Assembly (NCBI GenBank): GCA_014236755.1
Contig: JACCKY010000006.1
Coordinates: forward strand, 1 to 64,000
Reading direction: 5' to 3'
DNA from: Candidatus Petromonas tenebris
GTDB lineage: Bacteria; Bacillota; Clostridia; Peptostreptococcales; Caminicellaceae
DNA: 64,000 nt
The notes below the pieces were generated by a model that saw nothing but the letters and a program-made list of their open reading frames with translations, was not told the origin of the DNA and did not search any database. Numbering within the stretch: position 1 is the first letter of the stretch; each line of letters starts with the position of its first letter. Shown one piece after another: positions 1 through 64,000 of the stretch. Both the position numbers and the translations under genes were made by a program.

Positions 1-32
1 TGCAATATTTTTTTTAGTGTTATTTCAGCCAT
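1..32 (-). CDS. possible start of a gene running off the window
   Basis: On the minus strand an ATG at position 32 opens a frame reading MAEITLKKIL before the window ends. It lies behind a purine-rich stretch (AGAGAGATGAAG) that could be a weak ribosome site. Only ten codons are visible, so no product can be named. The rest of the 1-120 stretch shows nothing else that I recognise. Confidence 0.3.
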   Translation of the reverse strand, partial: MAEITLKKIL

Positions 33-120
33 TTCTTCATCTCTCTTTTTTCAATACTTCTACATATATTTTAGCAAGTTTTCCACAGCTTTTGAAATTT
101 TATAATTTCCTACTTAATAC

Positions 121-158
121 AAAAAAAGTCAGGCAGTAGTATTACGACTACCTGACTT
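121..158 (-). terminator. intrinsic terminator of the TRAP receptor gene
   Basis: Inverted repeat AGTCAGG-CAGTAGT / ACTA-CCTGACT (127-157) followed on the minus strand by a run of seven T. It lies 20 bp past the dctP stop codon. Confidence 0.8.
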
Positions 159-177
159 ATAAATTAAGTAACTATTC

Positions 178-1257
178 TTAATTAAGATAATCTTTTCCTA
201 ATTCTTGAATTTCTTTAACAATCTCTTTAAGCTCTGGATACTCATTAATATACTCATCAACAATAGGTTTTACTTTTTCTATAAATGGATCCAGCTCAGG
301 ATAAGTCACTTCTACTCCTTTTTCTGTAATATCTTTAATTATTTTCTCTTGTTCTTGTTTAACTTCATTCTTTATTGCCTCAGCCGTTTCTATAGAAGCT
401 TTTTCAACAACTTCCTGTGCATTTGCTGATAATTTGTTCCAAACATCATTGTTTATAACAATATACCCTGGACTATACATATGATTTGTAATAGCAACAT
501 ACTTCTGTACATCATACCATCCTGCATAATAAGCAGTAGCAAGTGGGTTATCTTGCCCATCTACTACACCTTGCTGTAAAGCTGTAAAAATTTCACTAAA
601 CGGCATAACAACTGTATCAAATCCTAAGGCTTGCATTTCATCTATAATAGTTTCGCCTTGAAAAACACGCAACTTAATCCCTTTAGTGTCTTCAATTGAT
701 TTAATAGCCCTTTTATTATTTGATACCACTCTAAATCCATTAGGAAAAGAAGCTAAAACCTTAACATTTAATGGTTCTAAATATTTGTAGACTTTTTTGC
801 CAATAGGACCGTTTAATACTGCATCTGCATGATCATAACTTACAAACATATACGGCATTTGCATCAATCTGAATTGAGGAACAGTATTTTCCCATAAATT
901 CCCCGTTAATGCTATCTCGACAGTTCCTAATTGTACACCCTCTACAAACTCCTGCTCATTTCCTAATTGATTATTAGGGTATACTTCAATTTTTACTTCC
1001 CCATTTGTTTCTTTTTCAACTATTGATTTAAACTTATCATTTAATGCTTTGTTTACTGGGTGATCTGGTGCATAGTAATTTGCTATTTTTATAGTTATTG
1101 GCTTAGTAGATTTTTTTTCTTTTTCTATATTATCTTCAACTTTTTTAGCATTTGTCTGTTCGTTATCTTTTCCTGAATTTCCACATCCTGTAAACGCCAA
1201 AGAAACAACAAGCAAAAAACACATTAACATACTAGTCTTTTTCAAAAATTTACTCAT
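178..1257 (-). CDS. dctP: TRAP transporter substrate-binding lipoprotein, DctP family
   Basis: Periplasmic-type solute receptor of a tripartite ATP-independent transporter (TRAP), anchored on the outer face of the membrane. Seen: a lipoprotein signal with LAFTGC lipobox near residue 25, then the DctP fold, including the family segments ALNDKFKSIVEKETNGEVKI, LGNEQEFVEGVQLGTVEIA and GQDNPLATAYYAGWYDVQKY. Length 359 aa is normal. An AGGAGGAG ribosome site precedes the ATG. DctP receptors normally sit beside DctQ and DctM membrane genes; neither is in the window, so it is an orphan here unless they lie beyond position 1. The substrate cannot be read; organic or sugar acids are usual for the family. 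A decayed dehydrogenase and a FadR-type regulator lie upstream. Confidence 0.93.
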   Translation of the reverse strand: MSKFLKKTSMLMCFLLVVSLAFTGCGNSGKDNEQTNAKKVEDNIEKEKKSTKPITIKIANYYAPDHPVNKALNDKFKSIVEKETNGEVKIEVYPNNQLGNEQEFVEGVQLGTVEIALTGNLWENTVPQFRLMQMPYMFVSYDHADAVLNGPIGKKVYKYLEPLNVKVLASFPNGFRVVSNNKRAIKSIEDTKGIKLRVFQGETIIDEMQALGFDTVVMPFSEIFTALQQGVVDGQDNPLATAYYAGWYDVQKYVAITNHMYSPGYIVINNDVWNKLSANAQEVVEKASIETAEAIKNEVKQEQEKIIKDITEKGVEVTYPELDPFIEKVKPIVDEYINEYPELKEIVKEIQELGKDYLN

Positions 1258-1337
1258 TGTACTCCTCCTTATTTTTTCTGGTTTTTTTTATAGTTTTATG
1301 AGTTTTATTGTCGATAAAGCCCTCCCTTCTTTCTATA

Positions 1338-1673
1338 TTTGTAGTCGTTTTAAGAATTCTAAATCGACTTGTTTACTATATCTTGGTCGAAAGCCCTTTT
1401 TTGCTTTTCCTCCACCTACACTAATAATAAGATTGAAATCATTTTCCTGCGCTGTATTTTTTATTTCTTCCATATTATGATATGTACATTCGCCTCCATA
1501 CCACATAAAGTCATGATAAGTTGTGTTGCTTTTATTAAGTGTGTTTTTTCTAAAGCAGTTTTTCCTCCTACTATTAAAACTCGATTACCATATTTATCTA
1601 CAATTTTACTTAGCTTATAAATTGCATCCTCTCCAATAGTATAATTAGGCAATTTAACTGTTAATGTCTCCAC
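1338..1673 (-). pseudogene. glycerol-dehydrogenase-like (iron-containing ADH family) remnant
   Basis: The minus-strand frame starting at 1673 reads METLTVKLPNYTIGEDAIYK then VDKYGNRVLIVGGKTALEK, typical of the N-terminus of glycerol-dehydrogenase-like enzymes. Around 1515 the homology jumps frame and continues as FMWYGGECTYHNMEEIKN and DFNLIISVGGGKA (NAD-binding GGG motif), then ends abruptly near 1395. A family member is about 360 aa, so some 250 residues including the metal ligands are gone. There is a frameshift plus a 3' deletion, so this is a dead fragment. Its neighbours (dctP and a FadR-type regulator) suggest it once belonged to a small catabolic operon. Confidence 0.75.
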
Positions 1674-1696
1674 AAAATCTCACCCTCTCAAAAAAA

Positions 1697-2395
1697 TTAT
1701 TTATTATTTTGTAAATTATATTTAATTTTTCTTATTTCATCTAGTGTCCTTTTTATATGCCTCCTCATAAACAGTGAGGCCAGCTCAGCGTCTCTTTCTT
1801 TCATGGCTTCCAGAATTTTTATGTGCTCATCAAGGCCCCCTTGAGGCCCCAAGTATTCATGGATTTCCTTTTGATGAAACTTTAATAAATCTGTCATTAT
1901 ACTATTTACTTTTATAATTAATGAGTTTTTAGTTCCCTCTGCAATTGCAATATGAAAATTAAAGTCTGCCATATAAAATTTTTCAGGCTGGTCTTTAAAT
2001 CTTTGCATATCATCATAACATTTTTCCATTTTCTTTATGGTTTCATCATCGCACCTTTGAGCACAAAGTCTCACACTGTCAACTTCTATTATCATTCTAA
2101 ATTCCAGAATATCTATTAAATTGTCTTTATCTAATAAAATCATAGGTATAAGACCATTTAAATACATAGAAAGATTTAAATCATTGACAAAGGTCCCTTC
2201 ACCCTGTTTTTTTGTGAGTACATTCAGTGCCACTAACTTTTCCATAGCTTCCCTGACTGACATCCTGCTGACGCCTAATTTCTTAGATAATTGATTTTCT
2301 GATGATATTTTCATTCCCGGTGTCCATTCTCCGCTAAGTATTTTGCTTTCTATAATTCTATAAACCTTTTCACTTGCATTCATTTTCTCTTCCAT
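1697..2395 (-). CDS. GntR-family transcriptional regulator, FadR/FCD subfamily
   Basis: DNA-binding one-component regulator. An N-terminal winged helix (about residues 5-70, with SENQLSKKLGVSRMSVREAM and GEGTFV) is followed by an all-helical FCD ligand domain containing the usual Asp/His metal-ligand pattern (FNFHIAIAEGTKN, then LDEHIKILEAM, then FMRRHIKRTL). FCD regulators generally sense organic or sugar acids, which fits the neighbouring TRAP receptor. The longer frame starts at 2410, but ATG 2395 has the better ribosome site (GGGAGATG), so I chose it. Three palindromes of the FadR-family type lie just upstream and suggest autoregulation. Confidence 0.9.
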   Translation of the reverse strand: MEEKMNASEKVYRIIESKILSGEWTPGMKISSENQLSKKLGVSRMSVREAMEKLVALNVLTKKQGEGTFVNDLNLSMYLNGLIPMILLDKDNLIDILEFRMIIEVDSVRLCAQRCDDETIKKMEKCYDDMQRFKDQPEKFYMADFNFHIAIAEGTKNSLIIKVNSIMTDLLKFHQKEIHEYLGPQGGLDEHIKILEAMKERDAELASLFMRRHIKRTLDEIRKIKYNLQNNK

Positions 2396-2412
2396 ATAAG
2401 CATCTCCCATGA

Positions 2413-2427
2413 ACTTGTATTACAAGT
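2413..2427. promoter_or_regulatory. FadR-type operator 1 (proximal)
   Basis: Perfect 15-bp palindrome ACTTGTATTACAAGT. Its core TTGTATTACAA fits TNGTNNNACNA, the established FadR/FCD family consensus. It touches the start region of the regulator gene. Confidence 0.6.
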
Positions 2428-2437
2428 AAATCTATGA

Positions 2438-2450
2438 GTTGTCTGACAAC
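2438..2450. promoter_or_regulatory. FadR-type operator 2
   Basis: Perfect palindrome GTTGTCTGACAAC with core TTGTCTGACAA. Its centre is 24 bp from operator 1, slightly over two helical turns, so both could be bound on one DNA face. Confidence 0.6.
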
Positions 2451-2572
2451 TATCTCTGTTTTAGATTATATATTCTATTTTTTTACTTGTCAATCGTTTT
2501 CCTCCTAATTCTATTAAAAAAAAATTTTTTTAGACGTTTACTTTTTTATATAAGTATAAATATTTTTAGCTT

Positions 2573-2587
2573 AGTTGTATAACAACT
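2573..2587. promoter_or_regulatory. FadR-type operator 3 (distal)
   Basis: AGTTGTATAACAACT, arms of six with a 3-bp centre, again TTGTNNNACAA. It lies 136 bp upstream of operator 2. The rest of 2451-2640 is AT-rich and shows nothing else. Confidence 0.55.
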
Positions 2588-2645
2588 TGCCTTTGTATTG
2601 TTATCTTTTATAATATATTTGTAAGATAATTAAAGTTTTTAACTC

Positions 2646-2673
2646 AAAAAAAAGAGGGAGCTATATCCCTCTT
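2646..2673 (-). terminator. intrinsic terminator after fdhA
   Basis: Stem AAGAGGGA / TCCCTCTT (2652-2673) followed on the minus strand by at least eight T. It lies 13 bp beyond the fdhA stop. Confidence 0.85.
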
Positions 2674-2685
2674 ATACTGTAAAAT

Positions 2686-5361
2686 TTATACTGCCTTTTC
2701 AATTGAAACGGCGCAAACTTTGAGCTCTGGTATATTGCTTATAGGGTCTAACTCTGTATTAGTAAGCACATTTGCAGCTCCCTTTGCATAATGGAATGGC
2801 ATGAACACTACTCCATCCTCTATTATATCTGTTACCTTGGCCTTAGTTGTTATTATCCCCCTTCTAGATGAAACTCTAACCTCTTCACCATCTTGAACTC
2901 CTATTTTATCCGCTGTGGCTGGAGATATTTCTATATAGCTTTCTGGCGCCATTTGATTTAATTCTTCCACCCTACCTGTCATGGTTCTTGTATGATAGTG
3001 ATATATTATACGTCCGGTAGTTAAAACAAATGGATATTTTTCATCGGTCTTTTCAGCTGATTCCTCATAGGAAATTGGCATAAACAGCCCTTTACCCCTT
3101 ACAAAAGAACCTTTATGCAGATATTTGGTCCCTGGATGGTCCTTTGTGGGACATGGCCACTGTAAACCTGTCTCTTCTATCCTATCGTAACTTATTCCAC
3201 CGTACTGAGGCGTAACTGAAGCTATTTCGTCCATTATTTCTGATGGGTGATTGTAACCTCGCTTATATCCTAGTCTATCCATTAGTTCAATAAGTATAAG
3301 CCAGTCAGCCTTAGCTTCACCCGGAGCATCTACTGCCTTTCTAACTCTCTGAACTCTTCTTTCGGTATTTGTAAAGGTCCCATCCTTTTCTGCAAAACAT
3401 GCTGCCGGAAGTACTACATCAGCAAGCTCTGCGGTTTCAGTAAAGAATATATCCTGAACCAGCAGAAAATCCAAGTTTTGCAGTGCTTCTCTTATATGGT
3501 TTATATTAGGATCTGATACCATTGGATTTTCGCCCATTATATACATAAATTTGACATATCCCAAAGCTGCTCCATCCATCATCTTTGGTATTGTCAAACC
3601 CGGCTTATCACTTAGTTTAACTCCCCAAGCCCTTTCAAATTTTTCTAGTACTTCAGGCTCGCTTACCTTCTGATACCCGGGAAAATCTCCCGGAAGCGCA
3701 GCCATATCACAGGCTCCCTGAACGTTATTTTGGCCACGTAACGGGTTAACTCCAGCAGATTCTTTTCCTATATTTCCGCACATCATGGCAAGATTGGCTA
3801 TTGCCATAACATGATGGGTTCCGGAGCTGTGCTGTGTAATACCCATAGCATAAAATATACCTGCTCTATCGGCTTTAGCATATAGTCTTGCTGCTTTTCT
3901 TATATCTTCGGAATTCACACCGCAAATTTCAGCGGCCCTTTCTACTGAAAAATCTCTTATTACCTCAACTGCTTCTTCGAAGTTTTCAGTTTTACTTTCA
4001 ATATAGTCCTTGTTGTAAAGTTCTTCCTTTAATATTACATTCATCATACCATTTAACAAAGCTACATTAGTGCCGGGCTTTATCTGAAGAAATACTTCTG
4101 CATCCTTTGCAAGATCTATTTTTCTTGGATCTGCTACTATCAATTTAGCTCCTTTTCTTAGCGCTTGCCTCATTTGAGAACCAATAACAGGATGATTCTC
4201 CGTAGTATTTGATCCTGTTACGAAAATGACATCTGCGTTTAAAATTTCACCGATACTGTTTGTCATGGCTCCACTTCCAAGGGTAGTTGCCAGACCGGCA
4301 ACCGTAGAGGAATGGCAGAGCCTAGCACAATGGTCTATATTATTGGTTCCTATAACAGCTCTAAATAGTTTTTGCATAAGGTAATTTTCTTCATTTGTAC
4401 ATCGTGCCGACGACAATCCAGCAAAAGCATCAGAACCATACTTTTCCTTGATTTCATTTATCTTATTCGTTATAATCTCATAGGCTTCATCCCATGTAGC
4501 AGACTTAAACTTTCCATCTTTTTTAATTAAAGGAGTTTTTAATCTATCTGGATGATTTATAAATTTGTATCCAAACTTCCCTTTTACACATAGCAGCCCA
4601 TTGTTAGATGGTCCAAAGGCAGGGTCTACTCCTACCACTTTATTCTCTTTTACTCTTAAGTCCATTTGACAGCCCACTCCACAATATGAGCATGTTGTTC
4701 TCACTCTTTTTGTTGTGGATAGTCTCAAATTTTCTTTAGATTTAGGCATCAATGCCCCCACTGGACAAACTGATACGCAATTCCCGCAAGATACACAATC
4801 TGAATGTTCCATCCCCTTTTCAAAGGGATGGGTTACATGGGTATAAAAACCTCTATCACTGAAGGATATGGCACTGGTACATTGAAGTTCTTCGCAAACT
4901 TTTACACATTTCCCGCAGCTTATGCATTTATTTTGGTCGTTATAATAAAATGGGTTACTATAATCTATTGGATAGTTTTTAGTCTCTCCCTTGTATTTTA
5001 CTTCACCTATACCCAGTTCTTCGCAATAATCCTGTAGTTTACATTCCCCTGATTTTTCACAGGTCAAACATTCCATTGGATGGTTTGAAATCATCAAGTT
5101 TAATATTTCTTTTCTAGCTTCCCTGACCCTCTTAGTATTTGTAAAGACCTCCATGCCATCTGCAACCTTTGTTGAACATGATGTGGCCAGATTTTTCATC
5201 CCTTTTATTTCTACAATACACAATCTACAGGCTGCATGAGGCTCAAGCCTATCATCATGACAAAGTGTTGGAATATCTATTCCATTATCTTTACAGGCTT
5301 TAAGAACGGTGTAGTTCTTTGGAACTTGAACCTTGTTGCCATTGATAATAATACTAACCAT
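2686..5361 (-). CDS. fdhA: formate dehydrogenase alpha subunit, Cys-type, with NuoG/HydA-like N-terminus
   Basis: Molybdenum or tungsten bis-MGD enzyme oxidising formate or reducing CO2 in the cytoplasm. Domains in order: [2Fe-2S] ferredoxin (about 1-80, CHDDRLEPHAACRLC), His-Cys3 [4Fe-4S] segment (HPMECLTCEKSGECKLQ), two ferredoxin clusters (CISCGKCVKVC, CVSCGNCVSVC, about 145-200), the molybdopterin Fe4S4 motif CSYCGVGC (about 225), the catalytic domain, and the C-terminal molydopterin-binding domain. The active-site position reads CARLCHSSTVAGL: Cys349, encoded by TGC (4315-4317), stands where many clostridial enzymes have selenocysteine. The N-terminal module matches that of HydA and NuoG and of NAD-dependent FdsA-type enzymes, which dock on NuoF/NuoE-like partners. 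It follows hydF on the same strand but has its own upstream gap and terminators on both sides. Confidence 0.95.
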   Translation of the reverse strand: MVSIIINGNKVQVPKNYTVLKACKDNGIDIPTLCHDDRLEPHAACRLCIVEIKGMKNLATSCSTKVADGMEVFTNTKRVREARKEILNLMISNHPMECLTCEKSGECKLQDYCEELGIGEVKYKGETKNYPIDYSNPFYYNDQNKCISCGKCVKVCEELQCTSAISFSDRGFYTHVTHPFEKGMEHSDCVSCGNCVSVCPVGALMPKSKENLRLSTTKRVRTTCSYCGVGCQMDLRVKENKVVGVDPAFGPSNNGLLCVKGKFGYKFINHPDRLKTPLIKKDGKFKSATWDEAYEIITNKINEIKEKYGSDAFAGLSSARCTNEENYLMQKLFRAVIGTNNIDHCARLCHSSTVAGLATTLGSGAMTNSIGEILNADVIFVTGSNTTENHPVIGSQMRQALRKGAKLIVADPRKIDLAKDAEVFLQIKPGTNVALLNGMMNVILKEELYNKDYIESKTENFEEAVEVIRDFSVERAAEICGVNSEDIRKAARLYAKADRAGIFYAMGITQHSSGTHHVMAIANLAMMCGNIGKESAGVNPLRGQNNVQGACDMAALPGDFPGYQKVSEPEVLEKFERAWGVKLSDKPGLTIPKMMDGAALGYVKFMYIMGENPMVSDPNINHIREALQNLDFLLVQDIFFTETAELADVVLPAACFAEKDGTFTNTERRVQRVRKAVDAPGEAKADWLILIELMDRLGYKRGYNHPSEIMDEIASVTPQYGGISYDRIEETGLQWPCPTKDHPGTKYLHKGSFVRGKGLFMPISYEESAEKTDEKYPFVLTTGRIIYHYHTRTMTGRVEELNQMAPESYIEISPATADKIGVQDGEEVRVSSRRGIITTKAKVTDIIEDGVVFMPFHYAKGAANVLTNTELDPISNIPELKVCAVSIEKAV

Positions 5362-5475
5362 GAATTACTCCCCCCCTTTTGTTTATATAACATATAATAT
5401 CATTCCAGTTTGATAACCTTTTAACAATCTCATTATAACATTTTTACTCCCAAATGTATAATAAATTATAGAGCT

Positions 5476-5519
5476 TCAATCAAAAAATCTTGACCTTAAG
5501 GTCAAGATTTTTTGATTGA
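5476..5519 (-). terminator. long perfect palindrome, terminator of hydF
   Basis: 44-bp perfect inverted repeat centred at 5497/5498. Its arms carry a T6 or A6 run, so it can act as an intrinsic terminator in either direction. It lies 13 bp after the hydF stop and separates it from fdhA. Confidence 0.8.
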
Positions 5520-5532
5520 TAGTCACAACATT

Positions 5533-6762
5533 TTAGTTATACAATATTTTTTTTATATGTGGAAATGGTTCTAATGCTCTTTCCAATATCCCCGTTACAT
5601 ACCCTATCAATACCCCATAGTTAACTATTGGCATTCCATTTTCTTTAGCCTGCTCTATTCTGAATTCCATCTCCTTTGGATTAAGCATGCAGCCTCCACA
5701 ATGGACAATCAAGTCAAATTCTTTCATTTCTTCAGGTTCAGGATAGGCAGTGCCAGAAGTCCACTGGAAATTCAGCTTTCCTCCAACCATATTTTCTAGC
5801 CATCTAGGTATTTTATCTCTGCCAATATCTCCTTCTTGTCTATGATGGGTGCATCCTTCACAAATTAGAACTTTGTCTCCCGGCTTAAGCTCTTTTATCC
5901 TAGCTACTCCTCCTACTAGTGCCTTTAAATCACCTTTGTATCTTGCAAATAAGATTGAAAAGGATGTTAATGGAATATCCTCTGGAGTGTCTTTATTTAC
6001 CCTTTCAAAAGCCTGTGAATCTGTTACAACAATACGAGGTTTCTTTACTAAACCTTTTAATGTCTCATTTAACTCTGTTTCCCTAGTTACAACAGCAATA
6101 GCTCCATGGTCAATTACATCTCTTATGGTTTGTTGTTGAGGTAAAATCATTCTACCCTTTGGAGCCGCCTTATCTATAGGCGTTACCAGTACTACAAAAT
6201 CATTGGGTTCGATCAAGTCTCCAATAATCACCTTTTCATGTTTTTTTAGATTGGCTTCTTTTATTATGGTTTCCTTTAATTTCTCTATACCTTCTTTAGT
6301 CGATGCACTTACCTTAACAAAGGGAATGTTATATTCTTCACTCCATTTTTTCATCAATTCATCGTCTATATCATAAATATCGACCTTATTTATAACTCCC
6401 ACTAGAGGAATTTTCTTTTCCTTTACTCTGGAGATAACATCCTTATCAAATTCTGTTATGCCATTTTCTCCATTTAAAACTATTATAGCTAGTTCAGTTT
6501 TATTTAGTACCTGATAGGTTTTCTTTATTCTGAGTTCTCCCAGTTCTCCTTCATCATCTATTCCTGCTGTATCTATTATTACTACAGGTCCTATGGGTAG
6601 AATCTCCATTGCTTTGTATACAGGATCTGTAGTAGTTCCTGCTACATTAGATACCAGAGCTATGTCCTGATTTGTAATTGCATTGATAAGACTTGATTTT
6701 CCAGCATTTCTCCTTCCAAAAATAGCTATATGAAGTCTGTTACTTCTCGGTGTATCCTGCAT
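5533..6762 (-). CDS. hydF: [FeFe]-hydrogenase maturation GTPase HydF
   Basis: Scaffold that carries the 2Fe subcluster precursor and delivers it to apo-HydA. Seen: a Ras-like GTPase domain with P-loop GRRNAGKSS (about residues 16-24), switch residues TTTDP, DTAG and NKVD. After a dimerisation region comes the C-terminal cluster domain with CTHH and, about 50 residues on, HCGGC, the conserved Cys-His-Cys ligands. About 409 aa is normal. ATG 6762 is preferred over an ATG five codons upstream, because the in-frame AGGAGGAGAAGG directly before it is a strong ribosome site. It follows hydE by 44 bp in the maturation operon. Confidence 0.96.
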   Translation of the reverse strand: MQDTPRSNRLHIAIFGRRNAGKSSLINAITNQDIALVSNVAGTTTDPVYKAMEILPIGPVVIIDTAGIDDEGELGELRIKKTYQVLNKTELAIIVLNGENGITEFDKDVISRVKEKKIPLVGVINKVDIYDIDDELMKKWSEEYNIPFVKVSASTKEGIEKLKETIIKEANLKKHEKVIIGDLIEPNDFVVLVTPIDKAAPKGRMILPQQQTIRDVIDHGAIAVVTRETELNETLKGLVKKPRIVVTDSQAFERVNKDTPEDIPLTSFSILFARYKGDLKALVGGVARIKELKPGDKVLICEGCTHHRQEGDIGRDKIPRWLENMVGGKLNFQWTSGTAYPEPEEMKEFDLIVHCGGCMLNPKEMEFRIEQAKENGMPIVNYGVLIGYVTGILERALEPFPHIKKILYN

Positions 6763-6806
6763 CCTTCTCCTCCTCATCCTTTGTATTAAATATATAAAAA
6801 ATCTTA

Positions 6807-8123
6807 CTAAGTTTCCTTTGTCATTTTATCTATTTTCAAATAGGGCGGCATTTTCCTCCCTGCCTCTTTAACTGCCTTAAAAGCCGACTTTAAATCCACC
6901 ATATTTTTATCACTATATATCTGGTAATTATATCGATATTTAGCGGGTGTATTTATAAGCATAATAGTATTAGCCCCAGCCTTCAGAGCCTTTGTCTGTC
7001 CATCAGGGTCTAAAGAGGCTAGTGCTGTAGTTGCCGGAATAAACACCCTCTTGCACACTATTCTAGTAACAGCAACTGCCTTTAAAGTCATCTCTATGCT
7101 GCCCTTTGGATATCCTTCAAAGGGGGTTCCTTTAGCTGGTACAAAAGGACCGATGCCTATCATATTAATTCCCATATCTTTAAAAAATAATATGTCTCTG
7201 GCAATATCCTCTACTCTTTGTCCTGGCAATCCTATGATACTTCCGGAACCGTTAAGATATCCCAGTTGCTTTAGCCACTTGGAACATTGGACTCTATGAT
7301 CAAAATCATCATCGGGATGTATAAACTTAAACAGCTTTCTATTTGTAGTTTCAATCTTTAGGAGAAAGTTATTTGCTCCCAGTTTTCTATATAATTCATA
7401 TTCTTCTCTAGGCCTTTCCCCTATGCTGAGGGTTATATTCATACTGGTTTCTTTTTTTACTCTTCTTATTAAAGATGAAATCTTTTCAGGAGTCCACCTC
7501 AAATCCTCTCCCGATTGGAGAATTACGGTCTTTATTCCTATTTCATGAAGTTGGTGAACAACCTCCATTATTTCATCTTCCGTCATTCTATATCTGGCAA
7601 GATCACTTAAACTCCTTCTTATACCACAGTATTTGCAGTCCTTTCTACAGTAGTTAGAAAATTCAACCGCACCTCTGATATCTACTACATCACCAACTAT
7701 TTCCCTTCTCATCCTGTCGGCAGCATGGTAAAGAGCTTCCTTTTCTACCCTTCTTTCAGTCTTTAGTAAAAGAACTATATCCTCAAAACCTAGCTCTTCT
7801 CCATTTTCTATTTTCTTTAGAACCTTTATAAATTCTTCTGATATTACAGAGTCCATTAGTTTTGTAACTAGACCTGCCAGCTTTTGAGTCTTGTCAGGAT
7901 ATATTCCCTCTATAGAAATGTTATTTTGCCTTAAAATCTTCTCCGCTCTATTTCTATCCTCAATTTTAACCTTTATGGCCGTTGCACAGACCGTTCCATA
8001 CTCTGCTGGAGCAGGAACGAGGGAAGTTTCCACTCCTTCATCCTTTAAAATCTTATCTCCTCTAAGCATGTGGCTAGTAGATCCTGCCATGATTAGGTAA
8101 TGTTTAATATTGTCTTTTGTCAT
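6807..8123 (-). CDS. hydE: [FeFe]-hydrogenase radical SAM maturase HydE with N-terminal DUF3343-like domain
   Basis: Radical SAM enzyme of H-cluster assembly, acting downstream of HydG in making the dithiomethylamine-bridged 2Fe unit. The radical SAM motif CRKDCKYC gives Cys159, Cys163 and Cys166. The sequence then follows HydE (VILQSGEDLRW, NITLSIGERP, GSGSIIGLPGQ, IGIGPFVPAKGTPF). HydE is usually about 350 aa; this one is about 438. The extra first 80 residues (YLIMAGSTSHMLRGDKILKD, VPAPAEYGTVCA) resemble DUF3343, a putative Se/S carrier-like fold, and keep one Cys at residue 46. I chose ATG 8123 over 8135 because GGGGG lies seven bases before it and nothing suitable precedes the earlier ATG. 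Confidence 0.93.
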   Translation of the reverse strand: MTKDNIKHYLIMAGSTSHMLRGDKILKDEGVETSLVPAPAEYGTVCATAIKVKIEDRNRAEKILRQNNISIEGIYPDKTQKLAGLVTKLMDSVISEEFIKVLKKIENGEELGFEDIVLLLKTERRVEKEALYHAADRMRREIVGDVVDIRGAVEFSNYCRKDCKYCGIRRSLSDLARYRMTEDEIMEVVHQLHEIGIKTVILQSGEDLRWTPEKISSLIRRVKKETSMNITLSIGERPREEYELYRKLGANNFLLKIETTNRKLFKFIHPDDDFDHRVQCSKWLKQLGYLNGSGSIIGLPGQRVEDIARDILFFKDMGINMIGIGPFVPAKGTPFEGYPKGSIEMTLKAVAVTRIVCKRVFIPATTALASLDPDGQTKALKAGANTIMLINTPAKYRYNYQIYSDKNMVDLKSAFKAVKEAGRKMPPYLKIDKMTKET

Positions 8124-8219
8124 AATTACCCCCATCTAATAATTATGTGTTTACTGCATTTTTGACTTTTTCTGTATCGGGTTTTTGATATGGCTTAAGA
8201 GCAATATTTATTTTTTCTG

Positions 8220-8240
8220 TTACCCATAACCTGTAACCTG
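8220..8240. repeat. short heptanucleotide array between hydG and hydE
   Basis: Three successive 7-mers TTACCCA, TAACCTG and TAACCTG sit in the 120-bp gap between hydE and hydG. They match the unit type of the longer arrays elsewhere in the window. Nothing else is recognisable in the gap. Confidence 0.5.
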
Positions 8241-8243
8241 ATT

Positions 8244-9617
8244 CTAAAAATATAGATCTCTTTCTCCTTTTTCAATTCTTTCCAGTCTTTGTATAGTTTC
8301 GTCTTTTATCTTTCTATCGACTATCTTATTTAATTCTCTTTCAATTAGTTTTTCGCCTTCATCTTTAGTCTGGGTGGAGGCATGGTCTAGAAGATATTCC
8401 TTAAAGGTAAGTATTGCATTGGGATGACAAAATTCATGGATATGGGCATCCTTTGCCAGCTCCATAAAGGCTTCACCGGTTCTCTTTGCTCGATAACATG
8501 CTGTACAGAAGCTTGGTAGATGTCCTTGGTTTACGGCAACTCTTATGACCTCATCTACGCTTCTTTCATCACTTGTCTCAAATTGTGTAGCTTCACTGTC
8601 ATCTTCTTCATATCCACCAGGATTTGTTTTTGAACCGGCAGAAATTTGAGATACTCCAAGTTCTAATAGCTCATCTCTTAGTTTAGCACTTTCTCTGGTA
8701 GACAATATGATTCCTGTATATGGAACTGCAATCCTATATACAGCAACGATTTTCTTCAAATCATGATCTGATACAGGATAAGGTACTTCTGAAAGGGCTG
8801 AATTAAAGGCTGGTCTAAGTCTCGGTATAGAAATAGTATGGGGCCCTACATGATATTTATTATCTAAGTAATCTGAGTGAATCAATGTAGCCAGTACATC
8901 AAACTTATAATCATATAATCCCAGTAAAACGCCTATACCCAGATCATCAATACCTGCTTCAAAGGCCCTATCCAGTGCAGTAAGTCTCCAATCATAATCT
9001 GATTTTGAACCGCTTGGATGCATTTTTTTATAGGTTTCTCTATGATAGGTTTCCTGGAATATCTGATAGGTTCCTATTCCTACTTTTTTTAGTTTTTTGA
9101 AGTCTTCTACAGTCATCGGAGCGGAATTTACATTGATTCTTCTTATGTCAACATTCTCATATACTGCTTTTACCGAATTCACTATATGTTCTATATCTGT
9201 CTTTCTCTCATCCTCTCCACATACCATCAGTATTCTCTTATGTCCCTGTGCTTCAATAGCCTTTGCTTCCTTTACAACCTCGTCTGCCGACAATGTTCTT
9301 CTGTGAAGCTCTTTATTAGCCGATCTAAATCCACAGTAGAGGCAGTTATTGGTGCATTCATTGCTAGTGTACAGAGGGGCAAAAACTACTATCCTATTCC
9401 CATAGATCTTCTCTTTTATATATCTTGCTGCATCAAACATCTTTTCTAAAAGTTCATCATCTTCGATCTGTAGCAAAGCCGCAGCCTCTTCAAAGGTTAT
9501 ACCAAAGCAATCCCTTGATTTTTCAATTATATTCAAAATTTCATTCTTTGAATATTTCTTTCCCTTTTCTAACAATTCCATAATTTCTTTTTCATTAATG
9601 ATTTTAGTAGTATCCAC
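8244..9617 (-). CDS. hydG: [FeFe]-hydrogenase radical SAM maturase HydG
   Basis: Radical SAM tyrosine lyase that makes the CO and CN ligands and the Fe synthon of the H-cluster. Seen: the N-terminal radical SAM cluster CTNNCLYC (Cys88, Cys92, Cys95), a TIM-barrel core of the ThiH type, and the C-terminal auxiliary-cluster domain with FCTACYRAKRTGEAFM, whose CxxC Cys residues hold the second Fe-S cluster. 457 aa is close to the family length. The GTG start follows GGGAGGAATG. It lies in the order TM1266 - hydG - hydE - hydF, so maturation genes are co-transcribed. Confidence 0.96.
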   Translation of the reverse strand: MDTTKIINEKEIMELLEKGKKYSKNEILNIIEKSRDCFGITFEEAAALLQIEDDELLEKMFDAARYIKEKIYGNRIVVFAPLYTSNECTNNCLYCGFRSANKELHRRTLSADEVVKEAKAIEAQGHKRILMVCGEDERKTDIEHIVNSVKAVYENVDIRRINVNSAPMTVEDFKKLKKVGIGTYQIFQETYHRETYKKMHPSGSKSDYDWRLTALDRAFEAGIDDLGIGVLLGLYDYKFDVLATLIHSDYLDNKYHVGPHTISIPRLRPAFNSALSEVPYPVSDHDLKKIVAVYRIAVPYTGIILSTRESAKLRDELLELGVSQISAGSKTNPGGYEEDDSEATQFETSDERSVDEVIRVAVNQGHLPSFCTACYRAKRTGEAFMELAKDAHIHEFCHPNAILTFKEYLLDHASTQTKDEGEKLIERELNKIVDRKIKDETIQRLERIEKGERDLYF

Positions 9618-9668
9618 AAAACATTCCTCCCATTTTTCAATAACGATTTCTGACTGAAATCTTTAGCC

Positions 9669-9914
9669 TTACTTCTTTGTTAATGCACTCTTAACAGTTA
9701 CTCCTTTGAGTCTCCCTAACCTTCCTGTCATAGCTCCAATTTTATCTGTTGTGCCGTCTACTATTATCGAGATAACATTTACATTTTTTTCTTTATAAGG
9801 AACTCCCATTCTTCCAATTATTAAATCTGAATAACTTGAAAGTATTGAATTAACAGTTTGGACATTCTCTATGTCTTCTACTAATATAGCTACAACTCCA
9901 ATTCTCTTATCCAT
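9669..9914 (-). CDS. TM1266-family iron-only hydrogenase system regulator
   Basis: Small ACT-like protein (81 aa) of the TM1266 family, commonly found beside hydrogenase maturation genes and assumed to act as a regulator. Seen: RIGVVAILVEDIENVQTVNS at the start, IIGRMGVPYKEKNVNVIS, and the closing GRLGRLKGVTVKSAL, all typical of the family. No DNA-binding helix is visible, so how it regulates is not clear from the sequence. AGGAGG precedes the ATG. It is the first gene of the maturation operon and lies just after a leader terminator. Confidence 0.9.
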   Translation of the reverse strand: MDKRIGVVAILVEDIENVQTVNSILSSYSDLIIGRMGVPYKEKNVNVISIIVDGTTDKIGAMTGRLGRLKGVTVKSALTKK

Positions 9915-10240
9915 AATAGAACTATCCTCCTTTATTTTTATCCCAAAACAAAAAACTCCCTAAAAGATAGGAAAGTAACCATCCCTTAGGAAGTTTATAT
10001 TTACCACTACTTTCTTACCTTTTGCTCAGAATAATCCTTGCAATCAGCTTGATTTTGAAATTTCCTCCTAATGAATAAAATCCATCAGTCAGAATTAGCT
10101 TTATTCTATTTTTATGATTTTTTATAGATGGACAACTTTAAGATTCAATTTATGTCACTTTAGGGATTTTGAGGTTTCCTTCTGAGTGATTTTGAAGCAT
10201 TTGTTGCTACTTCTATCTTTTTTAATAGAGCAACAAATCT
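9915..10240 (-). promoter_or_regulatory. candidate structured leader of the hydrogenase maturation operon
   Basis: About 410 bp separate the hydA terminator from the TM1266 start. On the minus strand this stretch holds a perfect 10-bp hairpin (ATTTGTTGCT / AGCAACAAAT, 10199-10238), several unpaired conserved-looking purine runs, a TTAGGAGGAAATTT segment (10058-10071) and a strong terminator (9945-9996). The TTAGGA of that segment is complementary to the 5' arm of the terminator, so the two could compete. I could not match it to T-box, cobalamin, FMN, c-di-GMP, Moco or THF leader motifs. A protein-binding attenuator or an unknown riboswitch are both possible. Confidence 0.4.
9945..9996 (-). 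terminator. leader terminator just upstream of TM1266
   Basis: Stem AAACTTCCTAA / TTAGGGAGTTT (11 bp with one G-U) followed by TTTTTTGTTTT on the minus strand. It ends about 13 bp before the ribosome site of the TM1266 gene. It is unlikely to serve hydA, which has its own terminator 340 bp upstream. Confidence 0.7.
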
Positions 10241-10329
10241 TCACATGAATCAGAATGATTCTCAAAATCTTAATAAATTAAACCTTGAACTTTATTATCT
10301 ATATTAATATTTTAACAAATTTTTTCAAA

Positions 10330-10359
10330 AAAGGGTAAATGAATTTTCATCTACCCTTT
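10330..10359 (-). terminator. intrinsic terminator of hydA
   Basis: Stem built from AAAGGGTA-ATG and CAT-TACCCTTT with an AATTTT loop. On the minus strand it is followed by a T-rich tract (CCCTTTTTTG). It lies directly after the hydA stop. Confidence 0.8.
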
Positions 10360-10365
10360 ATCTTT

Positions 10366-11187
10366 TTATTTTTCTGAAGCTACAGCAGCTTCCTCTACTA
10401 CACGACTGCGTTCATTAGATTCAATAGGATATATTTCTCTTTTATGATAATGAGTATGCAGTAGTTCATGAGACTTATGACTGTTTGGTTTACCTAAAAA
10501 CTCAGCATAGATCCTCTTAATCGTTGGGTTCTTATGGGATTTTCTTATAGTCTTTAATTCATCTTCTTCATATAATGCCTTAGCTCTTTCAGCTCTTACA
10601 TCTATATTCATTCTAGTTTTAGCATCAACATGTGGTTGTCCACCACCATTTACACAACCACCACTACATCCCATAATTTCTATAAAGTGATAGTCAGCTT
10701 CGCCGGCTTTAACTTTATCTAAAAGCTTAGCTGCATTGGCAGTACCATGGGCTACTGCAACCTTTATCGTCTTATCTCCAATAGTTATAGCTGCTTCTTT
10801 AATTCCTTCTTCAACACCTCTAACATCTTTATATTCGATATCTTCCAAGTCTTCTCCTGTTAATACGTCAGCAACAGTTCTAAGGGCAGCTTCCATAACT
10901 CCACCTGTAGCTCCGAATATAACACCTGCTCCTGTATATTCACCAAATACTTGGTCAAATCCTTCATCAGGCAGCTTCATAAAGTCTAATCTGGCCTGCT
11001 TAATCATCTTACCTAACTCTCTAGTAGTAAGAACTGCATCCACATCTCTTAGGTCATTAACTTTCAGTTCCTCTCTTGCTGATTCTGTCTTTTTGGAAGT
11101 ACATGGCATTATTGAAACCACAAATATATTTTTAGGATCGATATCGTTCATTTCTGCATAGTATGACTTAAGCACTGCACCCATCAT
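10366..11187 (-). CDS. hydA: HydA C-terminal part (H-cluster domain), separated by a frameshifting deletion
   Basis: Second half of the catalytic [FeFe]-hydrogenase subunit. It begins inside the H-cluster domain at the family segment KSPHQMMGAVLKSYYAE, the first ATG in frame being at 11187. It contains motif L2 (MPCTSKK) and motif L3 (EIMGCSGGCVNGGGQP), which carry three of the four Cys ligands of the cubane, and a normal HydA C-terminus (SHKNPTIKRIYAEFLGKP, LLHTHYHKR). There is no ribosome site before 11187, so on its own it is probably not translated, except by coupling to the overlapping upstream frame. See the 11168-12115 entry: together they make about 588 aa of a protein that should be about 19 residues longer. 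Confidence 0.9.
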   Translation of the reverse strand: MMGAVLKSYYAEMNDIDPKNIFVVSIMPCTSKKTESAREELKVNDLRDVDAVLTTRELGKMIKQARLDFMKLPDEGFDQVFGEYTGAGVIFGATGGVMEAALRTVADVLTGEDLEDIEYKDVRGVEEGIKEAAITIGDKTIKVAVAHGTANAAKLLDKVKAGEADYHFIEIMGCSGGCVNGGGQPHVDAKTRMNIDVRAERAKALYEEDELKTIRKSHKNPTIKRIYAEFLGKPNSHKSHELLHTHYHKREIYPIESNERSRVVEEAAVASEK

Positions 11188-12115
11188 TTGATGAGGTGAT
11201 TTGCCAACCTGGTGAACATGAAGTAATCATTGGTAGCTTTTCACCATTTTGAATTCTATCTAATAGCTCATGACCTTCTTCCATAATAGTAAGGTCTGCT
11301 CCAAAGTTAGTATCGAATACTTTATCAAACCCTAATCTTCTTAATGCTGCAACCATCTTACCTGTTACTCTAGTTCCTATTGGGAGTCCAAACTCTTCAC
11401 CCAAAGCCGCTCTAACTGCTGGTGCAGTTTGAACTAAAACGTGAGTTTTTGGATCTTCTATGGCATCCCAAACTCTTTCTATATCTGATTTTTCTCTTAG
11501 AGCAGCTACTGGACATACGTTTATACATTGTCCACAGTAGATACATGGAGCTTCATCCATACTCTTGTTAAAGGCTGGAGCCACTTCAGTTGTAAATCCT
11601 CTATTAGTAAAGTCAAGAATACCGATATTTTGAACCTTTTTACAAGTATTTACACATCTTCCGCACAGAATACACTTGCTTGAGTCTCTTACTATAGAAT
11701 GAGATATATCATCTACAGTACCTACTCTCTTTTCTCCGTTAAAGCTTACTTCTTTTATACCTAGTTCTTCAGATAATGTTTGCAATTCGCAATTTCTATT
11801 TCTAAAGCATGTTAAACATTCTCTATTATGATTAGCAAGAATAAGCTCTACAGTAGTTTTTACTGCATCTCTAACTTTTTTTGTATTAGTCTTTACTACC
11901 ATACCATCCCTTACGGGCAGTACACATGAAGCTTGAAGGCTTCTTGCTCCTTCTACCTCTACCAAACATACCCTACAAGCTCCTACTTCATTTATTTCCT
12001 TTAGATAACAAAGTGTTGGTATATCTATTCCTGCTTCTTTAGCAGCTTCAAGTACCGTATAATTACTTGGTACGCTTACTTCTAAACCATTTATGGTTAA
12101 AGTTACCTTCTCCAT
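11168..12115 (-). CDS. hydA: HydA N-terminal part (Fe-S relay and motif L1), truncated by a deletion
   Basis: First half of the catalytic subunit of the NADH/ferredoxin-linked [FeFe] hydrogenase. Seen: [2Fe-2S] domain (CYLKEINEVGACRVC), His-Cys3 cluster segment (HNRECLTCFRNRNCELQ), two [4Fe-4S] motifs (CILCGRCVNTC, CIYCGQCINVC), then the start of the H-cluster domain up to motif L1, TSCSPGW. Straight after the Trp the DNA continues with the sequence that should encode KSPHQMMGA but in another frame, giving ten foreign residues and a stop at 11168. About 19 codons plus two bases are missing. The second Cys of the usual TSCCPxW is Ser, a variant I believe occurs in multimeric enzymes but could not verify. 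Confidence 0.92.
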   Translation of the reverse strand: MEKVTLTINGLEVSVPSNYTVLEAAKEAGIDIPTLCYLKEINEVGACRVCLVEVEGARSLQASCVLPVRDGMVVKTNTKKVRDAVKTTVELILANHNRECLTCFRNRNCELQTLSEELGIKEVSFNGEKRVGTVDDISHSIVRDSSKCILCGRCVNTCKKVQNIGILDFTNRGFTTEVAPAFNKSMDEAPCIYCGQCINVCPVAALREKSDIERVWDAIEDPKTHVLVQTAPAVRAALGEEFGLPIGTRVTGKMVAALRRLGFDKVFDTNFGADLTIMEEGHELLDRIQNGEKLPMITSCSPGWQITSSNDGCSA

Positions 12116-12147
12116 CGTTCACCTCTCCTTTGCTCAGATTTGTAGAT

Positions 12148-13938
12148 TTACTTTTTGATTATGGCGTTAAATGGACATTTTTCCATACAAGCGCCGCACT
12201 TAATACATGCATCCTGATCTATTGAGTGTAACTTCTTAGTTTCGCCGCTGATGCATCCAACCGGACACGCCTTAGCACATAGAGTACATCCCTTACAAGC
12301 TTCTGTTATAAAGTACTGTAGCAATGACTGACATGCTCCTGCTGGACATTTTTTATCATAAACATGGGCTTCATATTCATCTCTAAAGTATTGAAGAGTT
12401 GACAATACTGGGTTTGGAGCAGTTTGTCCAAGTCCGCAAAGAGATGCTGATTTTATTGTATAAGCAAGGTTTTCAAGCTTTTCAAGGTCTGCAGGCTCAC
12501 CTTTACCTTCTGTAATCTTTTCTAATATTTCAAGCATTCTCTTTGTACCTTCTCTACAAGGTGTACACTTACCACATGATTCATCTACAGTAAAATCCAA
12601 GAAAAATCTCGCTATGTCAACCATACAGTTATCTTCATCCATTACTATCATACCGCCGGAACCCATCATTGATCCTAAGGCGATTAAATTATCGTAGTCA
12701 ATTGGCGTATCCAAATGCTCTGCAGTTATACATCCGCCTGATGGGCCACCAGTTTGAACTGCCTTGAACTTCTTACCGTTTGGTATTCCGCCGCCTATTT
12801 CAAAGATAACTTCTCTTAAAGTAGTTCCCATTGGTATTTCAAGAAGTCCCGTATTGTTTATTTTTCCACCTAATGCAAATACCTTGGTACCCTTTGATTT
12901 TTCAGTTCCTATACCTGCAAACCAGTCTGCTCCCTTTAGGATGATTTGAGGTATATTCGCATAGGTCTCGACGTTATTTAAAAGTGTTGGCTTATCCCAT
13001 AAGCCTTTGTTGGCAGGGAATGGAGGTCTTGGTCTTGGCATACCTCTCTTACCTTCTATAGACTGAAGAAGTGCAGTCTCTTCACCACATACGAAAGCTC
13101 CGGCACCAAGTCTTACTTCTAAGTCAAAGTCAAATCCTGTTCCAAATATATCTTTTCCAAGCAATCCATATTTTTTTGCCTGTTCTATGGCTATCTGAAG
13201 TCTTTTTACTGCTATTGGGTATTCAGCTCTTACATAAACATAACCTTGATTTGCCCCTACAGCGTAACCAGCTATTGCCATAGCTTCTATGACTGCATGG
13301 GGGTCTCCTTCAAGTACACTTCTGTCCATAAATGCACCTGGGTCACCTTCGTCAGCATTACATGCAACGTATTTTTGATCTCCTTTAGCTCTATAAGTAA
13401 ATTCCCATTTAAGTCCTGTTGGGAATCCTCCACCTCCACGACCACGAAGTCCTGATTTCTTTATAGTATCAATAACTTCTTCAGGTGTCATTTCAGTTAA
13501 AACTTTACCTAATGCTCTATATCCATCCATCGCTATATATTCATCTATATTTTCTGGATTAATCACACCACAGTTTCTAAGGGCTACTCTTTGCTGCTTT
13601 TTATAGAATCCTACTTCATTTACTGATTTAACCTGATCTCCTTCTACTGCTTCTTTATATAGAAGTTCTTTTACTATTCTTCCCTTTAATAAATGTTCTT
13701 CCGTAATTTTTTCTACGTCTTCTACCTTTATCTGACTATAAAATGCTCCTTCTGGGTATACTATAACTATAGGACCTGCTTCACATAAACCAAAACATCC
13801 TGTTTTTACAAGCTTAACTTCCTTAGTAAGGTCGTGCTTTTCCAGTTCTTGTTCAAACTTTTCCAATATTTTTACTGAACCTGATGATGTACATCCCGTA
13901 CCACCACATATGAGTACATGTGATCTATATAATTCCAT
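12148..13938 (-). CDS. hydB: NADH-dependent [FeFe]-hydrogenase subunit B (NuoF-like, flavin and NAD binding)
   Basis: Diaphorase subunit of the electron-bifurcating HydABC complex; it binds FMN and NAD(H) and passes electrons to HydA. Domains in order: N-terminal thioredoxin-like [2Fe-2S] fold (CGGTGCTSSG and CFGLCEAGP, about 11-55), the NuoF core with glycine-rich FMN/NAD site (LRGRGGGGFPTGLKW, about 170; YACNADEGDPGAFMD region), SLBB fold, the N3-type cluster motif ESCGKCTPCREGTKR, and a C-terminal two-cluster ferredoxin (CKGCTLCAKACPVGCI, CIKCGACMEKCPFNAI). 596 aa is normal for HydB. AGGGAGG precedes the ATG. It lies 33 bp upstream of hydA on the same strand. Confidence 0.96.
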   Translation of the reverse strand: MELYRSHVLICGGTGCTSSGSVKILEKFEQELEKHDLTKEVKLVKTGCFGLCEAGPIVIVYPEGAFYSQIKVEDVEKITEEHLLKGRIVKELLYKEAVEGDQVKSVNEVGFYKKQQRVALRNCGVINPENIDEYIAMDGYRALGKVLTEMTPEEVIDTIKKSGLRGRGGGGFPTGLKWEFTYRAKGDQKYVACNADEGDPGAFMDRSVLEGDPHAVIEAMAIAGYAVGANQGYVYVRAEYPIAVKRLQIAIEQAKKYGLLGKDIFGTGFDFDLEVRLGAGAFVCGEETALLQSIEGKRGMPRPRPPFPANKGLWDKPTLLNNVETYANIPQIILKGADWFAGIGTEKSKGTKVFALGGKINNTGLLEIPMGTTLREVIFEIGGGIPNGKKFKAVQTGGPSGGCITAEHLDTPIDYDNLIALGSMMGSGGMIVMDEDNCMVDIARFFLDFTVDESCGKCTPCREGTKRMLEILEKITEGKGEPADLEKLENLAYTIKSASLCGLGQTAPNPVLSTLQYFRDEYEAHVYDKKCPAGACQSLLQYFITEACKGCTLCAKACPVGCISGETKKLHSIDQDACIKCGACMEKCPFNAIIKK

Positions 13939-13980
13939 TTTTTTACCTCCCTTTAATCTTTCAAGTCATTCTTTTGGGTC

Positions 13981-14120
13981 AGCTCACAACTGACTGCTGA
14001 CAGGATTAGGGTTTTCCCCTTAGATCATTTTTTAGCTTAGGACTAGCAGAATTAATTTCAATATATATATATATAACAAGCTTAGTTTTTGTTATCTATT
14101 ACCCGTCACCTGTGACCTAC
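13981..14120. repeat. heptanucleotide fragments inside the hyd operon
   Basis: The 185-bp gap between hydB and the ferredoxin-like gene begins with 7-mers AGCTCAC, AACTGAC and TGCTGAC (13981-14001) and ends with ATTACCC, GTCACCT and GTGACCT (14098-14118). Between them is an (AT)n run near 14062. Both arrays match unit types in the longer dispersed elements, so this looks like a partial or eroded element placed between co-directional operon genes. Confidence 0.5.
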
Positions 14121-14123
14121 TTT

Positions 14124-14492
14124 TTACTTTTCATATGCTCCTATTGTGTATTCACTTACTACTCTTCCGTTTACTATATGTTCAGCTATGACTCTCTTAG
14201 CTTTTTCTGCATTCATCTCTACGTATGTTACTTTATCATCGCCTTCTTTATAAACCTCTATAATCGGCTCTAGTCTGCAAACTCCAATACATCCTGTTTG
14301 AGTTATTTCTACATCACTTAAATTTCTTTTTTGTACTTCCTCAAGCAGTGCAGTAAGTACTGGTCTTGCCCCTGCCGAAATACCACAAGTTGCCATACCT
14401 ACTACTATTCTTGTACCTTTTCTTTCCTTTCTAAGGTCTACCTTCTTAAGGGCTTCTTCTCTGATCTTAGCCAATTCCTCTAATGATTTCAT
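14124..14492 (-). CDS. thioredoxin-like [2Fe-2S] ferredoxin of the hydrogenase operon
   Basis: 122-aa protein with a thioredoxin-like [2Fe-2S] fold, as found in the C-terminal half of NuoE and the N-terminal part of HydB. The four Cys positions are visible in GMATCGISAGA (two Cys would be expected here, one is present) and in TQTGCIGVCRLEP; so it shows three Cys in the expected places. Proteins of this kind are often encoded between hydC and hydB, and are presumed to be an extra electron carrier of the complex. It is preceded by hydC and followed by hydB on the same strand. I call the family with confidence but cannot tell whether it is a true subunit. Confidence 0.82.
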   Translation of the reverse strand: MKSLEELAKIREEALKKVDLRKERKGTRIVVGMATCGISAGARPVLTALLEEVQKRNLSDVEITQTGCIGVCRLEPIIEVYKEGDDKVTYVEMNAEKAKRVIAEHIVNGRVVSEYTIGAYEK

Positions 14493-14595
14493 ATTTTAAA
14501 CCTCCCCAATCAATTTAAATTCGTAGTAAAATGCTCATATATTTTGGGCACGAAAATATTTTCCTGATAATAGACCATGTTTGTTAATTAACAGA

Positions 14596-15069
14596 TTAAT
14601 ATTTTGCTAAAATTCCAGGAACATCTGATTCTACTAATCTACCATATACATCTTCATTAACAGTCAATACTGGTGCAAGTCCACATGCTCCTATACATCT
14701 TGTAGCTTCCAATGAAAACTTACCATCTGGTGATGTTCCACCTACTTCAACGTTTGCTTCTTTGCTAATTCTGTCAATTATAGCCTGTGCTCCTTTAACA
14801 TAGCAGGCTGTTCCTAAACATACTCCTATTAAATAATCTCCTTTAGGCTCAAGTGAAAACTGTGAGTAAAATGTTACTACACCATAAATCTCTGCCATAG
14901 GTATGTTTAGCTTTTCTGATATAACCTTTTGTACTTCCAACGGAAGGGCACCAAATATTTTTTGTCCTTCTGTAAGAACAGGCATCAATGCACCTTTTGT
15001 GTCCTTATACTTTTTAATAACTTGATCAAGCTTTTCAAAATTTTCCTTAGTTAAAATATTCTTTGCCAT
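14596..15069 (-). CDS. hydC: NADH-dependent [FeFe]-hydrogenase subunit C (NuoE-like)
   Basis: Small [2Fe-2S] subunit of HydABC, equivalent to the 24-kDa NuoE subunit of complex I. Seen: an N-terminal helical bundle (LMPVLTEGQKIFGALPLEVQ, then IPMAEIYGVVTFYSQF) and a thioredoxin-like cluster domain with Cys in GVCLGTACYVKGA and, later, ATRCIGACGLAPV, which are the four cluster ligands. 157 aa is typical. A GGGGAGG ribosome site precedes the ATG. It is the first gene of the hydC - ferredoxin - hydB - hydA operon, with a 356-bp upstream region. It might also pair with the NuoG-like N-terminus of the nearby formate dehydrogenase. Confidence 0.95.
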   Translation of the reverse strand: MAKNILTKENFEKLDQVIKKYKDTKGALMPVLTEGQKIFGALPLEVQKVISEKLNIPMAEIYGVVTFYSQFSLEPKGDYLIGVCLGTACYVKGAQAIIDRISKEANVEVGGTSPDGKFSLEATRCIGACGLAPVLTVNEDVYGRLVESDVPGILAKY

Positions 15070-15161
15070 AGTACCTCCCCTTTTCTCATTAATTATTTAA
15101 TAAAAAATGATAATTTTTTAACCTTGTTTTGTATAAGAAAAATGGGTCTACAATGAAAAAT

Positions 15162-15180
15162 ACAATTTTGCGAAAATTGT
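15162..15180. promoter_or_regulatory. perfect palindrome in the hydC upstream region
   Basis: ACAATTTT-GCG-AAAATTGT, 19 bp with eight-base perfect arms, about 95 bp upstream of hydC. It looks like an operator. It does not fit the Rex consensus TTGTTAANNNNTTAACAA. The remainder of 15070-15425 is AT-rich, with several TATAAT-like sequences (for example around 15315) but no promoter I can fix. Confidence 0.4.
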
Positions 15181-15425
15181 CTTCACTTTAACCCTTAATT
15201 TTTTGTCCTTTAATAAATTAAATTTATTACCCTAGTAAATACGTAAATATATCTTTTAGAATGTTTTACATAACCATGAATAGTGTATTAAATATCATTT
15301 TAACATAACAAATCATTATAATTATAACACCTATTTATAAATTTGTATACACTTTGTTATAAAATGTCATAAAATTAATATTTTACCCAAAATCGATTTA
15401 TTTAAACAAAAAATCAAAAATTTTT

Positions 15426-16346
15426 TTAATCTGTTTCATTGAGTTGCATAACCCTTCTGTCCAGCTCTTCTGCCGCATTATATCCCATTCTCTTTTGTCG
15501 GTGATTTCTTGCTGCCGCTTCAAGAATTACTGCAAGATTTCTTCCTGGTCTGACTGGAAGAGTTAGCTTAGATATATTCACTCCTAGTATCTCCATATAT
15601 TCTTCCTCAAGGCCCAGCCTATCATAATGCTTAAATTTATCTGCTGTCTCTAACTGTACTACCAGGTCTATGGTTTTAGTATCTCTTACAGCTCCCATAC
15701 CGTAGAGTTTAGCTATATCTAATATTCCTATTCCTCTAATCTCAAGAAAATGCTTTATAATCTCGGGTGCCGTACCAACTAAGGTCATATCATCAACTTT
15801 TTTTATCTTTACTGCATCATCGGAAACCAGTCTATGACCTCTTTTAACTAACTCAAGGGCAGTTTCTGATTTCCCTACTCCACTTTCACCAAATATCAGA
15901 ACACCTATACCGTTTACATCAACCAGAACTCCGTGCAGTGTTATAGTTGGGGCAAGTTCATCCTCTAAATAATTTATCAATTTACTTATGAACTTTGTAG
16001 TGGGCAAATTAGTTCTAAATATGGGCCTGTTATATCTTTTTGCTGCTTCTATGAATTCATCAAATACCTCCAGGCCTCTCGTGAAAATCAGACAGGGAAT
16101 GTCGTACTTCATTATTTTACATGCTCTTTTTCTTCTATCTTCCTTTGATAGTTTTGAAAAGTAGCACCATTCAACTCTTCCTATTAGCTGAACCCTTTCA
16201 TGGGCAAAAAGTTCAAAGTAGCCAGCTAATTGAAGTCCAGGCCTATTCAATTCACTTGTTGAAATTATAATATTCTTGTCTTTAAATTCAATAACTATCT
16301 CCAAGTCAAGATCTTTAACAAGTTTATCTATGGTAAGAGTCTGCAA
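15426..16346 (-). CDS. hprK: HPr kinase/phosphorylase
   Basis: Bifunctional enzyme that phosphorylates and dephosphorylates HPr at the regulatory serine, controlling carbon catabolite repression in Firmicutes. Seen: N-terminal domain starting LTIDKLVKDLDLEIV, P-loop GESGVGKSE (about residue 155), the family signature IRGIGILDIAKLYGMGAVRD, and the C-terminal VRPGRNLAVILEAAARNHR. I place the start at TTG 16346, not at an ATG 20 codons upstream, because AGGCGGTGG lies directly before it and the family begins at this point; the result, 306 aa, matches usual length. uvrC lies just upstream on the same strand. Confidence 0.95.
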   Translation of the reverse strand: MQTLTIDKLVKDLDLEIVIEFKDKNIIISTSELNRPGLQLAGYFELFAHERVQLIGRVEWCYFSKLSKEDRRKRACKIMKYDIPCLIFTRGLEVFDEFIEAAKRYNRPIFRTNLPTTKFISKLINYLEDELAPTITLHGVLVDVNGIGVLIFGESGVGKSETALELVKRGHRLVSDDAVKIKKVDDMTLVGTAPEIIKHFLEIRGIGILDIAKLYGMGAVRDTKTIDLVVQLETADKFKHYDRLGLEEEYMEILGVNISKLTLPVRPGRNLAVILEAAARNHRQKRMGYNAAEELDRRVMQLNETD

Positions 16347-16450
16347 AAAACCACCGCCTAACCACTTTTGTTTTATTTTAACATATTTTTGATCAAAATA
16401 ATACAAATTTCGATATCGTCATTTCATAATAACTATTTTTTATAAAAAGG

Positions 16451-18328
16451 TCAATAGTTACCTACTGGCTTTTTTTTTCTAAAAAATTCATATACGCTTT
16501 TAGCCGACTTGGTATTCATTCCATCGACCTCTTTCAATTCTTTGACAGAAGCCTTTCTTATCTTTTCTATGGAGCCGAAGTGTTTTAAGAGCTCCTTTTT
16601 TCTTTTTTTGCCGATTCCCGGTATTTCATCTAATACTGACTGTACCATAGACTTATCTCTAAGGGTTTTATGGTAGCTTATGGCAAACCTGTGTACTTCC
16701 TCTTGAATTTTGGCAATGAGTTTGAAACCGTAACTTCTTTTTTCCAAGTATATTTCGTCTCCCTTATAAATAAGCCCTTTAGTCCTATGTTTATCATCTT
16801 TTACCATGCCTGCTACAGGTATATTTAGTCCTAATGCAACTAATACATCTTCAGCAGCCTTTACATGACCCTTTCCGCCGTCTACTAAAACTATATCAGG
16901 AAAAATTGAAAACTTTCCTTTTTCAAAAGATATCCCCTGTTCCTTAAGCATTTGATTTTCTTCTATACCTCTTTTAAATCTTCTAAACAGCACTTCCTGC
17001 ATGCTTCCATAATCATTAGGTCCTTCTATTGTTCGGACCTTAAATCTTCTATATCCACTGTTTTGTGGTTTCCCATTTTCAAATACTACCATAGACCCTA
17101 CTGAAAACACTCCATACATATTTGATATATCATAGGCTTCTATTCTCTTTGGTAAGTGATCAAGTCCCAGGATGTACTTTATTTCATTTAGAACTTTTTG
17201 GCTGTATTCTTTATCTCGATTGATTTTTTCTTCAAATTTGGTGAGATATTCTAAGGCATTTTTATAAACAAGTTCCAATAGTTTTTTCTTTTCTCCCCTC
17301 ATCGGCTGTTTGACTGTTACTTTACTTTGCCTCTTTTGACTGAGCCAGCTTTCAATGACTTCACTATCTTCCATATTTTCATGAGCTAATATTTCCTTAG
17401 GTATAAAAGATGTACTCGAATAAAACTGTTTTACAAATGTACTTAAGATCTCCGATCTCTCCATATCTTCAGTGCCTTCAAGTATATAGTGTTCTCTTCC
17501 CACCAGCTTTCCACTTCTTACGAAAAATACCATTATACATACCTTGTCGTCGCTTATTGCCATAGATATGTAATCCTGATCTGCATCGGATGTAGAAACA
17601 ATTTTCTGTTTTTCTGCCAGATTCTTGAGTGCATTTATTCGGTCTCTATACTTGGCTGCCCTTTCAAAGTGTAATTCCTGGGCTGCCTTTGCCATCTTGC
17701 CCTCCAGCTCCTTTATCAAGATATCCTGTTTCCCACCTAAAAATAGAACTATCTGATCTATCATTTCCATGTATTCATCATGATTTACCTTTCCTGTGCA
17801 GGGACCTAAACACTTTTTTATATGATAATTTAGACAGGGCCTTTCATTGTTTTGCTCTAGATTTCTTTTACACTTCCTTAAGGGAAACAACTCTTCTATA
17901 GTTGCCAAAGTTTGATTTACTGCATCTACATTAATATAGGGACCAAAGTATCTTGCGCTATCTTTAATAACCCTTCTTGTCTTTAATACCCTTGGATATT
18001 TTTCATTCAGTGTAACCTTAATATATGGATAGCTCTTATCATCCCTCAAGAGCACATTGTACCTTGGCTTGTGTTTTTTTATTAGATTAGCCTCCAAAAT
18101 CAGAGCCTCTACCTCAGTATCAGTAATTATATATTCAAATTCCTTTATCACTTTGACCATAGCCTTTACTTTAGGTGGATGGCCCTTTTGAGATCTAAAA
18201 TATTGACTGACTCTGTTTTTTAATGATTTAGATTTTCCAACGTATATAATCTCTCCATTTTCATCCTTCATAAGGTATACACCAGGTTTGTCCGGTAACT
18301 TTTTCAATTGCTCCTTTATATCAAACAT
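16451..18328 (-). CDS. uvrC: excinuclease ABC subunit C
   Basis: Dual-incision nuclease of nucleotide excision repair. Domains: N-terminal GIY-YIG nuclease (PGVYLMKDENGEIIYVGKSK, about 14-90) for the 3' cut; UvrB-interacting UVR helix pair (LEGKMAKAAQELHFERAAKYR, about 205-235); RNase H-like endonuclease domain (RIEAYDISNMYG, VDGGKGHVKAAEDVL) for the 5' cut; C-terminal helix-hairpin-helix pair (LDEIPGIGKKRKKELLKHFG). 625 aa is normal. It is away from uvrBA (30-32 kb), as usual in Firmicutes. AGAGGAG precedes the ATG, and no LexA-type box is visible upstream. Confidence 0.97.
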   Translation of the reverse strand: MFDIKEQLKKLPDKPGVYLMKDENGEIIYVGKSKSLKNRVSQYFRSQKGHPPKVKAMVKVIKEFEYIITDTEVEALILEANLIKKHKPRYNVLLRDDKSYPYIKVTLNEKYPRVLKTRRVIKDSARYFGPYINVDAVNQTLATIEELFPLRKCKRNLEQNNERPCLNYHIKKCLGPCTGKVNHDEYMEMIDQIVLFLGGKQDILIKELEGKMAKAAQELHFERAAKYRDRINALKNLAEKQKIVSTSDADQDYISMAISDDKVCIMVFFVRSGKLVGREHYILEGTEDMERSEILSTFVKQFYSSTSFIPKEILAHENMEDSEVIESWLSQKRQSKVTVKQPMRGEKKKLLELVYKNALEYLTKFEEKINRDKEYSQKVLNEIKYILGLDHLPKRIEAYDISNMYGVFSVGSMVVFENGKPQNSGYRRFKVRTIEGPNDYGSMQEVLFRRFKRGIEENQMLKEQGISFEKGKFSIFPDIVLVDGGKGHVKAAEDVLVALGLNIPVAGMVKDDKHRTKGLIYKGDEIYLEKRSYGFKLIAKIQEEVHRFAISYHKTLRDKSMVQSVLDEIPGIGKKRKKELLKHFGSIEKIRKASVKELKEVDGMNTKSAKSVYEFFRKKKPVGNY

Positions 18329-18471
18329 ATTTGTTTACTCCTCTATCTTAAGATATTTATATAATCATTGTACCAAAATTTATACATAGTTTAAAATTAA
18401 CTTTACTTAGTATATTTTTTCCAAATCTTGACTATACTCTAGAGGAAAATATTATAGGGGGTATAATTAAA

Positions 18472-19020
18472 GTGAAAAAAAATTATAGAATACTATTGTT
18501 TTTTGCATTAATGTTTTTAATTTCTTCATTAACAGTTTTTTCAGCTGAAAATAGTGAAGATATAAAAGTATTTTTTAGAAATATTAAAGTACTGGTAGAT
18601 GGCAAAGAAGCTAGGTTAGAAAATGAACCATTTATATACAAGGATAGGGTTTATGTTTCTCTTAGGGCCGTATCGGAATCATTAAATTCAACGGTACTGT
18701 GGGACAGTGAAAAAAATATCGTTTCTATTTCTACATTTAAGGATTTTTCAGATACCAATCCTTTAGAAGGTGAAAAATTTATATACGGAGAAATATTGTC
18801 TATAGATAAGGAAAAAAGAACTATCCATATTTATCAACATATAGATGATAATTCCATCTATGAAGAACTAAACCTTAAGGTTGCAGAAAATGTAACGATA
18901 ATAATGCAGCGAAATGATAAAAAAATGAATATAGATTTTAAAAATCTGAAAATAGGCGATGTAGTTGGAATGGTAATGAATAAAGAAAATAAAGTTAGGG
19001 GTATAATAATTGATATATAA
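18472..19020 (+). CDS. secreted protein with copper-amine-oxidase-N-like (stalk) domain
   Basis: 182-aa exported protein. A signal peptide (about 1-24, LLFFALMFLISSLTVFSA) is followed by the short beta-domain named after the N-terminus of copper amine oxidase (VLVDGKEARLENEPFIYKDR, VYVSLRAVSESLNSTVLWD), common in clostridial surface proteins and thought to bind cell-wall components. The second half (GEKFIYGEILSIDKEKRTIH onward) is a beta-rich tail that I do not recognise. The GTG start follows AGGGGG. It diverges from uvrC. No enzymatic role can be inferred. Confidence 0.8.
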   Translation: MKKNYRILLFFALMFLISSLTVFSAENSEDIKVFFRNIKVLVDGKEARLENEPFIYKDRVYVSLRAVSESLNSTVLWDSEKNIVSISTFKDFSDTNPLEGEKFIYGEILSIDKEKRTIHIYQHIDDNSIYEELNLKVAENVTIIMQRNDKKMNIDFKNLKIGDVVGMVMNKENKVRGIIIDI

Positions 19021-19028
19021 AGTAAATT

Positions 19029-19169
19029 CTTAAAAAGGTTAATACTTATAGAAAGAGCTTCCAGGTCCCAGGTGATAGTAAAGACCCTAAAAACTGACTT
19101 AAATTTACCAAGAGTCAAGAACTAGGAAGCAAGAACTAATAAAGTGCCGTAGGCACTTTTGTTTTTTTG
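19029..19169 (+). repeat. dispersed heptad element, copy 5 (eroded)
   Basis: Related to the longer copies: TTAAAAAGG head fragment, AGGTCCC/AGGTGAT units, AAGACCCTAAA, then AAGAGTC, AAGAACT, AGGAAGC and AAGAACT heptads. It ends in the hairpin AAAGTGCC-GTA-GGCACTTTTG followed by T7. On the plus strand this end is a good intrinsic terminator for the gene ending at 19020. Confidence 0.7.
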
Positions 19170-19188
19170 TACAACTATCTGGTATAAT
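19160..19188 (+). promoter_or_regulatory. probable promoter of the DUF1850 gene
   Basis: Extended -10 TGGTATAAT (19180-19188), with only a T-rich -35 region that overlaps the U-tract of the preceding element. Confidence 0.4.
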
Positions 19189-19258
19189 ATAAATGTTTAT
19201 TTTTATTGAATCATAAGAACCCTTTTGGTTCATAAAAAGGAGCTGAGATAATAACTAT

Positions 19259-19765
19259 ATGAAAAAATCTAAAAAACTGGTTATATTATCGTTCTTATTA
19301 ACTTCCTTTATACTTCTTTTTACAATTAATACAAATGTATTGGTTGTAAGATGCGTAGAGACCAATGAACTGATTTTTATTAATAAGATCAAACCCGGTG
19401 ATGAGTTTACCATGAAATGGATGCATTCCGTAGAACTGCAGCCTTGGGAGGAAATTTTTAGGATAGATGAAAATTACAATATTATCCTAGATAGGACTAG
19501 ATTTAAACAGTTTGGTGCCGGAGTTCCCGACTATGCAGGTAACAAAACCGAAATTAAAGATGGTTATATTATTTTTAGCGGCATAAATAAAAAAATGAGC
19601 AAACTTCCCTATGGAATTTCCAGCTTTGCTAAACATACTTTCTTTTTTAAAGATAAAAAAATTAAACTCTATGAAAAAGTTAAGGATGCCAATTCTATAA
19701 ATATTTATGTATCACAAATAAATATGGCAAATTATATAATAGAAAAAATGACTGTTTCTTTTTAA
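19259..19765 (+). CDS. DUF1850 domain protein, TAXI-TRAP associated
   Basis: 168-aa protein with an N-terminal hydrophobic segment (about 7-27) and an extracellular DUF1850 domain (FTMKWMHSVELQPWEEIF, FGAGVPDYAG, PYGISSFAKHTFFF). DUF1850 proteins are typically encoded next to TAXI-type TRAP transporters, and the TAXI permease and receptor genes lie immediately beyond, in convergent orientation. Function unknown; a role in assembly or substrate handling of the transporter is inference from context. The ribosome site is poor (AAAGGAGCTGAG, 14 bp upstream). Confidence 0.8.
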   Translation: MKKSKKLVILSFLLTSFILLFTINTNVLVVRCVETNELIFINKIKPGDEFTMKWMHSVELQPWEEIFRIDENYNIILDRTRFKQFGAGVPDYAGNKTEIKDGYIIFSGINKKMSKLPYGISSFAKHTFFFKDKKIKLYEKVKDANSINIYVSQINMANYIIEKMTVSF

Positions 19766-19784
19766 AGAAAACAGTCATTTTTAT
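19744..19784 (+). terminator. terminator overlapping the end of the DUF1850 gene
   Basis: Near-perfect inverted repeat AAAATGACTGTTT / AAACAGTCATTTT around the stop codon, followed by a T-rich tract. It lies between convergent genes. Confidence 0.75.
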
Positions 19785-19850
19785 CTCACCTGATTATAAT
19801 ACTCCCACTTCTAGAAGTGGGAGATAGAGCGGCGTTGACCCTTTCTTATC
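19785..19850. mobile_element. IS200/IS605-like end relic, copy A
   Basis: TATCTCACCTGATTATAATA is followed by the 22-bp perfect palindrome CTCCCACTTCTAGAAGTGGGAG (19802-19823). The same arrangement with compensating changes is at 34547-34592. Subterminal palindromes of this style are typical of IS200/IS605-type ends. No transposase frame is present, so it is a relic or a palindrome-associated non-autonomous element. It overlaps the 3' end of the permease gene. Confidence 0.45.
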
Positions 19851-21769
19851 CTTGTAGTTATAAATATAGCTCCAAACAGGACTATACCGATAAGGTCTGT
19901 TTGCCAACCTGGAAAAATCAGCATCAAAGCTGATGCCAGCATTACAATCCTTATTAAAATGTTCAATTCTTTAAATAAGTAACCTTCCGCAGCTGCTCCT
20001 AGAGCCACAACACCTATAACTGCCGTGATTACTACAATTATTACCTTCAGAGGAGTAACATCTATTAATAATAATTCCGGCGAGTAGGCAAATATATACG
20101 GTACCACAAATCCGGCCAATGCAAGCTTAACGGCCTGGAATCCAGTCTGGGCAGGCTTTCCTCCCGCTATACCTGCTCCTGCAAAGGCTGCCAGTGCAAC
20201 AGGCGGGGTAAGATTAGCAAGCATACCAAAGTAAAATACGAACATATGGGATACAAGTGGAGGTATGCCCATTTTAGCCAACGCGGGCGCAGCCATAGTA
20301 GCTGTAATAATATATGCAGGTATTGATGGAAGCCCCATTCCTAAAACTATACATGCTACCATTGTCAATACAAGTGTTATAAATAGATTTCCCTTTCCTA
20401 GGAACAAAATTGCCCCTGCAAGTTTTAATCCAAAACCTGTAAGTGTTGCCACACCTATTATCAATCCAACGACTGCACATGACATTGCAACTCCTAGGGC
20501 AGTGCGAGCACCGCTTTCTAATGCATCAATGATATCCCTGAAACCCATCCTTGTTTCCTTTTTTATTGCACTAACGGCTATTGTAAATAATATCGAGAAA
20601 AAAGCTGCGTATATTGGTGTTCTACCACTGATTAACAGATATAATAATGCAAATAGAGGTAATAACAAGTGTCCTCTTTCCTTAAGAACATCCCAAACTT
20701 TAGGAAGTTCTTCTTTAGACATTCCCGTTAAACCCTTTTTGGATGCCCTAAGGTGTATTATAACGATAACCCCTAGGTAGTAAAGTAATGCAGGTATTGC
20801 TGCTGAAATCGCAATCTTAATATATGGAATACCTAAATACTCTGCCATGATAAAAGCAGCTGCTCCCATAACTGGCGGCAATATCTGTCCGCCACATGAA
20901 GCGGCAGCCTCAACGGCTCCTGCAAATTCCTTCTTATATCCTATCTTTTTCATAAGGGGTATAGTAAAGGCTCCCGTTGTTACAACATTTGCAACGGCAC
21001 TACCATTTATGGATCCTAAAAATCCACTTGAAACAACTGCCACTTTAGCTGGCCCTCCCTTTCCTGAGCCTGCTATAGCCATGGACAGATCATTAAAGAA
21101 CTGTCCCATACCTGATTTCTGCAAAAAAGCTCCAAATAATACAAACAGGAATATATAGGTTGAAGACACACCTATAGCTATACCAAATATTCCTTCAGTT
21201 GTAAGATACATATATTGTGCAATATCTGTGATGGTATATCCTCTGTGAGCGATGATATTTGGAAGCTTCGGTCCTAAATATGCATAAAGCAAAAATAGTA
21301 TTGCAAGGAAGGCTATTTCTTTTCCCGTAATTCTTCTTGCAGCTTCTAATACAAGTAGAATTGCTATAACTCCAAATACAACATCTATTTGATTGGGCAA
21401 ACCTGCCCTCATAACTAACTCATTATAATTTACAACAATATAGCCTCCTAAAGCTATTGAACCCAGTGCAAACAACCAATCTAGTATTGAAGGAGCTTTT
21501 TTAGGTGATTTTTTTCCAAAGGGATATAGTATAAATACAAGTGCCATTATTACCGACGTATGAACAGCCCTATGCATAAGAGTAACTAATGGCCCCTTCC
21601 ATGCAGTATAAAGATGGAAAAGTGAAAGCCCAATACACATTATAAATACAATTATTCCGGGAATACTATTTTTGTCAAATTTTCTAAATCTTGATTCCGT
21701 ATCATATTTTTCCAGAATCGCCTCATGCCCCAAAGTACTATCTTCATTCACTTTTTCTATTTTTTCCAT
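19811..21769 (-). CDS. TAXI-type TRAP transporter fused permease
   Basis: Membrane subunit of a TAXI-type TRAP transporter, in which the small (4-TM, DctQ-like) and large (12-TM, DctM-like) subunits are fused. Many hydrophobic helices are visible, with the family segments GSINGSAVANVVTTGAFTIP, CGGQILPPVMGAAAFIMAEY and LGMGLPSIPAYIITA. About 652 aa is normal. ATG 21769 is chosen over 21829 because GGGAGGAG lies just before it. The last codons (RRSISHF and stop) are encoded by a palindromic repeat, so the natural C-terminus may have been replaced. It is downstream of its receptor gene and of a LytS/LytT pair. Confidence 0.95.
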   Translation of the reverse strand: MEKIEKVNEDSTLGHEAILEKYDTESRFRKFDKNSIPGIIVFIMCIGLSLFHLYTAWKGPLVTLMHRAVHTSVIMALVFILYPFGKKSPKKAPSILDWLFALGSIALGGYIVVNYNELVMRAGLPNQIDVVFGVIAILLVLEAARRITGKEIAFLAILFLLYAYLGPKLPNIIAHRGYTITDIAQYMYLTTEGIFGIAIGVSSTYIFLFVLFGAFLQKSGMGQFFNDLSMAIAGSGKGGPAKVAVVSSGFLGSINGSAVANVVTTGAFTIPLMKKIGYKKEFAGAVEAAASCGGQILPPVMGAAAFIMAEYLGIPYIKIAISAAIPALLYYLGVIVIIHLRASKKGLTGMSKEELPKVWDVLKERGHLLLPLFALLYLLISGRTPIYAAFFSILFTIAVSAIKKETRMGFRDIIDALESGARTALGVAMSCAVVGLIIGVATLTGFGLKLAGAILFLGKGNLFITLVLTMVACIVLGMGLPSIPAYIITATMAAPALAKMGIPPLVSHMFVFYFGMLANLTPPVALAAFAGAGIAGGKPAQTGFQAVKLALAGFVVPYIFAYSPELLLIDVTPLKVIIVVITAVIGVVALGAAAEGYLFKELNILIRIVMLASALMLIFPGWQTDLIGIVLFGAIFITTRIRKGQRRSISHF

Positions 21770-21914
21770 ATTCTCCTCCCTCACTATCATTAGAATTTTT
21801 TGTAGAACTTTAAGATTCCCCCTATCCATAGTTTATTTATGCAAAACTATTGGTTGGAGTAGGGGGAAATCTATATATAAATATATGGGAGATCTAACCT
21901 AATTTTTTATAAGT

Positions 21915-22913
21915 TTATTTACCTTGTTCTTTGTAGTATTTTTCTGCTCCAGGGTGAAGAGGTATAGGCATACCCTTTCTCACATTGTCAATACTGATTT
22001 TCTTAGCTGCCGAATGAGTATCTACTAGAACATTTAAATTTTCAAATATAGTTTTTGTTATGTTGTACACAAGTTCTTCAGGTAAATCTGCCCTTGTAAC
22101 AAGTAAAGTCATAACAGCTGCTGTTTCAACATCTTCCTCATTATCATAAGTTCCCGCAGGAATCATTTCTGATGAGTAGAAAGGATATTCCGCTGCCAGT
22201 TTGTCTACAGCAGCCTTTCTTATTGGAATTATTTTTACATCATGAGTTGTTGAAAGATCCATTATTGTAGCATTTGGAAGACCTGAAGTTAAAAATGCTG
22301 CGTCTATTGCTCCATTCTTAAGCTGTTCAACTGACTCAGAATATGATAAAAAGTCTTCTTCTATGTCATCATAGGTTATGCCATGGGCTGCTAAAATCTG
22401 ACGAGCATTTACCTCAGTACCACTTCCTGGTGCTCCGACTCCAACTCTTTTACCCTTTAATTCACTGATTTCATTGATTCCCGTTCCTTTTACAGTAATT
22501 ACCTGTACAAAGTTTGGATATAATGATGCAATACCTCTTAAGTTTTCAATTTTCCCCTTGTCTTTAAATACTTCTGTTCCTGTATATGCATAGCTAATAA
22601 CATCGTTCATTGCAAATGCGATTTCAGCCTTCTCACTACCTAACAAAGTAGCATTTACAGCTGAAGCACCAGTTGATTGAACAGAAGAATTAACGCCTTC
22701 AACGTTTTTATTAAGTAGATTAGATAAAGCCCCTCCTAGTGCGAAATATACTCCTGAACTTCCTCCAGTAGCAATAGTCAAAAACGTTTTCCCTGAAGAC
22801 GAAGAGCTATCTCCAGCTGAGTCTTGTCCAGCTTGCTGTGAACCTGAACATCCCGCTAAAAATATACTAAAAGTTAACATAAGAACCAATAATAAAGAAA
22901 TTTTTCTTTTCAT
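21915..22913 (-). CDS. TAXI-family TRAP transporter solute-binding lipoprotein
   Basis: Receptor for the fused permease encoded next. Seen: lipoprotein signal (LTFSIFLAGCSG, Cys about 22), a Ser/Asp-rich linker, then the TAXI domain: FLTIATGGSSGVYFALGGAL, LLGSEKAEIAFAMNDVISYA, KGKRVGVGAPGSGTEVNARQ, and a C-terminal GMPIPLHPGAEKYYKEQG. 332 aa is normal. Known TAXI ligands include dicarboxylates and glutamate, but the substrate here cannot be read. It precedes the permease by 145 bp. An inverted repeat lies 30 bp upstream. Confidence 0.95.
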   Translation of the reverse strand: MKRKISLLLVLMLTFSIFLAGCSGSQQAGQDSAGDSSSSSGKTFLTIATGGSSGVYFALGGALSNLLNKNVEGVNSSVQSTGASAVNATLLGSEKAEIAFAMNDVISYAYTGTEVFKDKGKIENLRGIASLYPNFVQVITVKGTGINEISELKGKRVGVGAPGSGTEVNARQILAAHGITYDDIEEDFLSYSESVEQLKNGAIDAAFLTSGLPNATIMDLSTTHDVKIIPIRKAAVDKLAAEYPFYSSEMIPAGTYDNEEDVETAAVMTLLVTRADLPEELVYNITKTIFENLNVLVDTHSAAKKISIDNVRKGMPIPLHPGAEKYYKEQGK

Positions 22914-22940
22914 GCTACGTCCTCCTTACAATATTTATAG

Positions 22941-22965
22941 TTTTGTTAACATTTCTTTAACAAAA
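22941..22965. promoter_or_regulatory. inverted repeat upstream of the TAXI receptor gene
   Basis: TTTTGTTAA-CATTTCT-TTAACAAAA, nine-base perfect arms. It looks like an operator, between the receptor gene and the LytT gene. A TTGACA (minus strand, about 22984-22979) lies next to it and may be a -35 element. LytTR proteins usually bind direct repeats, so this site may serve another factor. Confidence 0.35.
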
Positions 22966-23051
22966 TTATATTATACTTTGTCAAAACAAGAAATTTTTTG
23001 ACGTTTTGTTGCATTATTTAAACTTAAGATGCATTCATAAAGGACAAAATA

Positions 23052-23076
23052 CAAGATGCAGGCCATAGACCTACAT
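23052..23076 (-). terminator. weak terminator after lytT
   Basis: Hairpin GATG-AGG / CCT-CATC with a short loop, followed on the minus strand by TTGTATTTTGT. Confidence 0.4.
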
Positions 23077-23834
23077 CAAATGTTTAATATACTTTTAAAT
23101 TTTTTCAGATAATTCCTACTTACCGGTATTTCCGTTTCTTCTTCACCCTTTAGCTTGACTTTGTATGTGTAGTTAAACCAGGGAATAATTTCATTGATAA
23201 AATCTATATTAACTATAAAACTCTTATGAGTTCTGATAAGCTTGTCTTCTTTAAATCTATCTTCAAGCTCCTTTAAAGTGTTATTACATCTGTATTTTCC
23301 ACTTTTGGTATGAACAATAATTTCATTTTTCTGAGATTGAATATACTTAATTTCCCTTACATCTATTAGAAGCAGCTTACTATTTTTTACTACACATAGT
23401 TTATCAAGCTTAATTTGATACTTATCATTTGTTTGTACTTTCTCTTCATCATGAACTTTCAATTTAATCCGTTTTCTCAGCCTATCCAATGTCTTTTTTA
23501 TTCTATCCTCTAAAAAGGGCTTCACTATATAGTCTACTGCATCCATTTCAAAGCCCTGCAAGGCATAGTCATCATAGGCCGTCGCAAATACTATATAGGG
23601 AGGATTTTCCTTATCCAATAGCTTCCTCGCCACCAAAAGTCCGCTCATATCCTGAAGCTCAATGTCTAGAAATATTATATCTGGATTCAGTTTTTGAACT
23701 AGACTGATAGCTTCTTCTCCCTCACCGCACTCTCCACATATATTCACATCTTCGTGCTTTTCTAAAAAATATCGTATCTCATTTCTTATATACTTTTCAT
23801 CGTCTACAATCAAAACATTAAGCACTCTTATCAC
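23076..23834 (-). CDS. LytTR-family response regulator
   Basis: Response regulator with an N-terminal receiver domain (VLIVDDEKYIRNEIRYFL, phospho-acceptor Asp in DIIFLDIELQDMSG at about 57, conserved Lys in YIVKPF) and a C-terminal LytTR DNA-binding domain (REIKYIQSQKNEIIVHTKSG, LIRTHKSFIVNIDFINEI, IPVSRNYLKKFK). 252 aa is normal. The GTG start overlaps the end of the kinase gene by 17 bp, so the pair is translationally coupled. The next genes downstream on the same strand are the TAXI receptor and permease, which it probably controls (inference, by analogy with LytS-type systems that regulate organic-acid transporters). Confidence 0.93.
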   Translation of the reverse strand: MIRVLNVLIVDDEKYIRNEIRYFLEKHEDVNICGECGEGEEAISLVQKLNPDIIFLDIELQDMSGLLVARKLLDKENPPYIVFATAYDDYALQGFEMDAVDYIVKPFLEDRIKKTLDRLRKRIKLKVHDEEKVQTNDKYQIKLDKLCVVKNSKLLLIDVREIKYIQSQKNEIIVHTKSGKYRCNNTLKELEDRFKEDKLIRTHKSFIVNIDFINEIIPWFNYTYKVKLKGEEETEIPVSRNYLKKFKSILNI

Positions 23835-25524
23835 GCTCCAAAACCGATGTTGTCATTGGAATCCTTAAAGTCACTGATGTTCCCTCATTTAACTTACTAT
23901 CTATCTTGAGACCATATCCCTCTCCGAACATGCCTTTTAAACGCTGATTTACATTATTTATTCCTATAGATTTTTTATACTTGTTATTATTTAATATATC
24001 CGTTATCTTTTCTTTTTTTATGCCAACTCCATCATCAACTACACTTATTTCTATTTCTTTTCCTTTTTTTCTTCCTATAATTTTAACTGATCCTCCGTTT
24101 TTCTTAGGAAGTATACCGTGCTTTATGGCGTTTTCAACTATAGGCTGTAGAGTAAGGGAAGGTAAATAACAATCTAAATCATCCTCCAGTTCATACTCTA
24201 CAAGTAGCTTGTCTTCAAATCGTGCCTGCTCGATCTCTACATAGGACTTTACATGGTTTATCTCCGTTTCAAGCTCTACTAACTCCTTATTATTAGCTAA
24301 ATTTTTTCTGAAGAAATTGCTCAAGTGAGTGATCAATTCTCGTGCCTTTAAAGGATCAATTCTACACATTGAAGCAATAACTGTCAGTGAGTTGAATAAA
24401 AAATGGGGATTTATTTGGGCTTGAAGGGCCCTAAGCTCTGCAGTAGCCAGTAGCTTTGAATTTTGTTCAAGCTTGCTTAGAGTCAATTGAGTAGAAAATA
24501 GCTTACTCATTCCGATTCCAAGCTCTACATCGATAGTAGTCATAGCATGTGGCTTTTTCTTATAAAGTTTTAAAGTAGCTATTACTTTACCATTCTCTTT
24601 TAATGGAAGTATTAAAAAACATCGAAGAGGACACTGGTATATTTTACATTCTATTTCCTTACAATCATTGATTATTACAGGTTCTCCATTTTTCAAAACC
24701 TGTTGTGTATATTTCAAGTTTAAATTATTCCCCTTATCATAATAGCTTGCACCCATTCCTATATGTGCAACAATCTTTTCTCTATCGGTAATACTAACGG
24801 CGTCAAAATCTGTCATTTCATATATTATTCTTACCACTTGCTCTATATTTTTTGAATAAATACCTTCCTTTAAATAAGCCAACGCTTTATCTGCAATCTT
24901 AAGGGTCAAGTTAGCTTGGTAGGCTCCCATTTTTTCCTGCTCCTTGAATATATTTTCTATGATTACGAATAGTAATGCCAACCCTGTGGAGTTTATAATT
25001 ACCATAGGTATCCATATTTCCTTAACTAAAGCCACAGCAGCTACAAATGGCTTGGAAAATATAAGAACAGATATTTTTCTCATACTTTCCGCTATAGCTC
25101 CCGTCAATGCAGCATAACCCCACTTTCTATTTTGATTTTGAAATATCTTACCCATATATCCGGCCATAAGCCCTTCAAAAACTGTGGATATAGCGCAGGC
25201 AAAAGCAGTAAATTCTCCAGAATCTATAAGTCCTCTGTGAATCCCTGCTATAAGCCCTGCCGTAAGTCCTACAAGTGGTCCTCCTAAAAGCCCTCCCGTA
25301 GCAACACCTATAATTCGTGTATTTATGAGTGCACCATTAAATTCCACACTAAAGTAAGTACCAACTATACCAAAGATTCCAAAGAATACCGATAAGACCA
25401 ATTTATCAACCAATCTAACCGGCTTCTTTGCCACCAGATTTCTAACCGCTTTAAGTCTAGATAGGATAAAAGCAAATACAAATAAATTTCCAAACTTATT
25501 ACCTAAGCTCATTATAAGGTCCAA
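23818..25524 (-). CDS. LytS-type sensor histidine kinase
   Basis: Membrane sensor kinase. Seen: an N-terminal multi-helix 5TMR-LYT sensor (about 1-190, containing GIVGTYFSVEFNGALIN and GVATGGLLGGPLVGLTAGLI), a GAF-like domain with several Cys (CKEIECKIYQCPLRC, about 265-285, perhaps redox- or metal-sensitive), a His-kinase domain with the phospho-acceptor in LQAQINPHFLFNSL (about 388), and an HATPase domain (ENAIKHGI, DDGVGI). 568 aa is normal. It is co-transcribed with the LytTR regulator. The signal is unknown; related sensors respond to pyruvate or to cell-envelope state. Confidence 0.93.
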   Translation of the reverse strand: MDLIMSLGNKFGNLFVFAFILSRLKAVRNLVAKKPVRLVDKLVLSVFFGIFGIVGTYFSVEFNGALINTRIIGVATGGLLGGPLVGLTAGLIAGIHRGLIDSGEFTAFACAISTVFEGLMAGYMGKIFQNQNRKWGYAALTGAIAESMRKISVLIFSKPFVAAVALVKEIWIPMVIINSTGLALLFVIIENIFKEQEKMGAYQANLTLKIADKALAYLKEGIYSKNIEQVVRIIYEMTDFDAVSITDREKIVAHIGMGASYYDKGNNLNLKYTQQVLKNGEPVIINDCKEIECKIYQCPLRCFLILPLKENGKVIATLKLYKKKPHAMTTIDVELGIGMSKLFSTQLTLSKLEQNSKLLATAELRALQAQINPHFLFNSLTVIASMCRIDPLKARELITHLSNFFRKNLANNKELVELETEINHVKSYVEIEQARFEDKLLVEYELEDDLDCYLPSLTLQPIVENAIKHGILPKKNGGSVKIIGRKKGKEIEISVVDDGVGIKKEKITDILNNNKYKKSIGINNVNQRLKGMFGEGYGLKIDSKLNEGTSVTLRIPMTTSVLERDKSA

Positions 25525-25656
25525 TTTTATCCCCCACTCTAGTCATAATTACAAAATTATATAATTTTATTTTATCATTAATTAGACCTTTATATAAGCT
25601 ATTTTCTCTTTTCCGTATAAAATCTATTGGGACTATCTACCTATTTATTTTTTACA

Positions 25657-25936
25657 GAACAAAGGCGTCTTCGACGCATTTATTGGTTCGTAGTTAGTAG
25701 TTCGTAGTTGGTAGCCCTGATTAGCTCTTAGTTCTTAACTCTTGGCTCTTGGCAAATCCTAGTCGTTCTTTAGGATCTTTCTTGCGGCCCGTCACCTTTT
25801 TGCCATGAGCGGGCAGCAGTTAGCTGTTAGCCTTTTTAATATTTAACTGGTAAAAGTTTGTAATTTCTTGCATCCCTTGAATTTACTTTATTTTATACCT
25901 ACAATTTTTTCAAAAAATGTTTGAACTCCTAGACAA
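25657..25936 (-). repeat. dispersed heptad element, copy 1 (full length)
   Basis: About 280 bp. Read on the minus strand: head TTGTCTAGGAGTTCAAAC, an A/T-rich segment with a TATAAA, an ATTTCTTGCAT-type block, GCTAAC heptads, GGTGACGGG, AAAGATCCTAAAGAACG, GATTTGCC, AAGAGCC/AAGAGTT/AAGAACT heptads, AGGGCTACCAACT and ACGAACT heptads, and a tail hairpin GCGTCGAAGACGC followed by CTTTGTT. It fills most of the 550-bp gap between the LytS-type kinase gene and the next response regulator; the remainder (25525-25656 and 25937-26073) shows nothing recognisable. Confidence 0.85.
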
Positions 25937-26073
25937 TAAATTAATATTATCAATGTAAGTTTGACATATTATAGTTAAAAGTATACAAAATAACAATACC
26001 TATATCCCTGAAATAATTTTATTCATAACCCAATATGCAAATGCCAATATAATTAATCAGTCCAAAATAATTT

Positions 26074-26886
26074 TTAAATAACTTCAAGCTCTTTAAGGAG
26101 TTTATCTCGATAGTTATCTTTTTTCGCAAATTCTAACTTACCAGATTCGGAATCTGGAAAAGTCAAAATAATAACGTCAACATTCTTTTCTATATCTTCG
26201 ATGTTTTCTTTTAGTTTATTTTTTAATCTTTCAAGAAGAACCTGAACTCCTTTTCTATCTGTAAGAGGTAAAAGAAGAATAAATTCTCTCTTAGAAATAA
26301 TAAATACCTGGTCAACATCCCTAATTTCATTAGTTAGAATCTCCTTTACTTTATTTAGCTTATCCTGTAGAATTTTCCCTTTCAATTTAAGTTTTAAGAT
26401 TGAAACTGGCAGTTTAGATCTTATTGAACGATTGATCTCTAAAGATAGATTTGTCCTAAAAGAATTAAGGTTATTGGTTAATATATCTTCTTTCGTTGTT
26501 GTTCTTATAGATTTACTTGAAATAAGGGAATTGATTCGGTTTAGCAAAATTTTTTTGTCAAAAGGTTTTAATATATAATCCTTTGCTCCGAGATCAAGTG
26601 TCTTCATAATAACTTCCCTCTTTCCTTCAGCACTAAGCATAATAATAGGAATATTGGGATAGTTCTCAGTTAAAAAAGACAATAAATCCAAGCCGCTCTC
26701 ATCCTTTAAATAGATATCCAGCAGAATGAGATCAATCTTACTTAAAGGAATTTCCTTAGAAAATGAGCCAATTTTAACCTGTCTTAGATTTATAGCCTCA
26801 AAGACTCTGAACCCCTCTCTTTCCAGCATGTTACGGAGCTTTAATCTGATTAGTCCGGAATCATCAATAACTAGAATATTAGCCAT
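26074..26886 (-). CDS. response regulator with degenerate GGDEF-like output domain
   Basis: Receiver domain first (about 1-120: ILVIDDSGLIRLKLRNMLER, phospho-acceptor in IDLILLDIYLKDESG, KDYILKPF), then about 140 residues with the spacing of a GGDEF domain but without the motif: where R-GGDEF would stand it reads IISKREFILLLPL. So it should not make c-di-GMP. It may act through protein contacts or bind a nucleotide. No kinase gene is adjacent on this operon; the nearest is lytS across a repeat element. AGGGAGG precedes the ATG. Confidence 0.85.
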   Translation of the reverse strand: MANILVIDDSGLIRLKLRNMLEREGFRVFEAINLRQVKIGSFSKEIPLSKIDLILLDIYLKDESGLDLLSFLTENYPNIPIIMLSAEGKREVIMKTLDLGAKDYILKPFDKKILLNRINSLISSKSIRTTTKEDILTNNLNSFRTNLSLEINRSIRSKLPVSILKLKLKGKILQDKLNKVKEILTNEIRDVDQVFIISKREFILLLPLTDRKGVQVLLERLKNKLKENIEDIEKNVDVIILTFPDSESGKLEFAKKDNYRDKLLKELEVI

Positions 26887-27273
26887 TTTTTATTTCCCTC
26901 CTTATTCGGCTAAGACTTGATTAATAAAGATATTAACAATTTCAGGATCAAATCGACTAAAGGAATAACTGAATTTAGTGATTTAGTATTTTAGTATTAT
27001 AAAGCAAAATATAGATTTCATTAGAAAACTAATTCTCTTTCAATATCTTGTCACTTAATAATCACCTCCTAACTTAGATTCACTTCTTCTATGGAGCCTG
27101 AAGAGGATTATTGAAGGATATCTATAAGGAACTGGCACAACAAGTTAATTTAATTCTTGCTTTTTTAACATTTTATCGCTTTCGTTTTTTATTCTACCAT
27201 TTTTTTTCTTAATAATACAATAACCGTTATGACTTTTTCATATCAAGGTTAATGTTACAACTCTTAAATCTCC
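26887..27273. other. 387-bp intergenic stretch, nothing firmly identified
   Basis: AT-rich. On the minus strand an AGGAGGTGATTATT sequence (about 27061-27075) looks like a ribosome site, but the only near start (GTG) gives a four-codon frame. There are direct repeats of TTTAGTATT near 26985. It probably holds the promoter of the response-regulator gene; I see no RNA gene. Confidence 0.4.
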
Positions 27274-27307
27274 AAAAAAAGAAATCCTTTTTCAGGATTT
27301 CTTTTTT
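27274..27307 (-). terminator. intrinsic terminator of uvrA
   Basis: Stem AAAAAAGAAATCCT / AGGATTTCTTTTTT with a short loop, T-rich on either strand, 11 bp after the uvrA stop. Confidence 0.85.
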
Positions 27308-27317
27308 CAATATATTT

Positions 27318-30140
27318 TTAGTTTTTCAATACCTTCTTTAAAAACTGTCCTGTATAAGAACCTTCAATCTTTGCTACTTCCTCCGGTGTTCCTTGAGCTA
27401 CTATGGTTCCTCCCTTGTCCCCTCCTTCGGGACCTAGGTCTATGATATGATCCGCTGATTTGATTACGTCCAGATTGTGTTCTATTACTATTACCGTGTT
27501 TCCACCCTTTACAAGGCGCTGTAATACTCCTATCAACCTATGAACATCGGCCATATGGAGTCCTGTTGTGGGTTCGTCAAGTATATATAGTGTTTTACCT
27601 GTGCTTCTCTTACTAAGCTCAGTAGCAAGCTTTATTCTCTGAGCCTCTCCTCCTGATAACTGGGTAGAAGGTTGTCCCAGTCTTATATATCCAAGCCCTA
27701 CATCGTGTAAAGTTTTAAGCTTTCTCTTTATCTTTGGAATGTTTTCAAAAAATTCCAGTGCTTCTTCCACCGTCATGTTGAGTACATCGGATATAGTCTT
27801 ACCCTTATATTTAACCTCAAGGGTTTCTCTATTATATCTTTTGCCTTTACATACATCACACTGAACATAGACGTCGGGAAGGAAATGCATTTCTATCTTA
27901 ATGATGCCGTCACCTTTACAGGCTTCACATCTACCGCCCTTTACGTTAAAGCTAAATCTTCCCTTTTTATAGCCTCTCATTTTAGCTTCAGGCACCTGTG
28001 CAAAGAGTTCTCTTATATAGTCAAATACACCGGTATAGGTAGCGGGATTAGATCTTGGAGTCCTTCCTATTGGGGACTGATCAATGTCTATCACCTTATC
28101 CACATGCTTAATTCCCTTTACCTCTTTATGTCCTCCGGGCTTTTTCTTTGATCTTTGAAGCTCCATTGCAACCCTTTTATATAATATTTCATTTACCAGA
28201 GTACTCTTACCAGAACCCGAAACTCCCGTTACACATGTAAGTACTCCCAGTGGAAATTTTACGTCAATTTCCTTCAGGTTATTTTCCTTTGCACCTATTA
28301 CTTCTATTGCCTTACCATTAGGTTTTATTCTTTTTTTCGGCACTTCTATCGTCTTTTTCCCGCTTAAATATTGACCTGTTATAGAATTTTCATTTTTCTT
28401 AATCTCTTCCACAGATCCTTCTGCTATAACATATCCTCCATGTTCTCCGGCCCCCGGTCCGATGTCTATAATGTGATCAGCAGCGTATATCGTATCTTCA
28501 TCGTGTTCTACTACTATTAACGTATTCCCTATATCCGTCAGTTCTCTAAGGGTCTTGAGCAGTTTTTCATTATCTCTCTGATGCAGACCTATACTGGGCT
28601 CATCTAGTATATACAGCACTCCCACAAGACCTGATCCTATCTGGGTTGCCAGTCTGATTCTCTGAGATTCTCCACCTGACAACGTTCCTGCTGAACGAGA
28701 TAGAGTCAAGTAATCAAGGCCTACATTAACTAAAAATCTAAGTCTTCCCCTAATTTCTTTAAGTATTTGGTCAGCAATGGTTTCACGTTTTTTATCAAGC
28801 TGTAGGTTTTCGAAGAATTCAAGGGCATCCCTTACGGATAAATCTGTAACCTCAGCAATATTTTTCCCTCCAACAGTAACAGCCAATGATTCATCACTAA
28901 GTCTTGCACCTTTACATGTTTGACAGGCATTTAGACTCATATATTCTTCAATCTTATCTCTGATATAATCGGAATTTGTCTCCCTGTATCTTCTTTCAAG
29001 ATTTCTTATTATACCTTCAAAAGGAGATCTGTATTTCCTGTATCCGTGCCTGCTCTGATAGTGAAACTCAATAGTTCTATTTCCTGTGCCGTGTAAAAGC
29101 TCTTTTATAAACTTTTTAGGAAGCTTTTTTACAGGTGTATCCAGATCAACATTATGATCTTTAGCAAGGGCCTCTACCATCTGTTGATAGTAAGTACCTT
29201 CACCGCTATTTGCTATAGGTGCTATAGCTCCTTCATTAATGGTAAGTGAATCATTTGGTATAACCAGCTCTGGGTCAACCTTTAGTAGGTATCCTATACC
29301 TTTACAGTCGGGACATGCACCATAGGGACTGTTAAATGAAAACATCCTAGGCTCCAGCTCTTCTATACCTATCCCGTGCTCTGGACAGGAAAACTTTGTA
29401 TTAAAGAGCAAATCTTCTCCATCTAAAACATTTATTATTACCAGTCCATCGGCCAGCTTTAGCGCAGTTTCTATGGAGTCGGTAAGTCTTTTTTGAATAC
29501 CTTCCTTTATAATTAGTCTGTCTATGACTACCTCTATTGTGTGCTTCTTATTCTTCTCCAGGTCAATTTCTTCAAAAATTTCCCTAAGCTCTCCATTTAC
29601 TCTTACTCTTACGAATCCATCCTTCTTTATTTTTTCAAGCTCTCTTTTATGCTCACCCTTTTTACCTCTTACTACAGGAGCCAAAATCTGTATCTTTGTT
29701 CTCTCTTCTAATTTCAACACATTGTCCACTATTTGGTCCACAGTCTGCTGGGAAATCTCCTCACCACATACGGGGCAGTGGGGAATGCCTACCCTAGCAT
29801 ATAAAAGTCTCATGTAATCGTATATCTCTGTGACGGTTCCTACAGTGGAACGAGGATTTTTACTGGTGGTTTTTTGATCTATGGATATGGCTGGAGATAA
29901 TCCTTCTATATATTCTACATTGGGTTTTTCCATCTGCCCTAAGAACTGTCTTGCATAAGCTGAAAGACTCTCAACATATCTTCTCTGTCCTTCTGCATAG
30001 ATAGTATCAAAGGCCAAAGAAGACTTCCCTGAGCCGCTTAGACCAGTTACTACAACCAGTTTATCCCTTGGTATTTTAACATCTATATTTTTCAGATTAT
30101 GTTCCTTTGCTCCTCTGACAAATATATGGTTCTTTGACAT
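27318..30140 (-). CDS. uvrA: excinuclease ABC subunit A
   Basis: Damage-recognition ATPase of nucleotide excision repair. Seen: first P-loop GLSGSGKSS (about 31-39), a zinc module with CPVCG (about 122), CPDCKGIGY zinc finger (about 267), first ABC signature LSGGESQR, second P-loop GVSGSGKST (about 637), second zinc finger [11 protein letters not shown] / CDVCKGKRY, second signature LSGGEAQR and DEPTTGLH. 940 aa is normal. The ATG follows AGAGGTG. It lies 38 bp downstream of uvrB and is probably in the same LexA-controlled operon. Confidence 0.98.
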
Positions 30141-30178
30141 TTTTTCACCTCTTCTAATAACTTATAGCTAACAATTGA

Positions 30179-32158
30179 TTATTTTTCAAGTTTCTCCTTA
30201 AGTTCTGCAATCTTGTCTCTAAGCTCTGCTGCCCTTTCAAATTGAAGATCTGCAGCAGCCTCCCTCATTTCACATTCCAGTTTATTAATATGCTCCAATA
30301 ATTCTTCCCTGCTCATATCCATGTCGGTATCTACACCGTATTTAACTTCATCCTCAGCCACCTTGGTAGCTTCGATTACATCTCTGATACCTTTCTTAAT
30401 TCCTTTAGGGGTAATACCATGTTCTTTATTGTAAGTCTCCTGTATATCCCTTCTTCTATTGGTTTCATCTATGGCATACTGCATTGATTTGGTTATTCTG
30501 TCAGCATACATAATAACCTTACCCTCTACATTCCTTGCAGCCCTTCCTATGGTCTGTACCAGTGAGGTTTCTGAACGCAAAAATCCTTCTTTATCCGCAT
30601 CCAGAATAGCCACCAGAGAAACCTCCGGCAGATCCAGACCTTCCCTGAGAAGGTTTATACCCACAAGAACGTCAAATCTACCAAGTCTTAGATCTCTTAT
30701 TATTTCCATGCGTTCTATTGTATCTATATCTGAGTGCATGTATTTTACTCTTATGCCTACCTCTTTAAGATAGTCTGTTAAATCTTCGGCCATCTTTTTA
30801 GTCAGGGTAGTTACTAAAACTCTTTGCTTTTTCTCAACTCTTTTATTAATCTCTCCAACCAAATCATCTATCTGTCCCTCTACAGGTCTTACCTCAATCT
30901 CAGGGTCAAGAAGTCCCGTAGGTCTTATTATCTGCTCTACGATTTTCTTGCTATGCTTTCTTTCATAGGGACCTGGGGTAGCGCTAACGTGAATTACCTG
31001 ATTTATCATTCCTTCAAATTCTTTAAAATTTAAAGGTCTGTTGTCATAGGCTGAAGGCAGCCTAAATCCATATTCAACAAGATTTTCCTTCCTGGAACGG
31101 TCTCCACCGTACATAGCCCTTATCTGGGGTATGGTAACATGGGATTCATCTATTACCATTAGAAAATCATCTGGAAAATAGTCTATCAATGTAAATGGCC
31201 TGCTTCCTGGTTTTCTTCTAGATATATGCCTTGAATAGTTTTCTATTCCTTGACAAAATCCTACTTCCCTAAGCATCTCTATGTCGTATTTTGTACGCTG
31301 ATAAATTCTTTGGGCTTCCACCAGTTTTCCCTGGTCCTTGAATTCCTTGACCCTTTCTTCCAGTTCCTTCTCAATATCTTTAATGGCCATTTCCAGTTTT
31401 TCCTTCTCTGTTACATAGTGGGAAGCCGGGAATATAGCTACGTGATTTCTTAGTCCTACTATCTGTCCCGTCAATGCATTTACTTCTGTAATCCTGTCTA
31501 TCTCATCTCCGAACAGTTCTACTCTTATGGCATTTTCCGATGAGGAAGCAGGAAATATCTCTATTATATCTCCTCTTACCCTAAAAGTTCCTCTAGTAAA
31601 GTTTATATCATTTCTCATATACTGTATATCAACAAGTTTTTCCAGTATCTCATCTCTACTCTTGATCATTCCTGGCCTTAGAGATACAACCAAGTTTCTG
31701 TAATCTATGGGGTCACCAAGTCCATATATACAGGATACGCTGGCAACTATAATCACATCCCTTCTTTCAAACAGGGCTGCTGTTGCAGAGTGCCTTAGCT
31801 TGTCTATTTCATCGTTTATGGAAGCATCCTTTTCTATATACATATCTGTCTGAACTACATAAGCTTCCGGCTGATAGTAATCGTAATAGCTTACAAAAAA
31901 TTCTACAGCATTGTTGGGAAAAAACTCCTTAAACTCACTACACAGCTGAGCTGCCAGTGTTTTATTGTGAGCTATTACAAGAGTTGGCTTTTGAACCTTT
32001 TCTATTATATTTGCTACTGTAAAGGTCTTACCTGAACCGGTAACTCCAAGGAGAGTCTGATGATCTATGCCATCCTGTATTCCTCTACTTAATTCTTCAA
32101 TAGCCTTAGGCTGATCACCGGTAGGTTTAAAATCTGAAGCTATTTTAAATTCACCCAT
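30179..32158 (-). CDS. uvrB: excinuclease ABC subunit B
   Basis: Helicase-like damage verifier that joins UvrA and UvrC. Seen: Walker [11 protein letters not shown] (about 39-48), beta-hairpin region [15 protein letters not shown]-type motif (MVIDESHVT), helicase motifs VHVSATPG and QTIGRAARN, and a C-terminal UVR motif ([20 protein letters not shown]) for UvrC binding. 659 aa is normal. AGGTG precedes the ATG. A LexA-type box lies about 57 bp upstream of the start codon. Confidence 0.98.
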
Positions 32159-32214
32159 CTATATACACCTCAATTAATTAAGTTTTAAATATCATAATAA
32201 CATTTAATATTCAT

Positions 32215-32228
32215 CAAACATTAGTTCG
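32215..32228 (-). promoter_or_regulatory. LexA (SOS) box upstream of uvrBA
   Basis: On the minus strand CGAACTAATGTTTG, which fits the Gram-positive SOS box CGAAC-N4-GTTYG/C (Bacillus DinR/LexA type) at all fixed positions but possibly the last. Its position between the divergent uvrB and cysteine-desulfurase-like genes supports a real site. Confidence 0.7.
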
Positions 32229-32347
32229 TATTATCGACTAAATTATATAACTCTTTTACTATTAAGTCAATTAAATTGGAGTAATTCAATCACATTTATT
32301 TATTTAGTGAATAAATTAATATTATAATCTTTTCGGTAGGTGAAGGT

Positions 32348-33688
32348 ATGGTGATGAATAAAAATAGTTTATCAAGTTATAGAGACTACGTACTTGGTAT
32401 TGAAAGTAAAGTTCCTCTAGTAGATGGAAAACTTACAACTGCCATAAATTTTGATAATGCTGCAACTACTCCACCTTTTAAAACAGTTATGGATGCAGTT
32501 AATGTATTTTCTCCCTGGTATTCCTCTATCCACCGGGGCACAGGATATAAGTCAAAGTACTCTTCAAGACTTTATGAAGAAGCTAGGGAAATTGTAACTG
32601 AATTTGTTAATGCAGATTTCAATAAAGATACAGTAATTTTTGTTAAAAACTCTACAGAAGCCCTTAACAAGCTTTCCTATAGACTTGATAAAAATAATAA
32701 TAGGAATATGGTTTTATCCAGTTATATGGAGCATCATTCCAATGATTTGCCCTGGCGAGATAAATTTCGTGTAGATTACATTGATATCGATAAATATGGG
32801 CGTCTATCTCTGGAGGACCTGAAGTCCAAGCTTGAAAAATATAAGGATTCAGTCAGGCTGGTAACAATAGTAGGAACTTCCAATGTAACCGGATATAAAA
32901 ATTCCATACACGAAATTGCAAAGCTTTCACATATGTATGGTGCAGAGATCATGGTAGACGGAGCCCAATTAGTTCCCCATTGTCCCGTAGATATGAAGCC
33001 TAAAGATTCACAAAAGCATATCGACTACTTAGTTTTTTCAGCCCATAAAATGTATGCTCCCTTTGGTATCGGCGTATTGATAGGCCCTAAATCAGTCTTT
33101 GATAAAGGTAATCCGGATTATTCTGGCGGAGGAACTATTGACATAGTGACTCATAACTATATAAAATGGGCTGAACCTCCTCATAAGGAAGAAGCGGGAT
33201 CGCCAAACATTATAGGCGTTATAGCTTTAACAGCTGCAATAGAAACTTTGACTATGTTTGGAATGGAAAATATTTTTATTCATGAAAAAGGTTTAACTGA
33301 TTATACAATCAACAGGCTAAAACAAATTCCGGACATTATAATATATGGCGATACGGAAAACTATCATGACCGGCTGGGGATAATTACTTTTAATATTAAG
33401 GGTATCCACCATGAGATACTAGCCAATATTCTCTCCTATGAGGCCGGCATAGCAGTACGAAATGGATGTTTTTGTGCTCATCCCTATATCCATAGACTTT
33501 TAAATGTAAAACAGGATGAAATAGAAAAACGCATTAAAAATCCGGAGCTACCGCACCCCGGAATGGTTAGAATAAGTTTTGGACTATACAATACCTATAA
33601 AGAAATAGATATCTTTATAGAATGTCTCAAAACAATAATTAAAAACAAAAAATATTATATACGAAAATATGACTTTTTTTCTAAATAA
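32348..33688 (+). CDS. cysteine-desulfurase-like aminotransferase class V enzyme
   Basis: PLP enzyme of the class V aminotransferase fold. Seen: N-terminal INFDNAATTPPFKTVMDAV, HRGTGYKSKYSSRLYEEAR, the pocket IMVDGAQLVPH, the PLP lysine in FSAHKMYAPFGIGVL (about residue 231), and a Cys loop NGCFCAHPYIHRLL that could hold the persulfide Cys of a desulfurase. 446 aa is longer than SufS/IscS (about 400). It has no SufBCD or IscU neighbour. A DsrE-family sulfur-transfer-like gene follows, which makes a sulfur role plausible. Start: ATG 32348, or ATG 32354 two codons on; the ribosome site (AGGTGAAGG) does not decide. Confidence 0.82.
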   Translation: MVMNKNSLSSYRDYVLGIESKVPLVDGKLTTAINFDNAATTPPFKTVMDAVNVFSPWYSSIHRGTGYKSKYSSRLYEEAREIVTEFVNADFNKDTVIFVKNSTEALNKLSYRLDKNNNRNMVLSSYMEHHSNDLPWRDKFRVDYIDIDKYGRLSLEDLKSKLEKYKDSVRLVTIVGTSNVTGYKNSIHEIAKLSHMYGAEIMVDGAQLVPHCPVDMKPKDSQKHIDYLVFSAHKMYAPFGIGVLIGPKSVFDKGNPDYSGGGTIDIVTHNYIKWAEPPHKEEAGSPNIIGVIALTAAIETLTMFGMENIFIHEKGLTDYTINRLKQIPDIIIYGDTENYHDRLGIITFNIKGIHHEILANILSYEAGIAVRNGCFCAHPYIHRLLNVKQDEIEKRIKNPELPHPGMVRISFGLYNTYKEIDIFIECLKTIIKNKKYYIRKYDFFSK

Positions 33689-33700
33689 TATATTTTGCAG

Positions 33701-33722
33701 TCTTCCTTCATGGAAGATTTTT
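33701..33722 (+). terminator. intrinsic terminator after the desulfurase-like gene
   Basis: TCTTCC-TTCAT-GGAAGA followed by TTTTTACTTTT, 13 bp after the stop. Confidence 0.75.
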
Positions 33723-33799
33723 ACTTTTATTCCTATTATAAAACTTTAACTTTTAGGGAAAAATAAGGTCTAGTGAGACTTAAGGAGGCTTGGAATAGT

Positions 33800-34276
33800 T
33801 TGAAGAAAAAGTTGAATTTAATAATGTTTAGTGGAGATTATGATAAGGCTCTAGCAGCATTGATTCTAGCAAATTCAGGTAAGGAACTGGATATGGATGT
33901 CAGTATGTTTTTTGCATTTTGGGGATTATTTTTACTCAGAAGCCCTGAGCATATAACTTCAGAAAGTAAAACATCCTATGAAAAAATATTTGGAGCTATG
34001 ACTCCAAAAGGTCCAGAAGATCTTCCCCTGTCAAAAATGAATTTTAGTGGTTTAGGTAAAAGAATGCTTCTGGATATGATGGAAGACGACCATGCCCCTC
34101 CACTCGAAGCCTTTTTAAAGGGGGCAAGAAAAAAAGGAGTGAAGTTTTACGGATGCAAACTATCTATGGAGGTCATGGGATTTAAGGAAGAAGAATTAAT
34201 TCCTGAGCTAGAAGTTGTAGATGCAAAGGAATATTTAAAGAACGCTATAGAGTCTGATATTCAACTGTTTATCTAA
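33800..34276 (+). CDS. DsrE/DsrF-like (sulfur-relay family) protein
   Basis: About 158 aa with the DsrE-like fold: LNLIMFSGDYDKALAALILAN at the start, VSMFFAFWGLFLLRSPE, and FYGCKLSMEVMGFKEEELIP near the end, with the single conserved Cys in the last segment. Related proteins (DsrE/F/H-like, often called peroxiredoxin-family) take part in sulfur transfer or membrane-associated redox tasks; the exact role is unknown. I chose TTG 33800 over GTG 33773, since AAGGAGG (33782-33788) lies inside the longer frame and 11 bp before the TTG. A heptad element begins directly at its stop codon. Confidence 0.8.
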   Translation: MKKKLNLIMFSGDYDKALAALILANSGKELDMDVSMFFAFWGLFLLRSPEHITSESKTSYEKIFGAMTPKGPEDLPLSKMNFSGLGKRMLLDMMEDDHAPPLEAFLKGARKKGVKFYGCKLSMEVMGFKEEELIPELEVVDAKEYLKNAIESDIQLFI

Positions 34277-34277
34277 C

Positions 34278-34507
34278 GAACAAAGGCGTCTGGCGACACT
34301 TTGTTAGTTCGTAGTTAGTAGTTCGTAGTTGGTAGCCCTGATTAGCTCTTAGTTCTTAGCTCTTGGCTCTTGGCAAATCCTAGTCGTTCTTTAGGGTCTT
34401 TCTTGCGGCCTGTCACCTGGTAAAAGTTTGTAATTTCTTGCATCCCTTGAATTTACTTTGTTTTATACCTGCAATTTTTTTTAAAAAATGTTTGAGTTCC
34501 TTTGCCA
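34278..34507 (-). repeat. dispersed heptad element, copy 2
   Basis: About 230 bp, same orientation as copy 1, but lacking the block between GTCACC and TGGTAAAAG (the part with the GCTAAC heptads). The tail hairpin AACAAAG...CTTTGTT begins 2 bp after the TAA of the DsrE-like gene, so it is positioned as that gene's 3' hairpin. Confidence 0.85.
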
Positions 34508-34546
34508 TAAAGTGTAGAAGTTTTTTATCCGATTACCAACTTCTCT

Positions 34547-34592
34547 AATACTCTCACTTCTAGAATCGTGAGTATTATAATCAAGTGAGATA
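34547..34592. mobile_element. IS200/IS605-like end relic, copy B
   Basis: On the minus strand TATCTCACTTGATTATAATA followed by the imperfect palindrome CTCACGATTCTAGAAGTGAG. It matches copy A at 19785 in sequence and layout. No transposase or TnpB frame is nearby. Confidence 0.45.
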
Positions 34593-34619
34593 AATTTAAG
34601 TTTTGATCTTTAGATTTTG

Positions 34620-34655
34620 AAAAAGACACTGCTGATTTAATAATACAGTGTCTTT
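34620..34655 (-). terminator. intrinsic terminator of the AI-2E family gene
   Basis: Stem AAAGACACTG / CAGTGTCTTT followed on the minus strand by TTTTTC. It overlaps the stop codon. Confidence 0.8.
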
Positions 34656-35760
34656 ATGAATTAATATTCTGAACCTCAAGCTTTTTAGTTACATATCTTT
34701 CAAACAGTATTTTGATTATAGCCATTATTGGAACTCCCAAAAACATTCCTATTACTCCAAAAACCCCTCCACCTATAACAATGGCCAATATTATCCAAAA
34801 AGGAGATAATCCAACACTATCACCTAAAATCTTAGGTCCTAATATAAGTCCATCAAACTGCTGTAGAAGTAGTATAAATACTAGGGCCCATAGAGCCTTT
34901 ATGGGACTGTAAAACAACGTAATAGTCACAACGGGAATTCCTCCTATAAATGGTCCAAAATAGGGGATCATATTGGTAATCCCTACTATCAAACTTAAAA
35001 GCATAGTATAGGGAGCCTTGATAATTAAAAGTCCTACAAAGCAAATTGCTCCTATTATACAAGAATCAATAAACTTACCTATTATAAATTTAGAAATTAT
35101 ATTATCAAGTTCTATGCCAAAGTCAATTACAACATTGGCCTTCTTTTTATTTAATATTGCATATAGAGCTCTTTTGATACCATCAATAAATTTTTCTTTA
35201 TCCTTTAACATGTATACAGATATGATAAGGGCGAGGAATATTTTCAGTATTAAAGAAGTGAGATTTATTACTTGACTTATTACAGTGCTCAGTGCAGTGT
35301 TTAAGTATGCACTGACCTGTTCAATTATTGTATTCAGATAATCTTCAACATAGGGAGTTACGCCATATTTATCAAATAATTTCAGGTTATTTATTTGAAA
35401 TCTTAAGGTTCTTTCAAGGGCAGTAAAATAGTCTGGGAGATCCCTTAAAAGCTCACCGATACTCTTAATTATTCTGGGCGATATGATGGTAATACCGAAT
35501 GTAATAATTCCTATAGCTAGCAGATAGATGAGCAATATACTCCATCCTCTTTTGAATCTAAACTCCCTTTCGAGATAAGTCATTAGTGGATTTAAAAAAT
35601 AAGCAATAGCAAAGGCCCAAAGAAATGGACTTATTATTGATAAAAGATTTATCTTTATAAACAGAAAACTATCTATTCTGTTTATAACTTTATATAGTAC
35701 AAAAACTATAACTAAAAGGGGAATTAAATTTAAATAGGGTATTTTATTACTGTTAAACAT
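34654..35760 (-). CDS. AI-2E family transporter (UPF0118)
   Basis: Polytopic membrane protein with about eight helices and the family segments PFLWAFAIAYFLNPLM, the central soluble part (IKSIGELLRDLPDYFTALER), and ITNMIPYFGPFIGGIPV, GPKILGDSVGLSPFWIILAI near the end. The family is named after autoinducer-2 export (TqsA), but many members act as ion exporters, so substrate is not known. About 368 aa is normal. ATG 35760 follows GGGAGG directly; the longer frame at 35787 does not have a ribosome site. Confidence 0.9.
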   Translation of the reverse strand: MFNSNKIPYLNLIPLLVIVFVLYKVINRIDSFLFIKINLLSIISPFLWAFAIAYFLNPLMTYLEREFRFKRGWSILLIYLLAIGIITFGITIISPRIIKSIGELLRDLPDYFTALERTLRFQINNLKLFDKYGVTPYVEDYLNTIIEQVSAYLNTALSTVISQVINLTSLILKIFLALIISVYMLKDKEKFIDGIKRALYAILNKKKANVVIDFGIELDNIISKFIIGKFIDSCIIGAICFVGLLIIKAPYTMLLSLIVGITNMIPYFGPFIGGIPVVTITLFYSPIKALWALVFILLLQQFDGLILGPKILGDSVGLSPFWIILAIVIGGGVFGVIGMFLGVPIMAIIKILFERYVTKKLEVQNINS

Positions 35761-35895
35761 ATGGTGCCTCCCAATCAACAAATTCAATTAAATTATACCA
35801 CATATTCTCATCTTTTTTATACTAAGAAAAAAAGATGGGGGCTTAATTTTATGTGAATTTTCACTTTTATTCGATTCCCATCTTAATATATATAC

Positions 35896-36030
35896 ATAAT
35901 ATATTTTAATAAATCATTTGAAGATTCTCGTTCATTTTTAAATATTTCCTCATCAATATCTATCCTTTACCCTTCTCGATTTTCAACAATTACACCTAGT
36001 GTTAAAGGATTGTTTTTACTTCGTAGCATA
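35896..36030 (-). pseudogene. possible decayed coding fragment, unrecognised
   Basis: The 310-bp gap between the AI-2E gene and the PDZ gene shows on the minus strand a short frame SKNNPLTLGVIVENREG ending in a stop, then in a different frame IDIDEEIFKNERESSNDLL. Both look protein-like and the junction suggests a frameshift, so this may be the relic of a gene. I cannot name it. Confidence 0.25.
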
Positions 36031-36098
36031 TTCATCTCTTCTGTTTTTTTCTTTACTTACATTCTTGCTAAAATCCACTGAAGCTTTTCAGGTAAATT

Positions 36099-37343
36099 TT
36101 AAAAATCATTTTTATCCCTTTTTATAATCTTTCTGAAAAGATTTTTTATGATACTTACATTTTGGTTGAGATTTACTACTACATCAGATTTCCTTGGGAT
36201 TATTATTGCTCCTAAAGCACCTACTCCATTTCTATAGTCGGTATATTCTAATATCATATTGTTACCCTTTTCATCCACTACATCTATCCATAAATAGGTA
36301 GGAAATTGTCTTAAAATATAAATTAAATCTTCTTTATCATTCATTAAATAATTATTAACCTTCCATATGGTATATCCCGGCTTTAGCCCAATCTTTTCAG
36401 CAATACTCCCCCGTTTTACATCTAAAACCGTAATCCCTTTAATTTGATTTTTATATATGGGTCTTTTATTCCTCTCTTCTTTCTGGCTATAGATGATAAG
36501 TCCTTCGTGGGCTAGAAGAGCAAACAGGGCTGCAATATATTTAAAGGTATGAATATATGAAGATATTGCTGATAATATCAGTAAAACTATACTATAGATA
36601 GCTAATCGCATAGAAGATTTTCTACTTTTCTCCTTGGGAGAGCTTGTAATCGCGATATCCCCATATCCCAAGGCTGCTACCACTACGCTTAGCTGTAGCG
36701 TAACATTATCCAAGTCTAATTTATCTGCTATGAAAAGTGGCCACCAGTCAGGTAAACTTATATCAGTAGCTCCCTGTAATTTACCGGCAATGGCTAATAG
36801 CACTGCAAAGGGAATGGGCCAAAACCTTTGAAGGGTAAATCCTCCAACGGTTCCATATATATCATGTTCAACAAAAACCGGCGTAGGATGCTTATGTCCA
36901 TCAATCCAAATGAGAATACTCTCTACTAAATGTAATACTGCTACTATAGCAATGATACTTGAAACATTTACATCAGGAAATCCAAATACAAGACTCGTAA
37001 GAGCTATAATTCCTCCAGCATAGGAAAAACAAAGGTATCTTACATTGATAAGCATCAGTAAAATAGCTAAGGGTAAAATAAGTGTAAAATCTTTAATTTC
37101 TATAGTTACTCCTAATACGACCATCACAACAGTACCAAGTATACCTCCAAGCATGCCAACACCAAGGGAATAGAACACCCTCTCCTTTGCGGTAGCTTTT
37201 TCTTCTCCTAGGAGCTCTATTTCCATGCGGGTAATCTTTTTATACTGGGTATATATTAATAATATCACCGCCCAAAATAACGGATTGATTATTATAGTTA
37301 AAATGGATTGCAATGACATTGACAATATTTGAAACCATTCCAT
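36099..37343 (-). CDS. multi-pass membrane protein with C-terminal PDZ domain, MinJ-like
   Basis: About 414 aa with some eight to ten membrane helices and a C-terminal PDZ domain (ITVLDVKRGSIAEKIGLKPG, about 310-395). In Bacillus the similarly built MinJ, which links DivIVA to MinD and division-site selection, is encoded next to a CtpA/CtpB protease, as here. So MinJ-like is a reasonable call from architecture and context, but not proven. ATG 37343 follows GGCAGGTGA. It lies 38 bp after ctpA on the same strand. Confidence 0.75.
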   Translation of the reverse strand: MEWFQILSMSLQSILTIIINPLFWAVILLIYTQYKKITRMEIELLGEEKATAKERVFYSLGVGMLGGILGTVVMVVLGVTIEIKDFTLILPLAILLMLINVRYLCFSYAGGIIALTSLVFGFPDVNVSSIIAIVAVLHLVESILIWIDGHKHPTPVFVEHDIYGTVGGFTLQRFWPIPFAVLLAIAGKLQGATDISLPDWWPLFIADKLDLDNVTLQLSVVVAALGYGDIAITSSPKEKSRKSSMRLAIYSIVLLILSAISSYIHTFKYIAALFALLAHEGLIIYSQKEERNKRPIYKNQIKGITVLDVKRGSIAEKIGLKPGYTIWKVNNYLMNDKEDLIYILRQFPTYLWIDVVDEKGNNMILEYTDYRNGVGALGAIIIPRKSDVVVNLNQNVSIIKNLFRKIIKRDKNDF

Positions 37344-37401
37344 AATATATTCACCTGCCCTCAACTGTAAGATAAGCCCGGGATATTTTCCCGGGCAATG
37401 T

Positions 37402-38619
37402 TTATTTAATCTTACTTCTTAAAACCTGTAGAGCTTTTTGTAGCTGCACATCTTCTTTATCACTTATTTCAGGTTTTTCCTTCAACTCATCTGGGAGCTC
37501 TACTACTATATTGGGCTTTATTCCCGTTCCGTGGATATATTTGCCGCTTGGTGTAAAATACTGTGATATTGTTAGCTTAAATCCTGTTCCATCAGGAAGC
37601 TCTTTAACCATTTGAACCAAGCCCTTTCCGAAGGTTGTGGTCCCTATTATTTCACCAGCCTTGGAATCCTTTACTGCACCGGTTAAGATTTCTGAAGCAC
37701 TGGCACTGCCTTCATTTACTAGTATTACAAACGGATAATTTATCTTATCAGCATCGGATCTTTTGTATTCCCTATTACCTGCCCTGTCTTGAGTATATAC
37801 TATAACCTGTTTTCCTAAGAGTTCATCGGCTATTTCAACACATTCACTTAGGGACCCTCCAGGATTATTCCTAAGATCTATTATCAATCCTTTAATGTTC
37901 TTATCTTCCAATTTCTTTAAATGTACTTTAAAATCATCAGCAGTTTTCTCATCAAACATAGATATTCTTAAATAACCTATTTCATTATCAATAACCCTTG
38001 ATTTAACCGTCTTTAATCGTATTTCTTCCCTTTTAATCGTCACTGTAAGGGGGTTTTTCTTTTTAGGTCTTATTATAGTAAGGTCAACATCTGTTCCCGG
38101 CTTGCCCTTCATCATAGACACAGCTTCATCGAGCTTATCAGCCGTTACTTCCTTATCATTTACCTTTACAATCTTATCTCCCGGTAAAATACCGGCTCTT
38201 TCACCTGGAGTATCTTCAATAGGAGTTACAACAGTTATATATCCGTCATCTCCAGGGCTTACTATTACACCTATTCCTCCATAGGTTCCCTTGGTGTGAG
38301 TCTTAAAGCTGTCAAATTCAGATTTTGTCATATAAACCGAATAGGGATCACCTAATGCTTCAAATAATCCCTTTATAATCCCATCCTGAAAATCTACATC
38401 ATTAACAGGCTTGTAATAATTTTCTTCTATAAAATTTTTAAGACCGAGCACTTTTTCAAACTTTTTATTTAAATTCATCAGATATTTATAATCTTTTTTA
38501 GGAAGTATAACCTTATTTCCTAATTCCAAAGCAACAAAATTACTTAATGTTAATGTAACAAGACTTGTTAGCATAATAATTACAACTGCACCAAGAAAGG
38601 CGGTTCTTTTTTTGATCAT
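37402..38619 (-). CDS. ctpA: S41 family carboxyl-terminal processing protease
   Basis: Exported serine protease. Seen: N-terminal membrane anchor (about 8-30), a helical domain (LGDPYSVYMTKSEFDSF), a PDZ domain (GIGVIVSPGDDGYITVVTPI, AGILPGDKIVKVND), and the S41 catalytic core with nucleophile Ser in NEGSASASEILTGAVKD and Lys in TFGKGLVQ (about 340). 405 aa is normal. In Firmicutes relatives process division or sporulation proteins. It stands in the same cluster as ftsEX and an EnvC-like protein, which points to envelope remodelling. Confidence 0.95.
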   Translation of the reverse strand: MIKKRTAFLGAVVIIMLTSLVTLTLSNFVALELGNKVILPKKDYKYLMNLNKKFEKVLGLKNFIEENYYKPVNDVDFQDGIIKGLFEALGDPYSVYMTKSEFDSFKTHTKGTYGGIGVIVSPGDDGYITVVTPIEDTPGERAGILPGDKIVKVNDKEVTADKLDEAVSMMKGKPGTDVDLTIIRPKKKNPLTVTIKREEIRLKTVKSRVIDNEIGYLRISMFDEKTADDFKVHLKKLEDKNIKGLIIDLRNNPGGSLSECVEIADELLGKQVIVYTQDRAGNREYKRSDADKINYPFVILVNEGSASASEILTGAVKDSKAGEIIGTTTFGKGLVQMVKELPDGTGFKLTISQYFTPSGKYIHGTGIKPNIVVELPDELKEKPEISDKEDVQLQKALQVLRSKIK

Positions 38620-38740
38620 ATTTTCACCTCTATGTCATTAATTTTTCAAAAAAATAAAACCCTCGCTATTTTATTCTATTATATTTCAATATTCATTATA
38701 CCATCTTTAATCTATTTAAACAAAATTTATAGAAATAATA

Positions 38741-38769
38741 AAAATCGTAAAGCTAAGCTTTACAATTTT
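38741..38769 (-). terminator. terminator between the EnvC-like gene and ctpA
   Basis: AAAAAT-GTAAAGCT / AGCTTTAC-ATTTTT, 2 bp after the EnvC-like stop codon, T-rich on both strands. Confidence 0.65.
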
Positions 38770-38771
38770 TA

Positions 38772-39902
38772 TTATTTACTAACATATCCCATTGGATCTA
38801 CATATTTACCATTTTTACGAACTTCAAAGTGAAGATGGGGTCCAGTGGACAATCCCGAACTTCCAGATTTCGCAATAACTTGTCCCCTTTTAACTTCCTG
38901 TCCTTCTTTAACAAGTAGCTTTGAGTTATGGGCGTATAAAGTTACTATTCCGCCTCCATGATCTATCATAACGACTCTACCATAACCTCCAAGCCAGTCA
39001 GCGTGCATAACTGTACCACTTTGAGCAGCTACTACATTACTACCGTAAGGCACTCCTATATCTATACCCGTATGGAGTTTTTTCTTTTTAAGTATTGGGT
39101 GAAGTCTATAGCCGAAAGGAGAAGTAATCCTTGTATATCCTGGCGATGGCCAGGTCATACTTCCCCCAACATATTTTCGGGATGACTGCTTTCTCCTAAT
39201 TTCTTCTTCGAGTTTTTTTGCCAGTTTATTTAATTCATCTTCCTGATCCTCAAGAGCCTTATGATCTTTAACAAGCTGCTTCTTGACCCTTTCCATCTCT
39301 CCTCTTGAAACTACAAGTTTATTTTGCTTTTCCTTTATATTGTTCATAAGAGAAACAAGTTCTGAACTATAGTTTTCAAGAGAGAGCTTCTTTTCCTCTA
39401 TCAGATCTCTTTGCTCTTTTAAATATTTTAACAAATCTACATCGTGCTTAAATATTCTTTTAACCATATCTATTCTGGTCAGTAGGTCACTGAAGCTTGC
39501 AGAATCTAAAAGCACCTCCATGTATCCTACCTGTCCATTTTTATACATTACTCTTAGTCTTGAATTTAATACTTCTTTTTTATTTAAAATATTATCTTCT
39601 GCTATAGCTAGATCATTTTTTGTTTTTTCAATTTTGCTCTTAGTTTCCACTATTTTATCATTGATATCATCTATTTCTCCTTCTAGCTTCTGAATATTTT
39701 TTTCTAATCGATTAATCTCTGATACCACTGTCTTTTGCTTGTTCTCATTTTCCTTTAATTCCTTTGCTACTTCTTCTATCTTACTATTTATTTCTCGCAG
39801 TTTTTCCTTATCTTTACTTATATCTAAAGCAAAAACTTCAAAAGTCATTACAAATATGATTATAAAAGATAAAAAAACTATTAAGCTATTTTTAAGTCTC
39901 AC
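38772..39902 (-). CDS. EnvC-like murein hydrolase activator, coiled coil plus M23 domain
   Basis: Exported protein: signal segment (about 6-26), a long coiled coil (about 30-240, KEKLREINSKIEEVAKELKE and similar), then an M23 metallopeptidase (LytM) domain with RLHPILKKKKLHTGIDIGVP, IDHGGGIVTLYAHNS and GPHLHFEVRKNGKYVDPMGY. The zinc ligands H-x-D and HxH are present (HTGID, HLHF), so it may be an active hydrolase, unlike E. coli EnvC. It directly follows ftsX, the usual partner that controls such proteins across the membrane. I chose GTG 39902 over an earlier TTG because GGGGG is positioned in front of it. Confidence 0.88.
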   Translation of the reverse strand: MRLKNSLIVFLSFIIIFVMTFEVFALDISKDKEKLREINSKIEEVAKELKENENKQKTVVSEINRLEKNIQKLEGEIDDINDKIVETKSKIEKTKNDLAIAEDNILNKKEVLNSRLRVMYKNGQVGYMEVLLDSASFSDLLTRIDMVKRIFKHDVDLLKYLKEQRDLIEEKKLSLENYSSELVSLMNNIKEKQNKLVVSRGEMERVKKQLVKDHKALEDQEDELNKLAKKLEEEIRRKQSSRKYVGGSMTWPSPGYTRITSPFGYRLHPILKKKKLHTGIDIGVPYGSNVVAAQSGTVMHADWLGGYGRVVMIDHGGGIVTLYAHNSKLLVKEGQEVKRGQVIAKSGSSGLSTGPHLHFEVRKNGKYVDPMGYVSK

Positions 39903-39930
39903 TTTAGCTCTAATCCCCCTTTCACACAAA

Positions 39931-40827
39931 TCAAACCTTCAAATATTTTCTCATCGATAAAATGCTCCCCAAGGCCCCAATTCCTGAACCTAAAATTAGA
40001 AATATAACAATCAAATTGTCCAAAATCAATTGCACTGGAAGAAAGTAAGCAGTAATCATAACATACATTTGAGTAGTTATAAAATCGTAAACATATCTGT
40101 ATGCAATAAAAATCAATGCTATTGCTAGAGCTGACCCAATAAGCCCCAACATACTTCCTTCTATTAGAAAGGGCCATCTTATAAACCAGTTGGTTGCACC
40201 TACGTATTTCATAATATTAATTTCTCTTCTTCGAGCAGCCACAGTTAACTTGATAGTGTTCCCTATTATAAATATCGATATTGCGATAAGTATTACTATA
40301 ATCACTAAACCTACCATTTTTATAAAGTTTGTTATATTTATAAGCTTGTCTATAATATCTTTATAAAATTTTACCTCGTCAACACCTTGAATACCCTGCA
40401 GAATACTTACCACAGTGCTGCTTTGTTGAACATCCTCTAAAAATACTATATATGAATTGGGTAAGGGATTAGTTTCAAGGCCTTCAAGCAAATATCCATG
40501 CTCACCCCAACGTTTTTTCATATTTTCAAGGGCTTCTTGCTTTGATTCATACTTTATATCCTTTATCCCTTCTATTTGACTGATTTCTTTTCCTATTTCT
40601 TCAATTCTTCCTTGGTCTATTCCCTCTTCCAGATATACCTGTACAGCATCAAACTGTTCCTTTACTCCCTCGGCTAAGCTATTTATATTTAATATAAGTA
40701 TTAAAATTATTCCAAGAATAATTAAAGCAGCTGTGACGGAACCTATGGAAGCTAAACTCATCATTCTATTACGCCATAGATTTTTTAATCCTTCCTTAAT
40801 CATATATCCAATGCTTCTAATTTTCAT
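39931..40827 (-). CDS. ftsX: cell-division ABC transporter permease FtsX
   Basis: Four-helix membrane protein with a large extracellular loop (about 45-165) between the first two helices. Seen: IKEGLKNLWRNRMMSLASIG at the start, SVTAALIILGIILILILNIN first helix, the loop with QGRIEEIGKEISQIEGIKDI, and the C-terminal helix pair. About 298 aa is normal. Its ATG lies within the last codons of ftsE (11-bp overlap), so the two are translationally coupled. It transmits FtsE ATP hydrolysis to an extracellular murein hydrolase, most likely the EnvC-like product encoded next. Confidence 0.95.
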   Translation of the reverse strand: MKIRSIGYMIKEGLKNLWRNRMMSLASIGSVTAALIILGIILILILNINSLAEGVKEQFDAVQVYLEEGIDQGRIEEIGKEISQIEGIKDIKYESKQEALENMKKRWGEHGYLLEGLETNPLPNSYIVFLEDVQQSSTVVSILQGIQGVDEVKFYKDIIDKLINITNFIKMVGLVIIVILIAISIFIIGNTIKLTVAARRREINIMKYVGATNWFIRWPFLIEGSMLGLIGSALAIALIFIAYRYVYDFITTQMYVMITAYFLPVQLILDNLIVIFLILGSGIGALGSILSMRKYLKV

Positions 40828-41503
40828 AACCGTAGCCACCCTTCTTCTCGTCTCTTACTACTAGTCCATTTTCTAGTGCGATAACTCTCTGCTGCATTAG
40901 ATCCACAATATCTTTGGCATGGGTTGCCATAACTACGGTAGTTCCTCTTCTGTTTATCTGCCTAAGAAGCTTCATGATCTCCCAGGATGTATCGGGATCC
41001 AAATTTCCTGTTGGCTCATCTGCAATAAGTATAGGCGGATTATTTACTATTGCTCTGGCAATTGAAACACGCTGCTGCTCTCCTCCAGAAAGCTGTTCAG
41101 GGTACGCCTTTGCCTTTTTGCTTAGGCCAACCATGCTTAACATCATAGGGACCTGTCTTCTTATTTCCTTGGGACTTGCTTCAACGATCTCCATTGCAAA
41201 GGCCACATTTTCATATACTGTTTTATTTGGAAGTAGCCTAAAATCTTGGAATACCACTCCTGTTTTTCTTCTTACTAGAGGCACTTTTCTTCTATGAATA
41301 TAGGTAATATCTTCATTGTCAATAATAATTCGCCCCTGAGTAGGTGCTACTTCCTTTAAAAGCATCTTAACAATAGTAGATTTTCCTGCTCCACTTGGCC
41401 CTACTAAAAAGACGAATTCACCTTTTTCAATCTTTAAATTTATATTTGAAAGTGCCATAACACCATTTTTATATCTTTTTGAAATATTAACTAATTCAAT
41501 CAT
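40817..41503 (-). CDS. ftsE: cell-division ATP-binding protein FtsE
   Basis: ABC ATPase of the FtsEX complex. Seen: Walker A GPSGAGKST (about 36-44), Q-loop FQDFRLL, signature LSGGEQQR, Walker B ILIADEPTGNLD and the H-loop ATHAKD. About 228 aa. Start at ATG 41503, which AGGAG precedes; a longer frame from 41557 adds 18 unrelated residues. It is the first gene of the ftsE - ftsX - EnvC-like - ctpA - MinJ-like cluster. Confidence 0.96.
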   Translation of the reverse strand: MIELVNISKRYKNGVMALSNINLKIEKGEFVFLVGPSGAGKSTIVKMLLKEVAPTQGRIIIDNEDITYIHRRKVPLVRRKTGVVFQDFRLLPNKTVYENVAFAMEIVEASPKEIRRQVPMMLSMVGLSKKAKAYPEQLSGGEQQRVSIARAIVNNPPILIADEPTGNLDPDTSWEIMKLLRQINRRGTTVVMATHAKDIVDLMQQRVIALENGLVVRDEKKGGYGYEN

Positions 41504-41566
41504 TGTACCAACTCCTAACATAAATTTATTTCGACATATATTTACTATTTCCTTCAAAAATTTAAG

Positions 41567-41595
41567 TTAAAAAAATAGTCCTTATTGACTATTTT
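41567..41595 (-). terminator. terminator-like hairpin upstream of ftsE
   Basis: AAAATAGTC-AATAAG-GACTATTTT followed on the minus strand by TTT. It lies at the head-side edge of heptad element copy 3 and would stop transcripts entering ftsE from upstream, or act in a leader. Confidence 0.55.
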
Positions 41596-41604
41596 GTCCT
41601 TGCA

Positions 41605-41805
41605 TAGGAATTCAAACATTTTTTGAAAAAAATTGCAGGTATAAAGCAAAGTAAATTCAAGCGATGCAAGAAATTACAAACTTTTACCAGTTAAATATTA
41701 AAAAGGCTAACAGCTAACAAGAGCCAAGAGCTAAGAACTAATTAGGGCTACCAACTACAAACTACTAACTACGAACCAACAAATGCGTCGAAGACGCCTT
41801 TGTTC
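41605..41805 (+). repeat. dispersed heptad element, copy 3
   Basis: About 200 bp, plus orientation: head AGGAATTCAAACA, AAAGCAAAGTAAATTCAAG, ATTACAAACTTTTACCAG, GCTAACA/GCTAACA heptads, then directly AAGAGCC, AAGAGCT and AAGAACT (the GGTGAC and GATTTGCC blocks are missing), ACCAACT/ACAAACT/ACTAACT/ACGAACC heptads and the tail hairpin GCGTCGAAGACGC with CTTTGTTC. Confidence 0.85.
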
Positions 41806-41857
41806 ATAGATATATTATAATGGTTTTCTCTGCTTGAAATAAAGTATTGTTTGATGT

Positions 41858-42069
41858 AAATTTATTCCATACCAGTAGTATCTATCCATACCAAATATTT
41901 AGGTGGGGTAGTTTATGGACTACCTTTGACTAATACCGAAGATTTTTCATTATATCATTTAAATAAAGCTTTTATATGCACAGTACCTTGGAATAGTCCC
42001 GAACCCTATGTAAGATTTTCAGTAACCTTTGAAGCCAAAAACTTTGATGAGAAAAAAAAGAATAATTAA
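41858..42069 (+). pseudogene. C-terminal remnant of a PLP aminotransferase-like gene
   Basis: A start-less frame ending at 42069 reads KYLGGVVYGLPLTNTEDFSL, then FICTVPWNSPEPYVRFSVTF. The TVPW...VRFSVTFEA pattern looks like the C-terminal end of class I aminotransferases. The remaining 300 or so residues are missing, apparently cut off at the heptad element 50 bp upstream. The identification is by memory of the family pattern only. Confidence 0.4.
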
Positions 42070-42175
42070 TGAATTGAAAAACAGATTGTTAAAGCTTGAA
42101 TTAGTTTTTTAAGCATAAGTCAAGGACAGAGAAATTTCTCTATCCCTATTTATATTGAGTTAATCAAATAAAATC

Positions 42176-42204
42176 TTGACAAAATTAATTTTATTTATTA
42201 TTAT
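42176..42204 (+). promoter_or_regulatory. promoter of the iron transporter operon
   Basis: TTGACA (42176-42181), 17-bp spacer, TATTAT (42199-42204). The Fur-type boxes start 12 bp beyond the -10 element, over the expected transcription start. Confidence 0.6.
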
Positions 42205-42215
42205 TGAACTGTTAG

Positions 42216-42257
42216 TGATAATGATAATTATTATTAATTTCTATTGATTATTATCAA
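42216..42257. promoter_or_regulatory. Fur box pair
   Basis: TGATAATGATAATTATTATT (from 42216) fits the Fur consensus built of GATAAT units, and TTGATTATTATCAA (42244-42257) is a second near-palindrome of the same type. The position and the iron-transporter genes downstream support iron repression. Confidence 0.75.
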
Positions 42258-42411
42258 GCCTTTATTCATTGGTATTTAATTCTTTTTTAAAGGAGGTGAT
42301 CTGGCAAAGGATTGGTATATTATATTGGAACTTTAGTAGCAAATATTTAGCTCCTATTATGTGCTAAATATTTCAATTAGACTTATTATTTTAAGAGGAG
42401 GATTTTTAAAT

Positions 42412-43497
42412 ATGAAAAGGAAATTATCTGTAGTTTCTTTAAGTTTTGTATTAATATTGTTGATAGCTACCCTTGCTGGTTGTTCTACTGGCCAGGAAAA
42501 AACTGCAAATATTCAGGAAGAAGCTTTAAATAGCAAGAAAGAAAATCAAGTTGTGAATCTTTATACTGATAGACATTATGATACAGATGAAAAACTATAT
42601 GAATTATTTACTGAGGAAACTGGAATAAAGGTAAACGTAGTTAAAGGAAAATCCGATGAATTGATAGAAAGACTTGCAAGGGAAGGTAAGGACACTGAGG
42701 CTGATTTACTCATTACTGCAGATGCAGGAAGATTACACAGAGCAAAGACAAAAGACTTGCTACAACCTGTAACAAGTAATACTTTAACTAACAATATCCC
42801 TACAAACTTAAGGGATAAGGATAATGAATGGTTTGGTCTGACTGTAAGAGGCAGAATTATAGTGTATTCTAAAGACCGAGTAGATCCTTCGGAACTTTCA
42901 ACCTATGAAGATCTAGTAAATCCTAAGTGGAAGGGAAAAATCTTAGTTAGATCATCATCAAACATATACAATCAATCCCTATTAGCTTCATTCATAGCAA
43001 TTGATGGCGAAGAAAAGGCTAAACAATGGGCAAAAGGTATAGTAGAAAATATGGCACGTGATCCCCAAGGAAACGATAGAGCTCAGGCAACTGCTGTAGT
43101 TGCAGGTGAAGGTGATATTGCCATAATGAATACATACTACATTGGTAAAATGCTAAACTCTTCTAACCCTGAAGAAGTAAAGGTTGCTAAAAATGTAGGT
43201 ATTTTCTTCCCCAATCAGGATACTACAGGAACTCACATAAATGTAAGCGGAGTTGGACTTACCAAATATGCTAAAAATAAAGAAAATGCAATAAAGTTTA
43301 TGGAATTTCTATCAAGCCCAAAGGCTCAAGAACAATTTGCTCAGGCCAACTATGAATATCCTGCTAACCCTTCAGTAGAACCTTCAGATTTACTAAAATC
43401 TTGGGGAGAATTCAAACCGCAAAATATTAACTTATCTAAACTAGGAGAGTTTAATCAAAAAGCAGTTGAAATATTTAATGAAGTGGGTTGGAAGTAA
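42412..43497 (+). CDS. Fe(III) ABC transporter substrate-binding lipoprotein
   Basis: Receptor of an FbpABC/FutABC-type ferric iron importer. Seen: lipoprotein signal with lipobox LAGCST (Cys about 24), NLYTDRHYDTDEKLYELFTE typical of ferric-binding proteins, KADLLITADAGRLHRA region, IMNTYYIGKM carrying the Tyr pair that ligates iron in the family, and the closing AKAQEQFAQANYEYPANP. About 361 aa. Start at ATG 42412 behind AGAGGAGGA; the longer frame from 42361 is not supported. Downstream is a terminator, then the permease gene. It is probably Fur-controlled. Confidence 0.95.
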   Translation: MKRKLSVVSLSFVLILLIATLAGCSTGQEKTANIQEEALNSKKENQVVNLYTDRHYDTDEKLYELFTEETGIKVNVVKGKSDELIERLAREGKDTEADLLITADAGRLHRAKTKDLLQPVTSNTLTNNIPTNLRDKDNEWFGLTVRGRIIVYSKDRVDPSELSTYEDLVNPKWKGKILVRSSSNIYNQSLLASFIAIDGEEKAKQWAKGIVENMARDPQGNDRAQATAVVAGEGDIAIMNTYYIGKMLNSSNPEEVKVAKNVGIFFPNQDTTGTHINVSGVGLTKYAKNKENAIKFMEFLSSPKAQEQFAQANYEYPANPSVEPSDLLKSWGEFKPQNINLSKLGEFNQKAVEIFNEVGWK

Positions 43498-43521
43498 TTT
43501 ATTCAGAGTAATTTAGAAAAG

Positions 43522-43545
43522 AGCAGCCTTTAAGGCTGCTTTTTT
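43522..43545 (+). terminator. terminator between receptor and permease genes
   Basis: AGCAGCC-TTTAA-GGCTGCT with T6. Because the downstream genes have no other clear promoter, it probably allows partial read-through, giving more receptor than permease. Confidence 0.75.
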
Positions 43546-43566
43546 CAAAAAAGGAAGTGTTAAAAG

Positions 43567-45210
43567 TTGCTTAGAATTAGAGATTTAAAATTTAACTTTA
43601 ATATCTGGTCAGTTTTAAGTTTTATATTTATTTCCTTAATAGTTTTGCCAAATTTAAATATTTTAATTAATATTTTGAATCATCCAAACGAAAACTGGAA
43701 TCATATTAAGGAATACCTTTTAAAAGACTATATATTTAATTCTGTAATATTAGTCATATTCACTGGGATATTTACTATATTGATAGGTGTGAGCCTATCA
43801 TGGATAATTTCTGTATATGATTTTCCCTTTAGAAGATTTTTTAAATGGGGACTAGTTTTACCCCTTGCAATACCTCCCTATATAGCAGCATATACATACA
43901 ACGGTTTATTAAACTATACAGGAGTTATTCAAAGCTTTTTGAGAAATAACTTCCACATACGAGTCAATCAAAAATATTTTGATGTCATGTCAGCTCAGGG
44001 TGCTGTATTCATATTTACCATGTTTCTATTTCCCTATGTATATATAATTACAAAATCTTTCTTTGAAAAACAGTCTGCTTCATTAATAGAAAACGGAAGA
44101 GTTTTAGGTCGGAGCTCTCTGGAAATCTTTCTATATGTAGCACTACCTATATCAAGAACCGCCATTGTAGGTGGAGTCAGTCTAGTTATACTTGAAGTTT
44201 TAAATGATTATGGAGTTGTTAAGTATTTCGGCATACCTACATTTAGTACTGCTATCTTTAAAACCTGGTTTGCAATGGGAGATATAGACTCTGCCATAAG
44301 GCTTTCCGCTTCATTGATGTTTATGATATTTTGTATTTTAACGTTAGAGAAATTTTTACGGGGAAGAAAACAGTTTAGCTACACTACTTCAAAGGTCAGA
44401 CCGATTTCCCGTATAGAATTGAAGGGATCAAAAAAAATATTAGCCTTTACCTTCTGTTTTTCAATTTTCAGCCTTGGTTTTATAATTCCTACTCTGCAGC
44501 TGATTCACTGGAGCCTACTTACATATAGAAAAATTTTAAATACAAAGTTTTTAACCATGATATCAAATTCCCTGATTATAGCCCTGTTATCCTCAGGCAT
44601 CATTATTATTCTAGCCGTAATTATCGCAAACAACTGCAGAATAAGCAAGGGACCTCTTTCTAAAATCTATTCCAAAATTATAGTAATGGGTTACTCGATT
44701 CCTGGAGCCGTGATAGCGATAGCCGTAATAGTCTTCTTTGTAGCTTTGGATAATAAGTTATACTGGCTTTACAGAATGATAAATGACACTTCAAGCAAAT
44801 TGGTTCTGAGTACAAGTATAGTAATGCTCATTTTTGCTTATGTAATAAGATTTCTAGCTATTGGTTATAATTCTATAGAGTCGGGTTTTGAAAAAGTTGG
44901 CAAGAAATTTTTTGAAGCTTCTAGAACTCTAGGGATGAATATAACAGAAACCTTTTTTAAGGTAGATTTTAAGATGATAAGGCATGCAATTTTAGGCGGT
45001 TTTCTCCTTGTTTTTGTAGACATCTTAAAGGAGCTACCCCTCACTTTGATTCTAAGGCCCTTTAACTTCAATACTTTGGCTACCAAATCCTTTGAATATG
45101 CCAATGATGAAATGATCCATGAAGCTGCTGTTTCTTCACTTATCATTATAATAATAAGTGTTATTTTAATCTATTTCTTTTATAAAATAGGCGATAAGGA
45201 GGCTACCTAA
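43567..45210 (+). CDS. Fe(III) ABC transporter permease (FbpB-like, duplicated)
   Basis: 547-aa permease with about twelve helices, arranged as two fused halves of the binding-protein-dependent permease fold. Both halves have the cytoplasmic EAA loop: LIENGRVLGRSSLEIFLYVA in the first and FFEASRTLGMNITETFFKV in the second. This two-in-one build is typical of FbpB/SfuB ferric iron systems. TTG start after AAGGAAG. Its stop overlaps the ATG of the ATPase gene (TAATG). Confidence 0.93.
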   Translation: MLRIRDLKFNFNIWSVLSFIFISLIVLPNLNILINILNHPNENWNHIKEYLLKDYIFNSVILVIFTGIFTILIGVSLSWIISVYDFPFRRFFKWGLVLPLAIPPYIAAYTYNGLLNYTGVIQSFLRNNFHIRVNQKYFDVMSAQGAVFIFTMFLFPYVYIITKSFFEKQSASLIENGRVLGRSSLEIFLYVALPISRTAIVGGVSLVILEVLNDYGVVKYFGIPTFSTAIFKTWFAMGDIDSAIRLSASLMFMIFCILTLEKFLRGRKQFSYTTSKVRPISRIELKGSKKILAFTFCFSIFSLGFIIPTLQLIHWSLLTYRKILNTKFLTMISNSLIIALLSSGIIIILAVIIANNCRISKGPLSKIYSKIIVMGYSIPGAVIAIAVIVFFVALDNKLYWLYRMINDTSSKLVLSTSIVMLIFAYVIRFLAIGYNSIESGFEKVGKKFFEASRTLGMNITETFFKVDFKMIRHAILGGFLLVFVDILKELPLTLILRPFNFNTLATKSFEYANDEMIHEAAVSSLIIIIISVILIYFFYKIGDKEAT

Positions 45211-45926
45211 TGTTTGTTGAAATCAGAGGACTAAGTTTTAAATATAAAAATTCTAAAGAAGAAACTTTAAAGAATTTTAATCTTAATATAAAGAAAGGAG
45301 AAACAGTTTCTATTTTAGGAGAAAGCGGGAGTGGGAAAAGTACAATCTTAAGACTTATTTCTGGTCTTGAGATACCAAACAGTGGAATAATTAAAATAAA
45401 TAATAGATTGATAGTTAATGATAATACCTTTGTACTTCCGGAAAAAAGAGAAATCGGCATGGTATTTCAAGATTATGCCCTATTTCCCCATATGACTGTA
45501 GCTCAAAATATTAAGTTCGGACTGAAAAAATTAAGTAAAAAAGAAAAAAGTAAAAGGTTAAAAGAGGTTTTAGAATTGGTAAGCCTGGAAAAATTCGAGG
45601 AGAGATATCCCTATGAATTGAGTGGAGGCCAGCAGCAGAGAGTTGCATTGGCAAGGGCTCTAGCTCCCAAACCTTCATTACTTTTACTGGATGAACCCTT
45701 CAGCAACCTAGATGCAACTCTCCAGTCTAAAATAAGAAGGGAACTAAAAAAAATATTAAATCATACGGGAATAACATCTATCTTCGTTACTCATGATAAG
45801 GAGGACTCTAGAGCTATTGCCGACAAAGTAGTGATTTTAAAGGATGGGAAAATAATCCAAACAGGATGTCCAAAGAATGTCCTTGATAATCCACTTTCCG
45901 GCTATGTAACTGAGATGCTTGGATAA
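45210..45926 (+). CDS. Fe(III) ABC transporter ATP-binding protein
   Basis: ATPase of the importer: Walker A GESGSGKST (about 36-44), Q-loop FQDYALFPHM, signature LSGGQQQR, Walker B LLLLDEPFSNLD and H-loop VTHDKED. 238 aa is shorter than FbpC (about 350) and lacks the C-terminal regulatory OB-fold domain of that family. It starts one base into the permease stop codon, so translation is coupled. Confidence 0.92.
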   Translation: MFVEIRGLSFKYKNSKEETLKNFNLNIKKGETVSILGESGSGKSTILRLISGLEIPNSGIIKINNRLIVNDNTFVLPEKREIGMVFQDYALFPHMTVAQNIKFGLKKLSKKEKSKRLKEVLELVSLEKFEERYPYELSGGQQQRVALARALAPKPSLLLLDEPFSNLDATLQSKIRRELKKILNHTGITSIFVTHDKEDSRAIADKVVILKDGKIIQTGCPKNVLDNPLSGYVTEMLG

Positions 45927-46175
45927 TATAAGAAGCAAGTAATAGTAGATGTTCATCAAAATCATCTACCATATCTTTGTTTAGACTCAAGAGATAATAT
46001 TTTTTCTGCTGACAATCCAGTATAAAATTAACATTTAATATATTTTTTCAAAATATTATGCAATATTCTATGTTATCTATATATCAGCATAAATGCCGTG
46101 TCGGATTTTGTAATAATTTGTTATTTTATCAATTTTATTGCTTAAATCCTATGTTTTTTAACATTTGCCGTCAAA
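45927..46175. other. intergenic stretch without identified feature
   Basis: Between convergent genes. A weak hairpin GTAGATG / CATCTAC (about 45946-45971) may end the iron operon. The rest is AT-rich with no recognisable gene or repeat. Confidence 0.4.
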
Positions 46176-46226
46176 AAATAACAAAGTCTACGACAATATC
46201 ATCTGTCATAGACTTTGTTAGTTATT
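46176..46226 (-). terminator. terminator of the Lon-family gene
   Basis: Long inverted repeat AATAAC-AAAGTCTA-GACA / TGTC-TAGACTTT-GTTATT with loop, followed on the minus strand by TTTTTTG. Confidence 0.75.
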
Positions 46227-46260
46227 TTAAAATATATTTTGAATATCAAAACTCTTTTTA

Positions 46261-48660
46261 CTAATCTTCTTTATCCCCTTCTGATTCTTCAGCAAGCTCC
46301 TTAAGTCTTTTATTTACTAAATAATGTATAGTTCCCTCAGGGTAATTACCCTTTTCATCTTTCTTTCCAGCAGGTATTCCTGTAAGAATTTCTATACCTT
46401 CATCTATAGTCTTAACTGAATATATATGGAACTTCCCTTCTTTAACTGCCTGAACTACTTCATCCTTTAACATTAAATTCTTTACATTTTGATGAGGTAT
46501 CATAACACCTTGGTTTCCAGTTAGTCCCTTTAGCTTGCAAACCTTAAAGAAACCTTCTATTTTTTCATTTACTCCTCCAATAGGCTGTATTTCACCTCTT
46601 TGATTGACTGACCCTGTTACAGCTATATATTGTCTTATAGGAACCTTAGCTATACTTGAAAGGATCGCATATAGCTCAGTACTGGAAGCACTGTCCCCAT
46701 CTACACCTGAATAAAGCTGTTCAAAAACTATACTTGCAGATAAAGCCATCGGCTTATCCTGTGCATATTTATATCCCAAGTATCCACTTATTATCATAAC
46801 ACCTTTATCATGAATCTTTCCGCTAGTCTTTACTTCTCTTTCAATGTTTATGATTCCAGCCTTACCTCTATATGTTGCTACGGTTATCTTACTTGGTTTT
46901 CCAAACTTATATTCACCAGTACCTGTAACCGCCAGACCGTTTATTTCTCCTATTTTTTCTCCTTCAACATCTATGAGGTAGTCACCTGCGTCGAACATTT
47001 CAAGTATTTTTTCCTCATATTTATTATTTCTAAATATCTTTTCAGCTATCGCCTTTTCAATATGCTTTACCGTTACTATATCACTTCCATCTGCTTCTGC
47101 CCAGCTGTCAGCTTCATATAATATTTCTACTATTTGATTAAATCGAGAGCTTAGTTTATTTTGACTATCAGCCAGTCTGGAACTATATTCTACCACCCTT
47201 CCAACGGCATCCCTGTCAAAGTGTCTTAAATCTTCCTTTTCACAATGGGTTGCTATAAATCTTGCCATTTTTAAAATATTTTCTTCATCTCTACCCATTT
47301 CAATATCAAAATCTGCCATGATTTTGAAGAGTTTTTTGAACTCTTCATCATAATTATAGAGTAGAAAGTAAGTATAAGGATCTCCTATAAGTATTACCTT
47401 TAAATCGAGAGGGATAGGTTGGGGTTTAAGGCTAGTAGTAATTACATAACCAAGCTGTTTTCCTAAACTTTCAATGTTTACTTCATCAGTAATAAGGGCC
47501 CGCTTCAATCCCTGCCAAGCAAATGGATTTGTAAGTAAATCCTTAACCTGAAGCACCAGATAGCCCCCATTAGCTTCATGAAGCACTCCCGGTTTTATCT
47601 GTGTAAAATCAGTTTTCATAACTCCCATTTCATTCTTATATTCAACACTTCCTACCAGATTGTAATAGGTAGGATTAGTTTCAAATATTACTGGAGCACA
47701 TTTTTTTTCGCTGTTATCAATGAACAGATTTACTTTATATCTTTCAAAAAAGGATGCGGTCGATTTTAGTTGAAACATAGCAAAGGGATTATCGCTCACA
47801 TCATCAGTATCCTTTTTAAACTTATCAAGATTTTCAACTATATCCTCCCTAAGCATATCCAGATACTCATAGATTTTTCTATTATAATTAAACTTTTCCT
47901 TTAATTTATTTATGTGAAATTTTACCACGTTGCTTGCAGTATCAGCATCCAGTTCCCTTAATTTCTCCCTAAATTCTCCCTCTAAATTTCTAAGTTTATT
48001 AAAAAGTTCAACCGTTTCTAAGCTCAGTTCATTGGACCTTCTCCTGAGCTCTTCAAACTCCTCGGCAGACAAGTTTCTGTACTCTGATTCACTCATAGGC
48101 TGTCCATCTTTCAATGGTACACTTATTAATCCATTTTTAGTTTGAGTGAATTTAAATCCGTATTTTTCAGCTACTTCATTGAGCATATCTATTGTCCTCT
48201 GAGTTTTCATCTCGTACTGTTGTATCAACGCATTTTTCATATTTTCATAATCACGACTTGTAAAAGCCTTTTCAATTTCTTTTTTTAGTTGTTTAATGGT
48301 ATTTTCCATATCCTTAACAAATTCTTTTCCCATTCCCGGCCTGAAATTTAAAGCTATTGGACTGTGCGGATTTTTAAAGTTATATACATAAATCCAATCG
48401 TCAGGTATTTTCTTTTCTTCAGCTTTCTTCTCCGTAATTAATTTTACATAACTATTTCTACCTGTACCACTTTGTCCCGATACGAATATATTATATCCTT
48501 TTTTCTTTACAGATAGTCCGAAATTCAAAGCATGGGCTGCTCTCTCCTGTCCTATAATTCCCTGCAGCGGTTTTAAATCTGAAGTATTTTTAAAATTCAA
48601 ACAATCAATGTCGCATTTTTTCTTTAGTCTTTCAACAGGTACTTTATATTTTTCCAACAT
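46261..48660 (-). CDS. Lon-family AAA+ protease with atypical P-loop
   Basis: 799-aa protein: an N-terminal AAA-like region with GQSGTGRNSYVKLI (about 61-74), a long coiled-coil insertion (about 90-290), further ATPase segments (EANGGYLVLQVKDLL, VKVILIGDPYTYFLLY region), and a C-terminal S16 protease domain with the catalytic Ser in GVDGDSASSTELYA and Lys in GGVNEKIEGFFKVCK. The Walker A Lys is replaced (SGTGRNS instead of SGTGKT/S), as in the Lon-like branch often called LonB/AAA_32, so ATP use may be weak or absent. Good GGGGAG ribosome site. It is monocistronic with its own terminator. Confidence 0.92.
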   Translation of the reverse strand: MLEKYKVPVERLKKKCDIDCLNFKNTSDLKPLQGIIGQERAAHALNFGLSVKKKGYNIFVSGQSGTGRNSYVKLITEKKAEEKKIPDDWIYVYNFKNPHSPIALNFRPGMGKEFVKDMENTIKQLKKEIEKAFTSRDYENMKNALIQQYEMKTQRTIDMLNEVAEKYGFKFTQTKNGLISVPLKDGQPMSESEYRNLSAEEFEELRRRSNELSLETVELFNKLRNLEGEFREKLRELDADTASNVVKFHINKLKEKFNYNRKIYEYLDMLREDIVENLDKFKKDTDDVSDNPFAMFQLKSTASFFERYKVNLFIDNSEKKCAPVIFETNPTYYNLVGSVEYKNEMGVMKTDFTQIKPGVLHEANGGYLVLQVKDLLTNPFAWQGLKRALITDEVNIESLGKQLGYVITTSLKPQPIPLDLKVILIGDPYTYFLLYNYDEEFKKLFKIMADFDIEMGRDEENILKMARFIATHCEKEDLRHFDRDAVGRVVEYSSRLADSQNKLSSRFNQIVEILYEADSWAEADGSDIVTVKHIEKAIAEKIFRNNKYEEKILEMFDAGDYLIDVEGEKIGEINGLAVTGTGEYKFGKPSKITVATYRGKAGIINIEREVKTSGKIHDKGVMIISGYLGYKYAQDKPMALSASIVFEQLYSGVDGDSASSTELYAILSSIAKVPIRQYIAVTGSVNQRGEIQPIGGVNEKIEGFFKVCKLKGLTGNQGVMIPHQNVKNLMLKDEVVQAVKEGKFHIYSVKTIDEGIEILTGIPAGKKDEKGNYPEGTIHYLVNKRLKELAEESEGDKED

Positions 48661-48912
48661 ATCTTACTCACTCCCCTTTTACTGTTGTGTTATAAATTCA
48701 TATACCCTTTTCCTTTTTTCATATTCAATTTATCTTAGTAGTTTCATAACTTTTTTGTCACTATGTATAATATTAGCAATAAACGCCATAAAAATTATTT
48801 TATTATTTTAATTATTCTTTGTAGTTTATACCATTTTTTATCGATATATTTATAGTTTGTTATATAATTTTTGTATATCCTATTAATGCAAATGATAAAG
48901 GGAGTGAATTTA
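48661..48912. other. divergent upstream region of the Lon-family gene
   Basis: 250 bp, very AT-rich, presumably with the promoter of the protease gene. No HrcA CIRCE or CtsR-type repeat is seen that would point to heat-shock control. Confidence 0.35.
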
Positions 48913-49105
48913 TGGGAGCTAAAGGACATAATGCTTTATTAAAATTGAAGGTTATTTAAAGGATATACTTGATGAAGACATTATAGTATCAATTTACGAG
49001 CAGAGGAAATAAGAAAGCTTTCAGATGAGACCAAAAGAGCTATAGGCAATATTAAGGATATAGCGTACATGGCAAGAGAATTTCAAAAATTGACCTCTCC
49101 TACAT
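48913..49105 (+). pseudogene. methyl-accepting chemotaxis protein remnant
   Basis: An ATG behind GGGAGTGAATTT opens a frame that stops after 15 codons. Further on, frame 48991-49100 reads LRAEEIRKLSDETKRAIGNI, which is the end of the conserved signalling domain of chemoreceptors (normally VVAEEIRKLSEET). Most of the gene is missing and there are frame changes, so it is a relic. It lies just ahead of heptad element copy 4. Confidence 0.5.
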
Positions 49106-49109
49106 ATAA

Positions 49110-49158
49110 AAAGCTAATATTATTACTTTTATGCAGTAATGATATTAGCTATTATTTT
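49110..49158 (+). terminator. hairpin at the head of heptad element copy 4
   Basis: AGCTAATAT-ATTAC / GTAAT-ATATTAGCT, followed by ATTATTTTTG on the plus strand. Confidence 0.55.
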
Positions 49159-49432
49159 TGTCTAGGAGTTCAAACATTTTTTGAAAAAAATTGTAGGTAT
49201 AAAACAAAGTAAATTCAAGAGATGCAAGAAATTACAAACTTTCACCAGTTAAATATTAAAAAGGCTAACAGCTAACTGCTGACCGCTCATGTCAAAAAGG
49301 TGACAGGTGACGGGCTACAGGAAAGACCCTAAAGAACGGCCAGGATTTGCCAAGAGCCAAGAGCTAAGAACTAATTAGGGCTACCAACTACTAACTACGA
49401 ACTAACAAAGCGTCGCCAGACGCTTTGTTTTC
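49159..49432 (+). repeat. dispersed heptad element, copy 4 (full length)
   Basis: About 274 bp, plus orientation, all blocks present: head TGTCTAGGAGTTCAAACA, TATAAAACAAAG, GAAATTACAAACTTTCACC, GCTAACA/GCTAACT/GCTGACC heptads, AGGTGAC/AGGTGAC/GGGCTAC heptads, AAGACCCTAAAGAACG, GATTTGCC, AAGAGCC/AAGAGCT/AAGAACT heptads, ACCAACT/ACTAACT/ACGAACT heptads and the perfect tail hairpin AAAGCGTC-GCCA-GACGCTTT. It ends 7 bp before the phoU stop codon (opposite strand). Confidence 0.88.
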
Positions 49433-49438
49433 ATAGGA

Positions 49439-50092
49439 TTAGTTAATTTCTACCTTTTTGCCATCTACCATATATATTATTTTTTCGCAAATGTTGGTTA
49501 TGTGGTCAGCCATTCTTTCAATATATCTGCCTACAAATAAAAATTTAGTTCCCTGGTTAATATATCTGCTATCCTCATGTATCATCATTAATATTTCTGT
49601 ATATATATCGTGATATAAATTATCAATCAATTCATCATCTTCCCCTACTCTACGAGCAAGCTGGGAGTCTTCATCCATAAAGCTCCTTTTTGTATTTACA
49701 AGCATATCTTTAACTATATCCCTCATTTTTGGAATATCTATCAAAGGTTTTATATGTTCTTCATTACCAATCTTTATAGTTTCTTTAGAGATATTAACAC
49801 AAAAATCTCCTACTCTCTCTAAATCAGTTATTATCTTAGCTATTGAAAATATGACTCTTAAGTCCTTCGCCATAGGTTGTTGAAGGGCAATAAGTTCTAT
49901 AGTCTTTTCTTCTATTTCAAACATATATTGATCTATTCTATCGTCTAGTTTTATAACTTCCCTTGCAAGATTTACATCTTTATTGATTAATGATTCTACA
50001 GATTTATCGATTAGCTCCTCTACACCCTCAAACATTTTAACTACTTCTTTTTTCAGTTCTTTTAAAGCTGATTCAAAACCATCTCTACCCAT
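49439..50092 (-). CDS. phoU: phosphate signalling and transport regulator PhoU
   Basis: All-helical cytoplasmic protein of two repeated three-helix PhoU domains, with the E/D-rich metal-binding motifs VIKLDDRIDQYMFEIEEKTI and RVGEDDELIDNLYHDIYTEI. It dampens Pho signalling and Pst uptake. 217 aa is normal. It is the last gene after pstS-C-A-B, as usual. It follows pstB by 150 bp and ends against a heptad element whose hairpin may form its terminator. Confidence 0.95.
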   Translation of the reverse strand: MGRDGFESALKELKKEVVKMFEGVEELIDKSVESLINKDVNLAREVIKLDDRIDQYMFEIEEKTIELIALQQPMAKDLRVIFSIAKIITDLERVGDFCVNISKETIKIGNEEHIKPLIDIPKMRDIVKDMLVNTKRSFMDEDSQLARRVGEDDELIDNLYHDIYTEILMMIHEDSRYINQGTKFLFVGRYIERMADHITNICEKIIYMVDGKKVEIN

Positions 50093-50242
50093 TCATTAGC
50101 CTCCTTAACTTTTAATGGTAATATCCAAATTCTTACATGCAATATCTATAATGCCATATATAATTCTATTTATAATTGGATAAGATTATCACTAAAATAT
50201 AATTTTTCAAAATCAACTCCACACTATTATTACTGTGTGACT

Positions 50243-50998
50243 TTAACCAAATCTACCGGTAATATAATCTTCTGTCCTTTGATCCTTTGGAGTAGTAAAT
50301 ATTGTGCTTGTAGGTCCAAATTCTACTAGTTCTCCCATAAGGAAAAAGGCAGTATTGTCTGATATTCTTGCCGCCTGCTGCATTGAATGTGTAACGATTA
50401 CAATAGTATAATCTTTTTTCAAAGTTTCTATCAGATTTTCAATTTTAGAAGTAGCTATTGGATCTAATGCTGAAGTAGGCTCGTCCATTAATATAACCTC
50501 CGGCTCCATGGCAATAGCTCTAGCTATACACAGCCTCTGCTGCTGTCCACCTGACAATTCCCATGCGGATTTGTTTAATCTATCCTTAACTTCATCCCAA
50601 AGAGCAGCACCACGAAGACTTTTTTCTACAATTTCATCCAATTGTTTCTTATTTCTTATTCCATGCCTTTTAGGTCCATATACTATATTTTCGTAGATAG
50701 ACTTTGGAAATGGATTTGGTTTTTGGAAAACCATTCCTACTTTTTTTCTGAGTTCTTCAACTTCTATTTTTTTTGAATATATATCTTCACCATCCAACAG
50801 GATTTCTCCTTCTACCTTAGTATTTTCAATCAAATCATTCATCCTGTTTAATGTCCTTATGAAGGTCGATTTACCACATCCTGAAGGTCCTATTAGTGCA
50901 GTAACCTTTTTTCTTTCAATATCCATATTTATATCCATTAGTGCCTTAAAGTCTCCATAATAAAAATTCAAATCTCTAATTTGCATCTTTACTTTCAT
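50243..50998 (-). CDS. pstB: phosphate ABC transporter ATP-binding protein PstB
   Basis: ATPase of the Pst importer. Seen: Walker [10 protein letters not shown] (about 37-45), the PstB-specific Q-loop [15 protein letters not shown], signature LSGGQQQR, Walker [13 protein letters not shown] and [11 protein letters not shown]-terminus [10 protein letters not shown] is typical. 251 aa is normal. GGGAGG precedes the ATG. It follows pstA closely (12 bp). Confidence 0.97.
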
Positions 50999-51010
50999 AT
51001 TTTATCCTCC

Positions 51011-51865
51011 CTAGACTTTAATTCTATCCTGATACTTATTCCTAAGTAAAATAGCTGTTAAATTTATAAATATCAAAACTATAAGTAAAACAATTATACC
51101 TGCTGCAGCAACGCCTTGGAATTCTCTTTGAGGCATAGTAGCCCAAGTAAATATTTGAAGTGGCAAAGTAGTAAATTCATCAAATGGTGTTTGTGGAGTA
51201 AACCATATGGCAGCTGCACCACCTACTACAACCAAAGGAGCTGCTTCACCTATGGCTCTTGATACTGCAAGTATTGTCCCAGTAAGGATTCCCGGCATAG
51301 AATAAGGAAGAATGACCTCTCTTATAGTCTCCCACTTAGTTGCACCTAATGCGTAAGATGCCTCTTTTAGATTATGTGGAACAGTCTTGATAGCTTCCTG
51401 GGAAGCAACGATAATTATCGGTAATATAAGCAATGCCATAGTAATGGCTCCTGAAATAATTGTTCTCCCAAATCCTAGAGCACGAACAAATATAGCCAAA
51501 CCTAATATACCATATACTATTGATGGTACCCCTGCAAGATTACTGATATTAACCTTAATTAAATCATTTAATTTATTTTTTGATGCATATTCCTCAAGAT
51601 ATATAGCACCACAAACTCCTAAAGGAAAAGCTATTATAATAGTGAAAACAATAATCCAAAGTGATCCGAATATTGCTGCCTTTATTCCTGCTTTACTTGC
51701 AAATCTGGAAGTATAATTAGTTAAAAATTTTACGTTTAAATAAGGGAGTCCTTTTTTAAAGGTATCAATAAATAAAACTGCCAACATCAATATGCTAAAC
51801 AATATACAACATACCAATATTCCATGGAAAATTCTGTTCGCATTTTTTCTTTTCCCCAAGTTCAT
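51011..51865 (-). CDS. pstA: phosphate ABC transporter permease PstA
   Basis: Six-helix permease of the Pst system. Seen: FPLGVCGAIYLEEYASKN, the motif LAGVPSIVYGILGLAIFV, the EAA loop KEASYALGATKWETIREVIL, and the closing helices. 284 aa is normal. AGGAGG precedes the ATG, which overlaps the stop codon of pstC by one base, showing coupled translation. Confidence 0.96.
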   Translation of the reverse strand: MNLGKRKNANRIFHGILVCCILFSILMLAVLFIDTFKKGLPYLNVKFLTNYTSRFASKAGIKAAIFGSLWIIVFTIIIAFPLGVCGAIYLEEYASKNKLNDLIKVNISNLAGVPSIVYGILGLAIFVRALGFGRTIISGAITMALLILPIIIVASQEAIKTVPHNLKEASYALGATKWETIREVILPYSMPGILTGTILAVSRAIGEAAPLVVVGGAAAIWFTPQTPFDEFTTLPLQIFTWATMPQREFQGVAAAGIIVLLIVLIFINLTAILLRNKYQDRIKV

Positions 51866-52809
51866 TAATAATCCTCCTTAAATCTATTAACAATATATCT
51901 CGAAAGCAGGTTCATTGAAAGAGTAATTACAAATAATAACATAGCAACCGCAAATAAACTTTGGGCTTCAATACTTCCTTGAACTACGTCCCCTTGACTT
52001 ATTTGGACTATGAAACCTGTCATTGTTTGAATACTTTCAAGGGGATTTAATGTAAGCTTTGGAGTTGAACCTGCAGCCAGAGCAACAATCATTGTTTCCC
52101 CTATTGCCCTAGATATTGCTAATATAAAGGAAGCTACTATGCCAGAAAATGCAGCTGGTATTACAACGCCATATACAACCTCCAGTTTGGTAAGTCCCAA
52201 AGCATAGGCTCCCTCTCTCAAACTATTGGGTACAGCTTTCATTGAATCTTCACTTAATGATAAAACCATTGGAATCGTCATTACTCCTACTGCGATTGAC
52301 GCACTGAGTGCATTGTATATACTTGCTTCTGGAAATATTTTTCTTATAAAGGGAGTTATGGTATTAAGTGCAAAATATCCATATACTATTGAAGGGATAC
52401 CAGCAAGAACTTCAATTACAGGTTTTACAATCTTTCTGACTTTTTTGTGAGCATATTCGCTAAGATATATAGCACTTAAAAGACCTATGGGTATTGAAAT
52501 TATTGATGAAAATATAACTATCAAAAAAGTACCGGAAATTAACGGAAGTACTCCAAAATGCTGTGGCTTAAAAAGTGGAGTCCATTTTGTTCCTGTTAAA
52601 AAGTCTAGTATTGGAATATGCTGAAAAAACAGTACACTTTCACTAAACAATGTGATAAATATTGCTACAGTAATAAGAACGGAGACCATTCCAAATCCGA
52701 ATAACAGATTCTTAATTATTTTTTCTTTAACTTTCTTTATTCGGATATTCCTGAGAATATCACTTTTGTTTGCATTTTTCTTATTATTTTTAATATTGAT
52801 ACCATTCAT
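51865..52809 (-). CDS. pstC: phosphate ABC transporter permease PstC
   Basis: Permease partner of PstA. Seen: FLTGTKWTPLFKPQHFGVLP, LSAIYLSEYAHKKVRK, the motif LAGIPSIVYGYFALNTI, and the EAA loop REGAYALGLTKLEVVYGVVI. About 314 aa from ATG 52809, which GGAGGAATATT precedes; an in-frame extension to 52902 runs through the upstream terminator hairpin and is not real. Between it and pstS is an intrinsic terminator. Confidence 0.95.
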   Translation of the reverse strand: MNGINIKNNKKNANKSDILRNIRIKKVKEKIIKNLLFGFGMVSVLITVAIFITLFSESVLFFQHIPILDFLTGTKWTPLFKPQHFGVLPLISGTFLIVIFSSIISIPIGLLSAIYLSEYAHKKVRKIVKPVIEVLAGIPSIVYGYFALNTITPFIRKIFPEASIYNALSASIAVGVMTIPMVLSLSEDSMKAVPNSLREGAYALGLTKLEVVYGVVIPAAFSGIVASFILAISRAIGETMIVALAAGSTPKLTLNPLESIQTMTGFIVQISQGDVVQGSIEAQSLFAVAMLLFVITLSMNLLSRYIVNRFKEDY

Positions 52810-52840
52810 AATATTCCTCCTGATTCTTCCTAAACACGGC

Positions 52841-52866
52841 AATAAAAGGGCAAAAGCCCTTTTATT
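52841..52866 (-). terminator. terminator between pstS and pstC
   Basis: Perfect palindrome AATAAAAGGGC / GCCCTTTTATT with a 4-base loop. It is expected to stop most transcripts after pstS, so that receptor is made in excess of the membrane genes. Confidence 0.75.
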
Positions 52867-52938
52867 ACTATTATAATTTAATTCTAATTTCAATGTAAGC
52901 ATACTTTCAATACAAAACTTAAATATTTTTTAGTTTAA

Positions 52939-53925
52939 TTATTTAAGTCCTAGCTTTTCAAGCGCTTCTTCATATTTAGCTTCAGGCATTTTAACATATC
53001 CTGTTTGAGGAATTAAGTCTTTACCTTCAGTTAAATAGTACTCAACAAAAGCTTTAACCTGTGGCTTTTCTAAAGACTTCTTGTTTATATAGATAAATAG
53101 GGGTCTTGAAAGTGGTGAATATTCACCTGACTCGATTGTTGCAGGTTCTGGAGCTACTGGACCATTTCCAGCATCTATAGGAACAGCCTTTAACTTGTCT
53201 GTATTTTCTGCATAGTAAGCATATCCGAAGAATCCTAATGCATACTTGTCTCCTGCTATACCAGTTACAAGTACATTGTCGTCTTCACTAGCAGTATAGT
53301 CAGGTCTTATATTTCCACTTTCACCATTTATTTCTTCTGTGAAGTAGTCAAATGTTCCTGAGTCAGAACCTGGTCCGTAAAGCTTGATTTCTTCATCTGG
53401 CCACTCTGGTCTTACATCCTTCCAAGTCTTAACCTTACTGTCCTTGTTCCAGATTTTGTTTAACTCTTCTACAGTTAAATAATCTACAAAGTCATTTTGT
53501 GGATTTACAAGAACTGATAATCCGTCAACACCCACTTTAACTTCTACATACTCAATGCCATTTTCTTCAGCTAGCTTCTTCTCTTTATCTTTAATAGGTC
53601 TTGAAGCATCATTTATATCAGTTTCGTTAACTAAGAACTTTTTAAATCCTCCGCCTGAACCAGAAACTCCTACAGTAATTTTCACTCCTGGATTTGCCTT
53701 CTGAAATTCTTCAGCAACTGCTTGAGTTATAGGAAAAACTGTACTGGAACCGTCAATTGCAATAGAACCTTCCAATTTAGCTTCTTTTTCAGCTGGCTGT
53801 TCAGCCGGTTTATTTTCTTCACTTTGTTGATCAGTTGTTTTAGAACCACATCCTGCTAAAAGTCCTAGAGATAAGATTGCGATTAATAGAATTGATACTG
53901 TTTTCTTTACCTTGCTAAAGTTCAT
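52939..53925 (-). CDS. pstS: phosphate ABC transporter substrate-binding lipoprotein PstS
   Basis: Phosphate receptor. Seen: lipoprotein signal with lipobox LLAGCGS (Cys about 25), a Glu/Lys-rich linker, then IAIDGSSTVFPITQAVAEEF (phosphate-binding Ser/Thr), VGVSGSGGGFKKF (anion site), and GPGSDSGTFDYFTEEI. About 328 aa is normal. ATG 53925 is preferred because GGGAGAG precedes it and the signal peptide starts there. Three Pho-box repeats lie 85-112 bp upstream. Confidence 0.97.
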   Translation of the reverse strand: MNFSKVKKTVSILLIAILSLGLLAGCGSKTTDQQSEENKPAEQPAEKEAKLEGSIAIDGSSTVFPITQAVAEEFQKANPGVKITVGVSGSGGGFKKFLVNETDINDASRPIKDKEKKLAEENGIEYVEVKVGVDGLSVLVNPQNDFVDYLTVEELNKIWNKDSKVKTWKDVRPEWPDEEIKLYGPGSDSGTFDYFTEEINGESGNIRPDYTASEDDNVLVTGIAGDKYALGFFGYAYYAENTDKLKAVPIDAGNGPVAPEPATIESGEYSPLSRPLFIYINKKSLEKPQVKAFVEYYLTEGKDLIPQTGYVKMPEAKYEEALEKLGLK

Positions 53926-54009
53926 AAAAACTCTCCCTTCAGATTTTTTATATATTCTTAAAGTACATAAATAAAATATCATTATTTTTCCCTCTGTTTG
54001 TTATGCCAT

Positions 54010-54037
54010 TGTTAACTGAATGTTAAATTCATGTTAA
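54010..54037 (-). promoter_or_regulatory. Pho box (PhoP-binding direct repeats) of pstS
   Basis: On the minus strand TTAACA occurs three times with exactly 11-bp spacing (TTAACA-N5-TTAACA-N5-TTAACA), the layout of the Bacillus-type PhoP box TT(A/C)ACA-N5. Confidence 0.82.
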
Positions 54038-54039
54038 GC

Positions 54040-54240
54040 AGAGATTGTTTATTTCTTCTTTAAGGTCTAAAACTTCATTGTGGCCTTTCTTCGCTATGCC
54101 AAAGGTTTCTCTGGACTTTTTACTCAGTACCTCTATTTGATTCAATCTTTATAATTGCCAGTCTTTTTTAAAAAACTAACTATTTCTTTAGGTGCCTTAA
54201 TTTCTCTAAAAAGCCGACTCATCTTTTGTTTAAATCCTAT
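54040..54240 (-). pseudogene. possible decayed coding fragment between pstS and ilvE
   Basis: On the minus strand a frame with SRLFREIKAPKEIVSFLKKT ends in a stop and is continued in another frame by LNQIEVLSKKSRETFGIAKK and NEVLDLKEEINNL. Both parts look like helical protein, which suggests one broken gene. I do not recognise it. Confidence 0.25.
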
Positions 54241-54332
54241 GTTCTTTCCTCATGTTTTTATAAAATTTAAAAAATTATCAATAACACACGATTATATTAT
54301 CTTAATTTTGTTTTAATTTTAAATAAACTTCA

Positions 54333-54357
54333 CGTTAACTTTATGTTAAAATGTTAA
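54333..54357 (-). promoter_or_regulatory. second, weaker Pho-box-like cluster
   Basis: On the minus strand TTTAACATTTTAACATAAAGTTAACG: two units at 11-bp spacing and one at 8 bp. It lies 400 bp upstream of pstS, before the decayed fragment; perhaps the control region of the lost gene. Confidence 0.35.
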
Positions 54358-54369
54358 ACAATGGTTTCG

Positions 54370-54490
54370 CCAGGACAAAGACATCTCCGACCCTTTGTTA
54401 GTTCTTAGCTCTTGGCAAATCCAGATCATTCTTTAGGGTTTTTCCTGTCACCTTTTTCTGCCATGATCCATTAACTATTAGTCATAAACT
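54370..54490 (-). repeat. dispersed heptad element, copy 6 (eroded)
   Basis: Read on the minus strand: GGTGACAGG, AAAACCCTAAAGAATG, GATTTGCC, AAGAGCT and AAGAACT heptads, then the tail AACAAAGGGTC...GATGTCTTTGTC. The order of blocks is the same as in copy 4. Confidence 0.75.
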
Positions 54491-54500
54491 CTTTTTTCAA

Positions 54501-54529
54501 AAAAAATAAGATGACTTTTGCCATCTTAT
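54501..54529 (-). terminator. intrinsic terminator of the ilv operon
   Basis: ATAAGATG / CATCTTAT with a loop, followed on the minus strand by T8. It is 20 bp past the ilvE stop. Confidence 0.85.
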
Positions 54530-54549
54530 CCTCTAAATTTGATCAAATA

Positions 54550-55473
54550 TTAGACCTTTTGATACACAGGTGTACAAAAATGTGCATATTTTGGATTCTT
54601 ACCGGTAGTAATATTGAAAAATAGCTCCTTTACCTTTCTACAAACTTCTCCCGGCTTACCATCTCCAATCTTTCTATTATCTATTTCTACAATAGGGGTT
54701 ACTTCCATAGCCGTTCCGCTAAAGAAGGCTTCTTTTGCTGAATAAAGCTCAGTTCTGGATATGCTTCTTTCTACTACTTCTATGCCCAGCTCTTCCTTAG
54801 CTAGGGTCATAACTGTATTCCTTGTAATTCCTTCTAAAATATTATCAGAAGGAGGTGGAGTAATCAGCTTTCCATTCTTGTATATAAATATGTTTTCTCC
54901 CGGTCCCTCACAAACATGGCCGTCATCAGTAAGTAGTATGGCTTCATCGTATCCATTCTGAAGAGCTTCAAGGGAGGCAAGGGCTGAATTTAGATATCCC
55001 CCTGTAGGTTTAGTTCTTGCGGGTATCATATTGTCGGATATACGTCTCCAGGAAGATATACATGCTCTAAAGGCTTCCTTCCCTGCAAAGTTACCCATGG
55101 GCTGACAATAAATTAAAAGACGATTATCATCATCTTTAAGAGTAGGATATAGTTCATCTGAACCCTTATAAGCTACAGGTCGTATGTATACGGTAGTTCT
55201 AAAATCATTTTTCTTTAGTAGCTTCACGGTCCAATCACAGAGTTCCTCAACTGTATATGGAATATCTATATATAGAGCTCTACAGGATTGTAACAATCTT
55301 TCATAGTGTTCCTTTAACCTAAACCCGTATAATTGCCCGGTATCATCATCCCAATAGGCTCTAATTCCTTCGAAACATCCCAGACCGTAGTTAAAAGCCT
55401 TACACCTTATACTGATGGTCACCTCTTCTTCTTTAACTATTTTCCCTTGATAGAATACATAAGAATTGTTCAT
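54550..55473 (-). CDS. ilvE: branched-chain amino acid aminotransferase
   Basis: PLP aminotransferase of fold type IV making Val, Leu and Ile from their oxo acids. Seen: VFYQGKIVKEEEVTISIRCK, NYGLGCFEGIRAYWDD, the PLP lysine segment TKPTGGYLNSALASLEAL, CEGPGENIFIYKNGKLITPP and GTAMEVTPIVEID. 307 aa is normal. Last gene of the T-box-controlled operon; one base separates it from ilvB, so translation is coupled. Confidence 0.95.
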   Translation of the reverse strand: MNNSYVFYQGKIVKEEEVTISIRCKAFNYGLGCFEGIRAYWDDDTGQLYGFRLKEHYERLLQSCRALYIDIPYTVEELCDWTVKLLKKNDFRTTVYIRPVAYKGSDELYPTLKDDDNRLLIYCQPMGNFAGKEAFRACISSWRRISDNMIPARTKPTGGYLNSALASLEALQNGYDEAILLTDDGHVCEGPGENIFIYKNGKLITPPPSDNILEGITRNTVMTLAKEELGIEVVERSISRTELYSAKEAFFSGTAMEVTPIVEIDNRKIGDGKPGEVCRKVKELFFNITTGKNPKYAHFCTPVYQKV

Positions 55474-55474
55474 T

Positions 55475-57139
55475 TTAATATCCTTCCTTCCCTAGTATTA
55501 AGTTATCTATCGGTTCTCCTGGGGGAACGATTGGATAGACACACTCGTCCTTGTTAATGACACACTCAATAACAACTGCCGCTTTTTTATTCTTAACCTT
55601 TTCTAACACTTTTTTTAGACTGTCTATGTCATTAACCCTATACCCCTTAATTCCGTAAGCTTCTACTAGTTTTATATAGTCAACCTCATCTCCTATATCC
55701 GTTTCTGAATACCTTCCTCCTTGAAACATCTTCTGCCATTGTCTTACCATTCCCAATGTATGGTTATTGAATAGCATGGTTATTGTGGGTATTTTATATC
55801 TTGCAATTGTAGCTAGTTCATTACAGTTCATTCTAAAACTTCCATCACCGGTTATATGAAGTATCCTTTTGTTAGGATTACCAACTTGGACTCCTATGGC
55901 AGCTCCCAGTCCATATCCCATAGTACCCAAACCTCCCGATGATATAAATGTTCTAGCCTTTTTAAATCTCCAATGTTGAGCTGTCCACATCTGATGCTGG
56001 CCTACATCAGTAACGACTACTGTATTTTGACCAAAAATATCGTTAGCCACTTTAAGGATGTTTTCTGGATGAAAATCATTTTCTTTTCTTTCCCCTGTTT
56101 TCCAGCTGGAAATCCTATTTATCCATTCCTTCCTATCCCTTCTTTCAACATGCTTAATTAACCTTCCTAATATATAACTCACATCTCCTAAAACTGAAAG
56201 ATTTGCCTTCTTATTTTTGTCAATTTCAGTTTTATCTATATCTATGTGAATAATTTGAGCCTCGGGTGCAAATCGCTCTGCCTTTCCCACTACTCTATCA
56301 CTAAATCTAGCCCCAATAGCTATAATTAAATCGGAATTTGTAACTGCCAAATTTGCTTCCTTAAACCCGTGCATTCCCACTAATCCCAAAGATAAACGAT
56401 TATCTCTAGGAAAGCTGCCGAGTCCCATCAGAGTATTTGCTACTGGAATATTTGTTTTTTCAGCGAATTTATATAATTTATCAGATGCGTCAGATATGAT
56501 AACTCCGCCACCTGCATAGATAATGGGTCTTGAGGAGTCATTTATTGCTTTGGCTACCCTTAACAATATCTCTTCATCAATCTCATATTTTTTTTCCATG
56601 TTAAAAGAAATTTCTGCTTTCTCATAATAGGTCTTTTGAATGAAAATATCCTTTGGGATATCAATCAGCACGGGTCCCGGTCTTCCGCTGCTTGCCACAT
56701 GAAATGCTTCCCTTATGATATCCGCTAAATCCTTAACATCCTTTACAAGATAATTGTGTTTTGTAATAGGTAATGTTAGCCCTGTTATATCAATCTCTTG
56801 AAAGGAATCTTTTCCCAAAAGACTGGTTGGTACCTGCCCAGTAAAAATTACCATGGGTACCGAATCCATAAATGCCGTAGCTATTCCCGTAATCGTGTTT
56901 GTTGCTCCCGGTCCGGATGTAGCAAAACATACCCCTACTCTACCGGTAGAACGGGCATATCCATCGGCACCATGTACCGCTCCCTGTTCATGAGCAGTCA
57001 CTATATGGTCAAACTGATTACTGTAATCATACAGGGCATCATAGAGGGGGATTACAGCCCCTCCAGGATATCCAAATATAGTGTCTACACCCTGTTCCCT
57101 CAAGCATTCAAGAACAATTTCTGCCCCCCTTAGCTCCAT
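55475..57139 (-). CDS. ilvB: acetolactate synthase large subunit
   Basis: ThDP- and FAD-dependent enzyme making acetolactate and acetohydroxybutyrate. Seen: ThDP Glu segment TAHEQGAVHGADGYARSTG, SGPGATNTITGIATAFMDS, FAD/mid-domain with VGMHGFKEANLAV, and the C-terminal ThDP Mg motif GDGSFRMNCNELATIARYKI ... NNHTLGMVRQWQ. About 554 aa. ATG 57139 is preferred (AGGTG five bases before). It follows ilvC by 50 bp. Confidence 0.97.
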   Translation of the reverse strand: MELRGAEIVLECLREQGVDTIFGYPGGAVIPLYDALYDYSNQFDHIVTAHEQGAVHGADGYARSTGRVGVCFATSGPGATNTITGIATAFMDSVPMVIFTGQVPTSLLGKDSFQEIDITGLTLPITKHNYLVKDVKDLADIIREAFHVASSGRPGPVLIDIPKDIFIQKTYYEKAEISFNMEKKYEIDEEILLRVAKAINDSSRPIIYAGGGVIISDASDKLYKFAEKTNIPVANTLMGLGSFPRDNRLSLGLVGMHGFKEANLAVTNSDLIIAIGARFSDRVVGKAERFAPEAQIIHIDIDKTEIDKNKKANLSVLGDVSYILGRLIKHVERRDRKEWINRISSWKTGERKENDFHPENILKVANDIFGQNTVVVTDVGQHQMWTAQHWRFKKARTFISSGGLGTMGYGLGAAIGVQVGNPNKRILHITGDGSFRMNCNELATIARYKIPTITMLFNNHTLGMVRQWQKMFQGGRYSETDIGDEVDYIKLVEAYGIKGYRVNDIDSLKKVLEKVKNKKAAVVIECVINKDECVYPIVPPGEPIDNLILGKEGY

Positions 57140-57189
57140 TTTTTCACCTGCCTTCAATTTAAATCATATATTTTGCCGACAATCTCTCC

Positions 57190-58182
57190 TTATTCTTTAA
57201 TCCAGGACATCATACTTCTAAGTTTTTTTCCAACTTCTACTATAGGATGGCTGAGCTCTTGATTTTTTATTGAATTGAAAACTGGCCTGTTCATAGCATT
57301 TTCTAAAAGCCATTCCTTAGCAAACCTACCTGTCTGTACCTCTTCCAATACTCTTTTCATCTCTTCTCTCGTTTCCTTGGTTATCATTCTTTTACCTACC
57401 ATATAGTCTCCATATTCAGCAGTATCACTTACACTATATCTCATATTTTCAAAGCCACCCTCATATAGCAGATCAACAATAAGCTTCATTTCGTGTAAAC
57501 ACTCAAAATATGCTATTTCTTTCTGATATCCAGCTTCAACAAGGGTATCAAATCCTGCCTTAATAAGCTCAGTTACTCCTCCACACAATACACACTGCTC
57601 ACCAAAGAGGTCGGTTTCAGTTTCTTCTTTAAAGGTAGTCTCCAATACTCCCGCTCTTGTTGCTCCGATTCCCTTTGCATAAGCCAGAGCTATATCCTTT
57701 GCCTTTCCTGTATAATCCTGATGCACTGCCACCAATGCCGGTACCCCTTTTCCCTCACTATATACTCTTCTTACTAAATGTCCAGGTCCTTTAGGTGCCA
57801 CCATAAATACATCTACATATTCCGGAGGGTTTATCTGATTAAAATGGATATTAAATCCATGGGCAAATGCGAGAGCATCCCCCTCCTGCAAATTTTCTAT
57901 GACGTACTCAGTATATACCTTTTTCTGAACCTCGTCTGGCACTAAAAGAATAGTCACATCACTTGCTTTAACTGCATCGGCAACCTCCATAACTTCCAAT
58001 CCGTCCTGTTGTACCTTTTCCCAAGATCTACTTCCTTTGTAAAGCCCTACTACAACGTCTACTCCACTTTCCTTTAAATTCAGTGCATGAGCATGCCCTT
58101 GACTTCCATACCCTATAACCGCCACTTTTTTATCTGAAAGTAGTCCTAAATTAGCATCCTTATCATAATACATTTTTGTCAT
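57190..58182 (-). CDS. ilvC: ketol-acid reductoisomerase
   Basis: NAD(P)H- and Mg-dependent enzyme of branched-chain amino acid synthesis, class I (short form). Seen: Rossmann motif [20 protein letters not shown] (about 20-40), [19 protein letters not shown] with catalytic His, [13 protein letters not shown], and the helical domain [31 protein letters not shown] and SDTAEYGDY. The beta2-alphaB loop reads [10 protein letters not shown], the NADPH-type pattern with Arg/Ser. 330 aa is normal. Confidence 0.97.
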
Positions 58183-58203
58183 TTTAAGTCCCCCTTATAT
58201 TTT

Positions 58204-58440
58204 TTAAACTAGTTCCTTTACTTCATAAACATCTATAAGCTTTTCCATCTGATTTATGGCCTGCTGAACGCCTAGCCCAAATTCATCTTCTAAAGTTATT
58301 ATCAGGTCTGCAAACTTTGAATCTGTGGCATCCACCATATTGACTCCCTTTACATTAAACCTCTTTCTCCTTAAAACTCCAACCACTCTCATTAGAACTT
58401 CCAGGCCTGTACTGACACGGGCATAGACTCTTTTATCCAC
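58204..58440 (-). CDS. acetolactate synthase small subunit, ACT-only (IlvM-like)
   Basis: 78-aa single ACT domain (VYARVSTGLEVLMRVVGVLR, FNVKGVNMVDATD, INQMEKLIDVYEVKELV). It resembles the short IlvM type rather than the 160-aa IlvN/IlvH with two domains. In that family the ACT domain activates the catalytic subunit and gives feedback control, sometimes lost in short forms. GTG start after AGGGAGGG. First gene after the T-box leader. Confidence 0.85.
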   Translation of the reverse strand: MDKRVYARVSTGLEVLMRVVGVLRRKRFNVKGVNMVDATDSKFADLIITLEDEFGLGVQQAINQMEKLIDVYEVKELV

Positions 58441-58519
58441 ATCTATTCCCTCCCTTAATTTTATTAATTAAGTTCAAAGTTCTCTCAACTAATAGATTTT
58501 AAAAATTATCACAAAACTG

Positions 58520-58621
58520 ATATAATATCAATGATAAGTATTTTTTAATGTTTAATTTTTTTTGTAGTTTTATTATTTTTTCATGGCTAAAGACTGTTGG
58601 CGCAGTTCTTTAGCTTTTTTC
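58520..58621 (+). ncRNA. possible small RNA or orphan terminator on the plus strand
   Basis: A TATAAT (about 58521-58526) is followed 60 bp on by the hairpin GCTAAAGA-CTG / CAG-TTCTTTAGC (58586-58614) and T6-C-T6. The T-tract makes this a terminator on the plus strand, opposite to the ilv operon, and no plus-strand gene ends here. So it may end a small transcript, though the -35 is poor. Alternatively it lies in the ilv leader as an RNA hairpin. Confidence 0.3.
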
Positions 58622-58732
58622 TTTTTTCATTTTCTTATTTATCCTTGTTTCTAATACATTGACTATATACATACTTAATTCCTCCCTTCATCTTCTATTT
58701 ACAAGGATAAATGCAATTAATTCTTATAAATA

Positions 58733-59040
58733 AAAAACCTCCCATCCCTAAGACGTAATAACTCTATCTTAGGGACGAGAGATTATTCTCGCGGTACCAC
58801 CCTAATTTCTAATCAGTATAAACCAATCAGATCTCTATTCAGGTCGAAGGATGCTTTTCCTTGAACCTTAGCTGTGTAACGGCAGCAACCGGCCTCATCT
58901 ACTTGGCAACTTCCTTTTGATTCGGCAGCTCAGAAGTGATCATTACATATCCACTCTAACACCAACTTTCAGCAACCGTTGGCTCTCTGTAGTTAAAGCA
59001 TAGATATCTTTCTCTTCATCATAGCTTTTCTATGTGTTGT
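58733..59040 (-). promoter_or_regulatory. T-box leader of the ilv operon, Ile-specific
   Basis: The hallmark T-box sequence GGGTGGTACCGCG is at 58802-58790 (minus strand). Downstream of it is a strong terminator, TCCCTAAGA / TCTTAGGGA (58745-58775) with T6. The stem I segment reads TAATG-ATC-ACTTCTGAGC, giving specifier codon ATC (58940-58938), that is Ile, and the GGTTGCTGAAA-like conserved piece is present. Uncharged tRNA-Ile would relieve termination and switch on ilvM-ilvC-ilvB-ilvE. The 290 bp between it and the first gene contains no further gene on the minus strand. Confidence 0.92.
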
Positions 59041-59135
59041 GTTATTATGCACATTATACTATCGTTATACATATAAGTCAATACGTTTTTTATAATTTTC
59101 TAAATATTTTTAATCAATACAATTTTTTAGGCCCT

Positions 59136-60308
59136 CTACTTTAATCCTGCTGAAATTTTAATGTTCTCCTGATGCTTGTAATCAATTTCTCCATCCTTAT
59201 GTCTTGTGCTATTGGCAAAATGGATATCCATGTGTCCGTTAAAATTATTATCTTTTATATACTCAATACTATGAGGCATAGAGGCTGCTGAAGCTGCTAT
59301 TCGTCTTCCATCAACCATTACAATAATCGGTCTACTGTTCCAACTGTAATAACCTCCCCATACTTCCTTCATTATCTGTGCATCATACTTAGTTAATGGT
59401 TCACAGTCTGCATGGTTTGCCCCTATGGTCCTTTTCATATTCCATTCCCTTCCAGTATAAAAGTCTTTTACTTTAAAGACCTTACCTATTGGAACTACAT
59501 ACTGTGCTTCAGTCCACCAGTCTAAATATTCACCATATTTATACCCAGGAGTATCCTTTACTGGTACATGATGAACGGGAACTTTTAATGTATCTCCTAT
59601 ATTAAGTACTGTACTTTGAGACATATTATTGACTCTTATCAGCTCATAATAAGGTATTCCAAACTTAAGGGCTATACTCCAGAAATCATCTCCCTTCTGC
59701 ACCTTATAATAAGTATAGGTTACATATGGTTTATTAACATCTGAATTTTCAGTAGAGCGTTCTATTTTACTATTATTCGGAATAAGTATTTTTTGTCCTA
59801 TATAAAGCTGACTGTGTTGGCTAGCATTGTTTACATCCAGAAGCTTATTTAAATCTACACCATATAACTGACTTATTTTCCAATAGGTTTCTCCTACCTT
59901 TACAGTATGAGTTCTATAGTTATTTTCTATAGGTATTATTATTACATCGTTAACATTTAGCTGCGTCTTAGAATTTGCATTGTTTGCTTTCAGTAGCTTG
60001 TCTATATCTATATTAAACTTTTGACTAACCTTCCAGTATGTATCTCCCCATTTTACCTTATACAATATTTTTTCATTTAGATTATAGGGAAGTTTTATAG
60101 ATTGTCCAACTTCCAAATAAGGGTTTTGATTGGCGGAATTCGTGCTCATTAGTTCACTAAGCTTTATATTATACCTATTACTTATTTTCCAATAGGTATC
60201 CCCGTACTTTACTTCATAGGTTACGATCTCTCCAAAAGCTAATATACTACTTTGCGAGATAAGGGACAATGATATAAGGCCTCCAGCTACTATTTTTTTA
60301 AATTTCAT
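59136..60308 (-). CDS. secreted protein with four LysM repeats and an unrecognised C-terminal domain
   Basis: 390-aa exported protein. Signal peptide (about 1-27), then four LysM peptidoglycan-binding repeats, each beginning like YEVKYGDTYWKISNRY (about 31, 81, 132 and 200), with short linkers. The C-terminal part (about 255-390) is not LysM: it has the segments WWTEAQYVVPIGKVFKVKDF, RTIGANHADCEPLTKYDAQI, YYSWNSRPIIVMVDGRRIAA, and closes with MDIHFANSTRHKDGEIDYKH. The conserved-looking His, Asp and Cys residues hint at an enzyme or metal site, but I know no function. Sporulation or cell-wall roles are common for such clostridial proteins. Confidence 0.88.
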   Translation of the reverse strand: MKFKKIVAGGLISLSLISQSSILAFGEIVTYEVKYGDTYWKISNRYNIKLSELMSTNSANQNPYLEVGQSIKLPYNLNEKILYKVKWGDTYWKVSQKFNIDIDKLLKANNANSKTQLNVNDVIIIPIENNYRTHTVKVGETYWKISQLYGVDLNKLLDVNNASQHSQLYIGQKILIPNNSKIERSTENSDVNKPYVTYTYYKVQKGDDFWSIALKFGIPYYELIRVNNMSQSTVLNIGDTLKVPVHHVPVKDTPGYKYGEYLDWWTEAQYVVPIGKVFKVKDFYTGREWNMKRTIGANHADCEPLTKYDAQIMKEVWGGYYSWNSRPIIVMVDGRRIAASAASMPHSIEYIKDNNFNGHMDIHFANSTRHKDGEIDYKHQENIKISAGLK

Positions 60309-60429
60309 TAATCATTCCTCCTTAAACTGTATGATTGCAAAAGTTTATTTTAACCATAGTGTATATAAAAAACATTCGACATTTTTCGACAAATCCCTTG
60401 ATGTAAATAATGGTAACTTTTCAAAGCAA

Positions 60430-60468
60430 TTTAAAAGACCCTAAAGAAATTCTATAGGGTCTTTTAAA
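60430..60468 (-). terminator. terminator after the PrcB-like gene
   Basis: TTTAAAAGACCCTA / TAGGGTCTTTTAAA with a short loop, overlapping the stop codon region. Confidence 0.8.
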
Positions 60469-60942
60469 TTAATCATCATATCTAGTTTTTAGTTCTATTC
60501 TATAAGGCAGTTCCTTTAGATTAGTTTTTGTAACTATGTAAGGATAAGTAATAACCTGGTCAACGACATCACCTGGCTTAGGATCGTAAAACTCAGCGTA
60601 TACCACCAATTTAAACTTATCTTCTTCCCTTATTTTTTCTATCTTATCTATTTTAACAGTATATCCGCTTGTTGGTTTTTCTCCCCTTGTAACCACTACA
60701 AAAATTTCTCCGTTAACTTTACATGCCAAGGCCCTTTCAAGGGTTTTGTATCTTGGCAATATTTCCTTAATCTTTTTAGGTACTTGTTTTTCCTCTAGTA
60801 CTTTAAAATCTACTTCTCTACTGCCACCAGTAAAGTGTTTTATTCCCATTGTACCGCTTATTACAACAAGTATGACTACAATAGAAATAATAATTGTTTT
60901 TTTATTAAGCAGATTTCTAGCCTTTGATTTAATTTCCAACAT
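60469..60942 (-). CDS. membrane-anchored PrcB C-terminal-domain protein
   Basis: 157 aa: an N-terminal membrane anchor (about 15-37) and a C-terminal PrcB_C-like domain (FVVVTRGEKPTSGYTVKIDK, VYAEFYDPKPGDVVDQVITY, PYIVTK). PrcB was named for a subunit of a treponemal protease complex; in Firmicutes the domain occurs in small secreted proteins of unknown role. GGGGGG precedes the ATG. It lies upstream of the LysM gene on the same strand, with a terminator in between. Confidence 0.75.
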   Translation of the reverse strand: MLEIKSKARNLLNKKTIIISIVVILVVISGTMGIKHFTGGSREVDFKVLEEKQVPKKIKEILPRYKTLERALACKVNGEIFVVVTRGEKPTSGYTVKIDKIEKIREEDKFKLVVYAEFYDPKPGDVVDQVITYPYIVTKTNLKELPYRIELKTRYDD

Positions 60943-61017
60943 GATTCCCCCCTTTAACTTGTATCACTTAGTTATTAAATAGTATTCAAGAGGAAATACA
61001 AATATTCTAAAATTTAA

Positions 61018-61046
61018 AATAAGAAGCCAATTTGAGGCTTCTTATT
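61018..61046 (-). terminator. terminator of the split transketolase genes
   Basis: AATAAGAAGCC / GGCTTCTTATT with a 6-base loop, overlapping the stop codon, then TTTAAATTTT on the minus strand. Confidence 0.7.
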
Positions 61047-61986
61047 TTAATTTATTTAAAAGTTCCTTAACTTTATTAAAAATATTTTCTGGTGTTAAAC
61101 CGTATTTTTCCAGCAACTGATCTGGCTTTCCTGATTCTCCAAAAGTATCATTAATACCTATCATTTTCATTGGAACAGGACTATTCTCTACAACTACTTC
61201 TGCAACGGCACTACCCAGACCACCTAGTATATTGTGCTCTTCAACAGTCACTATAGCTTTGGTTTCCTTAGTTGCTTTGATGATTATATCCTTGTCTATG
61301 GGCTTTATGGTATGTATATCTATAACCCTTGCAGAAATACCTTCTTTGAGAAGATCTTCTCTAGCCTTCAAGGCTTTATCTACCATTATGCCTGTTGCTA
61401 TAATTGTAACGTCCTGCCCTTCCTTTACTTCTATTCCCTTTCCGATTTCAAACTCGTAATCTTCTTTGTTATATATAACCGGGACCTTTGCTCTTCCCAG
61501 TCTTATGTACACCGGTCCCTTATATTCGGAAGCAGCATAAATAAGGGCCTCAGCAGATATTGCATCGGCGGGATTTATTACTGTCATATTAGGTATGGCT
61601 CTCATGCATGCTATATCTTCTAATGCTTGGTGGGATGCACCATCTTCTCCAACTGTGATCCCCGCATGGGTCGCACATACTTTTACATTAAGCTTTGGAT
61701 AGCAGATAGAATTTCTTATTATTTCAAATGCTCTGCCCGTAGCAAACATCGCAAAAGTGCTTGCAAAGGGAATCTTTCCTGATGCAGCAAGTCCTGCAGC
61801 CGTTCCCATAAGATTTTGCTCAGAAATACCCATGTTAAAAAATCTATTTGGAAACTCCTTTCCGAAGGAGCTAGTCTTAGTAGATTTAGATAAATCTGCA
61901 TCAAGAACTACAATATCCTCATTCTGCTTTCCTAAATCAACCAATACTTTTCCATAGGCTTCACGAGTAGCTATCTTTTTCGTCAT
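61042..61986 (-). CDS. transketolase, C-terminal subunit
   Basis: 314-aa protein that corresponds to the Pyr and C-terminal domains of transketolase: TREAYGKVLVDLGKQNEDIV, FFNMGISEQNLMGTAAGLA with the catalytic Glu, THAGITVGEDGASHQALEDI, IRLGRAKVPVIY and EEHNILGGLGSAVAEV. With the adjacent N-terminal subunit it forms a split transketolase of the archaeal/clostridial kind, acting in the non-oxidative pentose phosphate pathway. Its start overlaps the stop of the first gene by one base, and AGGTGAAT serves as ribosome site. Confidence 0.94.
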   Translation of the reverse strand: MTKKIATREAYGKVLVDLGKQNEDIVVLDADLSKSTKTSSFGKEFPNRFFNMGISEQNLMGTAAGLAASGKIPFASTFAMFATGRAFEIIRNSICYPKLNVKVCATHAGITVGEDGASHQALEDIACMRAIPNMTVINPADAISAEALIYAASEYKGPVYIRLGRAKVPVIYNKEDYEFEIGKGIEVKEGQDVTIIATGIMVDKALKAREDLLKEGISARVIDIHTIKPIDKDIIIKATKETKAIVTVEEHNILGGLGSAVAEVVVENSPVPMKMIGINDTFGESGKPDQLLEKYGLTPENIFNKVKELLNKLK

Positions 61987-62810
61987 TATAATTCACCTCC
62001 AAGTTCCTTCAAGGCTTGCTCCATTTCTTCCTCTGTAGGAGCCGTTCCATGCCAGCCTACTTGATTTTCCATGAAGGAAACGCCTTTACCCTTAACAGTT
62101 TTGGCAATAATTATTGTAGGTTTTTCTTTCGTTTCTTCAGCTTTGTTTATGGCGTTAAATATTGCTTCAAAATCATGGCCATCTATTTCTAACACATTCC
62201 AACCAAAGCTTCTCCATTTTTCATCAACAGGCTTAATGTTCATAACTTCTTCATTTGGCCCATCAATTTGCAGTCCATTATAATCTAGAAATGCAGTAAG
62301 ATTATCCAGTTTGTAATGGGCGGCAGCCATGGCAGCTTCCCAAACTATTCCTTCATTTATTTCTCCATCGCCAAGAAGAACATAAATTCTGTTTTTTCTG
62401 TTATCCAGCTTGGAAGCCAAAGCCATACCAACTGAAGCCGAAAAACCTTGACCTAAAGATCCAGTTGACATTTCTACCCCAGGAGTTCCTTTCATGTCTG
62501 GATGTCCTTGAAGCATGGCTCCCATTTTTCTTAAGTTTATTAATTTATCGGGAGTAAAAAATCCTCTTCTTGCAAGGACTGAATACAATACGGGAGCTGC
62601 ATGTCCCTTTGATAAAATAAATTTGTCTCTGCCTTCCCAATCTGGTTTTTTCGGATCTATGTTCATTTTTTCAAAATATAGTGCCGTTAGAATTTCAACG
62701 GCAGAAAGAGACCCTCCAGGGTGACCTGAGCCTGCAGCAGTGGTCATACTGATAATATCTTTTCTGACTTGAACAGCTATGTCTTTCAAGTCTTGAAACT
62801 TAGAGCTCAT
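61986..62810 (-). CDS. transketolase, N-terminal subunit
   Basis: 274-aa ThDP/Mg-binding half: [58 protein letters not shown], the Mg motif [20 protein letters not shown], and [11 protein letters not shown]. 274 aa is the usual length of the split form. AGGAGG precedes the ATG. It is followed directly by the C-terminal subunit gene. Confidence 0.95.
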
Positions 62811-62853
62811 CCAATCTACCTCCTATAAAATCTAAATTTAAACTGAAATTAAT

Positions 62854-63720
62854 TTATTGTTCTATCTCCCTAAATCCTTCTCCAAGGACTTCATGGACTG
62901 TAGTTACCATCATAAATGCCCTTTTATCTATGGAATAGACTATATCTTTTAGCTTTGTAACCTGTGCTCTGTTTACAACGCATAGCAGAACATTCTTTTT
63001 ATTACCGGTATACATTCCCTTTCCGTCTAATGAAGTAACTCCTCTTCCTAGTTTATCAATAATTTCCCTACTTATTTCTTCAGTGTAGTCTGTAATTATA
63101 TAAAAAGCTTTAGCATAATTTAATCCTTCAACAATAAAATCAGCTACCTTCACAATAACATATAGAGCGATAGTAGAGTATAGAGACGTTTCAATGTTTT
63201 TATTAACGACACCTGCAGCGGCAACGATTATGAGGTCTATCATCATCATTAGTTTTGCAATGCTAATACCAGGTATAAACTTATTTAATATGGCGCCTGC
63301 TAAATCTGTTCCCCCAGTAGTTCCTCCGCTTTTAAAAACAAAACCTATACCTACTCCCATTAGAACTCCTCCATACAGAGAAGCAAGTAACAGATCCTGA
63401 GTAGCATTTATATTATTTCCTAAAGTGATTATTAAAATCCTTATAAATAATGAAAGCATAAGGGTACCGTAGGCTGTTTTAGCTCCAAAGGCTTTGCCTA
63501 AAATTATTATTCCAACTATAAATAATGGAATATTTATAACAAGGTTTGTTACATCAATGGGAATTCCGCTTACTTTTTGTATCACAATAGCTAATCCCGT
63601 TACTCCGCCGGGAGCTATTGTATTCGGCTCTAGAAACAACATTAGACTCGCAGCCATTAAAAGAGTACCTAATGTGATTCCCACGTATTCAAAGAAAATC
63701 TTATATGTTTTTCTTTTCAT
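62854..63720 (-). CDS. YitT family membrane protein (DUF2179)
   Basis: 288-aa membrane protein with five or six helices (about 15-200; LGTLLMAASLMLFLEPNTIA, GGVTGLAIVIQKVSGIP, FKSGGTTGGTDLAGAILNKF) and a cytoplasmic C-terminal DUF2179 domain (FYIITDYTEEISREIIDKLG, GVTSLDGKGMYTGNKKNVLL). The function of the family is not firmly established. AGGTGG precedes the ATG. Confidence 0.93.
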   Translation of the reverse strand: MKRKTYKIFFEYVGITLGTLLMAASLMLFLEPNTIAPGGVTGLAIVIQKVSGIPIDVTNLVINIPLFIVGIIILGKAFGAKTAYGTLMLSLFIRILIITLGNNINATQDLLLASLYGGVLMGVGIGFVFKSGGTTGGTDLAGAILNKFIPGISIAKLMMMIDLIIVAAAGVVNKNIETSLYSTIALYVIVKVADFIVEGLNYAKAFYIITDYTEEISREIIDKLGRGVTSLDGKGMYTGNKKNVLLCVVNRAQVTKLKDIVYSIDKRAFMMVTTVHEVLGEGFREIEQ

Positions 63721-63747
63721 TCAAACCACCTCACTATGATTAGCAAC

Positions 63748-63968
63748 TGTAGTGCAAAGACATCTGACGATGCTTTATTAGCTCTTAGCTATTGACATCT
63801 TTAGAGTATCAGGCACTTGCCATTAGACTCTGGGTAATAAACCTTGGGTATTATTTCATACCGTATAGGCACAATATATTGAGCCCTTACAGACTATCAC
63901 CTGTAACTTGTAACCGTCATCCTTTATCCTATTTCCTATATCCTATATCCTGTTACCTGTAACCTATT
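63748..63968 (-). repeat. dispersed heptad element, copy 7, with a ten-unit heptad array
   Basis: On the minus strand the hairpin end reads AATAAAGCATC-GTCA-GATGTCTTTGC after AAGAGCT. In plus-strand reading, 63899-63968 is an unbroken series of ten 7-mers: ACCTGTA, ACTTGTA, ACCGTCA, TCCTTTA, TCCTATT, TCCTATA, TCCTATA, TCCTGTT, ACCTGTA, ACCTATT. This is the clearest array in the window. The remaining bases to 64000 end with TGTAGCACAAAAGACATT, perhaps the next hairpin end. Confidence 0.75.
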
Positions 63969-64000
63969 AATTACACTGTAGCACAAAAGACATTATAACA

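Follow-up and report, generated by a model that had tools for sequence, protein, structure and literature searches.

The fused gene and its operon

The window, the whole 64,000-nucleotide stretch of Candidatus Petromonas tenebris contig JACCKY010000006.1 analysed here, carries on its reverse strand a gene (6807-8123; 438 amino acids, ATG at 8123) in which a DUF3343 domain is fused to the N-terminus of the maturase HydE. The original prediction held that the first 80 or so residues resemble DUF3343, and the HMM search bears this out: residues 9-76 (7896-8099, reverse strand) match PF11823 (DUF3343, now named Se_S_carrier) with an E-value of 5.5e-19 and 67.9 bits against a cut-off of 25, covering 68 of 69 model positions (2-69). 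The region after the domain is HydE, as had been proposed. Residues 102-414 (6882-7820, reverse strand) match TIGR03956, the HydE equivalog, at 302.5 bits (cut-off 254.6), and this radical-SAM barrel contains the CX3CX2C motif (C159, C163, C166). The match runs from profile position 2 to 316 of 340, so the last 24 or so positions are absent; the C-terminal CxxC of the auxiliary cluster is absent as well. C46 (codon at 7986-7988, reverse strand) is the sole cysteine within the first 80 residues. A typical DUF3343 is a small stand-alone protein of 80-100 amino acids; because it is here part of a 438 amino acid protein, we refer to a DUF3343 domain rather than to a DUF3343 protein.

Could the extension result from a misplaced start codon? 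A second in-frame ATG lies upstream, at 8135, but a GGGGG just 5' of the ATG at 8123 makes the latter the likelier start. The domain is in frame from either ATG, and it is present in 12/12 of the relatives first compared (60-83% identical). We therefore reject a start-codon artefact.

The gene belongs to an operon-like run on the reverse strand in the order TM1266 - hydG - hydE - hydF, behind an [FeFe]-hydrogenase large-subunit gene. The TM1266-family gene (9669-9914; PF21699 / TIGR03959) precedes hydG (8244-9617; TIGR03955, 544.9 bits); the fused hydE comes immediately after hydG and is itself immediately followed by hydF (5533-6777; TIGR03918, 590.2 bits). The fused HydE is the only HydE over the TIGR03956 cut-off in this genome, and it co-occurs with HydG, HydF and an [FeFe]-hydrogenase gene. 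In the assembly the hydrogenase gene (10366-12115, reverse strand) is broken into two frames; compared with an intact relative (L044), it lacks a short stretch after CSPGW and a frameshift follows, reflecting either real loss or assembly error. Besides the fusion, the genome encodes two free-standing PF11823 proteins, and the gene for one of them adjoins a putative yedF, named from its sequence.

Conservation and predicted structure of the domain

When residues 5-84 of 62 distinct fused proteins are aligned, only P37, P39 and C46 are invariant, with G43 present in 61/62. The original prediction had placed C46 at the conserved cysteine position of the family; the homologue count that it called for gives 62 distinct fused HydEs, and C46 is common to all of them. 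Mean pairwise identity is 40% in the DUF3343 domain versus 61% in the HydE part, and in a domain that changes so fast the invariant cysteine stands out. The radical-SAM CX3CX2C is likewise kept in 62/62. The conserved residues lie in the loop that connects strands 2 and 3, which has the pattern P-x-P-x-x-x-G-x-x-C and is closed by C46.

The AlphaFold2 model of the domain has a predicted beta-alpha-beta-beta-alpha-beta arrangement (mean pLDDT 85.7), in which the loop at 38-47, before the strand at 48-53, holds the P-x-P and C46 and is the less certain part. For the full-length model (pLDDT 92.7, pTM 0.90), residues 96-429 overlay the HydE structure 3CIW over 332 residues at 1.6 Å (Z 47.8). The domain itself matches no PDB chain by sequence, nor any structure in Foldseek at E <= 0.001. 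In VIA-align all of its matches have Z < 8, the best (7.6) being EscJ over 59 residues at 2.4 Å, and the other weak matches include the metal chaperones TM0320 and Atx1 as well as ACT and PII regulators. From predicted-fold matches as weak as these, we name neither a relative nor a function of the domain.

Two known systems provide a comparison. The Thermotoga maritima HydE (3CIW and related structures; TIGR03956) has the same radical-SAM barrel, CX3CX2C motif and hydG/hydF neighbors; the fused HydE differs in its added DUF3343 domain, in lacking the C-terminal CxxC and in a profile match that ends at 316/340. The absence of the CxxC is general in the fused proteins: none of 61 has it within the last 60 residues, compared with 26/63 unfused HydEs (this count excludes L133, in which the frame enters a run of N). 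The C-terminal auxiliary-cluster cysteines of HydE are reported not to be essential (PMC6212873, partial text), and we do not count them as a defining feature of HydE. The free-standing DUF3343 proteins (PF11823, Se_S_carrier; Lin et al. 2015, PMC5322559, partial text) share the PF11823 match, the cysteine position and the link to genes of the desulfurase/Sec-lyase family, and the family is predicted to carry selenium or sulfur. Among 38 free DUF3343s that we compared, all have a cysteine in the conserved place, followed by glycine (a CG pair) in 25/38; in the fused domains the residue after the cysteine is A, T, S or N in 61/62, and a glycine stands three residues before it in 61/62.

Distribution and origin of the fusion

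How widespread is the fusion? In 41 of 60 genomes of relatives, a HydE scores over the TIGR03956 cut-off, and 12 of these, besides the genome of the window, encode a DUF3343-HydE. Of 398 genomes drawn evenly from the phylum, 220 give a match to the fused profile at E <= 1e-60, and among the matches listed, which run down to about 308 bits, at least 20 genomes, that of the window included, match it over its full length. A scan of a collection of named genomes with two HydE peptide patterns recovers 70 HydE loci, of which 53 are fused, all with record titles from Bacillota. Fused members occur among Alkaliphilus, Tepidibacter, Geosporobacter, Thermoanaerobacterium, Acetivibrio alkalicellulosi, Pseudobacteroides, Caloranaerobacter, Carboxydocella, Natroniella and Halonatronum. 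The HydEs of Omnitrophota, Planctomycetota, Elusimicrobiota and Neomarinimicrobiota in that scan are unfused, and it recovers no fusion beyond Bacillota, where divergent fusions could escape the two patterns.

A tree of the HydE part only (125 rows, 62 of them fused) requires two label changes: the fused proteins form one clade with a single intruder, L090 (Thermoanaerobacterium saccharolyticum NTOU1), in which a broken frame separates the domain, still present, from the HydE part. The original prediction was right that standard HydE lacks the domain. Because the fused HydEs form one clade in this sequence tree, a single fusion event within Bacillota would be the simplest reading. Two proteins without the domain (L104 and L124) branch beside the fused clade; L104 keeps linker residues, so that either an early loss or a state from before the fusion is possible.

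Several loci in this set show peculiarities of their own. The frame break of L090 lies inside the DUF3343 part (6001-6300 of that locus) with the HydE part intact downstream, and may be a sequencing error or a natural loss. Thermoanaerobacterium-type genomes (L136-L138, L219) have two HydEs each: the gene for the unfused one adjoins hydG on the opposite strand, whereas that for the fused one is beside parB and a cysteine-desulfurase gene. In L039, hydF is split into two overlapping frames (7262-8490). L053 encodes at 4802-5848 a divergent HydE-like protein that scores 143.9 bits to TIGR03956, under the cut-off; its genome (G022) has two other HydEs, and L053 is possibly a paralog with another job.

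Association with hydG and with a cysteine desulfurase

Among the genes tested, hydG directly precedes and hydF directly follows the fused hydE in 47/62 distinct fused loci, several of the remaining loci ending within the stretch examined. In Thermoanaerobacterium the fused hydE does not adjoin hydG. A second partner is a cysteine desulfurase of the TIGR01977 type. With the desulfurase gene of G144 as query, which neighbors the fused hydE in this Thermoanaerobacterium-type genome and whose relatives are 50-58% identical outside the genus and 90% and more inside it, we find the desulfurase downstream on the same strand in 17/52 fused loci whose downstream DNA extends for at least 4.5 kb (23/70 fused loci overall). 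The corresponding number for unfused loci is 1/27, the one being the frame-broken fused L090, and 0/26 without it. In the phylum sample, 15 of 20 fused genomes among the matches listed have the desulfurase no more than approximately 3 kb from the fused hydE; G149, counted among these 15, is cut by a contig end. By comparison, 64 of 80 genomes with an unfused HydE have the desulfurase gene, and in 0/80 does it lie within 10 kb of hydE; this control covers 80 of 90 listed genomes, and fragmented assemblies can hide neighbors. Fisher tests of the association give p-values of 4e-4 and 6e-14, with kinship ignored. On the tree the adjacency undergoes only 4 changes among 50 fused rows, so the adjacency counts are far from independent.

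A gene over the TIGR01977 cut-off is present in 33/35 genomes checked, including that of the window, and the [R/C]xGxxC cysteine motif is kept in 56/56 related desulfurases examined. The window's own lineage lacks the adjacency to the fused hydE; its desulfurase gene is on another contig.

The desulfurase and the hyd genes are found together in two settings. In the first, they lie beside parA-parB (L082, L091, L101, L107, L133, L141, L143). In the second, they form a relocated operon, TM1266-hydG-[hydE]-(aspA-like)-hydF-desulfurase (L079, L083, L086, L105). The Acetivibrionaceae-like genomes have the hyd operon outside the parA-parB block and the desulfurase is still its last member. A block of parA, parB, the desulfurase and DUF4446, which we name presumptively, in part from mutual similarity, occurs with a nearby free DUF3343 and without hydG in L204, L206 and L207. 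Since the block exists without hydG, it may be an old one that the hyd genes joined later, and the linkage may be partly a matter of inherited position.

A gene read by eye from the sequence as aspA-like lies inside the hyd operon in four of these loci (L083, L086, L101, L105), where it either follows the fused hydE ahead of hydF, as in L083, L086 and L105, or separates hydG from hydE. Aspartate ammonia-lyase has been shown to supply ammonia for the assembly of the H-cluster (PMC11736057, partial text).

Where are the closest relatives of the fused domain? The best free-standing match to its profile in 396 genomes of the phylum (E = 2.7e-18) is in G091. In this genome and in G133, a free DUF3343 gene directly follows hydG (TIGR03955, 633 and 622 bits) and directly precedes a gene of the TIGR01977 cysteine-desulfurase family, while their HydE is unfused and located elsewhere, between TM1266 and hydF. 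These free DUF3343s resemble the fused domains and share their adjacency to hydG, differing in that they are separate genes; their family and class are represented by these two genomes only. In a tree of 62 fused and 38 free domains (100 in all; the free ones were chosen for their similarity either to the fused profile or to PF11823), the two group with the fused domains with a bootstrap of 99 and an SH-aLRT of 98, on only 81 columns, and the other 36 free domains fall outside. Such a distribution is of the Rosetta-stone type, with one kind of domain occurring both as a part of HydE and as the product of a separate gene beside hydG. A search of the gathered loci with the fused-domain profile finds no separate DUF3343 gene near HydE in the unfused loci; the only non-HydE matches in it are the two free genes of the window genome, which were included deliberately, and the frame-broken L090.

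The desulfurase also accompanies hydG on its own. In five genomes with an unfused HydE (G174, G208, G285, G399, G439) the desulfurase gene adjoins hydG, and in the one genus formed by G174, G208 and G285 the two are side by side while the fused hydE is gone and an unfused hydE is elsewhere. As the pair persists without a fused hydE, the desulfurase may serve hydG as much as it serves the fused domain.

A possible sulfur relay

The original prediction had offered a sulfur- or selenium-handling role or, alternatively, a sensor. The sulfur half of the handling role gains support from the desulfurase as operon neighbor in many lineages and from the closest free-standing relatives, which sit between hydG and a gene of the desulfurase family; free DUF3343 genes had been linked earlier to genes of the Sec-lyase family (PMC5322559, partial text). 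It is tempting to hypothesize that the domain derives from a free-standing DUF3343 that worked with a TIGR01977-type desulfurase beside hydG. The desulfurase would load sulfane sulfur onto Cys46 as a persulfide, and the small ferredoxin-like domain, tethered to HydE, would pass it to the HydG-to-HydE step of [2Fe] assembly, where the acceptor could be the HydE cavity or the auxiliary iron site of HydG, which would be re-sulfided. We favor such a cysteine-based carrier as a tentative reading, with a probability of roughly 0.4; the persulfide on C46, the direction of transfer and the acceptor are what we infer, in contrast to the fusion, its single clade, the invariant cysteine with its loop, the links to hydG and the desulfurase and the absence of a strict selenium link, which are observed.

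Several observations weigh against the relay. Standard HydE works without a DUF3343 domain. The neighbors of the fused clade, L104 and L124, do without it too, and the lineage of the window has no desulfurase adjacency. The accepted pathway draws the bridging sulfurs from the complex-B cysteine (a reference cited in PMC13339137, partial text), so a separate sulfur donor is not needed; this speaks against a relay that ends in the [2Fe] core, and repair of the HydG auxiliary site is left as an acceptor. It would be a bolder claim that, in this anaerobic branch of Bacillota, the TIGR01977 desulfurase loads Cys46 for delivery to HydE or HydG, that part of the inorganic sulfur of [2Fe] assembly therefore arrives by a persulfide relay and not only from the complex-B cysteine, and that the desulfurase is an unrecognized maturation factor; we consider this doubtful. 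That HydG has an auxiliary iron site in need of renewal is in part described in PMC11736057 (partial text).

The main rival to the relay is that the domain docks on HydG. In that case, the C46 thiolate would briefly ligate the Fe(CO)2(CN) synthon (complex-B) on its way to the HydE cavity, or would seal the route, and the desulfurase link would be an inherited position. The hydG - hydE - hydF order of most fused loci fits this proposal, as does the placement of the nearest free relatives directly after hydG in G091 and G133, and a direct transfer of the synthon from HydG to HydE is reported (PMC11736057, partial text, citing another paper). The C-terminal differences of the fused clade, with its missing CxxC and its shortened profile match, can also be read in this way: a third, closed entrance to the HydE cavity lies under the C-terminal loop according to a review (PMC6212873, section 5, partial text), and it is a guess that the added domain occupies this site instead. 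However, docking leaves unexplained why the desulfurase is kept in relocated operons that have no parA-parB block. Free-standing DUF3343s share the cysteine yet have no synthon, and the separation of the fused hydE from hydG in Thermoanaerobacterium does not fit either. We hold docking to be unlikely, and the relay remains our preferred reading.

Alternatively, C46 might sense the sulfur or oxidant state and tune HydE, or the domain might be mainly a structural clamp of the ACT/ferredoxin-like kind. The appearance of ACT and PII regulators alongside metal chaperones among the weak fold matches speaks for such a role, and so does the fact that HydE functions elsewhere without the domain; but matches that weak may reflect only a common arrangement, and two prolines and a cysteine invariant throughout the fused set point to more than a scaffold. 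This seems to us improbable. Delivery of selenium to HydE for a naturally Se-substituted H-cluster, which the predicted selenium carriage by DUF3343 (PMC5322559, partial text) and the somewhat commoner presence of SelD over cut-off with the fusion (26/32 fused versus 23/40 unfused genomes) might suggest, is very improbable given that SelD is also found in those unfused genomes and is missing over cut-off from four fused ones listed as 100% complete (G144, G179, G288 and G423, Thermoanaerobacterium-type, of one genus). These four genomes also mean that selenium is not required for the fusion, so that the selenium half of the original prediction is rejected as a requirement.

HydE is a well studied maturase, and the protein on which its sulfur chemistry was established has no such domain. 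HydE and DUF3343 are each known; in the literature searched, from which subscription papers mostly fall outside, we found no description of their fusion or of the desulfurase link, both of which are apparently undescribed. With a carrier-like domain inside HydE and a desulfurase as an old operon partner, the question of a dedicated carrier versus free movement of sulfur or synthon becomes testable. The natural split into lineages where the domain is fused, free beside hydG or lost offers ready-made comparison sets, and the fused HydE is found in named, cultured organisms, among them species of Thermoanaerobacterium, Acetivibrio and Alkaliphilus.

The window contains one more locus related to sulfur. 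Approximately 24 kb from hydE, on the forward strand (32348-34276), an aminotransferase class V / cysteine-desulfurase-like gene is followed by a DsrE-like (DrsE_2) gene, and the two are possibly a second sulfur-transfer pair.

Follow-up and report, generated by a model that had tools for sequence, protein, structure and literature searches.

The window (the whole 64,000-nucleotide stretch analyzed here) lies on contig C53 of a 2.94-Mb draft genome (G000) of 120 contigs. Positions 25657 to 25936 carry, on the minus strand, an exact full-length copy of a dispersed repeat, which starts at 25936 (TTGTCTAGGAGTTC...) and ends at 25657 (...TTTGTTC). A preliminary description of this DNA had listed seven related intergenic elements and two smaller fragments. 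Its coordinates for this copy were exact, and nhmmer searches of the window revealed at least three more near-complete copies and several degraded ones (Table 1). The strong matches are those at 25657-25936, 34278-34506, ~41600-41806, and 49158-49430, and the diverged ones those at 19021-19144 and 54395-54494. The listed element at 63748 is marginal (match at 63755, E = 0.1), and the fragments at 8220 and 13981 proved to be short heptamer stretches only. The repeat family is genuine.

Table 1. Element copies in the window and the parts of the full-length copy at 25657-25936
Feature	Coordinates	Strand
Full-length copy, running from the 5' head at 25936 to the end of the hairpin tail at 25657	25657..25936	-
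Head of this copy (TTGTCTAGGAGTTCAAACATTTTTTG...TTACCAG): A/T-rich 5' end whose conservation allows alignment between genera of the family	25847..25936	-
GCTAACA and GGTGACG heptamer blocks	25789..25833	-
AAGATCCTAAAGAACGACTAGGATTTGCC linker	25755..25788	-
AAGAGCT-type heptamer array	25721..25754	-
CTACGAA-type heptamer array	25680..25717	-
Tail: GCGTC-loop-GACGC hairpin with CAAA/TTTGTTC flanks	25657..25684	-
Diverged copy reduced to the middle blocks and the AAGAGCT array	19021..19144	+
Copy with a 51-bp internal deletion	34278..34506	-
Copy without middle blocks, its head immediately preceded by the hairpin AAAATAGTC/GACTATTTT	41600..41806	+
Target hairpin and T-tract immediately before the 49159 copy	49110..49158	+
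Full-length copy with two 7-bp losses within heptamer blocks	49158..49430	+
Diverged copy; terminator-like hairpin GATAAGATGGCAAAAGTCATCTTATTTTTTTT immediately before it	54395..54494	-
Degenerate hairpin tail (marginal match) and an extra heptamer array of the AGGATAT/AGGTAAC type	63748..63967	-

Read head first, the element comprises a head of ~90 bases (TTGTATAGGAACTCAAACATTTTTTGAAAAAATTGCAGGTATAAAACAAAGTAAATTCAAGGGATGCAAGAAATTACAAACTTTTACCAG), heptamer blocks in a fixed order with linkers of the AAGACCCTAAAGAA type, and a palindromic tail hairpin, GCGTC-loop-GACGC, flanked by CAAA and TTTGTTC. The 5' end is TTGTATAGG or ATAGTAAAGG and the 3' end is TTTGTTC. The common block order and the lack of a coding frame, both noted in the preliminary description, hold: no reading frame was found in the element, and no gene lies inside any copy examined. 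Comparison of the two ends gave a score of 5 against a shuffle mean of 4.8, so terminal inverted repeats beyond chance are absent. Other tails are often preceded by GGTAACG, CGAGTAG, and TTAAGAG heptamers and frequently have no recognizable head.

A genome-wide count had been proposed with the preliminary description. A pattern search of G000 returned 55 matches to a 24-base head core and 51 to the tail hairpin, and none with reversed-pattern controls; a genome search for the element gave at least 40 matches among those listed, with 194 candidates. A sample of whole contigs totaling 747 kb (25% of the genome) contained 33 elements, which extrapolates to about 130 copies genome-wide. Judged by simple ORF calls, 31 of the 33 lie in non-coding DNA, which makes up 13% of the sample. 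Contigs C30, C56, and C100 end inside element copies, and the draft assembly therefore probably breaks on them.

Autocorrelation at lag 7 identified 38 islands, 36 of them intergenic, against none in a third-order Markov control. Lag 14, with 20 islands, was the only other lag clearly raised, and no remaining lag exceeded 8. The claimed period of seven is thus real; it is less unusual than had been supposed, as heptanucleotides outnumber every other class of long simple repeat in most prokaryote genomes surveyed, with polymerase slippage as the proposed explanation (PMC4679880, PMC4692102). The clean loss of blocks among copies was borne out as well. Within the AAGAGCT and CTACGAA blocks, indels measured 7 bases eight times and 14 bases three times (11 of 13), the two larger deletions being of 35 and 38 bases, whereas the head showed indels of 1 to 4 bases and a single one of 40. 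The LSSR/STRR pattern, 7-mers in tandem that vary by unit-length indels, is found in the filling only and not in the element as a whole. A tail was present for 30 of 41 assessable heads, the other 11 having no recognizable one, and some copies have an internal deletion and retain both ends. Fixed ends, variable filling, and internally deleted forms with both ends are the pattern of a non-autonomous DNA element.

Further inspection of the sequence preceding the head revealed a feature that is absent from the preliminary description and is the strongest clue to mechanism. In 36 of 50 distinct copies (72%), the head (TTGTATAGGAACTCAAACATTTTTT) stands directly behind an intrinsic-terminator hairpin and T-tract, scored as a fold of -8 kcal/mol or better in the 45 bases before the head. 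Such hairpins occur in 622 of 5,231 intergenic 45-mers (12%; Fisher P = 2e-22) and in 6% of shuffles. Because the last bases before the head are T-rich, the comparison was repeated with intergenic sites ending in the same 6-mers, of which 14% carried a hairpin. The hairpin sequences vary among copies; each is followed by a T-tract and then mostly by A. Of 22 cases that could be assessed, 17 have the upstream gene on the strand of the element (17:5, P = 0.017). Together with the hairpin enrichment, this places the element behind gene terminators and oriented like the gene, and the terminators are those of unrelated genes. The copy at 25657-25936 belongs to the minority with a weak hairpin before the head (-4.3 kcal/mol). 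Tail-to-head tandems also were observed (TTTGTTC^TTGTCTAGGAG and TTTGTTC^TTGCTAAGG, where ^ marks the junction), in which one element sits directly behind the tail hairpin of another. We conclude that the element almost certainly targets terminators and similar hairpins.

Two empty sites were recovered, and at both the insertion lies behind a hairpin and T-tract. The copy at C84:115252 lies within a repeat derived from a group II intron, element-free versions of which are present at L138, L139, and C22. The empty site reads AAGGTCTTA CTA AGTATTGG and the filled site AAGGTTTTA^TTTTTGCATAGG...CTTTTTTC^AGTATTGG, with ~3 bases lost. The copy at C100:71210 lies within an abundant palindromic repeat that has more than 30 empty copies, and here GAGCTGTTTT^ATAGAAAAG became GAGCTTTTTT^ATAGTAAAGG...TTTGTTC^ATACAAAAC. 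The empty site is GAGCTGTTTT^ATAGAAAAGATTTAGAGG and the filled site GAGCTTTTTT^ATAGTAAAGG...TTTGTTC^ATACAAAACATTTAGAGG. A copy in C35 (L021) begins at the same point of this palindromic repeat. The repeat itself is ~190 bp long (TTAACTTGCCTCGCTAGTTCC...GCACAAGAGGTTAA), is found at C100:69905-70039 and in more than 30 other places (e.g., L043:1570-1746 and C71:102541-102737), and resembles a MITE with inverted ends; it also is a landing site for the heptamer element.

Neither empty/filled pair shows a clear target duplication. ATA is present at both junctions of the second site, but the head starts with ATAG in copies whatever follows the tail. From these two clean sites, absence of a target duplication is very probable. 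The proposal that this is an undescribed non-autonomous element agrees with the insertions seen at the two empty sites and with the absence of matches in Rfam and of relatives in phages and plasmids, both of which were searched. We are highly confident that the repeat is a mobile element.

The preliminary description had added that the element is perhaps transcribed, and a related reading is that the copies represent a functional regulatory or structural RNA family (a riboswitch-like leader, an attenuator, or an sRNA) duplicated together with genes and not mobile. The conserved block order and the terminator-like tail hairpin are in keeping with such a family. Scans of the window and of the copies against Rfam, at gathering and at relaxed thresholds, gave no match within the element, however. 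The fold of either strand was no better than that of shuffled sequence (z = -1.1 and -0.7), and the conserved head yielded no consensus structure, so the idea of an RNA element was not borne out. Copies also stand behind differing terminators and genes, and they sit inside other repeats that occur element-free. Taken together, these results make an RNA family of this kind very improbable. Rfam matches elsewhere were a T-box leader (RF00230, 125.8 bits) at 58768-59031 of the window, on the minus strand, and an M-box (ykoK) riboswitch (RF00380, 129 bits) at L018:1577-1741 (C53, ~86.1 kb), which adjoins an element copy.

Related elements were identified in other genomes. G001, from the same family as G000, has ~20 heads, and a single head-like sequence was matched in each of G003 and G004. 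Heads aligned across genera with 77% mean column identity, and most of the copies examined in G001, G002, and Thermohalobacter lie behind terminator-like hairpins. Copies in related genera keep the tail hairpin and have heptamers of the AACTTGG or AAGAGCT type. The head, the hairpin tail, and the choice of target are conserved among related genera, with differing heptamer sequences. A scan with the tail pattern of GTDB genomes, a set that may not include the genome of the window, gave matches only in Thermohalobacter berrensis (Tissierellales) and a Clostridia MAG. At two loci, T. berrensis carries a different head (TTGTATAAGTAAGTATATTTCTATGAATTGCTGAAAT) that has the 5' end motif in common (L082:3323-3773 and L081:5950-6010). 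This head also is found behind terminator-like hairpins and possibly represents a sister family.

Perfect or near-perfect AACTACT heptamer arrays were seen close behind hairpins in other families of the order (L171, L187, L197, and L173 in G072 and G039), several of these loci having reverse-complement heptamers across the hairpin. That such arrays are common in the order was ruled out: they occur in 5 of 297 genomes. These loci bear on the notion that the arrays are the active part, arising by repeated 7-nt slippage or templated addition at terminator hairpins with the head hitchhiking. What would fit this is that the AACTACT arrays immediately follow terminator-like hairpins, in some cases with reverse-complement heptamers before the hairpin, and that heptamer sequence differs between genera while the period stays at 7. 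In G000, however, it is the head and not the array that sits at the terminator, and the precise empty sites require an insertion step. With the arrays limited to 5 of 297 genomes, we regard this notion as very unlikely.

The choice of target is shared with group IIC introns, which recognize a DNA stem-loop beside a T-rich site (PMC10190682); like the element, they lie directly behind stem-loops or terminators, in one orientation and with no target duplication. Such introns are present in G000: all five of its RVT_1 loci have group II intron RNA matches, and the 5' flanks that were read place them behind terminator-like hairpins. At terminator hairpins, the reverse transcriptase of a group IIC intron might copy a transcript of the element back into DNA. 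The absence of target duplication, as in retrohoming, and the copies that have a head and no tail are consistent with this. Unlike these introns, however, the element neither starts with GUGYG nor ends with AY, encodes no reverse transcriptase, and has no conserved RNA fold; it also is devoid of ribozyme domains, domain V included, as Rfam found none in it while matching the five reverse transcriptase loci. Terminator-side truncation, as expected from partial reverse transcription by an intron enzyme, was not seen; with 30 of 41 assessable heads retaining tails, we rejected the view that copies are strongly truncated on one side, as target-primed reverse transcription would leave them. Internally deleted copies with both ends suit a DNA element better. 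Finally, G001 gave no RVT_1 match despite its ~20 heads, which argues, for an 85% complete MAG, against a present need for an intron reverse transcriptase. Spread by this RNA-mediated route thus seems improbable, and the element shares its targets with group IIC introns but is not itself an intron. In one element copy, the head is interrupted by the remnant of a group II intron, the reverse transcriptase ORF of which is shortened (L140:1220-2300; C88:47510-48590; TTGTCT^AGAAGTTTAAACA).

As a rule, a DDE transposase requires inverted repeats and duplicates its target. Neither feature is seen in the element, which in this also differs from classical DDE-derived MITEs. A DDE transposase or a site-specific recombinase that prefers T-tracts at the base of hairpins is in line with the failure to find an autonomous copy, and an oriented target with no inverted repeats would also suit an IS110-like enzyme or a recombinase of the serine or tyrosine type. 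There is, in addition, an apparent resemblance between the head and the oriIS of ISCR/IS91 elements. We obtained no match to an IS91-type Y2 transposase (PF04986) in G000, and the IS91-like loci fetched from relatives do not have the element ends; an IS91/ISCR origin was rejected on these grounds and kept as a lead. An enzyme of the DDE or recombinase kind is unlikely overall, if less so than the intron enzyme.

The mover that we prefer, tentatively and at somewhat less than even odds, is a Y1/HUH transposase supplied in trans. In its favor, the genomes in which the element has several copies do encode Y1 (RAYT-like) transposases (2 in G000, 7 in G001, and 8 in G002), and G004 gave seven or eight matches; against it, G003, with its single head-like match, has no Y1 gene. 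As in the IS200/IS605-RAYT group, there is no target duplication, and insertion is 3' of a T-tract mostly ending in A. As regards the subterminal hairpins of IS200/IS605 elements, the right-end hairpin is clear and the left end has no supported structure. A search for an autonomous element with these ends found none. The RAYT/IS200 genes were rejected as autonomous partners, as their flanks differ at the loci examined, and neither the head nor the tail lies around the Y1 loci examined. One 319-aa Y1 transposase-like gene is flanked by repeats, TCAAGCCTGACCCCTGACCCTTACA, that themselves have a 7-base step (CTGACCC; L085:2365-2425 in C13).

Several known repeats share individual features with the element. 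REP/REPIN sequences, which are linked to RAYT (Y1) enzymes, likewise are non-autonomous, hairpin bearing, mostly intergenic, and without inverted-repeat transposon ends, and CGTC-tagged REPs have no known dedicated transposase (PMC3733652). They are, however, palindromes of 20 to 40 bp with a tag and a dimer, whereas the element is 280 bp long with a long non-palindromic head and no tag or dimer architecture, and we found no report of strict terminator targeting for them. The pneumococcal SPRITE and BOX are likewise small dispersed intergenic repeats, the former terminator-like and near the 3' ends of genes and the latter modular (PMC3049150). SPRITE is the terminator-like structure itself, while the element inserts behind existing terminators, and neither SPRITE nor BOX has heptamer arrays. 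BrickBuilt of Porphyromonas gingivalis has a comparable plan of leader, tandem-repeat filling, and tail; all copies are intergenic, and terminators and/or polyadenylation sites are predicted to flank 10 of 19 (PMC4596501). Its unit is of 23 nt, and it is described as an inverted-repeat MITE. Heptamer repeats are known from Calothrix, from Xanthomonas and Nostoc (GGGAATC type) (PMC4692102), from Beggiatoaceae (TAACTGA) (PMC4679880), and from multicopy elements in Geobacter (PMC2700814). These too are intergenic tandem 7-mers, sometimes in multicopy elements, but they form arrays of one unit or families of sites; the element has several degenerate 7-mer blocks in a fixed order between fixed mobile ends.

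The account that best accommodates these observations, and to which we give about even credence as a whole, is a non-autonomous mobile DNA element that inserts behind hairpins and is moved in trans by an HUH-type enzyme. The element inserts in a single orientation, directly 3' of a hairpin and T-tract, be it a terminator, a hairpin in another repeat, or the tail of another copy. The enzyme would act at the head on the left and at the tail hairpin plus TTTGTTC on the right; it would handle single-stranded hairpin DNA and would most likely be a Y1/HUH transposase of the IS200/RAYT kind. The heptamer arrays would be passenger DNA, lengthened and shortened by slippage or unequal exchange. The 11 of 41 heads that are tail-less are more than expected if both ends are needed; later deletion could explain them. 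A compact genome offers few places where insertion costs little, intrinsic terminators among them. Insertion behind one, with a hairpin at the far end of the element as well, probably is nearly harmless to the upstream gene.

A bolder reading, which we consider rather improbable, is that this family is the first to be recognized in a class of miniature elements that home to terminators and in which the heptamer arrays form in the course of insertion at the hairpin T-tract. A hairpin-recognizing polymerase or transposase would then make the heptamers, and, if true, this would explain the heptamer arrays behind terminator-like hairpins in other families of the order. We found no earlier account, in the open-access literature, of miniature elements, introns aside, that target intrinsic terminators. 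An element free of protein and intron provides a second, independent case of the target choice of group IIC introns, and one with sharply defined ends, two empty sites, and candidate enzymes that can be tested. The element also connects an old and unexplained observation, that heptanucleotide repeats abound in bacteria, with mobile elements and hairpin DNA.
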